From Hypholoma sublateritium FD-334 SS-4 (taxonomy: Eukaryota; Basidiomycota; Agaricomycetes; Agaricales; Strophariaceae): 64,000 nucleotides of DNA. Positions 1-64,000 of this stretch are shown piece by piece; positions within the stretch are counted from its first letter, which is position 1, and the number at the start of each line of letters is the position of its first letter. Where the stretch lies: the NCBI GenBank assembly GCA_000827495.1, contig KN817541.1:29805-93804 (forward strand), written 5' to 3'. Below the pieces are notes generated by a model. The model had not been told where the DNA came from and did not search any database. It saw nothing but the letters and a program-made list of their open reading frames with translations. The translations under genes were made by a program, and so were the position numbers.

Positions 1-103
1 AACCCAACTCAACCCAACGCTACCAAACCCAACCCATCCCTGGGCCAAACCCTACTCCCAACCCTGCCCAAATAAAACAAAAGTGCCCCATAACCTGACG
101 TAC

Positions 104-1153
104 AGCAGCGACGAAACACAGATCTTCTATAATTTTGGTCAGATAACCGGTAGACACCTGATGCACCGTAGCGGTTGATGGCGGAGAGATGACCCATGAG
201 ATGGCCCATACAAGCAATACCACCGAGTACACCGCGGACGACTGGACGACGAGGTCGACGATTTCTCTGTACGTATTTTGTGTCCGTTTTAGGACACTGG
301 TTTGCCGGGTAGTAGCAATGATGCGGTACAGGATCAGTGACGTCGCGATCAACGTCAGCGCAAACGCCGAGAATATTGCGATGCTTGTCTGAATCTGGAG
401 GCCTGCCCCGGATTCATATATGACGGGGTTCAAGTGGTCGATTGATATTCTTGCGATGTTTGCGATGCCAGCGCCTAAGTAATCAGTATCAGGATACGTA
501 GACGTGCGGACCATGACTTGATGGCACTTTACCTATTTCTGTAAGTAGCAAAGCTAATGGTACCATTATTATACGGACTGATCTGCTCCATATGTAGTAG
601 CACCGCCATATCTGCGGATAGCATCAGAGTTACTACAACTAGAGAGCAGGAAGGGTCCTTACCAGCAGAGAATCCGCGATGGTGGCGAGCAGAAAAGCAT
701 TGATATTGGTAATGAGATAAATCCAGCTGGGCCCCGTGTTAGCAAAGAGGTATGCTGCATCACTTGACTGCCCAGACAAGACAAGAAATCTGTCGGTCCA
801 GACCCATTTAGAGACTACTTGTACCACGTTCAAGAGGTACAGCGCCGTTATTGCCGAGATCACCACAGGACTGCGCGGCATTTTACTTTTCACTATAAAT
901 TTCTATGATATGACATTCACGCCTAACTCATCAGATTAGATATACACTTACAGTATGTGTACAGTGCACCAGAGAAAACCATGGTATATATCCCTATCAG
1001 AAATGCTCAGAGTCGGCGACGATGCAATGGAAAGAAGGACTTACCCAACATTAAGGTATTTATTGAAAGGGAGTTCGAGTACACGGAGCCGATTCTTGTA
1101 TCGTTGAAACGGTCTGTCTCATCCTGTGAGATTCCCGTGTAATTGTTCGACAT
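104..1153 (-). CDS. 7-TM membrane protein, Agaricomycete family (3' end outside window)
   Basis: Five exons can be read. The start at 1153 is followed by a donor at about 1044, then exons that join in frame. They show hydrophobic segments, an ALYLLN stretch, the NAFLLATIADSLL segment, an IWRCYYIW motif after a spliced junction, and a loop with SLILYRIIATTRQ and SAVYSVVLLVWAI. This order (IWRC..W, then LxYRI, then a SAxYS helix) is typical of a large, functionally uncharacterised Agaricomycete 7-TM family. The exon ends at 104 at a GTACGT donor. The expected last exon (a GxAPTLxxAR segment, present in the paralogue at 3794-4981) is not visible, because the window ends inside an intron made of G/T-rich low-complexity sequence. 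It is a tandem paralogue of the gene at 3794-4981 and a likely plasma or internal membrane protein. No ligand or function can be assigned. Confidence 0.68.
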
Positions 1154-3793
1154 GAAGGCATGTATTGAGGGAACGCAAGCATTGCTGGCCTCAACAGTTG
1201 TTAAATATGTGACGCTTGGCCGATCAGAGATCGAAATCACCGAATGCTGAGGGCGATTGTATATTATGCAAGGAACAGAAGGCTCGAACAGATTCTATAG
1301 TAGTTCCCATAGATAGAGTTGAACTTTTGATTAAAAACTCATATGCTATTTGGGTACCATCTCCTTGGAATGGAATGATATTTGAAGAATGTCCGAACTC
1401 CCACCCAAAATTCGGATAATTACAACAACTAAATATCAACTACACGTTGAACGTTTACAGAGAATGTCCTATGCTTCGATTGAAATAAACAGGTATATTT
1501 ATTGACTATTTCCCTGCAATTCAATTCAAGTATTCAATAAGCATAACTATTCCTAACGTACAGAACCGTGTCATATCACAGGTGGCGTGGGTTGCGATGA
1601 TCAGTAATGATTTGGATCTGTTGGCCGTTGACAGAGATTACTGTGATGTTTCGGTGAATGAGTTGATCATAATAAAGTGTAGAGACAGTCAGACTTACAT
1701 GGGAATCATCATTTGATTCTTACATATCTGATTCAACGCGAGCGATTCAAAGCATGAACCTGAGTAACCGTGGGAAATTGGAATCGTCTCCTCGACAAGT
1801 CTTCGAAGTTCGACGTGATTCAACTTCCATAGTTCGTCCGACGGGCGCCCGCACACGGAACTGTGTCTGAATCAACACATATCGCATTCTGTAGCTACGG
1901 TGACAAGCAGCTATTCGTGAGTCCAGCGTTTACCCCCGTACGGCGACCCGCCGCCTGCTCACGCACCGCCCAAGTCCACCCAGTTCCCACACCCATATTA
2001 GAACCCATGGCGGCCCTCGTGCCCATTACCGCCACCTTCACTTCTCGTCCCTGCCTGCCGTTCAAAATACCCGCCGCTGTTGTGCTCCGCCTCAAATGCA
2101 GTCCTCACTCTATCGGGATCATGCGGTTCAAGTCGTGTGCATAGCACCCCCGCCCCCGAGTACGCAATCGCCTATAGGCTATGCACCGACGTAGTGTCGT
2201 CCCATAGCCATCTCCGCATCATATGCGCGTCCCATTTCGCCACCACTCGATCGCCCATACCGAAGGGAATCCCGCATCGCACCATCCATCTCAGACGCGA
2301 CACCGCTCTCTGCAGAACACCACATCATACGCCATCCCAGTCCATGACCGTCGGGGACGCACTACCTAGCCCCAACAACCGCTGATGTACGACACGCTAC
2401 TCAGCCGCCGCCCCGATCCATCCTTCCGTGTTAGCAGGGCGTCAGGCTGTCAGCATTCCGCCGCACCGAAGCCAAGTGCGTTCATAGTATCACGGCCCGT
2501 ACCACCGGATGCTCCGCGTCTGTATCCCACAACGAAGGCGAACCTCGGTCTCTGTACCTTGAAAATCGTGAACGCATAGGTCCCGTTCGCGATTCCTGTC
2601 GCGCTGCGCGTATACACTCATCATCGGTGCAATTCATCGCTCACCTCTCCTGAATCTGAATTCGCTCTATCAAGTCGTCCTTGTGGACACTCCTTCGCCT
2701 ACGCGCTCCCAACGCGCTCCTCCGCGCTGCAAATGTGTATCCAGCGTCCGCACGTCTACGGCGCAGCCGGCCCGATCCCGGCGCGGACGCTCCGCCTCCG
2801 GCCCCCGACACCGGCACTTCTGCGGCCTCATATATTTATTGCCCTCGTCATATTTGTTACCCGCTACCACTCCTAAGCCCCACCATGCTGGCTGCTGATC
2901 TACGCATGCTACAACCCCCCTTCTGTCGCAAGCAGTGCATTGGCGCCCCGTCCCTAATTCATCCGCGTCGACGCTGTCCGCATCCCCGAGCCTCATACAG
3001 TAGAGGCAGATAGCCGCGTCCTCGACTGTCCTGAATCATACACACCCACTGAGGGCCCGCCGCACACGGATAATCGCAGTATGGCCTTATCCACGCAGAC
3101 CCCCTTCGTATATAGTATATACGCCCATTTTAAAAAGGATCCCGCGATACGCATTCGCCCGCTGGCTGTCCCGGTTCTCGACTTCAACCGACGCATGAAA
3201 CTTCCCATTTGGTCTGCGGCGTTGTTCCCAACCTTTGAATGCCCTTAAACATATGCACGGGCCCGGCAGTGTCACCGCCTACCGCTACGGCGCTGGCTGT
3301 CTAGTCAAAATATGTGCTCCTCAACCCAATTGTGTGCTGCACGCCGTCCGCTCGATTGCCCTCTCCGTGGTCATACTGTATGCCGGACATCGCGACTCGC
3401 TCCAGCGTTTCTCTAATTCGCTGCGGTTGTTGAGACGGGAAGCTTCGTATGCGTAACATGGCTTTGCGCGCTGAAGTACCATTGACGCGTGTATGCTATA
3501 TACCTCTTTGTACGATTCCTTTCTTTGAGGGTGTATTATCTCTTGTCTATGCTGTGAAGAACCATTGTAAAGGGGTCAAGAAAATGAAGGCTACTTTTGT
3601 GTTGTCGTCTTTGAGTACCGGTCCAGATGACTGGAACCTGTAATTATTTCTGGCTACAGAATAGTAGTGTCTAACTTTCAAAGCTTCACGTTCTGCACGC
3701 AGGTGTGATAAGTGATCCGATCTTCTGTGATCAATGATAATGATGTACATTGGAACCAACATCGTCCAGGCAGACATTACCGCACACAAGCGC
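1154..3793. other. intergenic region between two 7-TM paralogues
   Basis: No exon chain could be built here. The stretch from about 1860 to 3450 is C- and CpG-rich on the plus strand. It holds only short overlapping open frames with no recognisable motif, resembling the other GC-rich relic-like stretches in this window. The rest is mixed or AT-rich. Confidence 0.5.
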
Positions 3794-4981
3794 TCAGCGC
3801 TCCGATCCCAAGGCGGAAACTGTGACATGTGTGGTTCCTGCGCGAAACTCGAGGTCTGTCGTACAAGTTGTGAGATTCTCCTGATTCAGATCCCTGGATC
3901 GCACATGAGCTATTCGTGCGACCATGACCGTCGGCGCCATTCCCTGGAATATAAATATAGTCATTCAATATTCAAGTTTCACAAGATTTGAGTGCTTATA
4001 AGAGACGTACAGTAACGATGAACGTTAGCTCGTCCATGCCCAGCATGGCGACCTCGCTGGCGGGAATCTGGGCCGTGGTTACATGCGAGATGACCCATAT
4101 GAGCAATACCGCCGAGTACACTGCGGAAGATTGCACGACCATGTCTACGATTGCCTTGCAGTTGTTCTGGGTCCGCTGTGTGAGGCTGGTGTGCCGAGAC
4201 ACCATGATGATGCGGTACAGGATCAGCGTCGTTGTTAGCACCGTCAGGGCACACGCCGAAATTATGGCCAGGCTCGTCTTAATCAGCAGGACTCCCTCGT
4301 TGCTGTGGTCGGCGGCGATCTTTACTATGTTTGTGATGCCTACGCCTGCGGGAGGGGCGTTAGGTATTTGAATGCGACTTATGTGACATTCAAATATTAC
4401 CCATTTCTAGGAGAAGCAAGGCGGATGGCATGAGTATTATGCAGATTGAGCCGTTCCATACGTTATAGCACCTCCATATCTGCAGATATCAATATCAGCA
4501 GATTTTTCTTCAAAGAGTGTGGTTATGGGGATCCTGACCAACAAAGTGTCTGCAATGAGGCCAAGAAGAAATGCATTGATATTAGAGATGAGGTTAATAT
4601 AATTCAGTCCTGTTGTCGAAAAAGCTGTCGCGGCATCGGTCGAATGTATGTGAGCCCAGCTCCACTCCACAGCTAATTGCTCCACGTTCAGGAGGTATAG
4701 AGCGGTGATTGCTGAGATCACCCAGAGATTGCGCGCCAATTTGCTCTTCACTGAATTTAATATAAAATCATTCCTTCTGCAGTCGTCAGACTCCTACAGC
4801 GTATGTCCTTACGATATATGTAGAGCGTTCCGAAATATATTGCGGTGTATATTCCTAGCAGAATCTTTCAGAGTAGGTGAAAACATACTGGTGAGAAAGA
4901 CGTACCCAAGAGTAAGGCGTGCAATGCTATGATGTCCAGCAACCCAGAATCAATTGAACCAGGCGAGATTATCTGTTCCAT
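3794..4981 (-). CDS. 7-TM membrane protein, Agaricomycete family (paralogue)
   Basis: A full exon chain can be read on the minus strand. The ATG at 4981 opens MEQIISPGSIDSG; exon 1 joins a GIYTAIYFGTLYIY helix; the next exon carries NLWVISAITALYLLN and NAFLLGLIADTLL; then an exon with IWRCYNVWNGSICII; then a long exon with TLILYRIIMVSRH and SAVYSAVLLIWVIS; and finally, after a GTACGT donor, a short exon GMAPTVMVARIAHV ending at a stop at 3794. All junctions are GT-AG and keep frame. The protein has about seven hydrophobic segments and a hydrophilic tail. It matches the same uncharacterised Agaricomycete 7-TM family as the gene at 104-1153, with identical exon structure, so the pair arose by tandem duplication. 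Role unknown; a receptor or transporter-like role is only a guess. Confidence 0.78.
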
Positions 4982-6623
4982 TGTTTAGTACCCGCACTGC
5001 GGGTGTCTGAAGCCAAAGTGTAATTGGGGAAAGGGTTTGACCACGACGGTCGTTTATAGTCTGTATATTTGGCAGCGGAGCTTTCAATCACCAAATCTCA
5101 CGCACAGGAAGCTGCGCAGTCAGTGAACACGACTCGGAACCGACGAACAGTCTGAGTGAACAGTTAGATGTCCTCCTTGTAATATGTCTGATGACGGTTT
5201 CTATACAAAATATGAACTTTGACCACAAGAAAAGAGATAGACAGAGTTCTTCGTTGCCTAGGAGTGTACTAAGAAATATCAAACAATATTCTTTTTCCAC
5301 GTTTGTTACTGGTGCGTAGATATTGCGTATATATCACCCAACCTGCTTTGTACGGACGTTGGGAATGAGATGGGATAGATCTGCGTTGGCCAGGCATAGC
5401 GTAAGTTGTTATGCTCAACGATCATGAATTCATGATCATCTGACTCTGCTGACCGTGCTGATAATTACTGTTAATCACTGTCATACGTGATGCGCAGGCT
5501 AACAACCTGTTGTTAAGCGCCGAGGCAGGGCGCAAGCAGAGGGGCGGGTTCTGGTGGGGGAAAGCGGATGGAGCAACAGCGTGGATGTATAGGGCGAAAA
5601 AGAGGCATCCCAGGCAGTCGAGAAATGAGTGCGCGCGGCACCGGTGCATTTGTGGCGGAGAGCATAGTGGACGCGACTGCTGCGTGTGTCGCACGGCAGG
5701 GCGGACGATGATGCGGGGTGGGAGGCGGTGTCGTCGTGGAAGGGGTGTCGGAAGTGGCGGCTGTCTTGACCTGGAGAAAGCGATGCCTGAAGAACGTAGA
5801 ATGGGGAAAGGGTGTGATGTGAAAGGTACGTCGAATTCAGACGGTAGGCGTGGGCTTGGGCGTGTTCGCGCATGCCACAGCAGAGCACGGCTAGATTGAG
5901 GGAGGCAGAGAGCCTTGTATGCGGTCGAAGTTCACGTTGACCCGTAGAATCGCCTGGAGAGTCCGGGCGACATACGACTTCCGGAGCTGAGAAGCACATA
6001 TGTTAGTACACCATACACAGACAGAGCAGAGAGAAACACTCACCAACGCGTAATCTGGATCATCCTAGAAGAGAGCGAACTGGACATTCGGCAAATCTTG
6101 GAAAATCAACCGTGTCGATGATGTCGCTCCCACGGACCCTGTCCGCTCCCGGGCCGAGCCTGCATGTATACTCCAGCACTCGAGCTCTCCATTTGTGGAC
6201 AATCTCACCGAGTTTGAATAAATACAATACGGCAGTCTTTACCTACTCTGAGCCACGTCACAATTTCAGTGCCTTTATGACTATATTTCTGAGCGCATGT
6301 ATGTACATACAAGGAAATGATTCCAAATTTGGACTTCCACCGCACGTTGATGCCTGTGAATCGAAATTACACTGGACTCGACGTGCTGTCTGCCTGTACT
6401 TAGATGCTATGCAACAAGACATAATTCCTATGTATATCCAGTCGGAATTGTAATAGCATATCCCGAATGGAACGTGTACTCCGCACAATTCTGAAATTTA
6501 CTGCGCGCACCTAGAGTCATACAGTGGCACGTAGACATTTAAAAGGCGGCCGAAAACACTTAGGTAGGAAGTGAACATTAATTTGCATATCTCTCAGCCG
6601 GCATCGTAATTCGATATTCACCG
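4982..6623. other. intergenic, no supported gene
   Basis: The stretch 5490-5900 is G-rich and open in several frames, but the translations are low-complexity Arg/Gly or Pro/Ser runs with no motif. The remainder is AT-rich. Nothing could be supported as a gene. Confidence 0.45.
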
Positions 6624-7943
6624 ATGGGACTCTTCCGCAGGGTAAGCGTGCTCATTGGCGATATAATGGCGTATTCTTATGGGCCATCCAGATTTTCTAT
6701 CCCTACACATTCAAAAAAAAGAAACACAGTAAGTTTACGCCTATATCTCTGTGCTTCTGTGGCTACTAGTGATGTATTTGTCAGCCGGAAGGCCTCTGAG
6801 TATGATAGAATTTGACTATAAGGATGTCACTATTACCACGGCGGATAATATTGAGGTATCTTGCTTCCTGATCCCACCCCGAAGCAAGGTACGTGTACAA
6901 ATTAATTCTTCATTTCCAAGTCATCTGTAACCGCCTATAATCAGGGATCCCGGGGGACAGTGGTCGCTTTCCACGGCAATGGCATGAATCGGGCCGGTGC
7001 TTGCGGCCACGCAGAGAACTTTCTTGATTATGGTTTCACTGTTCTCGGGGCAGAGTATAGAGGGTCAGTGTTCCACCATGCGAAATTTCAGAGTTATACC
7101 ATGATTAAAACAGGTTCGGGCCAAACGACCCAGGCCACATTCCTACAGAGAAATGCAACATAATCCCGCTTTGAATAACGACCTATCCGCTGATGACGCA
7201 ATTATTGCAGGGCTCCGACTCGACGCCCAAGCGGCCTTGGATTACGTGACAGAAGATCCTCTCCTGTCCAAACTTCCAATAGTCAGTATTTGTTTTGTAC
7301 TTGATGCGGATTCTAGCAGCGATTTACAAATCCCTGACATGGCAGATAATATTCGGGCAGTCTCTTGGCGGGGCTGTAGCCATCGACGTGGCAAGCGCAA
7401 ACGTCGCCAAAGTGAGTGTTCCTTTCCTTCAATGTAAAAGTTCATTTGCAAACATTAGATGCTTATAGATATCCGCGCTCATCGTTGAAAACACGTTCAC
7501 CTCCCTTACCGACGCTATGCGCTGGCGAGTCCCGCCGTTGGGGCTGATATTCTCTATAATATGGCCTCGTAAATGGGTTTCAAAGACCAAGGTCGCAAAG
7601 ATGCCCGCAGCGCTTCCGATGCTGTTCCTAAGCGGCGCCAAAGACAATGTAATCGCGCAAAGCATCATGAAGGACCTGTGCAAAGCGGCACGAATGCGCG
7701 AGTCAGCCAACACGGAGGACGATCGGCTGGTTCTTTCGTGGAAGTCTGTGAAATCTGGCGACCATAGTGAGTCGTGTATAATGCTCATGTTATATCCATA
7801 TCGTTTAACGGTTCACCCCGACACGTCTGCTAGATGACACATACACTTACGCAGAGTACATCGAATCTCTTCAGCGCTTTCTCAATACTCACTTTCCCTG
7901 TACTGATGAGCCATATGAACGTCTTCGCAGCCTTGTATATTGA
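6624..7943 (+). CDS. alpha/beta hydrolase, Bem46/ABHD13-like (possibly disrupted near its start)
   Basis: Spliced exons encode an alpha/beta hydrolase of the Bem46/ABHD13 type. The oxyanion-region strand VVAFHGNGMNRAG lies at about 6960. GLRLDAQAALDYV follows. The nucleophile elbow GQSLGGAVAIDVA is reached through an intron ending near 7345, and the acid is in LSGAKDNV (about 7635). The catalytic His is in SGDH (about 7762), followed after an intron by a C-terminal helix ending at 7943. Such proteins are usually membrane-anchored serine hydrolases linked to polarity or lipid metabolism. Two oddities appear. The segment after YRG lacks the usual YGLSEG-type motif. The junction of the first exon (with PSRF...THSKKR) to the exon starting GRPLSM is out of frame by one base next to a run of eight A residues at 6713-6720. 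The N-terminal membrane anchor is not visible, so the true start is uncertain. Confidence 0.68.
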
Positions 7944-10900
7944 GTTTTTCTGATATGAATATAAACTTACTTTTCTGAATACGGGGCTTTTGGATGTGTA
8001 GCAAATAATTCGGTGTGTACCTTGATCTGCGCCATCAATGGCACTGACGCGGCGCCCTCGATAAGCCCAGCATTGTCTATTTGATGAGACACCGACGGTC
8101 CAGTGCCTGGTAGAGGCTTCCAGGCAGAGATGTACGTAGAGTGCTAAAGGCACGCCCCGCAACTCCTACGAGTGCCTACGCGTGGCCCACGCCGTGCTTG
8201 GAGGAGAGTGATGCTCTCATCGTGCGTCCTAGATGACGTACAGTGCGGCTAATCCCTGTTTCCCGTGCGTCGATGACTCTGTGACTTTAGGCGTCATCTG
8301 CGGCTGCAGAGCAAGGTGCGCTGTGCACAACTGCGGATATCGAGACAACGGGAACGGCCTGACACGCAGCGCACGGCGGGCTGTATCGTGCGAGGACGAT
8401 AGGATGCAGCCTGGTGCGTCACACACACAGCTCGCGATGGGTCTCTACGCGCCGTGTACAATTCACCGCGGTCCGTCCCCATCGCGCCCCGCTCCATCCG
8501 CGCTGGCCCGCGGCGTGTTATAGACGCTGCGCGTTGCGTGTAAGGGGTCTCAGAGACGACAATTCACGCTGTATTTCCCAGCCGTGCGCCCCCCTTCGCT
8601 CTCGAGACCCCAGCGCTGCATCCCGGGACGCTCTCGACGCTGCGCCGCACATGTAGGGTCGCGAAGTCAACGCACACGTCACGATGCGCGGTACGCACCG
8701 TGCGTCGCTGACTCTGCGATCCAAACGCCGGCGCGGCGGGTCCACGGGTGCTGTATTCCATAGCGCCTCGGTGCTGGCTACGCAACTCCAGACGACGGCG
8801 CGGTGGGGACGGACGGCCCGGCGGCGCGGGAGCGCGCGGCGTGTCTCGGTGCCGGCGGGCTGTGCACTGCAAACGCAGAGCGGGACCTCGAACGTTGAAA
8901 CGTTGAGCGACGAGGCACAGTGTGAGTGGATGAATCGGTGCGCGTGGTCGTGTACACGTGGGAGACACGAAAGAGCGCGCAGTGGGGTGAAGTGGCGGTG
9001 ACGGTGAGTACGCCGCGAAGTTCTCAGTGGCGAAGCACGCAGGCCGCGTGGCACATTAGATAGATCACGCCAGTGCGCCGCCTTGTGTGATCCCGTGGAA
9101 GCTGCATCACCGGAGGGCGGGGACGCGTGTACGGCCATATGTAGACGTGGGCGCTTATTCTGAGACAGAGAGCGTGCGACTCGGAGAACGCACGCGACGC
9201 GTAGGGGATATCAAAGATAGCGCCACGGCCGACGACGCGCGATGTCTTGTAGAGATCCCGTTCGCGTATTAGTGCGAGTGTCTAAGCATCCACGCGCTGA
9301 GCTTAACTGTAGCGCGACACATGAGTCGCTGCGAGCGCGGTAACACACGAGGGCGATGGCGGACAGAGCGCAGACGCAGGACGGCGCGTTGATGCGATGC
9401 GCGCTGTCTCTGGGTGAGCGCTGGCCCCTGTTCGTACTACATTGTATTATTTAAAATATGTACGTATGTATTAAATATAAATTACTACGACGCTTACCTG
9501 ACTTTGAGAGTGCGCCTGAGGTGAAATCCGCGCTTATTAAATAAAAAATAGGACTTGATCAAGATTTTATGGGGTTACCGCGAGTTTCGCGCTGCATCTA
9601 ATGTATTTACGCTTCGTTATAAACGTCGCGCGCTGTGTGCGCCGCAGTAGCAGCATGAGCACGGGCGTATGCGTGCGTCGAGCTCATAGAATCACGCGAC
9701 GTGGTCCGTGCGAATATACCCGATCCGCTCTTCCATCTCGCGCATTGTCCTCATCTTCCATATCCCTTCCAGCTACACCATTGTCCTTCCTTCCATAAAC
9801 ACCCAACCACCCCGCCCAGTGTCTTCCCTCCGTCCATCCCCATGCACCTCCCGTCTTGGCCCCGGGACGGCAACACATGCGTTGCGACACCACACCCGCT
9901 GCACCCGCGTCCCAGAGCGGCACGCTGCGCGCGCGTGAGGCCGCATCTCATTTCCACTGTCAACCCTTTCTGACTGGACGTCTGTTGGTGCTGCATGGAA
10001 CGTGCGGTGCTCCGCTTTTTCTTGATACTTATGGCCTGCTGTGAACTGGGGATGCGACGCGGTGCGCACGTCCTATGGAACTGGTTCCCCTTCATCGTTG
10101 TGCCAAATCAACCCCCACGAGCTCGTGGTGTATACCCCCATCTGAACTTATACATCGCCTGCGTTATCTCGCTCAGCTCACCCGATCGCGCCGCGGAGCG
10201 CCAGGATAAAGCTACGATACCACCTGTGCAGGATACACACCATATCCCGCTGTTCATAGGTCATGGCGGCATCCCACCCCTCCAGAACAGCTGTCCCGCG
10301 CTTCCGCGTCTGCACGCCGCACGCGTCGAGGTCGCGCCAACCTCCATCCACCTCTTCGAATGGTCGCGCGCCTCCATTTCTTTGGACCGCACGCCGATGG
10401 GACACTCGATATGGGATCTAGGCCTAGCGCGCTGTGAACTATCGTGCGCTGCACGTGGACGCCGTCGTGCTATATCCTCCTATTTCCATATTGACGTGCC
10501 CCTGTGATACGACGCGTGCATTTCCTGTATGGTATTGGCGCCGATGGCTCATTCTTGTGCGACGGCCCCGCTCGACGAGCCATCTACCCATCTTACATTT
10601 TTCGATACGCCGCTTATCCCCCACGTGCAGACGTGCTCTTCCTGCGCCGAATCGACCTCCAGAATACACGCGTGGACGCATCAAGTCCCCTGCACGGAGA
10701 TTTTTGTACGGATTTTCCCGTGCGTATTCTTGCTTGCCACTGCTGTTCTACGGCTGCTCGTACGATGGCCCCTGCATATGCGAATTTCCGGCGGAGGCGC
10801 GGATGGGAGTTGCGGGGTCGTTGCATGGCCCTGCGCGTTTCAATGTTCGCGTGCTGCTCTCCTCTGCTGTGGGCGATGGTCCCCGAAGACGATGACGTGC

Positions 10901-13900
10901 TGGGTGATTTCTGCGGCATGGTCTACGGAGGCTAGCGTGGCATGTACGAGCATATATTTTGGGTGGTAATTTATAATGAATTCGTGTAGGTAGGCTGCAT
11001 CTACATCGCACATCTATTTTCACGCTGTCTTTATTTATTTTTAAAAAACTTAACCGCTGTATCACGGGGCATTCAGGGTGCGCCGTATTTAATTGACGCT
11101 CAGTCTGGCGTACCCATTGTCATTTCAAAAACGAGAGAGATGCGTAAGTCCGTGATACCAGAACTGGTGTTAAATCTGTATATGAAATGCGAATGCATTG
11201 GTCTGAGCTGAATAAATGCCATCGCGGAGCGCGGCAACCCCTGCGAAGCCCTTTATCTCGAAAGCCGATGTTTGGACTGTAAAAAAAACGTGAATCGCCA
11301 TCGAAAGCGCAGGCTTGGATTAGGCATGCCTGCGTGCGCATTTCTGCTGTTCACGCGAACGCTACCCTGCGGTGGCTCAATCTGTAACCCGCCGCGACCC
11401 CGCGGTGCACATCCCCGCCTCGCGCCTTCCCCTGTAATTCATACAGCGAAAAATGTCGCGTTTATATGCGAATAAAGGATGAAAATATGCATTTGGGACC
11501 CCAATGTAAGTGTAGGACGGACACACCGTGAAATCAACATGAAATGCGCAGCTACGGAGCCGGCCTCGGCCGGCCGCGTGTTCGGCAGCGTCGTGCCGGA
11601 CGGCGCCACGCAAGCGCGACGTAGCGGAAGTTGAAGCGCGCCTCCAACGATCATGTCCCCCACGCTCGATCCATCCACGAATCCCGTTCATCGACCATTC
11701 GCTCCCTACTTCCAATCTCCGTTTCTGCGCGCCCAATTTTAGGCTCCAGACAGGTCTTTCAGTTGGCATACACTGCGGTGGTATTGCTGACTGGTAGATT
11801 TCTACAACACTGTGGGTGCGCACAGGAGGCATGCAGCACCCTTCGCCCACCTCGCGATCTGTCCCACTCCCCCTCAGCTCCCGCGAACGCTTCATTCCCA
11901 CCTCGTTTCCCACCGCCCTTCGCCGTCTCCACGCCGCGCAGCCCGCATCCTAGCAAGACACCCCCGGCGTGCGTCTCCGTGGGCAAGCCCTGGTAGCTTG
12001 AGCAGGAACGCTCTGCACGGCGCGCAGAGCGCAAGCACTCCTCTTGTGCGCTTCGCCTATCCCCACAATGCCGCCTCCCCCCGTCCACGCACGTTCCATT
12101 CCCGCGCCCTTCGCTCTGCGCTGCGTGTACTTCCCCGCGCATGACCATTCTGCTCCGCGCGTATTCCTGCCGTCACCCGACGCCGCACATCCTCACACGT
12201 CTCCCGATGTTCTCCTCCCGCCGCCCGCCACCGTCTACGCGTCCCCTTGCAGGCCGCACACACCCGCATGCAAGGCGCCCGGGAATGCTTCGCCAGGTCA
12301 CTCTGTTAGCCATTGCGGGGCGCGTACCGCGCGTGCGCCACGGTCAGCGGCATCGCTCACATCCGCTCTCCTCCCGTCCCCATCCCGCCTTTCGGTGCTT
12401 CTAGTCGCCGCCCACCGTCTGCGCGCTCCCGCGCAGTTCTATCAGACGGGCCATCTCTCCGGTGTGCGCTGTGCTACGCCGGGCATGGTCCGCCTATGAG
12501 CGACTGAGTCGTTGGTGTGCGCAATGACGCGGGCACGGCGCCTCATCTTCCCTTCCTGTCCCCACGGCGCGTGCGATACCTTCCAATTTTGCCCGTGCCG
12601 GGTGCCGCTGGCTACTCTAACCAAAGCGTGGAGAGGCGCCAACGCGCAGTGCGCACGCACCACGGACCGCATATGCGCACCTACCAGATCCCCGCCGCCT
12701 CGTCACTTTCTTCCGTATCACGCTGCGCCCGCGTCTGAATGCATCCACCACCCTATTCAGCACGCTCATCACCCCTATCCGCGGTTCCACGCTGTCCGCT
12801 ACTTTCGCCTTGCGTGCCCACGGTCTGCGTTCCCGTACCAGAGGTGCTCCGCACGTTCTAAATCTTCTGCGCAGACGATACGCTTGAATAGTCTGGAGCA
12901 CGGTGAGTGGGACTCAAGTGTGAGACGCAAAAATGGCACTCAGCATATTTACACTGACGAAGGTGCACGTTCGGTGTACGCTCCGAGAGGCGCCGGGAAA
13001 AAATAATTCAAAATTCAAATATTTTGGAGGATGGCGACGCGCACGACAGCGAACGTACTCAATTTCTTGGATGAACCCCGACAGCAACCAAAAGTCAACA
13101 CCAAAAGTCGGCACAACTGCGTTAGTGCCGTGCTACGGAATGTAGGATTTTTTTTCTTAATATGGCTCAGCGCCCGCCGCCCTGTAGCGCGCATGTGCTG
13201 TGAATACATATTGAGAAAGAAGATGCGTCCATAATAACACTCGGGTATAGCACGCGCACTCGCGCGGATTTCATACTAATGAAACGGGACGGGCGCTCGC
13301 CCGTGCAAGCAGCGGCGCGCCCCGCAGATACTGGATAGAATACCATCCGAGCGGATGGCGCGCATTGTCCAGAAACGAAGGTGGGCGGCGACGTAGAGGT
13401 GGCGCCGACTCCAGCGCAGACGCGGATGGGATATTGCGCAAATGTGATAGCGGGTCGTGCACACGCGCACGAGAGCACACGGCGCGCGGCAGCGCCCCGC
13501 AGACACTGCACGGTCCCGTCCGGCGGTGCGAGCCATCGCGCGGGTTAGAAAATGATTCAAGGATGTAGACTGGAAAGACTAGAATTGAACAGAATATAGG
13601 CGAGGAGGGGTAGACCGAGGCGCGCTGCGCAGTGTCCGCAGGAGGGCACGCGCGTGGACGGTGCCTTCAGAAAGTGAAATTGCAAACAAGGCGCACGCGC
13701 CACGCCGCGCGCGTACGGCGGCAGCAGCGCACTGCGCCCTGCGTGGTCACGCACACCCTCCGAGTATCGCCCAGGCGCTCCCCACTAGCTACACAGACAA
13801 ATACACACACCAAGCGGCGCCAGACGCACGCCAAACGACGCGCGTGAACAGGCAAAGAAGACGTGACTTACGCAAGCGGGCCGCGCGCCCCCGCGCCCGT

Positions 13901-14650
13901 CGTGCGGGGGCGTAGCTTGCGTCCCGCACAGTAGCACGTCCACCCACCTGTCCAGGCGGCACGTACGGCACGCTGGGTCGCGGTGCTATGATTCTATGAG
14001 GAGGGGACGAACGGCGCGCGCAGGCCGGTGCACGCGCGCATGGATGGAATTTACAGGCTACAGCGGGGCGTGCGCACGCGACCGATACGGCGCGCGAGCG
14101 CCCCGCACGCTGATTCCTCACCCCGTCCAGGCGCGCGTGGTGCGACGCGCGCGACAATTAAAACGCCTCTCGAAAAGAAAATAAAAAAGAGAAAGGAAAA
14201 AATGAGAAGCGCGCTGCACTCACGGGCGCATCTTTTGAGAAACAAATCAGGACGAGTAGTACGACAAGTTCGCAGAGAATTTGAGCTGCTTACATGTCTG
14301 GAGGGGCGGTACAAGGCTCCATGTGACGGCGGGACGGGGCGAATGGCGCGCCGCCGCCGCTGCGTAATCCATGCGTCCTAGAGAGCGGGACTCAGCGGAG
14401 GGAAAGAGCAGGATGGTGGCATTTTATCATTCACGCAGCGTGCGCGGTGCATACTAAACGTAAGCGATGGTCTGGACTGTCTTCGATACTCAACGAAAGA
14501 AAATGCCTGAGAATAATGTAGACGGGTGAATGTGGTGGACGTACCAGCGCATTGAATTCGCTATAGGTTTTATTGTTGGCGATTTTGAATAAAATGAGGC
14601 TCGTTGAGGAGCAGATAATTATACTGCACGCCAGTCATAACGTTCAGCGA
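7944..14650. other. CpG-rich gene desert
   Basis: More than 6 kb with no exon chain. Most of 8.2-14.4 kb is rich in GCGCG-type words, with blocks that are C-rich on the plus strand (about 11.8-12.9 kb) and blocks that are G-rich (about 8.7-9.4 kb). Many frames stay open by composition alone, but none shows a domain, signal peptide or plausible splicing. Short related words recur: CGCCCCGCAGATACTGG near 13317 and CGCCCCGCAGACACTGC near 13491. This suggests decayed repeats. Short AT-rich islands lie at 9435-9550 and 10950-11060. Confidence 0.5.
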
Positions 14651-14790
14651 TATTGACCTAAATAGGAGTTATAGAACATACCCACTGATATACTTATGCT
14701 ATGTTTTCCAGCATGCCATCACCCCACGAAGTCTCGCTTGCAGCAAACACCCCCAATGTTCTTCTAGTATACTCGCTGTACTGCAGCACA

Positions 14791-14798
14791 TATATAAC
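14791..14798 (+). promoter_or_regulatory. TATA box of the Cys-Pro-Arg repeat gene
   Basis: TATATAAC lies 94-101 bp upstream of the start codon at 14892, a normal position for a strongly expressed basidiomycete gene with a short 5' UTR. Confidence 0.55.
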
Positions 14799-14891
14799 CT
14801 GTTTCGGTGCACGATTAGCATCCAGTGCCCGTACTCGGACATCTACTCGCCTCACAACCCGAACAAGCGGGATCACTACACCATAATCGCC

Positions 14892-16301
14892 ATGCTCTTC
14901 TCATCCAAGGGCAGACTCGCCGCGCTACTCCTCGCAGCGTCGAGCCTGGTCGCCGTGTCAGCCGCCCCAGCGCGCGCAGGCGGCGAAGTGTACGACGTCG
15001 AAAGTTTCGAGGAGATCGCCGTCAGCGCGCCGGAGAGCGCGTTCGTCGTGCAGGAGAGCGCGTTCGGCGCGCCGGGCGTCGCGTTCGCAGAAGACGCGGA
15101 GTGGATCGAAGCAGCGCCCGCTGTATTCAACGCGGACGATTACGCCCCAGCGAACACAGCGGACGACGCCGAGAATGCGCCCGCGAATTTCTGGCGCGGC
15201 GGGTGCCGCTGCCCATGCCCGCGGCGCTGTCCGTGTCCCTGCCCGCGTCGCTTCCCCTGCCCCTGCCCATGCCCGCGCCGGTTCCCGTGCCCATGCCCCC
15301 GTCCGTGTCCGTGTCCGCGTCCGTGTCCCTGGCCGCGCCCGTGCCCCCGACCGTGCCCGTGCCCACGTCCCTGCCCACGCCCATGTCCTCGCCCGTGGTG
15401 CCCACGTCCGTGCCCGCGCCCGTGTCCACGGTGCCCCAGATGTCCTCGCTGCCCCCGTCCCCGCTGTCCTCGTTGCCCCAAATGCCCGAGATGTCCTCGT
15501 TGCCCAAAATGCCCGAGATGTCCCCGCTGCCCCAGATGTCCTCGCTGCCCCAGATGCCCAAAGTGCCCCAGATGCCCTCGTTGCCCTAGATGCCCTAGAT
15601 GCCCCAGATGTCCCAAATGTCCAAGGTGTCCCCGCTGCCCTCGCTGCCCGAGATGCCCCAAATGTCCTCGATGCCCCAAATGCCCAAAGTGTCCTCGCTG
15701 CCCCAGATGCCCTAGGTGTCCTCGTCCTCGTTGCCCCAGGTGTCCTCGCTGCCCGCGCCCACGTTGCGGACGCTGCCCTCGTCCCCGCTGCGGGCGCTGC
15801 CCCCGCCCGCGCTGCGGACGATGCCCACGTCCTCGTTGTGGACGATGCCCCCGCCCGCGCTGTGGTCGCTGCCCCCGCCCACGCTGCGGATGCGGATGCC
15901 GCCGCGGCCGTCGTTTCCCCAACGCCGTCGCGATCCAGGACGCGAGCTTCGAAGATGAGTTCGCGCTTGATCAGGCCGCGGACGTTGAAAACGCGGAGGT
16001 AGAGTTCGCTGTCGGTGAGGACGAGCAGCAGCTACTCGAATTCGAGGACGCTGCCGACGGAGTTGAGGACGTTGAGAGTGATTTTGCTGAAATAGAGGGT
16101 CGGGAGGTGAGGGATGCGGACATGGACGAGGCCATTAATATGGAGGACGTCGTGCAGGCCGCGGATGTCGCTGAGGAGGAGATCGCGCTCGAGGGCGCCG
16201 ACGTAGATGTTGATGATGTCGCGGAAGAAGGCGACGACTTCGACTTCGAAGCGTTCAACGATGTTGAGTTTGACGCTGAAGACTTCGAGGACGACTTCTA
16301 A
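14892..16301 (+). CDS. secreted Cys-Pro-Arg repeat protein with acidic flanks (469 aa)
   Basis: One uninterrupted frame of 469 residues. Residues 1-24 form a signal peptide (basic start, LAALLLAASSLVAVSA core). Residues 31-100 are acidic and Ala-rich. Residues 105-336 (15204-15899) are almost only Cys, Pro, Arg and some Lys, in three blocks: CPCPRR/CPRPCP (105-176), strict CPR/CPK triplets (177-288), and CGRCPRPR octads (289-333), ending in CGCGC. By my count there are 70 cysteines, none outside this block. Residues 340-469 are strongly Asp/Glu-rich and end in DAEDFEDDF. I know no family with this layout. A cross-linked wall or sheath protein, or a metal-binding protein, is possible. The basic repeat could pair with the acidic arms. 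A TATA box lies about 100 bp upstream. A decayed relative follows at 17.1-17.8 kb, which suggests a small lineage-specific family. Confidence 0.8.
   Translation: MLFSSKGRLAALLLAASSLVAVSAAPARAGGEVYDVESFEEIAVSAPESAFVVQESAFGAPGVAFAEDAEWIEAAPAVFNADDYAPANTADDAENAPANFWRGGCRCPCPRRCPCPCPRRFPCPCPCPRRFPCPCPRPCPCPRPCPWPRPCPRPCPCPRPCPRPCPRPWCPRPCPRPCPRCPRCPRCPRPRCPRCPKCPRCPRCPKCPRCPRCPRCPRCPRCPKCPRCPRCPRCPRCPRCPKCPRCPRCPRCPRCPKCPRCPKCPKCPRCPRCPRCPRPRCPRCPRCPRPRCGRCPRPRCGRCPRPRCGRCPRPRCGRCPRPRCGRCPRPRCGCGCRRGRRFPNAVAIQDASFEDEFALDQAADVENAEVEFAVGEDEQQLLEFEDAADGVEDVESDFAEIEGREVRDADMDEAINMEDVVQAADVAEEEIALEGADVDVDDVAEEGDDFDFEAFNDVEFDAEDFEDDF
15204..15899 (+). repeat. coding minisatellite (9-bp and 24-bp units)
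   Basis: The Cys/Pro/Arg block is encoded by repeats of the type TGYCCNMGN (9 bp) from about 15420 to 15755, and by about six 24-bp units encoding CGRCPRPR from 15756 to 15890. Third positions vary between copies, so the array is not freshly expanded, while the amino acids are conserved. The repetition keeps several other frames on both strands open. Confidence 0.85.
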
Positions 16302-17119
16302 ACATACCTCGTATGCTGGGTCCTAGATTTCCCGCTTTTCTCTCCGTTTCGTTCCCGTTCCCGTTCTCGTCTACGTTTTTGTTCAGTTCATATCTTCGCG
16401 CTAGCTCCTAGTGAGTTCAGATACTGCACATAGATAGAAAACGTCCATACCTCGTATTGTCGTCCCAAATCGATAACATTTGTTGCGTTTCGCAGGGCAG
16501 GCAGAGGCAGACCAGTGCAGCGGCAGATGGTGGTGGTTCGCGTTGAGGTGTAAGGCTGGGTGTCAACGGCTGCCTGATCAACTTGATCTATGATCCACGC
16601 CGTGCGCGGTGTCGAACAGGAGCGAGGCGTGCATCTGCGGTTGATCGACATATCAGAGAATAGCGTCTTCTGAAAAAAATGATGCACTCACAACCGTCGG
16701 AGGTTCAGACGACGCAGCGAAGTATCGTATCACGCCGCAAGCGCATGCACCCATCGACAAGCTGAGCCTGTAGAGTCCCTTGTGATCAGCCAGGTGTGTT
16801 CCGTCGGGCTGAGCGGGTGGTTTGACGTTTGTGGGCGCCCACGACGAACACGAACGACAACCGCGTAGCAGTCAGAAGTCGGAGCGAGTTCAACATGGTC
16901 ACGAAGGATGGTTCGAGCTGCTCATACCCCAATCCCGCTGCAGGGAACTGCTCAGACCGGCGGTCTGCGATGCAGACTCCAGATGCACGGTGCACTCGCA
17001 CACGCGCCGTCACAGAGAATTGCTATAGCATTTGTCTGATAAGGCTATCGTTCGCGCAAGTAGCGTGTGCACGGACGCGCGGACTCATGATGTGCGAATG
17101 ATTGTTGTACCCAGGCGTC
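16302..17119. other. spacer after the Cys-Pro-Arg gene
   Basis: This holds the presumed 3' UTR (16302 to about 16440), including a stretch around 16395-16415 that recurs after the decayed paralogue near 17735. No exon chain was found in the remainder. Confidence 0.4.
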
Positions 17120-17800
17120 GGTGAAATATGTCGACGCGGCTGTGCGCGTCCGTGCTGCGCTCGACGCCAGAGCCGTCGCCCTCGTTGAGGTTGCCTCCGC
17201 CTACAATGTGATCGCCACCCCGGCCGTTCCGCGGCTACGGCTGAATCCGCCGCCGCCGCCGCCGCCAACGCCAACTCCGTCGCATCCAAAACGCTCTCCA
17301 GAGATAAGGGCATCGCGCACTTCGACGATGCCAGAGGAAACTTGGCGCAGGCACAACCGCACACCAGCAGCCCGTCGAAGACGTTGAGAACGCTGCCATC
17401 GACGCGGAGTATGCGCGCAGTGGGATCGTGGAGAGCGAGGTCAACAGGCGGCGCTGCGTATATCATTGGACGAGGCTGAGGCGCGGAGGACATGCGCCGT
17501 GCAGGTGGGGATGGGATGTGGTATGGGGGGTGCAGCTGAGCATGCTGTCCGTGCGGACGGTGATCGATGTCGGTGTGTCCCCTAAGCGCTCAAAGACTTC
17601 GATGGCGTCGGGTTCGATGTGGAGGACTGCGACGACGACTTCGAGACGCAGTCGCGCGATTGATCCCATCTTTCTTCTACACTATCTTCGCCTTTGCCTT
17701 CGTTTTCATTTTAATTTTCTTTCGTTGTGTACCTTCGCGCTGGCTCCTAGTTAGTTTAGATACAGCTTCATACACGTAGAAAAAGGTGAGTACCTTTACA
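17120..17800 (+). pseudogene. decayed paralogue of the acidic/Cys-Pro-Arg protein
   Basis: Pieces of the 14892 gene recur here in shifting frames. An acidic segment VEDVENAAIDAEY (17375-17415) parallels ADVENAEVEFA of the intact protein. A C-terminal piece DFDGVGFDVEDCDDDFE before a stop near 17660 parallels its DFEAFNDVEFDAEDFEDDF. The following UTR shares the words TTCGCGCT.GCTCCTAGT and AGTTTAGATAC. A short Cys/Arg piece (CRRGCARPCC, from 17131) may be a remnant of the repeat block. At least two frameshifts separate these pieces and no long Cys-Pro-Arg block remains. It could instead be a divergent spliced gene, but no clean splice solution was found. Confidence 0.6.
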
Positions 17801-18676
17801 CCATGCATCGCTGTGATTTGGCTTGGCTTGGTTCGTATTTGACATCGAATAGCATCATGAGTTGAGGATGGTTCGCGCGATCGGGCTTCAGTGACACCGA
17901 AGCTGGCAGTACGAAGGATGAGGCGATGTTCACAGGGAAGATTTAATGTTCGACGTGAGTCGCAGTCGGGTTGAACGGGAAGTAACACGTGGCCATTATC
18001 ACATCAAACTCCGCTCAAACTCCGCCTCAAGCTACGTTGAATGTCTTCTGCTGATCAACTACTTGCTCGTACTAGAGCTAACGTGGATCTCTCCCTATTA
18101 TCTTGACAATAAATCCTTCATCACATCCCCATCCAGAATGTTCGACCGAACCCAGAAACGTGCCCTACTTTCTGTCTTTCCAACTCGCCCTGTCGCCACA
18201 TAAAAACGGCCTGTTCGCAGCTGCTCCGTACGTGTTTCCGTATAAGCCCAATAACCCCCACGCGCCCACATCGTTACTTCGAATCGAGAAAGTTCGCAAT
18301 ATCCACGAGGCCGAAGAGATTCTGGGTGAACTCTGCGATATAGCCGACCATACTACCGATCGTGAACGAAACACGCAACCGATCGTGTCCAGACATACAA
18401 GGCATTCGTCTCAGCCGTGCCAATGTCTCACCGAAAGCGTGCCACCAGCAGGGACGCAGCGTATTCCGTCGCCGCGGGGTGTTCCCTCTGCATCTCTTCC
18501 CTTACTGCGATGTCGGATCCCTGCGAGATCCCCGGTATCGAAGCTATGTAAGCTCTGTGCTACGTGTCGCCACCTGACAGATCCTGATGGTGTACCGTGC
18601 TTGACAGCGCAGGTCCACCAGTACGCTCTCAATTATTTACATCCCAAAAGCATCTATTTATTCGGGATGAACACAG
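17801..18676. other. upstream region of a DUF6534 gene
   Basis: A 210-codon open frame spans 18103-18735, but its translation does not match the adjoining DUF6534 protein. Its 3' end overlaps a real exon in another frame. The first exon of the DUF6534 gene should lie here and could not be fixed; an ATG at 18510 is one candidate. Confidence 0.35.
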
Positions 18677-20056
18677 TTAATCGGATACCTAATAAACTGG
18701 GGACTTTTTGGGGTAATTTCTATTCAAGTCTGTGAGTATTGATTTATATCTCACCCTTGACGTTGCTAAACGGTACTTCATCTTCCAGACCTCTACTACC
18801 TCGCCTTCCCAACCGACATCCTCCCCCTTAAATGCTTGGTCGTCACCATCTACTCAATCGAGGCAGCGCAGACGTTTATGCTCACCAACACCGCATTCAA
18901 CATGTTCGCATACGGGTACGGCGACCTCAACGCACTCAACACTATCGGTACGACATGGATATCTATTGCTGTATTCGGCGCCATCTGTGAGTCCACACAT
19001 CATAACCAGGCGTGTTCTCTTGCTCATATTTCACTCGTCGCAGCGGCATGTATTGTTCAGACGTTTTACGCGTGGAGGGTCATGATGATGTCCGGCCGGC
19101 GGCGGTTCTTCATTGTTATCACATCAGTACGTACTCACGGCGAAGAGATGGGACATGCGTGGGCTAACGGCGTCGAGTAGCTTGCGTGGATATCAATGGG
19201 CGCATCGCTGGCGTGCGGTGTCCTGATGGAGCGCGCGGTATATTTTTCGAATTTGCAGAACACGAAAATGCCAATCACTGCAGGCGTGCGTCTCCTCCAC
19301 CTTCGTCGTCTGAACCTCAGCACTAACTCACGCAGAGTAGATCTGGATGGGAAGCGGTGCAGCCTGCAACGTCGTCATCGCCGTCTCCATGACCTACTAC
19401 GTGCGTCTCTCACCCTCGCAGACCCCCTGCACGCATTCATCCCTTCCCAGCTCAAAAAGCGCGTGGGCAACGCCAAGACCACGCAAGTCGACATCGTAGC
19501 GGAGAACATCATCCGCTTCACCGTCGAGTCCGGCGCGGTCACCGCCGCCGTCTCCGTCATCCTTCTCGCCCTCGGCGTGACGTACCTCGCAAGCCGCCCG
19601 CGGTACTACCAGGCGCTCGCGACGACGCTCGTCAAGCTGTACGCGACCGCACTCATGGTGCTCCTCAACGGGCGCATGAAGCTCGGCAGCACGGCGCACC
19701 CCGCGACGTGGAACGATTCAGAGATAGACGTGGGCGACGCGCCCCGCTCGCGGCGCGGCACTGTGAGCACGGGCGTGCACGATATGAGCGCGGAGGCGTA
19801 CAGCAAGGGCGTTCGCCAGCTGCGAGACAGCGATGTCACGGCAGTGGATCCCCCGTTGCTGCCGAGCTTAGGACTGGCTGCGGAAGGGAAAAAGGGCTCG
19901 GCCAGTGCTCAGGTGCAACACACGACTCTGTCGACTAGTGGGGCATGTGCGGACGGTTCTGATGACCTCGTGGAGTCGCTTCCTCTGGAGGAGAGCCCCA
20001 GTGAGAGATCCCGCGGTGAGGAGGTGTCGAGGCCGGATTCGCCGATTCTCCCGTGA
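18677..20056 (+). CDS. DUF6534-type 7-TM protein (first exon not resolved)
   Basis: Exons join in frame. LIGYLINWGLFGVISIQV (18677-18731) connects to YLYYLAFPTDILPLKCLVV with AQTFMLTNTAFNMFAYGYG. Next come SACIVQTFYAWRVMM and LAWISMGASLACGVLMERA. IWMGSGAACNVVIAVSMTYY follows. The last exon begins LKKRVGNAKTTQVDIVAENI and contains RFTVESGAVTAAVSVILLAL and KLYATALMVLLNGR. This is the standard Agaricomycete multi-pass protein whose C-terminal half is DUF6534 (RxTVExGxLTA helix, KLYxNxxLxxLNxR ending). A long polar Ser/Glu-rich tail runs to the stop at 20054-20056. Introns are 50-60 nt. The N-terminal residues before the first helix are missing from this model. Function unknown; often described as receptor-like, without proof. 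Confidence 0.72.
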
Positions 20057-21720
20057 GTTGTTTGTATGGAATAAATGGACACAACTCACACAATTTCAGA
20101 TAACATGTCGATGTTCTGAATATGCTCAATGTTATTCTGCACCTGTGGACATTTCGCGCCTGTGGACATATCCTAGTTGCGTGTTAGATTATAAACATCG
20201 TAGTTGATACTCGTACGTCCTTGTATCGGGGACATGTCTTGCTAATACTACACTGACAGTCAGCAAAGCGGTATGCAAAGGAAACATACTTGTGTGTATC
20301 TCGCGTTTTTGGTGAATAGAGGAATGTGTAGCCTAATTATAAATAACGGTTATGAGTCTAGGCGCAGTTGAAGTCCATGAACGACCAATTTCTAAAGAAA
20401 TCCCTTGAAAAGTCAAGTTGCTCTAGTCTCCCAGAGTTATATTGATGATGTAGTCGAACAACCGCCTGTGATAAAGTCGAGCTGATCCCAACGTATAATC
20501 ATTGCATCAGGATCCACACAGCCACCCACCTTGTATCCAATCTTGGATATCATAACATATAAGAGCAGTCGTGGATTTCAATGATCTCGTCGAGGGCGTG
20601 TCGACGTGCCCCAGGTCGATCCTGTTACGGAAGGCACCGTCCTCAGCGCTGCCGCCTGCGCCTCAATCTCGACTTTCAGGCAGCGAGCGTGCCGCGCGTC
20701 GTTGCCATGTGCGCGGATGCGACAAAACGGAGCCTGATCCTTCCGGTGGGGGCCGTCGCCGCCTGTACGGGTACCAAACTATCTGGCCTCAATTCGCACG
20801 CCGACGGCGAGGACGAGGCGCCGTTGTGTTCACCGGAGCGTGCGCCACCTCCGGCCCGCCTCCCGGCCGCGGACCGGTTGCAGCGGAAGCCGCAGCGCGT
20901 GTAGTTCAAACAGATGAAACGCCCTCGAAGACGCCTCAGGGCGACGAATTGTCGGTATCGCTTACGCCCTGCATGGGCAGCGCTGAAGAGGGAAGCAACG
21001 CCGCCGCTCCCAAGGTCTGCATCCCCGGTGTATATGCAAGTTTCCATCGTCTGCAGAATATCATGACCCCGTGTCCACTGAAATCAAAGTCTCTCTGGGA
21101 GGTGTCGGACATCTGGCGTTGACAGTGGCAAAGTGTATACAGTTTCGCACGGAAACGCCCGGATGGGATGCATGGGGTATGTTCATCGGTATACGGTTAT
21201 ATTTCTCACTTTCACGGGCGCGCTTCATGCATCTATTGTTGTGTATATTGGCATATGGCCATGCTGTGACTTTGGAAGAGGATTTGGCTGTTCGTTCATT
21301 ATATCGTTGAGTTATGTATGCGTTGCCAGGAGCGGAGTAGCAAAAGAGCAGTATGTTCGACGAAAGTTACAGGATATGTCTCGGTTCTGGATACGCAGCT
21401 AAGAATCTGACTACATGCTCTTGTTATGCCGTGTTTGAAGTCTTAGACTGGACAAACAACCGATGTAGGATAGCACCTGAGATATTTTCCATGAAAATCG
21501 TAAGGGATATTCAGACAATTATGTAGCTCACACTCCGAGAACAGCATTAGCTGCAAGATTACTCGTGATAACCGTGGCAGTACAACAATAATTTCCCGGT
21601 GAGCCTGAAAGTCTCGTATTAGTGTGAATGAGGAACAGAGGATAATACACATATATTTGAACGTCTAGAGATATGCATACGCATCAGTAGGCTGACAGAT
21701 ATAAAAGTCATATCTCACTT
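20057..21720. other. intergenic; one unassigned GC-rich open frame
   Basis: 20571-21122 is open for 183 codons on the plus strand and is GC-rich, but the translation shows no motif I recognise, and an overlapping frame is also open. It may be another relic. Flanks are AT-rich. Confidence 0.3.
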
Positions 21721-21800
21721 ACGGACGAGCCCATCGTACCTATGGTCACATAGAGCTGTCAGGTCTGGTCTGCATTTCATATGTAATTGGTATTACTTAC

Positions 21801-21975
21801 AGATAATTGGTGGGGTAGTTGTAGCCGTTGGCTGTGGGCTCGTAGGTGTTGGCGACTGAGAGCTTGCAGATATAGGCTCGATAATAGTGGTAGGGGGTGG
21901 CGAGCTTGAAGTTGTCGCCCCCAACACTTGGCCGGAAAAATGAAAGCACAACACCGCAGCACAGAAAGGCTTCAT
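21801..21975 (-). CDS. small secreted Ser/Thr/Pro-rich protein (first exon)
   Basis: From the ATG at 21975 the frame reads MKPFCAAVLCFHFSGQVLGA, a plausible signal peptide, and then a Ser/Thr/Pro-rich mature part with TTSSSPPPTTI and PTPTSPQPTATTTPPII. The exon ends at 21801 at a consensus GTAAGT donor. A TATAAATA box lies about 55 bp upstream of the ATG (22028-22035, minus). At least one more exon should follow at lower coordinates: another GTAAGT donor sits near 21723, but the acceptors could not be fixed. The composition suggests an O-mannosylated secreted or wall-anchored protein. No homologous family recognised. Confidence 0.5.
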
Positions 21976-22027
21976 TGCTATGGGCGTACAAGGTTAATGA
22001 CCTCCGCTATTACATTGAGGTCTGCCA

Positions 22028-22035
22028 TATTTATA
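22028..22035 (-). promoter_or_regulatory. TATA box for the small secreted protein gene
   Basis: TATAAATA on the minus strand, about 55 bp before the ATG at 21975. Confidence 0.45.
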
Positions 22036-22039
22036 CCTT

Positions 22040-25000
22040 TTCATAGTCATATAATCTCTTTAGAATAATGAAATTCCCATTAGCTTGGCGCGGCCAACGT
22101 GATCACGAAATGAGTACTGTCTGAACAGATTGTCTTGAACAAAATGGGTTGGTGCGTGTCATGACACGGTGGAATTTTCGGTGGGTTGCTTGCGGGCCAC
22201 TTAAAAACCCTCAGCGCTGAGCATAACTTCTGCCGTTGACGCAACTTTGCGCAGAATGATACATCATTCATGTAAATCCGAGAACTTACATACAACAGGA
22301 AATGAAAAATGAGTGCCTGTGGGATACCATCCAAAACAGTCAATGCGCGTTGTGTGAATTTTGCTATGGGCGATGAGATGGATGAGTACCGTCGGCTTGG
22401 CCCGTGCACGAATTGGTAATATCCTCCCACGGCCTTGGTCTCAGGGTTGCTCGGTGTACCTGCCTGTCCTCCACCAGCACATCTTCGCCCTTGTTTTCTT
22501 CTGGTTCACCAACTGTCCTTTACATTACCAGACACTGCTATTCATCGGCATTTTCCTCCATAGCTGTTCCCGGTGTTCCTTTGCGCCGCATGGGTGCTGC
22601 ATGGGAGTCGATTGCCGAGTGATGCATGTCGGGCAGAAGGACCATGGTGCGTTTCTCTTTGCCGTTCCGTGCTAGCGCCGTCTGCTAGGCTGAACTTGGA
22701 CTACGCGAATTTGGTGGCACATTCTTCCGCTCTTTGGCCATTGTATCTGGACTCTCCGATCCACACACTTATTTCCCTACCTCACCTGTTCTCTCTCCAC
22801 GCTGTGTGCGACTCCGCCCTCGTCCCTTTTAACGGCCGGCTTCCCGTGATATTTCTCCGTATGTGCTCCTCATCATGTGTGGCGTAAAGCTATGCTCTCA
22901 TGTATAGTGTCTTTGCACATAATATTCCAGTTGGTTGGGAATACCAGGGGTCCCTCTAGCATCGCCGCCAAGGTGCGGTGAAGGTGCTGCATGCTCAATA
23001 TCTTCCGCGTCTCCTTCGAACTCTATTTTGAGCCTCGTCCAGTGAGATCATGCGAACGCCGCGATGGATCCCTAGTCATGCTCCGGTCGTATGCGTATTG
23101 GAACGGCATACATCCGTGCACATCTTCTGTTCTGACTTACTTGCAAACCCAAATCATCATCAAATCACGCACCTTGTGGACTTGCTGACACACGGCGAGA
23201 GCAGTGCGTATCAGTGAGGAGCGTCGTCGCTGATCTAGCTCCCACGTACCAACCGATAGATGCTGAACAACCATCGAATAAATGCAATATATGCATTGTT
23301 GATCTTCCAGGATTGAAAGTTTTGGCTCGGGACCTGCGTACTGACAGGGGCATCTTATACTTGTAATCATATTTGGTGTCGTGGCCCAGCCCGCACGGTG
23401 GACGTTGTGTGTATTTATAGTCAGCGCCAGCACCGGGAAGAATGTATTTATATTTCCGCAAGATATGATTTTCAGCCACTCCCACCATGGAGTATCTACC
23501 TACGGAGCCGAATGACAGCTGTTCCAGGAAAAGGTAGCCTTATCTGATACGACGTTTACTGAAAGCGAACTCTAAAACGCAGCGGAGGATGACCTTCAGG
23601 ATCATGTGTATACAACTATGAGAACAGGTTTCTCGATGACCGTGACGCCGACGGGTATCCAATAAAACCAATGTAGCATACTCTGAAAGCTGTACTTGAC
23701 TCAGAGCCAATGCATACCCATATTTAATTTCGTCTCCTCGACGATCTTCCGTTTACCTACCACTGTCTCCGCGTCGCATTAATGGCTGTTGTGCCTCATT
23801 CTTCTTCGGTGATTCCACTTCCCGAATTAGAGTATCAAAATATTACACTTCGTCGGCCTCGGCGAGGAGAATATTATCAAGCAAGTTCACTGGAATGCCC
23901 CACCCACAGCTCACTCTTGGGATTTGATTGACATATATGTGTGTGAACTCTGGGTCTTGTAGAAAGGACAGATTAGGACTAAAAATAACGTACCCACGTA
24001 AACTTCTGCGAAAGGGAAATTAGCAAACAAGCATGCGCCTTATCGACCACATTTTCTGCAGAGGCGCCCGCAGATGATTGGCGGCAGTAAAAATCTAGTT
24101 CGCCATCTGGGTTAGATCTTTATCAGCAGTCAGTATATTGTAAACACGACGGACCCGCTGCTTCAAAATTTCTTGAATTGTTTCAACATCTACCGGCACT
24201 GTCAGTACTCACCGCGGGTAGTAGCCCTGCCGCCAATCAAAAATGTCCTTGATATTTCCGTGATAGCACATGGAAATTACAGTAATGCGCTCGCCCACAC
24301 GAGGCTCGCGCGCTCGGGCACGGCTCCGAGGTGCGTCATAGTCCGCCGGTCCCGCCTGGTGAGCGCCCGTACGCCGCTGTCAGATACGCCCCGGATGGGG
24401 AAGAAACGTCGGGCTGCGCTCACACTGGTTCAGCGAATGTCTGCGGGAATGATATACAAAGGGCTCGGCCTGCTGCAAAAGTGTTATCGAAGTGTCGATG
24501 AGGTGCAATATGTGCATCAGCACGGATGTTATCCCTATAAAAGAGAGGTTGTGCCAACGAGAAGCATCATTCCTCATTCCTCAGTACTCATTAATGACGC
24601 TCCGAGCGTGGACATCCACGTCCGCTTCGGACAATGACAACGGCGCAACAGAAAGAGTGTGGTTCCGCGCGCGGTGGATGGGCATGCGTACTCTTCCCAA
24701 TTGTGGAAGGCCCGAGAGTGACTCCATGTTCGCGGACGGCGCGGGAGGGCCAGTTTGATGCAGGCGAGTGGGCATGTGCGTTGCGTGGGCATGTGCGCTG
24801 CGTCGATGCAGTCAAATAGGCGCTAGAGGCTCAGCGTTGCGGTAATTTATCTAGACGAAAACATGCGCTTATCGCGGGCCCGGTGTCTACACAGGAGTTG
24901 TCCAGCATCCCCATCCTCCGAATTCTGCAGGACGCCGTGTTGCTCAAGGGCCAGGAAATGAAACTTTTGCGCTCACGTTGATACGGTTTGCGTCGGGGAC

Positions 25001-25700
25001 ATTGAAATTTAAAGTGTGCTCTGTACCTCGACGCCGAGGACAACCTGTGGTGAGATGCAGAATTTTTCCTGAGAACAATCTGTTGGAGCGGTGACATGAA
25101 GGACAAGTGTTCGCAAGCGCGCGTTATGAGTCTGGCTGGCGAAGGTGTAAATAAGTTGATAGAAAAGGAATTGAGGGTGAATATTCGGAGAAGATTTGAA
25201 TGACAACTTGGCGGATACATGATTGCATCCTTTTTGGAATGGATTTAGGGCTAATTTTACGGAGTGGGAAGCAAGCGGTGAGGTATGGATCTATGATACA
25301 CTGGGTGGAGAGAGCGGGGATAGAAGGCGCCTAGCCCGTGACATTGGGGAAGCGGTCGAAGCTTAGGGAGGCGGGGGATGCAGGAATTGGACCACCTGAG
25401 TCAAATATACTGTGTATCTTCGATGGCGACGTCTCTATGACCATGGACTGCAGTCTGAATGGCAGTCGCTCGACCTCTTTCACGAAGGGTGCCGTGGTCG
25501 ACGTCATTATCCCTAGGAGGCCGAGTGCCTCTCCTTAAGCTACCGTGTCGCTCGACTTCATCGCAATCTTGTCTTCGGGCAAGGCGCCGCAAAGCGCAAT
25601 CGCCTTCAGTCGCGGGAAGCCTTTTCTTTTCCGTTTCTCTTTCGGTCCGGTTGTGGGAACGCCTTAATCAGTTTGGAACAAGCCCATCGTCGCGATGTGG
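22040..25700. other. long intergenic region, no supported gene
   Basis: Many short open frames, none with a recognisable motif or a coherent splice chain. A TATA-like CTATAAAAG at about 24534 precedes a short ORF starting at 24593, but the predicted 55-residue product has no recognisable features. Composition alternates between C-rich (22.4-22.9 kb) and AT-rich blocks. Confidence 0.35.
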
Positions 25701-25778
25701 TTGTCTAAATTTGACTGCTAGTGAAACCGGAGTAAAATAAATTAGGGATCAATGAAGGCAAGCGTAGGACTGACTTAC

Positions 25779-25875
25779 CGCTCAGGTCAATCAAGTAGCG
25801 TGCTTGCGTACATATGTCGTACCAAGAATTTCCATGTAAACAATAGCTATGTAGGTCTGAGAGATGGTTTATCAT
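25779..25875 (-). CDS. first exon of a hypothetical gene, paralogue of 30000-30096
   Basis: From the ATG at 25875 the frame reads MINHLSDLHSYC...QARYLIDLS and stops at a GTAAGT donor after exactly 97 nt. The exon at 30000-30096 has the same length, the same frame and the pattern MIHHFADLR...QARNLIDLS. Each has a TATAAAT box about 80 bp upstream. Conservation of length and key residues argues for coding sequence. The following exons could not be identified, so the product is unknown. Confidence 0.45.
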
Positions 25876-25950
25876 AGTAGACAGTGCACTGTGTTGCGCG
25901 CGACGAAAATGAGAAGAGGGAATGGCAGTCCCCCGCTCATTTTACGCCGT

Positions 25951-25957
25951 ATTTATA
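25951..25957 (-). promoter_or_regulatory. TATA box upstream of the 25875 start
   Basis: TATAAAT on the minus strand about 76-82 bp before the ATG. An equivalent box is present at 30174-30180 in the duplicated locus. Confidence 0.45.
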
Positions 25958-26337
25958 CAAGAGAAATATGAGCCACTGTTTCGACCTCGGAGGCCAAGCG
26001 TAAGCGTAAATTTTTATATAGTGGATTCGTTGCATCGTACTCCGATGGTCTGGTATCTCTCCATGGAAACACAAAATGAATAGGCCACAATGAAATACGT
26101 GGCACGCTAAGTAAAATTCCAGGCGCTTGCCTGGGCCAGTACTATTTTTGAATGGCCGAAGACCGTTGGATTGAGGAGTGGACATGGCCTCTGATATAAT
26201 TGCAAACATCACATCGTATGGCCAATTACCAGGGCCTTGCTAGGGCCGATCAACCGTTCTCGGGCATAGCTTGAGCGACGTACTGTAGCCATCATTTTTG
26301 CTATGATTGACGGCCAGGAACTTTGTGTGTATTATAA

Positions 26338-27107
26338 CACGCCGGTGGTTCTGGGATAAAAACGACGTTTTTAGATGTATTTTTCAGGATCATAAAAATT
26401 GGAAATGCCGAAGGACATGAAAAAGACAAAAACATTTGAAATATACGCTCTTGAGCTCGGTCACCGTGTGCCCCATGCGATCCTTTATCTTTGCCATGAG
26501 CCGTCCATTGCCAGAGCTGGCACAGAAAGGTGAGATGGTGTAATGGGCGTCTTCTCCTTTAGTAGCGCAGTGAGCCAGGTTGGTTGGATTCTGGCTGGAA
26601 TGGGCGTAGGTGATGTTGAGGTGACGCCGGGTGCTCGGCGTTTGAATGGGGATTGTGGGACCATGTGTTTCTAGTGACCCGCGCACGGCCCGATATCACT
26701 GGCGAGTGGGCTGGTGGGCGGCAAGTGGGCAGCCGACCGGGCGACGGGTGGGCGACGGCCGGGCGACGAGCGGGCGATGAGTGGGCGTCACAATATAAAA
26801 GTCTTTGTTGTAAGAAACATTTCACAACATTCAAAAGACAGTTTTTAGTCTTGTTTCTATTTGAAATACAAAAAGAGTTTTCAGTCCCTTTTTCGTTACA
26901 ACTGTCGAATTACTCGAAAAATACATTTATAGTTGGAATAGAAAATAGATATTCAATTTAATTTATCACTCAAACGCAAAAGTGTTTTGAAGGTTCGTTT
27001 ATATTTCAAATGTTTTTGTCTTTTTCATGTCCTTCGGCATTTCCAATTTTTATGATCCTGAAAAATACATCTAAAAACGTCGTTTTTATCCCAGAACCAC
27101 CGGCGTG
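26338..27107. mobile_element. MITE with perfect 108-bp terminal inverted repeats
   Basis: The left arm 26338-26445 and right arm 27000-27107 are inverted copies, identical as far as I can read. The ends start CACGCCGGTGGTTCTGGG. The element is flanked on both sides by TAA (26335-26337 and 27108-27110), read as a 3-bp target duplication. The inside (about 550 bp) has no transposase frame and contains a short GGGCGACG-type tandem repeat (about 26700-26790). A 3-bp TWA duplication fits PIF/Harbinger-type non-autonomous elements, but the superfamily is inferred. The perfect arms point to recent insertion. Confidence 0.85.
26690..26790 (+). repeat. short tandem repeat inside the MITE
   Basis: Imperfect repeats of about 10 bp built on GGGCGACGGG and GTGGGC words. 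They are part of the element's internal sequence. Confidence 0.6.
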
Positions 27108-27110
27108 TAA

Positions 27111-29173
27111 GGCCATGAAGTGGTCCTAATTCTCACAACGACGATCTCCGCCATGGAATGCTGCAAGCGTTATGAAGAGCATACAATTTGGCCGTACTAG
27201 CGTGAGCGTGGGACATTCAAAGTACTAGGTCCGTGCGCAAGGGGAATGCACCGCGAAATTCGAATGGATCTGCTCCCACCCCTCCTGGTCGGTCTGGTAT
27301 AGCCCTCTCCTCCACCTGTGCCTTATTTGTCACTATCTGTCGACTTCACGACACTTTCCATATTCTTAGTCTACCATAAAACTTAGAAGTATCTACGCTT
27401 CCTGGCCATTCCTGTCTATCCCGGCCGTTGCAGCTGTTCGTGTGCGGGTGGCGGAAAATCTCAGAGGCTGAACGTTGAGTATTTGTTGGGCTGATCACGA
27501 CATTCTCCCATTCTGCTTGCTGTGTCTGATTGCTAGTTGGATATCAAAGGCTGTGACGCTCTTCTAATGGTACGGTCGTTTTCGCGGTACGCTTGCTCTG
27601 TCACTCTCTGTCACTGGCCCTCTCCTGACCCACAACTTGGTGTAATGTCTTTCTTCTGGACCTACCTATGTACCTCATTGCCGGAAGCTCTGTATACCTG
27701 TCGTCGCAAACTCACAGCGGCACCGCTGAGCGTGGTTCGTTTTGTCCTCCCAATAATATGTACCTGCAGCGGAAGGCCCCTCCTGGTCGTAAACTGTGCC
27801 ACGCGAATGATGTAGTGTTGTCGAGTGTAGTGCTGGTGAAATGGAATTGACCATGACTCAAAATCTTCAGATGCTCCTCCACTCCGCGAACAATGCGCGA
27901 TCTATATGTTTCCAGCCATCTCTAGTCGCCTGATCTCCGCCTGCTAATCAAGCCATTTTGATCTGAATCGGCCTGACGCCAGCTATCTAGTAGTATCACT
28001 GAACGTGACTCATTTGAACGTGAAGTAACGCTGTGTGGTTTTGGGCAAATACTTGCATGTTTAATCTGTTGACATGTGGCCGCCCAAACGGGGACATGTA
28101 ACGCGCCCACGACATCCCTGATCTTGGTCACAAACCACAACGAGATACTTCAGGCGTGCAAGAGCATACGGAATGCCATTTCTCCCACCGACACGCAGAC
28201 GGACGACTGTATCCCAGACTGCAGGAACCTCATCCCCCCAGGTCTCACTCGCACCGACTGACCCCACCGCCTCGTCGTAGCCCCGCGCCGCCCCTGTCCA
28301 CATCCCCCGCCTCCATTTCTGCCTGCACTGTTAGACACACTCTCAGGCCTCCGCAATGCCCGCCCGCGAGCGCCGCCGACGCCGCCGCGTTCGCGATACT
28401 CTCCACATGCTCTCGACATCCATAAGGTGCTCCCGATTCGGCCCGGCATAACGATTAGCGGCGCGCGGTTGCACATGAACTGAAGCCACCGTACGTGTCG
28501 GGCGGACACGCATGAACCCTTCGCCTCTTTCAATTCAACTGATATTCATTTATCCGTCGCAATCATTCGGTTGAGAAAACGCCGACATTTGCGACTCTCT
28601 TCTCTGAGCTGGAGCAAAATTTTCGGCCTTGCTCTCTCGCTAGGATCTTTGTCCAGTAGTTTTGAACCAGAGACACTCTTGAGCACTATTCTTGAGCACT
28701 TGCGCCTCGTGACATTTATGGCATGCATATGCTACATAGAGGTTCGTCCAGCAGATTCTCTCGACGTCACATCAATCTTTTGATCCTGCATGCGAAACAC
28801 GCTATCGTGCCCATGTATCTATTTTGTTGCCCTTTTGAAACGTTCTGCATCACTGTCATGTCACCAGAGCGGATATGTATCTAAATTCCGACGACAGAGA
28901 CATGTTATAAGGACTCTAATTCGACGTTTCAAATCATTCAATGGTGATCTAAGTCGTGAAATCTATTAAATCAAAAGATGCGTTTTTATATACCACTTAT
29001 TTGTATTTGTATAGAAAGTACGTGAATATGTTTGAATCCGCAGTGTCTGTGCTGGGCTATTAATGGGCGATACACAAAACCCATAATTGGGTAAACGAGA
29101 TTTTTGTTTCCACCGTTAATAGTCCAGCACAGACCCTGCGACCGTGCAACATTCATAAGAGAAGAGTAATGGA
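27111..29173. other. intergenic, no supported gene
   Basis: Short open frames only. 28060-28530 is GC-rich and open on the minus strand, but the translation has low-complexity Arg/Gly runs and no motif. Confidence 0.35.
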
Positions 29174-29220
29174 TTATGTACATAGTAAACATCTATAGCT
29201 GTAGATAGGTGAATGAGAAA

Positions 29221-29765
29221 GCTTCTGCGGAGTGGGACTTGTTTCAGAATCCAAAGCAGGCACATCAGTCGAGAAGGGCGAGGGTGAGTGATCACGGAAT
29301 GGTGCGAAAGCGGGTCCCACGCCTTTCCTGCCGGACTGGAATCGGGGTTGTGGACGCTCTGGAAATCGAATCTGAATGACGCAGGTGGATCCATCGTGCA
29401 TGTAGCAAAAGTGAAGGCCAGAAAATGGATGGAGTGGCTTGAGGTACCGCTCCTCCATCAACAGGGAAACAGCCGCGGTAGAAAGTTCCACCTGTGTTCT
29501 GTATAGCCAGGACTTGCGTTTCAATGTTGCGTAGAGCGACTGGCGTCGCATTCTGTTGTTGTCTCCGGCGGTATAGAGTTGAACAAGGAAGCTTCCGTGA
29601 ACTGGTACTCGCTTCAGAATGCAAAGCAGGCGGGTCAGCCGAGAGGGGCGAGGATGGGCGATCAGGGAATGGTGCGAAAGCGGTTTGCACGCTTTTCCTG
29701 CCGGACGGGAACTGGAGTTATGAACGCTCGTGAAATTGAATCGATGAAGGAGGAGACATCGCGCG
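29221..29765. repeat. two-copy tandem duplication, unit about 365 bp
   Basis: 29221-29400 and 29587-29765 are related at high identity in the same orientation; GTGCGAAAGCGG and TTTTCCTGCCGGAC-type words align with a 365-bp offset. Minus-strand frames through both copies share an FAPF.D and RQE/RKG pattern, but shifted frames and stops break them. These may be degraded downstream exons of the gene starting at 30096. Confidence 0.55.
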
Positions 29766-29999
29766 TGTAGACTTGTTGCGCAGTGGTCTCAACGGTTTCT
29801 TTGGCCGATATTATAACCAAAGAAACGGTGGCGAGAACCTCGTCGGAAGATACCTAAGCGGAGTGCATCGTGTCAACGGGTGACGATACGGCTCGCTTTT
29901 CCTCTACTCGATCCAGAAGCATTTAAGCGCAAACTGACATTTAAAATACAGAGAAATAAAATAAGAAGAATGGTCAGTTCAAGCGCAGGAGTGACGTAC

Positions 30000-30096
30000 T
30001 GCTCAAGTCAATCAGGTTGCGTGCTTGTTTAAAGCTCTCGTATGAGTCTCTTCTATGGGAAGATGTATTGCGTAAGTCTGCGAAGTGATGTATCAT
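30000..30096 (-). CDS. first exon of a hypothetical gene, paralogue of 25779-25875
   Basis: The ATG at 30096 opens MIHHFADLR...QARNLIDLS and ends after 97 nt at a GTACGT donor. It has the same length, frame and upstream TATAAAT (30174-30180) as the locus at 25779-25875, and the flanking intron start is also similar. Downstream exons are not resolved. An open minus-strand segment near 29680-29840 (containing SAKETVETTAQQVYTRD) is a candidate next exon. Function unknown. Confidence 0.45.
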
Positions 30097-30173
30097 CGTA
30101 TCAAGTGCGCTGTGCTATGCGGGAGCGGGGATGCGACGGAGGGAATGGTATACTCCTGCTGATTTTACGCAGT

Positions 30174-30180
30174 ATTTATA
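30174..30180 (-). promoter_or_regulatory. TATA box upstream of the 30096 start
   Basis: TATAAAT on the minus strand about 78 bp before the ATG. It matches the arrangement at 25951-25957. Confidence 0.45.
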
Positions 30181-30906
30181 CAGATGGATCCCTGTGCCAC
30201 CCTTTTGGCCACATATGTGAAGCAAAAGTCGCCACTCGGATTTTTTGCTTGAGTGGCCATGGCCCGGTGCTTTTCCATGGATACCGTAGATGGAACAGCG
30301 CTCGTGGCAAACGCTTGGCCATGGCCCATGGCCGGCCCATTATAATTCGTGCGTCAAATTGGGCACTTGGGGTGTGGCCCCAAATATAGAAGGACAGAAA
30401 TAAAATGGCCTGGACTCGCAGAGTTCTTTCGGGACATCGTTACGGCCGGGATGGTGGGCCGTAGCGTTTGTGCGTTCAACTAGCGTTGTCTTTTGTTGTT
30501 TTATATGTACTGACCCAATATTGACCGCAGTTACTGCATAGCTTCAGGTCAGAAAGCACCCACATTTTATACATGCATAATTTGCGGGATAGTTTCGTAT
30601 ATATTCCAAGCATGAAGAGCGCAGCTGACACGCCAAACATGCATTTTTCCAACGCTTTGATCAGAAATGGCGTTAGCGTGGTCGTGGGAACTTAGATTTC
30701 CATGACACGACGGATCAGAGGCCCGTGCGTAGCTTGGTACGCCACGATGCTACGCGTAACTGCAGGGCTTGAGCTTGAGCGCTTGAGCTCTTTCTCTTCT
30801 ACTACTACCGGCCAGTGAGAAACTGCCTCGACACTTCCACGCCGACCCCGCCTACTCCTGCCAGCGTCACGCGTGGGGTGGTAGAAGACATTGCACTCAT
30901 ATCCGG

Positions 30907-31271
30907 CTACGCTAACTCCAACTCCATTGCGCGCGACGAGGAGCTCCCGCGTATCTGCGCATACCACGAAGACTCCATTCTCCATTCCGACATCTCTGGG
31001 CTGCCTGATTCGCCCGCGCGCACTACAGCGGCCACGAAATTCGTCTGTCGCGCCTCCGATATTTCCGTGTTTGACGGACACTCTGGAGGAAGCACCACGG
31101 CGGGAACTGCAAGCTTGTCATCCTGGTCTCTCGCTGTTTTGCGCAACTCGTACAAGTGCACACGGATATCGGCCACAAGGGCATCTTCACGGTTCGCTTG
31201 TGCGTCCTCAAGCGCTTCTGGTGATCATCTTCAGAGAGGACGTCAATTTTTTCATAAAACGTTTCCAGCAT
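30907..31271 (-). pseudogene. frameshifted fragment of a coiled-coil protein
   Basis: The minus strand reads ETFYEKIDVLSEDDHQKRL in one frame (to about 31188) and, after a one-base shift, DAQANREDALVADIRVHLYE and LRKTARDQDDKL in the next. Together they form a continuous charged coiled-coil. The pattern FYE+ID.L.E.H...R followed by Asp/Glu/Arg-rich heptads is common in a repeated Agaricomycete coiled-coil family, from memory. No start codon or upstream domain is visible and the frame closes near 30907, so this is a truncated, decayed copy. Confidence 0.5.
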
Positions 31272-33650
31272 CCCACTTCCCGCTGCTGACCGATTTACCT
31301 GCAGCGTTTGAGTTTACAATTGCCATAGTCCCGCAGTAGTACCCGTACGTGTGACGGATGTCATTCTCTTACCCAGCTTTAACTCACGGTCGATACGCTG
31401 ATTACCTGGCTCTCGATAGAACACGCTTGTTGCCAGCCGGGCCCGTTCATTGTGCGGCCGTCCTCGCCGCTTCTCCGAACAGTAACGCGCACCGCGCGTC
31501 ATTCACCGCGTGTCCGGCAGGCGCCCGCCCACGCCATTCCCGCGCTCTCGCGTCCTCGCTGCCCATCTACTCGCGAGCGTCCTGCGGGGCATGAACGTCG
31601 TTTGCCGCTCACGCACAGCTTTTCCCCGCGGCGCGCGTCCCATAGGCGCCCGACTACGTCGCACTCGCCCATGCGCCACCTGCACGGCCTCCCCATCTCC
31701 CACGCGGCGCTCACTGACTCGGACGAGCACATGTCATTCTCAGCTGTCATCGATCATCCACTGCACGCCTACGGCGAAGCCTGAAGACACCAGCGCGCGC
31801 CGTTCCTGTACTTTCATCGCGACCACGTCCCCTCCGTTCGTCCTGCGCACTTCCACGCCTCGCGCTCGTCGCCCTCTTTCCCTGCGCCGCTTGAATAGCA
31901 CATCACTCGCTGACCCTCCCGCCTGGCTCGTGTCCGCGCCCGTGTCCGCGCACCGCCGTTCCGCGGCATATCTACAATACGCACCGTCGAGGCCTCCGCG
32001 CGTTCACCCTCCCCGCTTTTTCCTGCCTCCTCCACCGTCGCGCCGACCCCCTAATCCGCCGCCTACCTGCGGCGAGCCCTGAAGGCGACCGCGCAGGCCG
32101 CTTTCGCGTATTCTTAGCTATTGCGTGCCCGCCTCACGCTACTCGTCTCGTGAGACTTCCGCTCACTGCACTCGTCGCCTGTCGCCCGCGATTCGCTCGC
32201 CTGACTCACCCTGCCTGCTCTTCTATGTTCCATCCTCAGCTTCCGTTTTCCCTGCTCACCACATCGCTCCACCGCACCAGCGCATCTCTCACCCCTGATT
32301 GGTCCCCGCCGCTCGCCGCCTGCCTATATCGCTCCCGCGTCGCGCGCAATGTACATACATGCGCACCGTGCCCACAGCCGGAATGAATTCCCAGACGTTT
32401 GGGGTCTGTAGCGCCCGAAACCCCGTTGTACACCATCCTGATGAAGCCAGCGCCGATGCGCATATGCACGAGCACCGACGCGCATATAACCGGCGGTGTT
32501 TGGTCCCAGGTGGCACCTACGCAACGCAGTTCGCACCGGATCTGTGTCGTCCCGCATGCGACCCCGCAACATCGATACGCACTCTGCACGGCCGCCCGGC
32601 CGCATTCACTATCGTGGCGCGTCTGAATAGGTCCACAGCCGTCCCAGTAGCGCGATAAACCCGTCATTCCGCCTGCTGCGCGCACCCGTTCCCTGTCCGC
32701 GCCCCAGGAAACGAGATATCAACGACCGTCGATGCTTTCGCGCTCGATATCACGATCGACGCACCCACCAATCCTCCAGCGTCCGGTCCGCTCTTCATGG
32801 AGTGCGGATACACACCGCTTCCGTGCGCGTGGTGCTGCGCGGCGTGTGCAGTGGAAAGGGCGCGCATGCGCGGCTGGCTGGTAGGCGGCGCTGACGTACG
32901 ATCTGCGGCGCCAGCGTACGCCGGACCCGTCCCTCTGCAATACAGCCAGTGACTCATCTCGAATGTTCGATGGTGCGGTGAGCATTCCACGGGATGAGTG
33001 CGCAGCAACGCCGTGGCCCGCGCCTTAGCGTTGTATGAAGAGGTGGACGACGACGACGATTAGGGGTACTATTACATGTCTGATGTACATGTACGTACAT
33101 ATCATAGTACCTCGCGTTTAGCACTCCTAGACGAACAGTCTCCCTGTAAACAGAGCTATCCTACCTGGCATATATCCTCACTCTGGAATATAGTACTCTC
33201 TTTACAGGTGTTCGCTTATCCGTTTCCGCCGACTCTGGAGTTGTCCTCGACCACGTATCAACTCACTCATCACGCTACTCCATTTTTCGGGTATAGCTTT
33301 ATCGAGCGTCTGGACACACCTGAAAAACAGACGGAGCTTTGATCTTCCACGCATGTGCACCCTCATCGCTCTCCTTCATGTATTTTGTCTTTGTTGCAAT
33401 TGTTATCATGAAAGTTCAGTTCTACTTGAATCATCATGATAGGTCCTTGAACGCGAGTTTTACTGTGGTAGGTGTGATCAAAGTCTGAAAATAAACGTCA
33501 TTGGATTCTACACTCTGGAAGTAGGCAAACTATGGATTGAACGAAATAACTATCATGAACTGTAACTGCTGCTTTTCGTCTTACATGTACTGAGGGTCCA
33601 AGACATATCTCCTCGAGCCATATGCACAAACCCCCGTCCCTGCGCGAACC
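31272..33650. other. C-rich, CpG-rich stretch without a gene
   Basis: 31.4-33.0 kb has a strong C bias on the plus strand and several compositionally open frames (up to 190 codons at 31510-32082), all Pro/Arg/Ser/Ala runs without motifs. 33.0-33.6 kb is AT-rich and unremarkable. Confidence 0.4.
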
Positions 33651-35131
33651 TCAACTCCACTGGATATCTGAGCCCCAAGGCAAATCAACCGGAAAGTCTC
33701 CCCAGTTGGAGAGCCGCTCTGATGATTCGATGTCTTGCCGTACCAGATCCAAGAGCCTGTCCAATCTGGCGGATGCAAGCTGGGCTTCCGATAACGGTGC
33801 ATGACACAAATCGAGCCGGCTTCGGGCTATCATCTGCTTGAGACCTGATGAGATGATATTCTCTAACTCTTTACCATGCTCCTCCCTGAAGGCGAGTAGC
33901 GCCGCTTCTGACGGTTTGGTGAGAATCGGATGTATCCTGACCGTCACTTTTTTTAAGCCTGCGAAATTTGGATCGTGGGCGAGAACTTCGTCAATTCTGG
34001 CCCAGTTTGTAGCGTGTAAAATATCTGGTCGTCGTATGTGTATCGCGAGTGTGATATACTCGAGACATGGTGATTTGACGGAAGCGAGCAGCGGTGCGAC
34101 GTGATCCAGGTGAGTATACGAGGCATTCATTGCTGGGTTTATAACAGTCAGAGAGACCAACGATACGTTCCGGTCCAAATACAGGCCTATTTGGAAGTCA
34201 GATAAGTTCAATAATTCAAACTTGAACATGGGCCAAGATACTCACCAGCTGCCGTGTCCCCTATGATGGTCAGATGCTTCAGACTCTTCCCCGCGCTCCG
34301 TAATATCTGGTTTATTACGGGAGGATTAGTCGTCCTGTCATCGAGGAAGTAACTGTCAACGGATAAATCCTCCAAGAAAGGATAGTGCTGCAGCATTCTG
34401 CATTTAGAGATTGTGGATAGACTGAGCTCGTCCAGATGTAACTTCCTCAGCATAATTGGTTGCTCATAGGGTACCGGGGTGGCCCAGTCGTGAAGCGAAA
34501 GTAGAGCACAACTGAGATTTTCGAGTGCAGGAAATAGAGAGAAAAATCGGAGGATATCCCGAGCTGGCGAGAAAGAACAATTCGATAATACCAACTTTGA
34601 TATCCGTGCGCCCTCGGACCGAAGGACATACAGGGATCGGGGCCACGAGCAGATTCCATGGAGTTCGAGAGTCTTCAAAAGAGGCAAGTACCTCATTAGC
34701 CCGAAACAGCGCTCTAGTACTTGTGCTTTCTTCGCCTTCGTTCCGCCGGGTAGATATAATGCAACTTTCAACGCGGATACAGAGTCGGGAAGGAAAGACT
34801 TGGGGGCCGCTAGTTCAGCGAAAGCCTTGTCGTACGAGTTGGTATCGTAGATATTGATGGTCGGTAACAAATGATATCGAGACGCTTTGATCCATTGACG
34901 GCACACAAGAGTGCATGCTTTGAGAGCGTCGATTTCATTGTGAAGGTAGTCGATAATCATGTCGGTGATTTCTGCGGGGAAATAAGGCCCTTGGGGCATG
35001 GCATAATCTAACGGAACGATCAGAAACTGGAGAAATTTAAATTTATCCCACATACGACGTAAATTATCTGCGTGTTTAACGCTGGTACACAGCTGAAGCC
35101 AATTAAAGACCCCATCCGGTGCGACTTTCAT
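33651..35131 (-). CDS. F-box protein with leucine-rich C-terminal region
   Basis: Two exons, 35131-34246 and 34186-33651, are joined by a 59-nt GT-AG intron (34187-34245) and give 473 residues. An F-box lies at about residues 50-95: FPAEITDMIIDYLHNEIDAL, then CTLVCRQWIKASRYHLLPTI. The rest shows irregular Leu-rich repeats (for example LPLLKTLELHGI, FPALENLSCALLSL, YPFLEDLSVDSYF, KSLKHLTIIGD). This is the usual layout of Agaricomycete F-box proteins, which are thought to be substrate adaptors of SCF ubiquitin ligases. A second in-frame Met just before the F-box (AMPQGPYFPAEI) could be the real start, which would drop about 44 residues. Partners unknown. Isolated gene; both neighbours are intergenic. 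Confidence 0.85.
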
Positions 35132-36465
35132 TGACTTTCAGAGAAATAGACGGAGGAGCAAAGGTGCTCGGAAATATGAGATGGGAGTAATTGAGGAAAG
35201 GGGATTCCATTGACGCTTAAACAGTGCTTTTAAGTGAAACACGGGTGGCATTGAGTGGCACACCGAAGCCAGTGGGCCGGCCACCTCTAAATACCAACAA
35301 TGCCAAATATCGATGGCGCCAGGAAATTTCCACTTCCTTAAAAGGCTTGTGCGGCTAGCGACTCCGATATCACAGATCAGATTTTTGCAGAGTCAATGCG
35401 CCAGACTAAAATTCGCTGCCGCTCACTAAAATATTCACTCAGACCACGTCGAAATATTTGAGAAAGCGTAAGCCTGAATGCCTCCGATAAAAGCAAGAGG
35501 AAAGACAAAGATGCTTTGAAGAAACTTTGAACTTAGGCGTGTGCCGTGATCGTGAGATCTCTGACGCCATCGCGGGGGCCCGTGAGACTATCATGTACTT
35601 TCCCTCTCCGTTTCCTACTTTCGCTCCACCTGTCACAAAGCGGAATGGGTTGAACTGATTCACCCAGCATCTGTCCGTAGTCTAGACCGAACTTCACGCA
35701 ATACGCATAGACTTTGCGACCGTTGGAGTGCTACGCGAGAAACGGAATGATTTATTGTCTGGTCTCCGCCGCTGACGGATATGACATGTCCACGCGGCTA
35801 TAAGTGGCCTGTAACATCTTCTCACAGCGGTTACAGCGTTCAAGTCACTGATCTGGCGCTTTTATGACTACCTGGAAAGTCAGATCAAAATTCACAAATA
35901 CGGACTTATGTAGACTTATGTAGGAGGCTAAATTCCAGAATTTGATAAGCGAAGTTACTGCACAACAAAACAGTGCACAGATATTTTGTTTCGGTATCAA
36001 TAACCTATAATACTTATGGCGAATCATGACTCTAGAATAGAACATTGACGGTTCTGCCTAGCATTGAAAGAAAGAATTTGACTCACTAGTGCAATGTCAG
36101 ATGACGGGTTTCTTTCACCGTGAAAAGGAGTTTAGCAGAATCTATGGCCACCTGGGCACTACTTATTGGGCGCTCACGAGTGCTGCAACCATCACTCGAC
36201 AAAAAACCACAGTGTTGCCGACCTTGCCGACATTGTAATCTCCCAATTAGCGATTCACAACTGGAAGTATGAGTAAGGTTTATTGCCGTGGGGAGTGACA
36301 GCCCGGTAGCATCGAGGCGAAGCAAATCATTCGCAACGATACCTTTATGCCACAAAGCTTCACGATGGGCTCAGGTACCCGTCCCATTCATTTGAATAAG
36401 CAGATGCATACTTTTTAGGCGTTCGTAGTCGGATGCGCCGGCTGGCTTTTCCGAAGACCAGAATG
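35132..36465. other. intergenic between F-box gene and small secreted protein gene
   Basis: Mixed composition with no supported exon chain. The 89-codon minus-strand frame at 36086-36355 has no recognised motif and no clear promoter. Confidence 0.4.
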
Positions 36466-36473
36466 TATAAAAG
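36466..36473 (+). promoter_or_regulatory. TATA box of the 36551 gene
   Basis: TATAAAAG 78-85 bp upstream of the ATG at 36551, followed by a CT-rich stretch and CTCACA/TCAATTCATC leader, a typical highly expressed fungal promoter layout. Confidence 0.7.
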
Positions 36474-36550
36474 CTCAACTCAACCGTCTTTCATTCCCTC
36501 AGAAACGAAATCGACTTTTCTCTCCATATCTCACAATAACTCAATTCATC

Positions 36551-37062
36551 ATGTTCTTCCGACTTGCAACCGTTTTCGTCACCGCTACCGCCATCGCAGC
36601 GTCGACTGTTCCTGTCGCACGTCAGGTTGGCGCCGCGACCACTTGCACTCTCGTGCTTACCCCTCAGAGCCCCGTCTCTTCCTCCACAAATCTCCTGGCT
36701 GAATTTAACCTCTGTATGTACCTATAATTTTTCTCAAATACCCATTGTTTGACCTGGTTAATTTCTTCAATAGTGATTGGACGCAATTTGGTCATTGAAG
36801 CCGAAGGAGAAGGCGGAGACGGCTCAGGCAACAATGCGGTATGTTGCCTGCTGTACTTCATAAATTTTGCTGATCGCATTCAATTATACTAAAGGGATCT
36901 ACGTTCACCACAAATGCTGACGGGACGTTCACCGTTGAGGATACCGTCTCTGCTGGTGGAGAGACTGCTGCAGAGACTGCCGCTATCATCACGGGGTGGG
37001 TAGGAGAGATTAAGGACGGGTTTACTATCAACTGGCTTGTTGATGCCGCCTCGTGCAACTAA
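36551..37062 (+). CDS. small secreted protein (131 aa, three exons)
   Basis: Exons 36551-36713, 36774-36838 and 36895-37062 are joined by two GT-AG introns (60 and 56 nt) to give 131 residues. The N terminus MFFRLATVFVTATAIAASTV is a clear signal peptide. The mature part contains TTCTLVLTPQSPVSSSTNLL, an IGRNLVIEAEGEGG segment, TFTTNADGTFTVEDTVSAGG and AAIITGWVGEIKDGFTINWL, ending ASCN. It has two cysteines (one near each end of the mature part), so a single disulphide is possible. It resembles small secreted proteins widespread in white-rot Agaricomycetes, whose function is unknown. A strong TATA box and short leader suggest high expression. Confidence 0.85.
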
Positions 37063-38956
37063 CGTGTCTGTGCCCACATGTAATTGAAGTTATAATACGA
37101 GGAAACTAGAGCCTGTTCAAGTTCGGCATCTAATTCAATTCAAATAATATGGATATATATGTATTTGAAAGCATCCGGCAAGATGAGATAGCTGTAGATG
37201 GTGCTAATGGGTATGTGGGTAGGATGTGTGTTTTCTGTCAGACTCAACCCAGACTCCGAGTCGATTCTAGAGGCCTGGCAATGATCAATTTCTTTGTATT
37301 CCGGATTGTGGGAATAAGTACAGCTGACTTCGGGAATATCCGGCAAGGATTATTGCTCTCAGGAGCTCCAAGCAGGCTCTCACCGACAGTATTTCTAGGA
37401 CATCATCACCTGGTGATCTCCGCAGTCTCTTAGATCAGCGCAGCGTGTCAGACTTCTCCTTATCAATGTCCTCAAGTGAGCAACAGCCAATAATCGACCA
37501 CCAACGTCTCTCACTCGGAGACAGCCTCTGACAGATCTCATAACTTGGACCAGTGAACGAATAGCAAAAACACACGGCCTCCCGACGACAGCGTGGCCCT
37601 TTTCCCAGGACCAATCATTTTGGGCCAGCGACATGTGCTGAGAGACCCGAGACTCGAGAGACGGCGACGTTCAAGTTGGAATGAAGGGACGGAGGACCTA
37701 CCGAGCGGGCGCTGGTCACCATCGTCTTAGCGGGCGGTCTGGCTGAGCAATAACTTGACGCATAGCACCCCGCTAGGGCAACTTACGGTGCAAACTCGTT
37801 AACACGGCCTTTGTAACAAGTAGTATTTTGACAACTGATCCACCATAGCGCACCGGTGCATGTGCTAATCTGCTTTTATACTGAGACAATGTTCTTATAG
37901 AGCATGCTGGGGTTGAAGACAGGTTTTTTGCGCTTTACCTATTTCAAAATAAGCACTCGAGAGCATGTTAGTTCAAACAATCGCAATCACAACGCATCAT
38001 ACATGGAAGTGACGTATCCGTCCATCAGTAAGTCATGACAGTCTGGAATCGTTGGTGCGTGTGCTCTGCTCATTTTACCAATAAATTTTAAGATACAATA
38101 CTCGGAACTCATGCTACGAAGAGACCTACGGAGCAGACGTCATTTCTGACTATTTGTGTTACAAAATACAAGCTATTCAGTGTGGGGATTTGTCGTTGAC
38201 CTTAGTCAACCTTCTCAGGCAAAATCATTATCGCTGCCTTCATATGATAAAGAGGCCCTAATAAGACATTATATTGGATGTTTATGTCGCCCGCTGTGTG
38301 CTTTGATTTCCATTCGCAGGTGATCTCTTTCGCAGACTCAGAGCCGCAAGCTGAACTGCTACGAAGCCTTGGTGATAATCAGACCATCATGTTCACCTGT
38401 ATGACGTCGACTACTTCAAATGTCGATGTCTGCCCTATTTGAATATATTGATCCAACCGGCAATCGTAGCTAGTAAGGCGCAGTCAGTCCGGTAAGTGCG
38501 CTCAGTTTAAATAGATGCTGTGATGCGTATGCGGACATAGACTCGAACACCGACTGAACACAAGGACCCAGATGCAATGGAATTAAATATCTTACTTCAT
38601 AATCCTATAATCTATTCCCCGCGCACTAAAAGGTATCTGTCATATCGTGAGCGCTTGTCTGTTTACACCCCCGAGGAAGGTATTACGAGGTTATAGACCG
38701 CCTGACTTGAAGTGTATAATTAGTTGACGTACAGTCAAATATTAGGCAGCTGACTGAAACATGAACGGAACGTCGATCAGTGTTTTTCTTCAGAGGTGCC
38801 GGAGGTAGTAATTAGCTCTGACAAGACATGCAGGTATCTGTTTATTCTTTCCATTGCCAAAAAAGCATCTCGACCCTACACCTCTGTCTTCGTTCGGTTT
38901 ATAAATGCTGACCAGACATGCCTACCAGTTACCCTAGCAGTGAACGTCCTTTGATC
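37063..38956. other. intergenic, no supported gene
   Basis: AT-rich to mixed sequence with only short open frames and no coherent exons on either strand. Confidence 0.45.
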
Positions 38957-40751
38957 ATGTCCAACTCCACAATGACGATGGGCATGCCTGCAGACATTGC
39001 CAGCCAGTAGGTATTGTTCTCATCACTGTTCACACCCTTCTTATTCCTTTTCTTCTAGAACCGCACCTCAGGTATACACTTCAGATTTCCGTTTCTTTCG
39101 TGGCTCGAAGCTAATTTCACATCACATTGACAGTTATTTGGAACACTGATTAATTGGGCGCTCTACGGAGTCCTGTCTGTTCAAACCTGTATGTCGAACG
39201 TCCTTTATTGTGCTGTGATTTCGATTTATTCAAAAAAGAAGACATTTACTATTTAAATTTTCCGGACGACAATATTTGGAACAAGACTCTAGGCAAGCTT
39301 ATTATTCAGTTGATTTCTTCTCGATCGCAGTGTTGACAATATTTTTTGGTAGTCTACGGAGCTTACTTATTTGAGGTGGTGCAGACCGCGATGACGGCCG
39401 CTGATCTGTACTTCTGGTATTATCAACTGTCGTTCAATATCTCCTACTTTGTCTGATAACAACGCAGGTTTGCCAGTGGTTTCGGAGATCTGAGCCATCT
39501 CGGGAACGTGAATATCTCTCCAGCCGATACGCCGATCCTCTGTGGGCTCATAGCCGCTGTGGTACAATGCTTCTTCGCATACCGGATTTATACCTTGCGA
39601 AAATCGTATCTGTGGATCTGTGTGTTAATTGTCTTGGTAAGGAGAGCGCCACTTGAAGTCTGCTAGTACTTACCTGCGAGGCTGTGTCAAGACTTCAATC
39701 GTTCAAACGACTGGCGCATTAGGCGTTGGATACAGAGTGAGTTATGATAAACATACTTCTGTGAGTCAAATCATTTATTCTATACCTCCTAGGCGTTCAA
39801 GCTCCAAGAATATGCCGATTTCCATGAGAATGTGCTCTTTCCCGCGTCATTTGATGTACGTCTCAGAATCTAAGCTATCAAACGACTTATTTTTAATTAT
39901 TAACCAGGTATGGCTCATCGGCGACACAGTATGCGATGTCCTCATTGCTGGCACAATGTTATGGCTCGTGAGCGAGAAATGTTTAGCATGTTGGAAGCCG
40001 TGGACGCTAATTAATGAATAATCCAGTTCCACGAATCAAGGCAGCAAGGTGTCAACCATGGGACTCAAATTCTGGGAAAATTGGTTCGCCTCATTGTAGA
40101 GACGAATACATTGACAGGTAATTAATAAATTCGTCGTTATTTGGTGTTCGAATGACCCCTTGGACCAGCTGGCATGGCTTTAGTGTCTTTCATTTGCTAC
40201 ATCGCGCTACCAGTAAGTTGCATTTCACCGATGACAAGTGAAGGATCTCCGAATCTGATCAATACCGCACAGAACAGTAGCGTGTTTATCTGCACGTACG
40301 TACATATACATACTGACTTCCCTCGAATACTGAATCTGTTTCTATTACGAAGGACGCTGATAATGGGGAAGCTGTGCGTGCAATTTACTCGACACGATTT
40401 CCGTATCTGATTCTTTGAATAGATACTCCAACACACTGCTTGTGACATTCAACAACAGAATCGCCCTGAGGAACGTCGACCAAACCGCTTACGAGAATCG
40501 AAGTGGCTCAAGTGGCCGAACTATGCCCCTTCGATCAAAAGATTTTACCACAAAAAGCGATAACACCTCATTCCGAGTGGCACCAGGCTTCAGCGTGCAT
40601 TCTTCGGGTCCCAGTTCAGAGGAATATGAGATCCAGGTACGTGTTCCTCCTTCTTTATGGATGAGAAGTAGAAGCAGACTATTCATTGTTCGATCTATGA
40701 AAATAGGATATAAAAGCGGAGAAATTGCGTGCTTTGACGTCTGTAGTTTAA
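38957..40751 (+). CDS. DUF6534-type 7-TM protein, many exons
   Basis: A continuous exon chain was built from the ATG at 38957. MSNSTMTMGMPADIASQ joins a 13-nt exon (TAPQ). Then come LFGTLINWALYGVLSVQTYI and YYLNFPDDNIWNKTL. A GC-AG intron (donor GCAAGC near 39296) leads to VYGAYLFEVVQTAMTAADLY. FASGFGDLSHLGNVNISPAD and TPILCGLIAAVVQCFFAYRI follow. VWLIGDTVCDVLIAGTMLWL is next. GKLVRLIVETNTLTAGMALV precedes MGKLYSNTLLVTFNNRIALR. The polar tail probably ends DIKAEKLRALTSVV at 40751. This is the classic DUF6534 protein: seven hydrophobic segments with VRLxVExNTLTA and GKLYSNTLLxxxNxR near the end. It is more complete than the copy ending at 20056. Function unknown in any fungus to my knowledge. 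Confidence 0.82.
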
Positions 40752-41218
40752 CCTGTTCAAGAGCTGGACATTGTTTGCAGTATCAGTACTACACGTATCT
40801 GGGGATATTTATTGCACGTTTACGCACGGTCGTCTAAGTTATTCGTTTTTGGAACACATTTCACTCACTTAAATATACAATCATTGGAATATATCAGAGC
40901 CTGTCGTTCTCCTGGGATCCAGCGAGCCCTGAATCTCGTGCATACATGCGAATTCGTATCAATACGTAAGGTCGTGACGCCGTAGCCATCTCTACTAGAG
41001 CCTCGATCGACGATACCGCTCAGGACAGGGAGCGCGTCGCGCGAATGTCATCACGTGCTGGGTTAAAGTGGGCCTGCCATTTGTGGCGGTGCGAAGCAGT
41101 GCTTACGCCAAGCCTTAGCTTATGCCGCACAGGTGCACACCCTTCATGAGCCCGTTTCCCCCGCAAACTCTCCAGCGACAGCTCTTCTACAACTCTCATC
41201 CTCCAATCGTAGTACTTC

Positions 41219-42640
41219 ATGGCAGCGAAACAGAAGACCTCTAAACCACCGCAGCCACAAATTTACGACATTACGGACCACGGCCTTCAACAAGGTACCT
41301 TCTTGCTTAATGTGGTGCAGGAGGTCGCGAAATATGCACCAATTCCGTATCTACAAAGCGTTGCTGGATCCTGCCTTTTCCTATTCAACATGGTGGCGGT
41401 GAGAATCCGCCCAGTTACAAAACGTGTACACCGGTCCACAGCTGACGTTCGCTGTGGAAGCAATAGGCAACGAGGAACAACAAAGATGATCTGCAACGAC
41501 TCGCAACTGACGCTATAAACCTCATTGCAACAATATGGGCATCCTACCAGTTTTCAGAGGACAAAAATTTATGGCCATCGCGGCATTTGCGTGAAGTTAT
41601 CCTGGGTGTCGCCAGGTCTGTTTTGCTTTTCTGTTGGAACTTGATTCCCTGACTTCTGCCGTTTTACTTACAGAGACTTGGAATCAATAAACGAATTCGT
41701 TCAAGCACGTTTATCAAAGCCTTGGGCGGTCCGCGCTGTCTATAACGTATTCGACGCCAAGAAGATAGTGGATTACCGGCAGAGATTGAACAGCACAGTC
41801 CAGAATTTCCAGGTACGCATCGAACAGCCTTGAGCTTGAACCATGACCTGTGTACTTAGCTTTAATGGAAGGTCTCGTCCGATCTTAACGTAAACGAGAT
41901 GTTGCTCCGACTGTCGAAGAAACAGGACGAAGTCTTAAAGTATGTTCAAACGCCCGCCCCTGTACCGCGATATATGCCTGCGCCAGCGCCCCCTCAGACT
42001 GGATATCCTGCTCATATGGGTGGTGATCCACGTATATCGATGTATGGTACGGCAGAACCAGCTAGTTATATGCCTCAACCAGCACGCCCTCAAGCCGAAT
42101 ATCCTGCGCATACGAGTAGTGCGCATATACCCATGTATGGTCCGGGAGAAAATTCTGGTACGAGGAATGGGGCCACCTCTACATACTATGATGCTTGGGC
42201 ATCCGCGGAAGGACGGGAAGGTGAGTAATACTTTCATATACCTCATGTGGATAGGATGTCCATTATTTTTGCTACATAGGCCCGTCGACTGCTCGTCCAC
42301 CATGGCCCCAACCTTCTCCCTCGAGCTTACGCCCTCAGGCTGAATATCCTACTCATGCGAATAGCGATGCACGTATACCCAGGTATGATCCGGCAGAAAC
42401 AGCTACTGCTAGGTACGAGGCTACGTCCGCATACTATGATACTCGGGCACCTGTGGCAGAGTGGGAAGGTGTGTATTACTTGTGGATATCTCAGATGAGC
42501 TGTATACTTACTATCTTCTCTGTGTAGAACTCCCTCTTGTTCGTCAATCGAGGCCGTCCCCTTCTCCCATGAGCTTCAATAACGTCAAGGGCAGCGGAAT
42601 AGCTATAGGCGGGGGGCCCGTCAACATCGTGAATCATTGA
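41219..42640 (+). CDS. MLKL/HeLo-like four-helix protein with Gly-rich C-terminal motif
   Basis: Exons from the ATG at 41219 give about 370 residues. The first 180 are helical. GTFLLNVVQEVAKYAPIPYL leads into QSVAGSCLFLFNMVAATRNN. DDLQRLATDAINLIATIWAS follows. HLREVILGVARDLESINEFV then leads to DYRQRLNSTVQNF and VNEMLLRLSKKQDEVLKYV. This matches the pattern of the MLKL N-terminal-like domain frequent in Agaricomycetes (helix, YLxxVAG helix, NKxDxxxLA helix, LxxIxxFV helix, YRxxLxxxxxxF). The middle is a Pro/Tyr-rich linker with three imperfect repeats (QxEYPAH...IPMY.P.E). The C terminus, FNNVKGSGIAIGGGPVNIVN, is Gly-rich; IAIGGG resembles the RHIM core (I/V-Q-I/V-G). In fungi, HeLo-like domains plus such short motifs form membrane-acting cell-death effectors triggered by amyloid templating. 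No receptor gene is seen nearby. Confidence 0.62.
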
Positions 42641-43059
42641 CGAATGTTGCGCGTTCAGATTGGATTGTATCTCGTGTCGTACCATTGGACCTGTTGTATG
42701 TAATTCCCATGTATAATATCGAATAATGATTTCTTTCAGTATCTGCATAAGGACGTATTTCATGGATCATGACTGGATGGGAACGCGTTGTCGTTGATGA
42801 TGCGGATGGCTCATATCGATGTAAGCATCAATTAAGCGCCCACAATTTCCAGGGAAGCATTTCAAGAGATCAAGGTGCGCCTGTGACATTTATCTCCCAC
42901 GTCGCCTCTCATTTTCTTATTTATAGTCCTAGAGCACCTGGGAAATACATCGACGATACGGGTGAGTGATTCCAATCTTATCTTTAGCTGACCAGCTGAC
43001 GACGATTTCAGCTCGGACCGTTACAAGGGAGTATCACACATATTAACCCAGCTCCAACG
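42641..43059 (+). other. open leader in frame with the downstream hydrolase
   Basis: From an ATG at 42769 the frame MTGWERVVVDDADGSYR continues. If two GT-AG introns (about 42874-42925 and 42961-43012) are removed, it stays open through LGPLQGSITHINPAPT into the Met at 43060. This is either a 5' UTR with introns, an N-terminal extension of the hydrolase, or a separate small gene. A second splice pattern with a 32-nt intron would instead end in a stop near 43044. Confidence 0.35.
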
Positions 43060-44422
43060 ATGGATCATCTTTCCGCACCTCCCATCGAATCACTCAGCTT
43101 CGCCAACTCCAGCACCAGTATGTCTTCAGCATCCAGCGTACCAAGCGAAGCTGCGACTCTGGCGCCCGTTGCAAAGCAGCCGTTGCACCCATCCATTATC
43201 GATCGGCTCGATCCCGAATACATCGAGTTTCACAACAAGTACGTCGTGAATATCGTACCGCCGCACACGCTGCCCTGGTCACCTGCCATCCGAAACGGCA
43301 TGGCCGTCCCGGGCGGGACGCCGCTGCTCAAGGTCGCGAAGACGCAGGACTTCGACCTTCCAACGACGAAGTGCCGTGCTTTCACTCCGGAGGGCACGCC
43401 TCCTGCGGGCGGGTGGCCACTTTTCATCTTCTTCCACGGAGGTACGCTCACTTGCACCTGCTGCGTGGCTGAAATTTACTCTGCACAGGGGGTTGGACAC
43501 TCGGGAACATTGACAGCGAGAACTCGTTCTGCACGAACATGGCTGTCCGTACGTCGCGGTCGCAAGCACTGAATTTCGTTGGTACTTCCGGCTGATGCGT
43601 CTCNCAGGTGCAGAGTGCGTCGCGATTACCGTGGACTACCGCCTGGCGCCCGAGAACCCATACCCAGCGGCCGTGGACGACGCCATCGACGCTCTGAAGT
43701 GGGCCGCCGAGAATGCTCCGCGGGAGCTGGGTACTAACCCAGCGAAAGTCGCCGTCGGCGGCTCATCGAGGTGCGTCTATGTCGTTATCAGTTCTAGTTA
43801 AATAATAACCTCGTATCGAACCCGAAGCGGCGGCAACCTCGCGACGATCCTCGCCCTCAAAGCGCTCGAGCTGACACCGCCCCTCCCAGTCATGTTCCAG
43901 CTGCTCGTCGTGCCGGTGACAGACAACACGGCGTCAGTCGCGACGTCGTGGCGCGACAGGGAGCATGCGCCGTGGCTCTCGCCCGGGCGCATGGAATGGT
44001 TCAAGGCGTTCTACCTGCCGGACAGCCGCGACTGGACGCGCTGGGACGCATCGCCGCTCTTCGCGCCGGATGCGCTTATTGCGCGTCTGCCGCCGGCGTG
44101 GTTCGGGCTCGCGGAGCTCGACATACTCTGCCCGGAGGGCGTAAGCTATGCGGAGAAGCTGCGCGCAGCGGGAGTCGCAGTCGAGGTGGAGGTGTACAAA
44201 GGCGCGCCGCACCCTATTATGGGCATGGATGGTGCGTCACCTTCGCTCAGGATCGAGAGTGTCTGGCATGCTGACATGACGGGGCACTCGGAATCGCGCT
44301 GCAGGGTAAGCATATATCTTAAACTTAGTAGATGTGCTGATTATCTCCCTAGCGTTTTGAGTATCGGTAAGAAACTGGTCAGCGATGCGGCCGCTGCGTT
44401 GCGAAAGGCGTTCTACGGCTAG
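43060..44422 (+). CDS. alpha/beta hydrolase, HSL-type (alpha/beta hydrolase fold-3)
   Basis: Exons 43060-43441, 43489-43548, 43608-43770 and 43828-44231, then a tail to 44422, encode a hormone-sensitive-lipase-type esterase. The oxyanion motif HGGGW is formed across intron 1. VAITVDYRLAPENPYPAAVD carries the typical DYRLAPE. The nucleophile motif GGSSSGGNLAT is formed across intron 3. The probable acid lies in LAELDILCPEG and the His in GAPHPIMGMDG. The predicted C terminus is KKLVSDAAAALRKAFYG. These enzymes hydrolyse short-chain esters or acetylated compounds and are often near secondary metabolism genes. No signal peptide is visible, so it is probably cytosolic. Reading the last part correctly needs either a one-nucleotide exon at 44305 or an unspliced insertion. 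An N lies in the intron 2 acceptor (43604). Confidence 0.82.
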
Positions 44423-47400
44423 GAAGTGTAGCTATTCTTGATCCTTTTTCGTGTAGTGGAGCCTCGTGCGGCCATATCTCTGACGTTTACAGAAATGCAT
44501 GTTTCCAAATGAAATCGTGGAATGACTCTTTTCCCTCTTTTACCTCGAGAAGCACAAATCTTCCGCTTTGAGTTGTTGCCGGCGCAGGTTGCTTACAATA
44601 AGGCGACCAGGAGTATATTGAACTTCCTCAAATTAACATTATCATCCTACGCTATCGGCCGACGTAGAACTTTCCTGAAAGCGATGAGTAACGTGCGGGA
44701 TGAAAGAAGCCAGCTGAGCGTCCGTCCCGCCCCTTCGAATCTATAACGGTGACAAATGGTGAGTGGGTTTAGAGGTCCCTGGTCGCTCGTATACGAATGA
44801 GGCGATTCAACATCATTCACGCTGCAAACTAAACAAGAAGCTCACGCCACCCCGCACTACGGAACACTCGTCAAAGCAAAAGCTACAGTAACTCTTGGCG
44901 AAGTAGCATGAACACTCAACCAGATAATTTATCCGCACTTTCACGCGTCATGATAAGTTTATATCAAACAAACAAGGTTAAGCTACAAGCTTAACTACTC
45001 AGCGCGCTAACGGAATCCTTTCCACAAGAGCGATAGTTCGGGCGACTGACTGGCTTAGAAGTTAGCAGCGCATCTGAGGCTGAACAGGCTGAACACGCGC
45101 CCTATGCACGCACCGCAGTCTGCGCATCGGCCGACATGGTGCGCTGTTCCAGCGCGCTCTGCAGGGCGGCCAGGGCCTTGCCAGGGCCTATGTTATTTGT
45201 GTTTCATACGTAGAAGTCCACGGCAGGCGCAAACAATCACCGTACCCTTTCACTGGCGCCCGAACCGTGGGCACGGGGAAAGCCCAGATTTTTGCTCGCC
45301 GAGGCGTCTAGCTCGGCCTACTCTTCGGGTTTAATTTACACAGCCCCGTCCTGCATTATCCTGTGCGGCGGTGTATATGGCGTACACAATCAAAGCGGGC
45401 CTTCAGCTTCAGGGTGGGCCCAAATTAAAAAATTTTGAACGCACATCACAGATGCATCACAGTAGCGAACCTTTCCGACTGTAACTTATCTCCGGCGCGC
45501 ATAGCATCGCACGCACGCACATACGCAAGCCTCATTTCCGCCAATCCCTGAATTCGAGCCGACACGCGCAGTAGGCGCAGGTGACACCGACTCACGCGCC
45601 TGAATAAAATCGATCGGCGCCGACGACGCGTTGCCCGCGCACGGTAAGTACTCAAGTACTCAAGCTTCAAGCGCCTGGGGCCGCCGGCAGGTCACGGACA
45701 GGATCAATATATTATGCGCGAGAGCACAAGCGCCCATTCTTCGTGTCACCGGCGGCGATGGCCACGCTCGCGCCCACACAAGCCCACACCCACATCCATG
45801 CTATGGTGGCGCGTCCCAGAGCACGCGTACGCGCCCCTGCAGGCTGCAGGCAGGCAGAAGGAAGACCCACCGACGCCCACCCGCATGCATGGAGGCGCAT
45901 GGGCACGCCGGAGTAATCAACAAGCTTCGGAGATCTAACAAACAGCCTTGGAGCTTTTCGCGGGGGATGATGGGTCTAGGCGCCGCGAAGTCAGTGTCGT
46001 GCGCAGACTAAGGGATAATTTATCAATTATTAGTGTGTGCACCGTGCAGTGGGGTGAAGACGGCGCTAGCCTGTGGTGTAGTGGAGGATAGATATACCTT
46101 AAACCGAATTTGTAAATTGCGCTAAATTCTAATGTTGTTTTGTGAATCTGTGATAGTTTCTTGCTTTTTAATAACGAGGCCAGCGTCAGCGCGCACCGGT
46201 CACGCCGATACGTCTCTACACGGGGAGCCACGCCGCATGATTATCCCTGAGGCGCGTGCGCAGGGCGTACACACCACGCACACGCACATACGCGCCGCCC
46301 GCGTCCCGCGTCCCGCCGCCGGCCAGCGCCGCAAGGCTCACGCACCGCCACGCGCACAGGCACAGCGCACTGCGCACGCACATGGGCGCGTATCCAAATC
46401 CTTCATCCCCTTCTACGCCGAACTTCCACATCCAAAATCTACCTTCGAATTCGAATTCTACGAGAACCCACGAAGCGCCGAATCTGAATCATCATCACAC
46501 ATACGCAATCACAATCACGCGCGAGCGGTGTGGTGGTATCAGGAATCAGGATCATGATCCTGATCCCGCGAACGCCAGCCAGCCCAGCCCTACCCACGCT
46601 CTCCTGGTCAGGATCCAGCCCGGCCCACGTCCGTCCAGAGTAATACCCTTGCGCTCAGCGTGCATGCATGCATGCGCACCAGCCGGTGCCCTGTGCCCAT
46701 ACCAGCCGATGCCCGACACCCGAAGGCTTCCTGCGTCTTCGCGCGGACAAAGGTATGCGCTCGCCTTCCCAGGGTCTCCCAGGGTGCAAGCAGCTGATTA
46801 TACACCCGAAATACACGCGGGAGCCAACAAAAGCACTACGATTTGAGCACGGCGCTGTTCGCACCCTCAAAAAAGTTTATCTCATTTTTTTATTCAAATC
46901 TCTGTATGTACGCACAATAGATGTTTTCCACTAGAATTTCGCATGTGCCAAGCAGTGTTACAAGGCTATCCGTGTTCGCAAAAAACCTTGAGTTCATCGT
47001 TCTTTTCACCAAAGCATCGCGCATTCCCTTGGGGTTGGAACGCTTAGCTCCCCGTAGCGACAAGCAGAAGCGCCTCACACACCGTCGGCCGATGATCAAT
47101 GATAGCACAGCACAGCCAACTTGAAGCGCGTATCAGCGGCCGCTTCCCTCGTTTCAGCACCAAGCCAAACTCTCATAGACTCACAAACGATCCACGAAAA
47201 ATTCGTCAACAACAATGCTTTTATTCACGGCGCAGGTTGAGCTGCTCCAGACGCCGCTAAATGGGAGGCTAAGGGGGGTATTAAACAGCTGGTATAGTAC
47301 TTCGAAAACAGGAATCCAAGAAAGGTATGTATGTGCATGTAAATCGTAGCTAGATAAAACGTAACGCAATGGATTGATGTGGTAAGACGGGGGAAAGCAT

Positions 47401-47640
47401 CTACAAGTCCAGGTGCGGCAGACAGGACGGGCGGGCAGATAGCGGCACAGCGGGGTTATATATGCGATAAATAAAGAAGAGATGAAGCAGACGGGGAAAT
47501 GCGATCGATATAGTCGATGCGATGACGGCCGATGAAAGCGATAGCGGCGAAACTGCGGCGGCGTACGTATCCGTGCGCTCGTCAATCCAAGAAAGGCGCA
47601 TCTAAGAGTGAGAAGTTCGTGTCCAGCGGTGGGTGACTAT
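44423..47640. other. intergenic; GC-rich block at 45.0-46.9 kb
   Basis: 45.0-46.9 kb is CpG- and C-rich with open but motif-free frames (up to 196 codons at 46256-46846). 44.4-45.0 kb and 46.9-47.6 kb are AT-rich. No exon chain was supported. Confidence 0.4.
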
Positions 47641-47651
47641 CGATGACGTGC

Positions 47652-48794
47652 TCAGAGCTCGTTCCACTTCGCCAGCAGGTCCGCGAGAATGCGCGCGACG
47701 CTCGCCACGCCATCGCGCACCATATCGCGCTCGTCGGGGTCCTTGACGCGCACGACGTACCGCGCCTCCACGCGGTCCGGCGCCCAGCGCCGGCTCAGGT
47801 CCTTGAGGCGCGCCTTCGCCTTGTCGCGGTCGTGGTGCACGGTAAGCGGCGCGAAGATGTACTCCGCGACCGCGCCGAGCGCGAGGTCCTCGACGCGGCG
47901 CGGCGATGAGAACGAGAGCAGCGGCCACGGGAGGTCGACCCACTGCACGTGCGGGAGCGTGAGCATGTACGTCCACTGCTGGTCGTGGTACGTCATCAGG
48001 TTCGTGACGTCCTGCGCGGAGAGCGGGTGCTCGGCTTTGAAGACGACGTCGGACGATGCGGGGGCCTCTGAGGTGCTTGAGGCGCTGGACGTCGCCGAGG
48101 ATGTCGAGGTGGCAGCTGATATGGGCTCCGGGGTATCAGGACGGGCGGGGCCAGCACGGCGAGCGCGCTTGCGCTGGAGAATCGCCTCCGCGCGGCGCGC
48201 AAACTCATCTTGCTGCGCCTGCGCACGCTTCGCCCGCTCCTGGCGCTCGCGCGCCTGCTTGTCCGCCGCGCGCGCGGACTGCATGTCCGCGTACTCCGCG
48301 TTCGACAGCGCGCGCTCGGCGTACGGCTCGGGCGATGAGCACGCGCTGAGCGACGTCGCCTCCGTCGACGGGTAGGAGCTGAATCCATACGTCGCGGAGC
48401 CAGCGGAGGACGTATCGCCCGCGTCCGCGAGCACGCCGCGCAGGCTCAGCATCGCCAGACGCTCCTCGACGAGCGCCTGCGTCGGATCCCCGCTCGGGCC
48501 GGGGGCGGGCGCCGCGCGCCAGACGTCGGCGCCGCCCGTGCGCTGCGCGAGGTCGGCCTCGGCGCGCGCGATCTCCGAGGCGACCTGGGCGTCGGCGGTG
48601 GTCTGCAGGTGCAGCACGTCGCGGTTGTACTCGTGCTGGAGGCGGTAGAGGAGGTCGAGCGGCGCGGCGCCGTTGTCAGCGATCTTGCGCTGGTACGCCT
48701 CGGTGGTGTTCTGCAGCATGTCGTCGAGGTTCTGCATGATGCGGTCGCGCAGCGCGGCCTTCCACGGGGCGTCGAGCGGGGCGGCGGTGGACAT
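47652..48794 (-). CDS. conserved Agaricomycete protein with RRWxPDR motif (380 aa)
   Basis: A single exon of 380 residues with extreme GC at third positions. The N-terminal part (1-95) is helical (WKAALRDRIMQNLDDMLQNT, LLYRLQHEYNRDVLHLQTTA). The middle is Ser/Ala-rich with a charged coiled coil at about 170-215 (ADKQARERQERAKRAQAQQD, then EILQRKRARR-like). The C-terminal 110 residues (from ADQQW... through VDLPWPLLSFSSPRRVEDL, FAPLTVHHDRDKAKARLKDL and RRWAPDRVEARYV) match a widespread Agaricomycete domain whose RxWHPDRF motif resembles the end of NF-kappa-B-inhibitor-like 1 proteins. Here the His of WHPDR is replaced by Ala. Function unknown; nuclear or cytosolic. Its 5' third is the source of decayed copies at 50.3-51.4 kb. 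Confidence 0.78.
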   Translation of the reverse strand: MSTAAPLDAPWKAALRDRIMQNLDDMLQNTTEAYQRKIADNGAAPLDLLYRLQHEYNRDVLHLQTTADAQVASEIARAEADLAQRTGGADVWRAAPAPGPSGDPTQALVEERLAMLSLRGVLADAGDTSSAGSATYGFSSYPSTEATSLSACSSPEPYAERALSNAEYADMQSARAADKQARERQERAKRAQAQQDEFARRAEAILQRKRARRAGPARPDTPEPISAATSTSSATSSASSTSEAPASSDVVFKAEHPLSAQDVTNLMTYHDQQWTYMLTLPHVQWVDLPWPLLSFSSPRRVEDLALGAVAEYIFAPLTVHHDRDKAKARLKDLSRRWAPDRVEARYVVRVKDPDERDMVRDGVASVARILADLLAKWNEL

Positions 48795-50340
48795 CGGGGC
48801 GGGCGCTGGGAAAATTTTCGGGTGGGTGGCTTTTGTTTGGGTGATGGGTAAAATTTTGGGGTGGTGCAGCTATTGCCTGTTCGGAAACTGGACAATAACA
48901 GACGGGGTCAGCAGCAGTCGACAGCCAGGACGCAGGACGTACTCTTTGGTAGTGGAATGTTGTTGGGCGACTGTGCATAATAATGTGGTGGGAGACAAGA
49001 GAGGTGGCGCTGACTCACGCCGGGTTGGGCGGTAGGGTTGTTTTAATTGTCTGTGTTTGGCCAGGTGGCAGCGTCGGCCAGCGTGGCCCGAACAGGCTGC
49101 CGCTGACTCTGACTCCGATGCACCCTGCAGTTTCATCGCTCCAACCATTGTGCGCGCCCATTGTCTGGCCCTCGCCGTCGCAGGGGCGATATTAGGGCGG
49201 AAGGGCCATATAATTTGCGTTGAATTTCAGCCTCTGGGCCGTACGCACTGTCTTCCGTTCGCCCTCCATCTGAGCTGGCCGCTCGCGTGACTCGACCCAT
49301 GCCCGGCGCTGGTTAATTTTAAGTGCCCTCTATTACCTTATCGATGCTCGAGGCCTTTAATTTCGGAGAATTTAGCTTTCATCCAAGATCGCGCTCTGGG
49401 TACAACAGAGATGAACACAGCATCACAGCGCGCATACCAGCGCGGGCATGTATGTTGTCCTTTTCAAACTGATCTCAGCGTCCGGCATATTGACACGGCC
49501 CATTGATGTCGCGCACAGCACCATACATTAAATTTGCTCCAATGGTGTAAGCATAGATTATCACTGTCAGCAGAAGAACTACGCTACCACGGACCGCTGC
49601 CGTGCGCAAGCGGCCGCCACTTGACCGACGCGGCGAAAGTATACTTCGAAAATACAAAAATTAAAAAGATATGCGCGGGGCGCGGGTGGAGTACCGCGAC
49701 CGCACGGGAAGCAAGGCTCCACGGCCCCGAATGCACACACACACTACGCCCATTGTGTCTGCCCGACCGCCCTTCGCGAGGCCGCGCAGGCTCGACGCTA
49801 CAGCGCTGCACCGCTTCATCCTTTTCTCCAGCTCTCTCCGTGGACGGCAGGTCTTTCGGTGGGCTATACAGCGCGTTATTTTCGGAACTGCGTGCGTGCG
49901 CGCGCGCGGCCCGCCAACTGAGCTGGAGGACCGCTGCCCTTCGCTGGCTTTCGCCTTCTTTCCCTGTCTGCATGTCGGCGGGCGCCTGCGGTGCGCGATG
50001 CAAGGCCCTCCGCGCGGCGCGTGCGCGCGCTCTCTTGGCGAGGTAGAGGCTGCTGCGCCGCATTTTCGACGGTCGTGTATTTGTACGCCTTCCTAGCTCG
50101 TCCGCCATCCGCGCCAGCGCCCGTTATGCAGGATACGGGCACGGGCGCATTGACACGGCGGTGCGTCGCGTGGCGGGCGGCGCGGGCCTCTCCCGGCGCG
50201 ATAGAGGCGCTTGCGCCCCCATAATGGACGCTTGTGCGCTCGCGCGCCATCGTCGCTCTCTGAAAAACATCTCGGTTCTGCATGATCCATGCTGGACGCA
50301 CCTCCTAAATCCACGTCCGCAGCGCGTTCCCTTATATCGC
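48795..50340. other. upstream spacer, partly GC-rich
   Basis: This presumably contains the promoter of the minus-strand gene starting at 48794. 49.6-50.3 kb is CpG-rich with motif-free open frames and may hold older, less recognisable copies of the relic array that follows. Confidence 0.35.
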
Positions 50341-51374
50341 CCATTTGCCCCCCCTGATGCGTACCTACGCGGCGTCGTCGTCGTGTGCGCACGCGTTGGG
50401 CAGGGGCCTTCGGTGCACCGTGCACGGCATGTGGGCGTTTATTCTGCGGGGCGTGCGTCGACGCGCGCGGTGGGTGGGATGCGGGACGCATTGACGCGTG
50501 GGGGGCGGCGGGCCTCTCAGCGCTGTAGAGGCGCCGCGATCGACGCTCGTGCGGTTGGACGCCTTCGCAGCTCTCTGCATACCTAAAGCGCAGTTCTTCA
50601 TAACGGGCCCACCCACGGAATCTGGGGGCCGCAGAGCGCGCCTATTCATCCGGACATGCGCATCCCCTGGTGCGCACCTACGCGACGGCAGTCTGATTTA
50701 GAGGGCGTCGCGGTAATACACGCGCAGTACGCAGCGCAGAGAACTCCCCTTAGATTGTCCATGCGCGTCCTCTCGATGCGCATCTATGCAACGGCGCTCT
50801 GGCGTTAGACCGTCGTCCTCACCCGCGCGCGGGTGGGCAGAGGATGCGACGCCGTCCTCGGCGCGCTATTTCAGAGGCGCCCTCGCGCTCGGCGGCTGTC
50901 TGATGTAGAGTACGGCGCGGTTGTACATGCGCAGCAAGCGATGCAGAGCCGTCTTCGATGCGCACCTATGCACCGGCAGCGGCCTGGAGTCGGATCGTCG
51001 TCGTCGCGCGCGCGGGGAGGCAGCGGATGAGATCTTGAGAGGTCGGCCTCAGCGCGGTTACTTTAGACGCGACTGGTTGTCGACGGTGGTGTGATGTAGA
51101 AGATGTCGCGGATGTAAGTACATTCACCCATTCACCCGGCTATGCGCGTCCCCTCGGTGCGTACCTAGGCATTGGTGGTCCAGTGGAGGTAGAGTACGTC
51201 GCCGTTGTACATGCGCTGGAGGCGGTGAAGAACGTCGCGCGGGCGGCGCCGTCTTCAGCGCTCTCGCGCCTGTAGGCCCCAATGGCATTCTTGAGCATAT
51301 CCCGAAGATCTCTCTTAACGCGGCATGTACGGGCGTCGGGGAGAATGGCGCGCCGGTGGGTCCCAGTGGGCGCA
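50340..51374 (-). pseudogene. array of decayed partial copies of the 48794 gene's 5' part
   Basis: Several successive blocks align to the region 48440-48812 of the intact gene, in the same orientation. The block 51159-51374 covers the start-codon side, about 73% identical by eye over 51181-51240. The block 50930-51120 aligns to about 48440-48630. The block 50770-50940 aligns to about 48465-48640. A shorter block lies at 50640-50740. Each retains the word GTNGAGTACGNCGC.GTTGTA or a decayed form of it. None has a usable reading frame. This looks like repeated partial duplication of one gene end followed by decay. Confidence 0.68.
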
Positions 51375-52121
51375 TTGTGGTACGCACGGCATGCTTACAC
51401 ACTGAGTCCATGTGTTCATATACTGTCCGATGTTAAGTAAGACGCCCATCGTCTTTTTCTCCGTGCCGGTTGAGTATTCCAGTTGTGCTCGCATGATCTA
51501 GGCGGAGCTCCAGTGTGCAGTGAGATGGGGTTCAGGGTGAGCGGGGGAATTAACGCTTGGTTGAAAACTGCGGTCTGTGGAGAGGGAAAAAATGTGGGGC
51601 GCTGTGCATCGTGCTATGGGAGAAACGAGTACATGGATTCGACACCAGCCTGGTACGGTGTCTATATGCATAATGATTTGAGGCGGTCTACACGCCCTCG
51701 ACGCTTGGACGCATAAACAGTCGAAAAAAAGCAGAGCTTCTAGTGCAAGCCAGAATAAAGCAGATTATCGATGGCTATATCTGATAACAAAGCGATGTGG
51801 AAGGACGCTGCACCACTTGGCTCGCCGAGCGTGCGCGCTGCGGACCCGTGTGAACCGTGCATGACAGCAACAATTGGTGGGTCTTTGTGTAATCACAAGC
51901 CCGTTTAGAGCAACTTTAGGTTATTCAAGGTCCTCGCCTGGACCGAGCAGGCGTCCAGCTACTCCGAACGGGGAACCCCCAAGCGCCCACTGGCGGCGCT
52001 TCTAGGGCGCCCGCTAGTGCGGCAGCAGGCGAACAGCGCTTAGCGGCGTCACGTGCNGTGCTTCTGATGGAAGAGATATCGCCGGGGTATAAGAAGCGTG
52101 GACGGGCAACGAGCCCGGCAA
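51375..52121. other. spacer upstream of FAD monooxygenase 1
   Basis: No gene supported. A TATA-like TATAAGAAG occurs at about 52089, some 33 bp before the ATG at 52122. Confidence 0.4.
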
Positions 52122-54001
52122 ATGTCCGCCCCCCTCTCCTTCATCGTCGTCGGCGCCGGCATCGGAGGTGCGTCCGTCGCTGTGCCCGCTGCGCCCGCTG
52201 ACCCCCGCAGGCCTCGCCACNGCCGCCGCGCTCTGCCGCGCCGGCCACGCCGTCCTCGTGCTCGAGCAGAGCACAGGCACCACCAAAGTGCGCCCCCCGC
52301 CCCCGCCCCCGCTGACCGCGCTGACCCCCCGCAGAGCAAGGGCGGCATCCAGTGCGTCCCCCCTCCCCCCNTGCCCACACCNGCTCACCCNNCNCAGGTC
52401 CCCGCCGAACATGACCCGCCTCCTCCTCAAGTGGGGNCTCGCCCCCGCGCTCGCGCAGCGCGCGCACAAGTGCGACCGCTTCATCTTCACCAACGGCGCG
52501 ACGGGCGCGCCGATCGGCTTCCTGCGCATGGGCGAGGAGTTCATGCGCGACCTCGCCGCGGACTTCCTCTTCCTGCAGCACCAGGACCTGTACGACATGC
52601 TCCGCGCGCTCGCCGTCGAGGCCGGCGCGGCGCTGCGCTTCGGCGCGCGCGTCGTCGACGCGNNNNNNNNNNNNNNNNNGGGGCGCGTGACGCTCGCGGG
52701 CGGCGAGGTGCTCAGCGCGGACATCGTCGTCGCCGCGGACGGGTTCGACAGCGCCCTGCGCGCGGCGGTCACCGAGGACGCCGACGCCCCGCCCGACGCC
52801 GCCGACGCGCACGTCGTCGCCACGTTCCAGGTCCCCATGGCGGCCATCCGCGCGGACCCCGCGCTCGCCGCGCTCTGCGCCCCCCGCGACGTGCGTCCCC
52901 CCCCCCTCCCTCTGGTGGCTGAGCGCTCACGTCTCCATGGCAGTGGCACATCTGGCTCGGCGCCGGGTACATCATGAACACGAACGTCCTCGCGGGCGAG
53001 GAGGCGTTCACCGCGACCATCATCCACGACTTCGCCGGCCCGCGCACGCCGCACGACGCCGACTGGGCCGAGGGCCGCACGCTCGCGGACCTCGGTATCG
53101 AGCTGAAGAACTTTGAGCCCGTGTGCGTACCCCCCATTGTCTTTTGCGATGCCCCTCCCATTGTCCCCCCATGCACTGTGCTACGCTCGGGCGCCGACGG
53201 CCCCAGCTTCCTTTTGCCCACGCGCGCGCGACCCTGCACGCTCCTTATCGCCCACTCAGCTGCTGATATATTTACCCCCCGCCACAGGCCGCGCAAGGTC
53301 CTCGAGCTGGCGACGACCGTCGCCTCGCGCGTCTTCGTTCGCCGGCCCGTGCCGGAGGACTTCGTCTCCGCGAGCTCGCGCGCCGTGCTCGTCGGCGAGG
53401 CCGCGCACCCCATGCTCGTGCGTCCCCCCATAACCCCCATGCACACCGCCCAACTAATAACTAACCAACAACCAACACCCACCCACAGCCGGCCTCGAAC
53501 CACGGCATCGCCCTCGTCCTCGAAGACGCGCACACCCTCGGCGCCCTCTTCGCGCACCACCGCGCCGCGCGCGGGCGCGCGCGCCCCGCGCAGCTCCTCA
53601 CCGCATACGACGACCTCCGGCGCGAGCACGCCGCGCACGTGCACCTCTACGACACCACGCAGCGCGCGTCCATGCGCCTCTCGCCCTCGCCGTCCCCCGC
53701 GACCCTCGCGCGCGACGCGGTGCTGCGGCAGACGATGCTGAGCGGCGAGTGGGATCGGATGGACGACTCGCGCGCGTTCCGCGCGGTGTGGGGGACGGAG
53801 CTGGCGCTGTGGGCGCATGATGCGGGGGAGCGCGCGGAGGGGTGGTGGGGGATGTATGGGGCGAGTCTTGGTGGGGGGTACGGCGGTGGGGGCGGGGCGT
53901 ATGAAAATGGGAGCGGGGAGGAGGGCGCTGGGGGGCGCGGCGCGGAGGGGCGGCGGTCGATGGAGGTGAGGGTGGTGCGCGGGGGCGTGCAGGTCTCGTG
54001 A
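52122..54001 (+). CDS. FAD-dependent monooxygenase (salicylate hydroxylase/UbiH-like), copy 1
   Basis: Exons from the ATG at 52122 encode a group A flavin monooxygenase. The dinucleotide-binding start is FIVVGAGIGGLATAAALCRA, split by intron 1. VLVLEQSTGTTK with KGGIQ follows, then PPNMTRLLLKWGLA. The middle has FLFLQHQDLYDMLRALAVEA and VVAADGFDSALRAAV (DG motif). The FAD ribityl-binding segment is SRAVLVGEAAHPML, continuing after an intron into NHGIALVLEDAHTLGALF. A Gly-rich tail ends at 54001. Such enzymes hydroxylate aromatic or polyketide substrates using NAD(P)H and O2. Several Ns interrupt it, including a 17-base gap at 52663-52679 inside an exon, so about six residues are unknown. Introns are short and extremely C-rich. 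It is a paralogue of the gene at 59181; together they suggest aromatic catabolism or secondary metabolism, but no biosynthetic core gene is present. Confidence 0.82.
52663..52679. other. assembly gap (17 N)
   Basis: A run of N inside an exon of FAD monooxygenase 1. Further single Ns lie at 52056, 52221, 52371, 52382, 52391-52394 and 52437, all within very GC-rich sequence that is difficult to sequence. Confidence 0.95.
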
Positions 54002-55300
54002 GTTATTCTGTTCCGTTCCGTTCTTTTCTCGCTGCTTTCTTTTCTTTTTCTTGGCGGGGAGGGGGCGGCCAGGCGGCCCACCATCCAGGGTGCGCTGCAC
54101 GGTCGGCGCGGCGTATTCTCTTTTCTGTTTTTCGTTATACTGCTTTGGGGGAGGCGCGTTGCGCCTGGTCTGTGCGTCCCGCTGATAGTCAGATGCGTTA
54201 CGGCCCGCCGTGCCGCGCGTCCGCGTACTTTTTTTTCTTCTTTTTTTCTTTTGGGTGCTGGATTAGTGCGTCGATGCTCCCCGCGTCAGTCAGCCCGCCA
54301 CGCCGCGGGGCTCTGGAGTGAGTGCACGCCCTGCTCGACACATCTGTTCCACTCCATGCGCTCTCTCGCCGCATACATCATAACACCGAACTGATCACCG
54401 CTTCACACAGGCAAGAAAACTCGCTCGCCGCCTAACCGCGCGCAACATGGCCCCGCCACAAACACCTACCCACATCCACCTACCTACGCTGATACACCTA
54501 CGCCAACACGAATACGAACAAGTACGAATCTGGATACTCTATCTATCTACACTCCAATCCACACCCCTATCTACGCCCCCCAGCCCACCCGGCGCGCTAC
54601 GCCCGCCCACCTATCCTCACCCCGCCGTTATGTTATGTTATGTTATCTAAGTACGCGCGCTGCGCGTTATACCCGCTATACCCGTCGTTGTCGATAACTA
54701 TGCGTTTGCGCGGTTTTATTTTTTTATTTTCTGTTCTGTGGGTTATACCCGCTATACCCGTCTTTGTGAGAGACATGCGTCTGTGCAGCTTCTTTTTTTT
54801 CTTTTTGTGGTGGTGCGATGTGGTGATGTGGGGTGCGGTTTGGTTCGCCGGTGCGCGGTGTCGGGCGCTGGCTGTGCATTTCGCGCGACGCCCGCAGACG
54901 CGCGTGTCGCGGTCGAGTGCGCTCCGCCGCGGCGTGCATTTGCCGTGGACGAGACGCCGTGGCGCAGTCGTCGCGGTCCAATCTAGCCTTTACCACGGGC
55001 GAATACGGTACTCGCCATTCTTATGTGCCGTGATCTTCATATGCCGCGATCTTCGTTAAACCGGATGTATGGGGCACCCCTCCGCGGCGGTGTGGTTCAC
55101 AGAGTAAGTAAGCCGCGTCCGCTCGCGGTCGATCAGCGTTCTTCAGTGGTGCAGAATGCACAAGTGCTGCTCACGCTGGGAGGTTGATCCAATTCGAGGA
55201 AACGTCTGGCCACTCTCGCTCGTGCAGTAACATGATGGCATGATTGAATAAATGCGTCCTCGATGCTTATTAAAATTGAAGCAGTTTTCAATTGCTAGAT
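54002..55300. other. spacer downstream of FAD monooxygenase 1
   Basis: Contains pyrimidine-rich stretches and a short (TTATG)n run near 54630-54650. No gene supported. Confidence 0.4.
54664..54810 (+). repeat. two-copy direct repeat, 76-bp period
   Basis: GTTATACCCGCTATACCCGT at 54666 recurs at 54742, with the following ATGCGT.TG.GC and T-rich run also repeated. It is a local tandem duplication in non-coding sequence. Confidence 0.75.
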
Positions 55301-55304
55301 ATCT

Positions 55305-56940
55305 TCATCGCGTATATTTTTTGTCCTCATTTATGTATCAATAAACACGTATATACGAGCGACCAATGTCGCCGGATGCTCCACAGCCTGCCTCGTCCCC
55401 TGGCCTCCCGCGATGTCAGCAGCGCGGTCAACCAACAATAGCGCATGGTACCGCGCTCAGAATACCTGATACAGCGCCCAAATAGCGCCTACCAAGCTTC
55501 TCTATTCTAGCCCGTATCGCATCCTTGAGCGAGGTCGGTAAATGCTATTTCTAAGACTGGAGCGACCCAGGAGTTCTCCGTTTTTTAAATTAGACCCAAT
55601 CTCTGGCTCATATGTCGGCTCGGAGGCTCAGAAATACTTTGAAAGCACTGCAGAGCGCTTTGATTTAATCCCATAAGTTTCAAAAGAATCTACGCTCTCA
55701 TGATTATCGACTCATCGTCGTGCGGGCCCACCTCCGGTTGGTATGAGTGCACGATTAACAGAGAAATGAGCTTGGATCGAACATTGCATATATTTTGTCC
55801 TTACTTACGTATCATGAAATGCGTATGCGAGAGCGACCAAGGTGCCTCGTCTCCTATTCCCGCAGTGTCAGCAGCGCAGTCAACCGGAAATAGCGCGTGC
55901 TACCGCGCTAAGAATACCTGATACAGCGCCTACTATGCTTCGCTATTCTAACCCGCATCGCATCGTCGACCGAGGTCGGGAAATGCTATTTCTAAAAGTA
56001 TCTGCAAACTGGAGTGGCTCCGGAGTTCGCCAATAATTAAATTAGACACAATCTCTGGCTCTGTCTCGGAGGCTCAGAGATGATTTGAAGCACAGCAGAG
56101 TGCCTTGATTTAAACTAATAAATTTCAAACAAATATACGCGCTCATGATTATCGACTCATCGTTCGCCTTGCTCACCTTCGTCCGGATAGTATGAGGGCA
56201 CGATTGCAGAAGTGAGCTTGGATCGAACATCGCCTATATTTCGTCCTTATTTTTGTATCAAGAAATGCGACCAATGTGGCTTGATGCTCCAGAGCCTGCT
56301 TTGTCTCCTGGTCTCCCGCAGTGTCAGCAGCCTAGCCAACCGATAAGTAATAGCGCATGGTACTGGCGCGCTTAAAATACCCGGTACGCCGACTACCAAG
56401 CTTCGCTATTCCAGCCCGCGTCGCATCCTCGCGCGGGCTCGGGAAATGCTATTTCTGAGAGTATCTACAAACTTAAGCGGCCCAGAAGTTCTTTGATTAT
56501 TAAATTAGACCCAGTCTCTGACTCATGTGTTGGCTCGGAGGCTCAGAGATGATTTGAAAGCACCGCAGAGTGCTTTGATTTAATTGCAAAAATTCCAAAT
56601 GAATCTATGCTCTCATGATTATCGACTTGTCGTTAGCCTTGCTCACCTTCGGTCAGAAGGGAGAAGTTAGGTCAAAATATTTTGTCCTTACTTATCGATA
56701 TAACACACATGCGTATGTGAGAGTGACCAAGGTGGCTGGTGCTCCACAGCCTGCTTCGTCTCCTGGTCTCCCGCGGTGTCAGTAGCGCAGTCAACCGGCA
56801 ATAGTGCATGGTACCGCGCTCAAAATACCTGATACGCCGACTACCAAGCTTCGCTATTCTATCCCGCGTCGCATCCTGGCGCGGGCTTCAACTTCGGGCT
56901 CGGGAAATGCTATTTCTACGAGTACCTGTATTATGGGTCA
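55305..56940 (+). repeat. tandem array of about 450-bp units, 3.5 copies
   Basis: Units start near 55359, 55833, 56268 and 56722 (spacing 474, 435 and 454 bp). Each carries the same landmarks in order: GCGACCAA.GT.GC, a CCCGC.GTGTCAG block, AATAGCGCATGGTACCGCGC, AAATGCTATTTCTA, TTAAATTAGACCCAATCTCTG, then CTCATGATTATCGACTCATC. The last unit is cut after AAATGCTATTTCTA. Copies differ by many substitutions and small indels, so the array is old. No coding potential. Confidence 0.88.
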
Positions 56941-58321
56941 AGCAGTGAAATGCTTCTATCCCAATATTGCCAAGCGTTTTTCTGAGCTTCCCTGCGCAGT
57001 CGCTGCTTCCTATGATGGTTTGCAAGTTTCTAAGATACTATTTACATAGAGAAACATGCATGTTCCTATTTTATTCCGAGTTTCTGCAATATCAGTCCTT
57101 GTCAAGTGGAAAGTCGTCAGCGTTCGTTTAAAAACAAGGTTATAAGGTTCAAAACTATACTGCATAGAATCACACCAGAATCACCACATTTGAGCTACCG
57201 TTTGAGTAGACATCTCTCACCTGATTCCGAGACTACGATCTCCAAAAAAAAAATAGACACTCGGGCATGGTCAGCTTCCATGGCAAAAATATTAGCCTCT
57301 TCGAAATCTCCATGTTCTTTGTGGTAGCTTCGACTGTACGAAAGCGCAGCAGAAATTGCCACACTTTCGACAGATGTCCCGTCTGTGTCCCGCGCTAATC
57401 ACGACTTAGACTCTTGTACTATTACTAAGTATACCTACTTATCTGCGCGTTGAGCCGGCGGCACGCCATCAGCCAGGCGCGCTCTCCGCAGTGGGTTGAG
57501 ATGCGTTCTACCGCGAGCGCCAGCACGCTGAGGGGGCCCCCACCTCAAGTTCCTCGTATCTGATCAGATACGTATGTACGGGGGTTAAAAGCGGGGTGCA
57601 GGGACGCTGCGTCGCTGGCGAGGTGGCGTCGCGTAGTCGGTGGCGCACCGGCCCGTGTTCCGCACGGCTCGAGACGCAGCGCAGCTCCAGACTCCCACCG
57701 CCCAGAAGCACGCCGGCCTGCGCACGACGCCGGGATCTCCGCCACTTGCTCGGTGCGCCGCTCGGCTGCTCGAGGGCGGGATGTGGGTCGCGCCGTCCGC
57801 ACGCGCCCCCGAGCGGCTGAGCCCGAGCCTGGCGAGCCCTCAGCTCCCTCGGGGCTAGCGCCACTGCGCCAGCGCTTGCGCGTGATTGGGCGAGCTTCGT
57901 CGGCAAGCGCGCTGGCAACGGGCCCTGCACGCGAAATCTTCCATGATGTATACATACCAAGCGTGCAGGGATCCTATCACCGCAGCCACCTGCCAGCCTC
58001 CAGGTACCACCCCATGCTGCATGGGCTGCATCCCGCGACGCGCTGGGCAGCGGTACTCCTGCATGCGATCGGCCTACAGTCCAAGGCTCATCGATGGGTA
58101 GGATATGGGCCCGTTATTGAAGGTTAGACCAAGGTTCAAGGTTAAAAGGGCTCACCGGCCACCGGTTATTTTCGATGTAAAGGTACATTTTGGGTGTGGT
58201 GACGGCCCTGTGGATCATTGGTCAGTATCGGTGCTGAGGATGGGTGTAGAGTTACAAGGAAATTTATTGTACATTACTCGCAGGCGTAAAATGTTCAATA
58301 GAAGCCACAGAATCGAGGGTA
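56941..58321. other. spacer, with a GC-rich block at 57.45-58.1 kb
   Basis: 57.45-58.1 kb is open in several frames on both strands (up to 150 codons) without motifs. The sequence may be another gene relic. The remainder is AT-rich. Confidence 0.35.
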
Positions 58322-58928
58322 CAGTCGCACCTGCCATAACCCATAGCGATCCGTGGACGTCCCAGGCTATGGGTTATGGCAGGATATGGGGTAGGTCAGG
58401 CGCACTAAAAATAGATCTCGAAAATAANATGTTACTTTGGGGCTCTAGGACATATTATATTTCTGAGATTTGCTGCTCAATGCACGTTATATCATTAACC
58501 TTGTAATATTACTGAACAAAGGTCGTTTTCCGGACTGCTTGAATCATGTGAGGTCGAACTTGAGGGCAACTTGAGGGTATCGAAAAGTTTCGGAGGTCAT
58601 ATAAAAATAGATATAAGTGGAAATAGCGAAGAAATGGGTATAAAATGTGAGGCGGTCGCCATGAATTCAAGGTGAATTATGGATTTCCACTGTAATTTGC
58701 ACCGTTCAGCATGGAAACGTAATATTTGAACCCCATTTGTGCGTGAACTAAGCCAAATATGGAAGGTAATGTATGGGTTTTGCCTGCCAGCGGGTATGGG
58801 TTATGGGGTACTGGGAGTTATGGGTTATGGGTTGGATTTCCCCGCGAACCAACTCGGTGGACGCGAATTTCTATGGGATATTACGGGTTATGGGGTATCT
58901 CATATATGGGTTACGGCAGGTGCGACTG
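58322..58928. mobile_element. Tc1/mariner-type MITE
   Basis: Terminal inverted repeats of 24 bp start CAGTCGCACCTGCC (left 58322-58345, right end 58928) with one mismatch. Both ends are flanked by TA (58320-58321 and 58929-58930), the duplication expected for Tc1/mariner. The inside (607 bp in total) lacks any transposase frame and contains many GGGTTATGGG-type words near both ends. Confidence 0.75.
58330..58383 (+). repeat. perfect 18-bp hairpin inside the MITE
   Basis: CCTGCCATAACCCATAGC (58330-58347) and its exact reverse complement (58366-58383) are separated by 18 nt. The left arm overlaps the terminal repeat of the element. Confidence 0.85.
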
Positions 58929-59055
58929 TACTCTGCACTTTCTGACGCGCGCAGCGACCCTTGCACATACATTCTCGCTGGGAGTACGGCATCGTCGCTT
59001 GACAGAAGACCCTAACGTGTTCTGATCTCCCGCAAGGGCGGCGTAGGCGGCCTTG

Positions 59056-59063
59056 TATATATA
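59056..59063 (+). promoter_or_regulatory. TATA box of FAD monooxygenase 2
   Basis: TATATATA about 120 bp upstream of the ATG at 59181. Confidence 0.5.
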
Positions 59064-59180
59064 CACGCCGGCGGCGGCCCCGCCTCTGCTTATTTTTGCC
59101 CCACTATCCGTTCAACCATCACACATATCCGCCCGCACGAACGACCACTGTTCTCCATCCCATCACCATCATCGCTCAAA

Positions 59181-61276
59181 ATGGCATACCACATATCGCC
59201 GGCTCCCGAGCTCCCCAGAGCCACCTGCGCGCTCAAATTTGCTATCGCTGGCGGCGGCATCGCAGGTGGGTCTCGCGCGATTCATACGCGCACACGTGGA
59301 CGCTGACGGCTGGGTGCTTCCAGGGCTCGCTGCGGCGTGCGCGCTCAAACTGGCTGGCCACGATGTTGTTGGGGTAGTAGAAAGATCGGACGGAACGTTC
59401 CAGGTGCGTCTCGCGTTCATTCTCTGAGTGGGTTATAACTGACGCTGTGCGCGCGTGTAGAGCCGCGGTGGAATTCAGTGAGTGGCTCACCCTGGCGCCG
59501 AACGCGGAGTGAAATTTGATTTATACATCGACGCAGATCCACGCCGGGCATGACCCGCACCCTCCTGCGCTGGGGCTTCGCTCCCGAGCTGCAGCAACAC
59601 GCTCACAAATGCGGCGTGCTCGTCTTCCGAAACGGTACGCGTCCGAATTTCTTGACCGCGTGGGCGCGGTATACTCACGCCCTCCAGGACTATCCGATGA
59701 CTTAATCGGGCGCCTGAAAATCGATCAAGATTTCCTCGGCGACATCCTCACTGAGTTCCTTTTTATACAAGTGCGTGTTTCCTTCTCGCCCCATGAACGC
59801 TGCCTCGAGTGTAGAATTAAACTGTGTTTGCCACTCAGCACCAAGACCTCCACAACATCCTGCGTGCGCGTCTCGACGCCGAGGGCGTGCCACTCCTCTA
59901 CAACACCTCTGTCGACGATGTCACGATATCCGCCGAGGGCGCGACGCTCGCGCTGAGCACGGGCCAGACGCTCGACGCAGATATCGTCATCGCCGCCGAC
60001 GGGTGGAATAGCGCACTGCGCGAGCGCGTCGTACCTGACGCGCCGGCACTCCAGGTCGTGACGGAAGAGCAAGTCACCGCGCCTGCATCACCGGAGCACG
60101 TCCTCCACCTGATGTTTACGGTACCCACGGAGAAGCTTGCGGAGGACGCCGAACTACGTTTCTTAACTAACCGGGCGCTGGTGGGTGTTCTTATTATTCA
60201 CCAGCGTTTCACGCACCATGCACCCCTCCTAATGCCCGTCCTCTGTACAGTGGCCCATGTGGATGGGCCAAGGCTTCGCAATAAATATGAACATCACAGT
60301 GCGTACTCTGATGCGTTTGCTGCATTGACGCACCATAAACTAATTCACCATCCTACTGCAGACGGACGGCACAGCGCTCACTGCGACACTCACGTACGAC
60401 TGGGACGGTGAGATACTCGCGGAAGATGAAGAGTACGTGGAACGGCCACTTGCGTACTTCCAGCTCGACTTGGAAAAGTTTTGTCCGACGTGAGCCCGCT
60501 TCCAATCATTCTCGACCACTCACCAACCCCCGCTAATACCTATCCAGACTTTGTCGCCTCCTCTCCATCGTCGACACCGTCTCCGCACGTGTGGTCACCA
60601 ACCGGCCCGTCGCCGAGGACGTGGTCTGCGCAGACTCACGCATTGTGCTCGCCGGGGACGCCGCGCACCCCCTCCTGGTACGTACCTCATCTCCTTCACC
60701 AGGTACCCAACTAACCACAATTACACTACATCAAACACCACCACACCCCGACCCACCCACAGCCTGCACGCCCCTCCCTCGCAATCGAGGACGCTGAAAC
60801 GCTGCGCGCGATCTTCGCACGCATGACCAAGCCCGCAGAGCGGCCCCGCTTCCTCAACGCGTACGAGGAGCTGCGCCAGCCGTACTGCGAAGGCGTCGTC
60901 GCATACGATCGCGCCTTCCACCAGCTCGTGCGCACGGAGCCGGGGGCCTCGATGGACGAGCGCGACGAGATGTTACGCGCATCGATGGCGCATGGGGGGT
61001 GGGAACACATCGACGAGGCGGCATTCCGCGCTGGGTGGGAAACCGAGCTACGCATGTATACGTTCGACGCCATGGAGCATGTTGACAGCCACTGGACGCA
61101 TTGGGGGCGGTATATGAAGGGAGAGGCAGGTGTGGTGAAGAGGGGGAAGCGTAGGGGCGCTTCGCAGCAATTTTTCTCAGGCTTCACGAAGGTGCGTGTC
61201 TATCATTGCTGTCTAATTCTCTGGCTCACTCGGTCTTTGGCAGTCTTTTACCAGACTCCCGCCTACTTATTCATAG
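59181..61276 (+). CDS. FAD-dependent monooxygenase (salicylate hydroxylase/UbiH-like), copy 2
   Basis: Around ten exons. The ATG at 59181 begins MAYHISPAPELPRATCALKF; the FAD-binding AIAGGGIAGLAAACALKLAG is split by intron 1. SRGGIQ and STPGMTRTLLRWGFAPELQQ follow. DFLGDILTEFLFIQ joins HQDLHNILRARLDAEGVPLL. IVIAADGWNSALRERV holds the DG motif. Then WPMWMGQGFAINMNIT and SRIVLAGDAAHPLL, the GD motif that binds the FAD ribityl chain. The next exon reads PARPSLAIEDAETLRAIFAR. The last exon is short (61244-61276) and ends RLPPTYS. Splice sites are GT-AG throughout and frames match copy 1 at the same places, so the two are paralogues. Activity should be hydroxylation of an aromatic ring with NAD(P)H, but the substrate cannot be read. 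Its codon use is less GC-extreme than copy 1. Confidence 0.85.
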
Positions 61277-64000
61277 AGATAAGTTACATTTATATCTTCC
61301 ATCGTCATCTCTTTCCGTTATCCCCTTTGTTCACCAATGATCATCGCTTTCTAATTGCTTTCGCTGTTGATATACACTTGCTATCTTTGTTTTTTGTAAT
61401 TTTATACTTCAGTTATAATATTTGTAATATCGAAGCAGGAATCTTTCCCGCCACTCTTACAGGCTGCCACATATTATCTTCTCGTATTTATTTTTACTAG
61501 TTATTTAATGCCGTCTATTTTCATACGTATTTGGATTGGATGAACTGGGCCGTGGGAATGGGAATGGAATGGGGTTGGTGTGCTAAATGTCAGCTGCGTA
61601 ACGTAGACATAAATTGGATCTGCGTGATAGGTGGATTCATTCAACTTCAAATCCAGGTGATGCCTAGTGCTCACCTAGTGCATAAGTTATCAACAAATAA
61701 TACAACTATGTACTGCCGGTGGCGGGTCTTGTCGATTTCTACCATCCAGATTTGCTGAAGCTTCTTGAAGGGAAGCTACAGTTGCTACACTACCTATCCA
61801 TAAAATCCCTATTAAATTATATAGCACAGACAGCCACCCAACTTTGTACCGCTTCGCGTTTACTCAGGTCTGATCCTGCGGGAGGCGCTAGGGATGAATC
61901 AACGATATTTATGATCGACGACGGTCACCAAATCCCAGTGTGGACTCCGCCGCAGTCTGCGCAGATTTTATTCCCGAGTACGCTGAAACTTTGGCGCCCC
62001 TTACACTCAGATCATGCGCAGCTATATGTGCGAATGAGCCAGCCCGTCGAAGTGGGCGCCGTCAAAAAAGCATGACCTCTACAGCGATAGGTGCATGTCA
62101 TTATTTAGACTCACATAGCCATAGCTTATTGCGCTTCAATTCACGATGCCTGGAAATGTAACGTACCGAGTGGCAGAAATTCATGTCGGAGACTTCGAAG
62201 GCTGTCACAAGCGGGCTTGTGTTAAAAGCCGCTGGCGACGTAAATCTACTATTTCGGTCAATCATCAAAGATCTATGAGTCCTTAAAAGTTGACAATGCG
62301 ACAGATTATAGAAGATGACATGGGTACGACGCTACATGTAGCAAATAAAATCATTTCTCTTGTTTGATTGGCCCATAATAATGATACGCCTATCCAAGAG
62401 GATCTTCGGCGCTTTTTATAAACCAATAGCAGCGCCGAACAACTAACTGCTCACGGCAAAACCATAATATTACACACCTCTAAATCATAGTATGGTAGCT
62501 TTACAAGAGTCTTTCAACAACTTTCGACGTACTCATGCTGCTGACATATTCTTATATACGTCCACCTATGACTAATTGACACTCATTGTTTCACAGCACG
62601 GTCTTGTATCGAGGTTACATTCCAACATTTTTCTCAAGCCGGCATAGATAGATATCAAAACGATTGTAATGGTTGAACAGCCTCTAGGATATTGTTCGTA
62701 AGCTGCTTGGTTGGTGATGTGCTACTTTACACTGCATATCTGCTCGTTGAATCGTTGCTCGGAACTGAGTACTGATTACTGAGTCCCAGACAGTGCAGAA
62801 CTCGAGTGGGTCCTGGGAGTCGGGCGTCTCACTACGGTTCGTTCATTTCCACAATCTATTGAACGCCGCTTCATCTCGAGTACCCCACCCTCCCTTACGC
62901 TATCAAATAAAGCACCCATGCAAATACAATGAATATCTCTCCACGTACCTCATCTGATATCGCACGTTTTGAACGCCATGAGATACTGGGATATCATCTA
63001 TTTATAGAGGCACGGTACCGCCTGGTACCGCCCTCAACTTAAGTCTATTTACCTCGTACGCTCCTTATTTGGGCCTGTCATACCTTGCTTTTATAACACT
63101 GATAATCTTCCTCCATCACGCGTTACTAGACATCTGCCTGGAAGAAAAAAAATGTAACGCAATGGCCCACCGCTGAATGATCTTTGGGGAGCTGTGAGAA
63201 TTCAGCATAGTTCTCCATTTGAGTGCTATTATGCGTACTACCAACTGGAACGAGTCGTACTGGTGGGCTTTGATTGATGTGTATGGTACAGTCCATTGCG
63301 CCCTATTATGTCGTGCACTGTCTGAAGTTGAAGCAGGCTATTCCGCGAAAGAAGGAACCGGCTATTGATAGCACTCAGTCGGTCTCCCACGCCTAATTTC
63401 GTCCCGGAACCGCTTCATGGTCGGTTTCTGCATGGCATGTGGACTGATTCTCATCCGGCAGGGTATGAGAGATTGCATATCAGTGTGGCAAATAGCAGCT
63501 CATACATTCCTAAGTGCTCGCTGCCGCAGCCATGCACCTCTTATATCCAATGAGAGTCGGATGCACTGGCAGATAAAAATAAAATATTCACCATGAATGT
63601 GATGCTTCGTTAGATCTCCTCGTATTTGCAAAAAATGAGCCTGTCATAGAGGACTCGTGCCTCAAAACAAGACCCCCTCTGTATAACGCTTTCCCAGGCT
63701 TCTCCGGGAAGATCTCCTGCCGTGCGAGGCGACAAGATGTTCGTCGTCTGAACAGTATGACCGAGCCACTTCAAACAGTATCTATTTATAACTCGTTGAG
63801 ATGTATTTAGCTTGGCGCTTGGCGCTTGGCATATGTCGAAATTAGCGCACTTGTATACCTACATCTACCTTGGGTCCTCTATCGAGAAAATCAGAATAGA
63901 GTCTCACACAATAGTAGGAACTACTTACAATTCAGAGCAATGACACCCCTTTATCATGAAAAGAAATACATTGGAATCCATAGCTGAAGCTGTCCGTCTC
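61277..64000. other. AT-rich region without a supported gene
   Basis: Only short frames. The 118-codon frame at 61719-62075 has no recognised motif. A GTAAGT donor on the minus strand near 63928 hints that a gene could lie across the window edge, but no exon could be built. Confidence 0.4.

Follow-up and report, generated by a model that had tools for sequence, protein, structure and literature searches.

Gene C24 and its predicted protein

C24 lies on the plus strand of the 64-kb stretch of Hypholoma sublateritium DNA analysed here (the window), where it has a coding sequence for 469 amino acids (14892..16301) with no apparent intron that aligns over its full length with an uninterrupted paralogue, C153a. 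The protein begins with a putative signal peptide (residues 1-25, 14892..14966, cleavage site approximate), which was recognised by eye from its hydrophobic core and the sequence VSA/AP. It resembles the signals of the paralogues in an alignment of seven loci, with 21 of 25 residues identical in C153a. A secretion signal, as in the original prediction, is supported by eye. On the assumption of a 25-residue signal peptide, made for all charge counts, the remainder consists of an acidic N-arm (residues 26-101, net charge -15; 14967..15194), a basic Cys-Pro-Arg/Lys block (residues 102-341, +75; 15195..15914) and an acidic C-arm (residues 342-469, -50; 15915..16298). The proposed acidic-basic-acidic polyampholyte is therefore borne out. 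At the C-terminus is the motif EAFNDVEFDAEDFEDDF (16248..16298), the counterparts of which in C153a and C16b are similar in an alignment of four C-arms and have no independent search support.

The basic block holds all 70 cysteines, the first being residue 105 and the last residue 336. They are spaced mostly every third residue, as the original prediction had it: 38 of the 69 gaps are of 3 residues, with 11 of 2, 9 of 5, 8 of 4 and 3 of 6. The described progression of the repeat is also found, from CPCP/CPRP through 29 strict CPR/CPK triplets (15465..15725) to five CGRCPRPR octads (15765..15884), in which the amino acids are identical and the codons varied.

Because long overlapping frames are open over C24 on both strands, the openness of its frame is by itself no proof of coding. 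In the triplet array, with its 29 units of nine bases, columns 1, 2, 4 and 5 (the first two bases of the Cys and Pro codons) are invariant, while different bases occur at third positions. From one unit to the next, 50 codon changes are synonymous and 12 are non-synonymous, all 12 exchanging R and K. Synonymous/non-synonymous counts for the same comparison are 2/60 and 1/56 when the two other plus frames are read, and 2/60, 25/32 (the next best frame) and 6/56 for the minus frames. Thus, the C24 protein is under selection, and we infer that selection on the protein has maintained an old array. It had been allowed that the repeat might turn out to be non-coding or be read in another frame; with the proposed frame alone strongly synonymous, both a non-coding repeat and an antisense gene were rejected, and the frame can be taken as real.

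AlphaFold2 gave no fold for C24 (mean pLDDT 35.4, too low to serve for a fold search), which counts in favour of the disordered chain proposed below, though weakly, since the alignment comprised only two sequences. Scans of the 64-kb window for tRNAs and Rfam families gave no match.

A family of at least seven loci in the H. sublateritium genome

Searches of the genome (46.1 Mb, 281 contigs) for relatives of C24 returned C153a and C16d first and then C153b, C153c, C16b and C16c, and C16a was spotted among the frames beside C16b. At least seven loci (C24, C153a, C153b, C153c, C16a, C16b and C16c) have a related signal peptide and acidic N-arm, and C16d is a decayed eighth copy. Used as a query, the C153a N-arm matches at least seven loci, itself and six others, the six at E-values from 4.3e-16 to 1.8e-6 (C24 4.3e-16, C16b 7.6e-9, C16a 1.1e-6), and C16d is absent from the matches. 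M1, A16, Y34, D35 and W71 (C24 numbering) are invariant in the alignment of the seven loci, the last three within the N-arm. The sequence WRGG at the start of the basic block is common to C24, C153a, C16a and C16d. Because a search of the genome with full-length C16a matched only C16a itself, this member joins the family through its N-arm alone. Similarly, the C24 C-arm matched only itself and the decayed C16d; as this search misses the other members, the likeness between the C-arms of C24, C153a, C153c and C16b rests on alignments and shared acidity.

C153a (439 amino acids) is 58% identical to C24, with 26 of 67 aligned residues identical in the N-arm and 49 of 123 in the C-arm, and with the repeats rebuilt. 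Where dN/dS is computable for the arms, it is about 0.4-0.6 (C24 versus C153a, N-arm 0.50/0.85; C16b versus C16c, N-arm 0.10/0.25 and C-arm 0.18/0.43), dS being saturated for the C24-C153a C-arm and for the whole basic block.

Several loci have features of their own. C16c, a close relative of C16b, has a frame change inside the basic repeat (L020 from 2527), from either an assembly error or pseudogene formation. C153b (L017 1485-2270) stops shortly past its basic part, in which acidic inserts separate three Cys-Gly modules; RR closes each module and is followed by FGADNSP (twice) or LASVAV, which places C153b among the members closest to a Kex2-processed layout. The neighbourhoods of C24 and C16d have dispersed or rearranged repeats in common: a GC-rich stretch upstream of C24 (window 13236-13543) is 73% alike to G000:C16:530911-531230 downstream of C16d, with a shorter match (76%, 124 bases) upstream of C16d (L007 1312-1435), and parts of window 13875-14144 recur on both sides of C16d. 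An extra fragment of Cys-Pro repeat DNA (L007 5930-6206), about 69% alike to the C24 repeat, lies approximately 2 kb past the end of C16d.

The basic repeats are interchangeable

The basic block ranges from 144 to 356 residues across the family and is built from different repeats. In C24, these are CPR/CPK; in C153a, CPPCRR and then CPRCRK hexads; in C153b, modules of CGGCGRR and CCRPRCGG, separated by acidic inserts; in C153c, CCRRRCGG and then CRPRP/CHRPRP; in C16b, and in C16c as far as it was read, PKRPTPKRP followed by Gly/Lys-rich sequence; and in C16a, RGGGGGW followed by RRPRTPRR. Four of the six uninterrupted members have 40-70 cysteines in the basic block, and C16a and C16b have none. 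Cysteine is therefore not a residue conserved across the family in the manner of metallothioneins, and its density is a trait of some members, not of the family. The original prediction had centred on thiols arrayed along a polyproline-like rod; the Cys-free basic blocks of C16a and C16b and the Gly-rich repeats of C153b do not support this as the core idea.

Charge is balanced in five of six uninterrupted members

The mature net charge per residue is +0.023 in C24, +0.010, +0.030, -0.007 and -0.039 in four other members, and +0.278 in C16a. Thus, whole-chain charge is within 0.04 of zero in five of the six uninterrupted members, with C16a as the exception, while the basic blocks of those five carry net charges of +23 to +112. 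C16d (frame interrupted) was left out of the charge table and C16c (frameshifted) entered with its N-terminal part only, and neither is in the five- and six-member counts. K+R and D+E in the mature chains amount to 78/68 in C24, 76/72 in C153a, 33/26 in C153b, 113/117 in C153c and 44/56 in C16b, compared to an unbalanced 152/21 in C16a. For the five members, K+R and D+E correlate with r = 0.96 and 2 of the 120 possible pairings balance as well or better, the members being paralogues and therefore not independent, and C16a having been set apart only after its charge was seen. Adding C16a removes the significance: 48 of 720 pairings then balance equally well or better (r = 0.10).

The three blocks carry -15/+75/-50 in C24 and -16/+74/-54 in C153a, though about 60% of the aligned arm residues differ. 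In C153c, whose basic block (+112) is the largest among the five, the N-arm has been expanded by its own acidic repeats to -65. C153b lacks a C-arm and owes its balance solely to the acidic inserts within its basic part. Charge segregation is greater than in all 200 shuffles in five of the six uninterrupted members and in C16a equals the shuffle maximum to three decimals; for the partial C16c frame it is 0.078, not above the shuffle maximum of 0.081. In addition to its unbalanced charge, C16a has a weak acidic C-arm (-5) and neither of the promoter elements described below, and it may be decaying or specialised. In the other five of the six uninterrupted members, charge is what the family keeps.

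Promoter elements at fixed spacing

A TATA box, TATATAAC, lies 101 bases before the ATG of C24 (14791..14798, plus strand), and the element TCGGACA follows 44 bases past the start of this box (14835..14841, plus strand). TATAWW is present at -85 to -101 at six of the eight family loci, and was found at -130 to -80 for 5.9% of 20,000 random positions in the window. TCGGACA lies 42-44 bases after TATAWW at five of the eight loci (C24, C153a, C153c, C16b and C16c), and 0.245% of 20,000 positions drawn at random from the window had it at -80 to -20. In C153b, the TATA box occurs without TCGGACA, and C16a and C16d have neither at those places, C16d having a TATAWW at -150. These elements are present through shared descent, and their survival beside diverged flanks suggests that they may be in use.

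Searches for homologues and known families

A search with C24 of 5.77 billion proteins, in which 7992 candidates were scored, gave one match (E 4.6e-4), which, by its sequence and listed Pfam domains, is an aspartic protease that carries a short insert of the CPKC type. The C153a N-arm gave 711 candidates in the protein database and none at an E-value up to 10. As a control, a neighbouring gene (47652-48794) gave 10 matches at E up to 1e-10, with 94, 93 and 88% identity for the top three, followed by Pholiota molesta at 53% and then by other agarics. Close relatives are therefore present in the database, the two closest only as contigs of about 2 kb, so that absence of the family from them is not proven. 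Thus, the homologues of C24 are paralogues within its own genome, and none was found outside it in a search that has poor sensitivity for such low-complexity sequence.

Pfam had no match for C24 at E up to 10, nor, at E up to 1, for any of five paralogues, in support of the original suggestion that the protein fits no described family. A search of NCBIfam with five proteins gave a single match, to C24, at 36 bits against a cut-off of 1700. Among solved structures, 11 sequences matched C24 and three matched C153a at E up to 1. The best match to C24, 8zxl (E 1.9e-23), was dismissed because the alignment covers a single residue, and the two C153a alignments that were inspected follow repeat composition. 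Among the titles and abstract openings listed by literature searches, none describes such a family.

A tentative model for the C24 family

Based on the data reported here, we tentatively suggest that the C24 family consists of secreted, probably disordered and electroneutral polyampholytes with an acid-base-acid triblock layout that condense outside the cell and, in the Cys-containing members, are cured by disulphides. We consider this reading plausible, though short of probable. Its grounds in this analysis are the selection on the C24 frame, the existence of the family, the charge blocks, the near-neutrality of five of six members, the interchange of repeats and the promoter elements at five of eight loci. 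In this model, the basic block of one chain would, after secretion, pair with the acidic arms of its own and of other chains, and the paired chains would condense into a dense phase on the surface of the hypha or within the extracellular matrix. Disulphides formed by oxidation would then lock the material in C24 and other Cys-rich members. The repeat sequence could vary provided that Pro or Gly keep it extended, that Arg/Lys are dense and that acidic residues balance it. We favor condensation because, in the available parts of two published studies, near-neutral polyampholytes are governed by attraction (PMC7503639) and charge patterning tunes the coacervation of oppositely charged chains (PMC5668414); that a triblock on one chain might condense with itself is our extrapolation from this work. 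At least in C16b, the arms are not obviously removed by Kex2, because every [KR]R in this protein precedes Pro. In sandcastle-worm cement and other coacervate adhesives, opposite charges also condense. There, the charges are carried on different proteins, while in the C24 family they are on one chain.

A broader and rather unlikely extension of the condensation model is that selection keeps the charge ledger and not the sequence. The cationic block would be rebuilt from unrelated repeats (CPR, CPRCRK, CRPRP, CGGCGRR, PKRPT), of which some carry as many as 70 thiols and one carries none, and the acidic segments would resize to match, yielding self-condensing extracellular materials of graded cross-linkability. 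If the favoured model is right, one genome would provide a natural experiment that combines a common signal-and-acid scaffold with different cationic repeats, and comparison between members could reveal what thiols, Pro, Gly, Arg and Lys each contribute to charge-driven assembly (or killing). Evolutionary constraint would then be seen to act on overall charge rather than on residues, and the family would also be a source of ready-made triblock polymers.

Charge balance fits equally well with the main rival explanation, which we regard as unlikely, namely that these proteins are charge-masked precursors of cationic antimicrobials. The acidic arms would neutralise an Arg/Pro/Cys-rich polycation while it is being secreted and be cut off outside the cell, releasing a variable, toxic basic domain. 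Precursors of this kind would be expected to have related signal peptides, a cationic domain that varies greatly and a near-neutral whole, as here, and acidic segments balance the cationic segment in five members, a balance that is lost once C16a is counted. C24 has five cleavable dibasic sites (after residues 112, 120, 130, 338 and 341), and these lie near the edges of the block, either among its 29 opening residues or at the end. However, C16b has no cleavable dibasic site (a [KR]R without a following Pro), and C153a has 19, many of them inside repeats; as a consequence, there is no consistent processing plan. Moreover, usual antimicrobial peptides are far shorter than basic blocks of 144-356 residues. 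In the available parts of the sources, an anionic prosegment has been proposed for alpha-defensins (PMC3308943), and for frog precursors a hypothesis of balanced net charge, although the charge correlation in the latter is weak, holds in two of three species and is absent from the pooled data (PMC7073735). As described in these texts, the alpha-defensin and frog-skin precursors resemble the C24 family in having a secretion signal, acidic and cationic segments, and charge compensation (PMC3308943, PMC7073735). The C24 family differs in that it mostly has acidic arms on both sides and in that its long basic block consists of simple repeats.

A related comparison is to the KEX2-processed repeat proteins (KEPs) of agaricomycetes, which, as presented in the part of the source available to us, are like C24 in being secreted by agarics and in having a signal peptide and repeats (PMC9769878). 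Cutting C24 in silico at [KR]R not before P yields two short related pieces (8 and 10 amino acids) from between RR sites, and there are more such pieces in C153a, C153b and C153c. By contrast to KEPs, the 29-triplet array and the octads of C24 are without a dibasic site, the main repeats staying in one piece of 208 amino acids, and C16b is without any cleavable site.

Dense cysteine could itself be the primary function, for disulphide cross-linking or metal binding. All 29 array cysteines of C24 are kept while synonymous sites vary, and 40-70 cysteines per basic block in four of six members point in the same direction. But C16a and C16b share the N-arm (E 1.1e-6 and 7.6e-9) and have no cysteine in the block; because the basic domains differ in this way, thiol chemistry cannot be the core function of the whole family, and we consider this explanation improbable. 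The thiol-first idea of the original prediction thus fails for the family but may describe C24, and disulphide cross-linking is plausible in the members with cysteine. ODF1, Drosophila Mst(3)CGP, SPRR and keratin-associated proteins likewise combine dense Cys with Pro or Gly, in disulphide-cured structural material, and we liken C24 to these Cys-X-Pro proteins. To our knowledge, they have no acidic arms and no secretion signal.

We give still less weight to a secreted effector or surface decoy, directed against a plant, bacterium or competitor and with repeats that diversify in an arms race. Several copies are clustered on two contigs, repeats turn over between paralogues and some copies have decayed, all of which would fit; however, there is no known host, and within C24 the repeats are conserved in amino acid rather than diversifying. 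The model for such a protein is Rsp3 of Ustilago maydis, which is secreted and repetitive with a Cys-rich part (PMC5923269). Unlike C24, Rsp3 has separate QP-rich, Cys-rich and repeat regions, and the available part of the article does not mention an acid-base-acid balance (PMC5923269). Finally, functionless low-complexity sequence kept open by its composition would account for the several overlapping frames open across the repeat and for the decayed or interrupted copies, but is highly improbable given that change in the array is largely synonymous, that loci share promoter elements at fixed spacing and that dN is lower than dS in the arms where both are computable.

Other genes in the window

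By eye, frames at 52014-53741 and 59824-60411 look like FAD monooxygenases, and two of these frames contain unknown bases; Pfam gave no match for 52974-53741 and weak FAD-binding matches below the cut-off for 59824-60411. A weak F-box-like match, also below the cut-off, was found at 34208-35131 and none at 33651-34229. The frame at 19196-20056 has a DUF6534 match above the cut-off.
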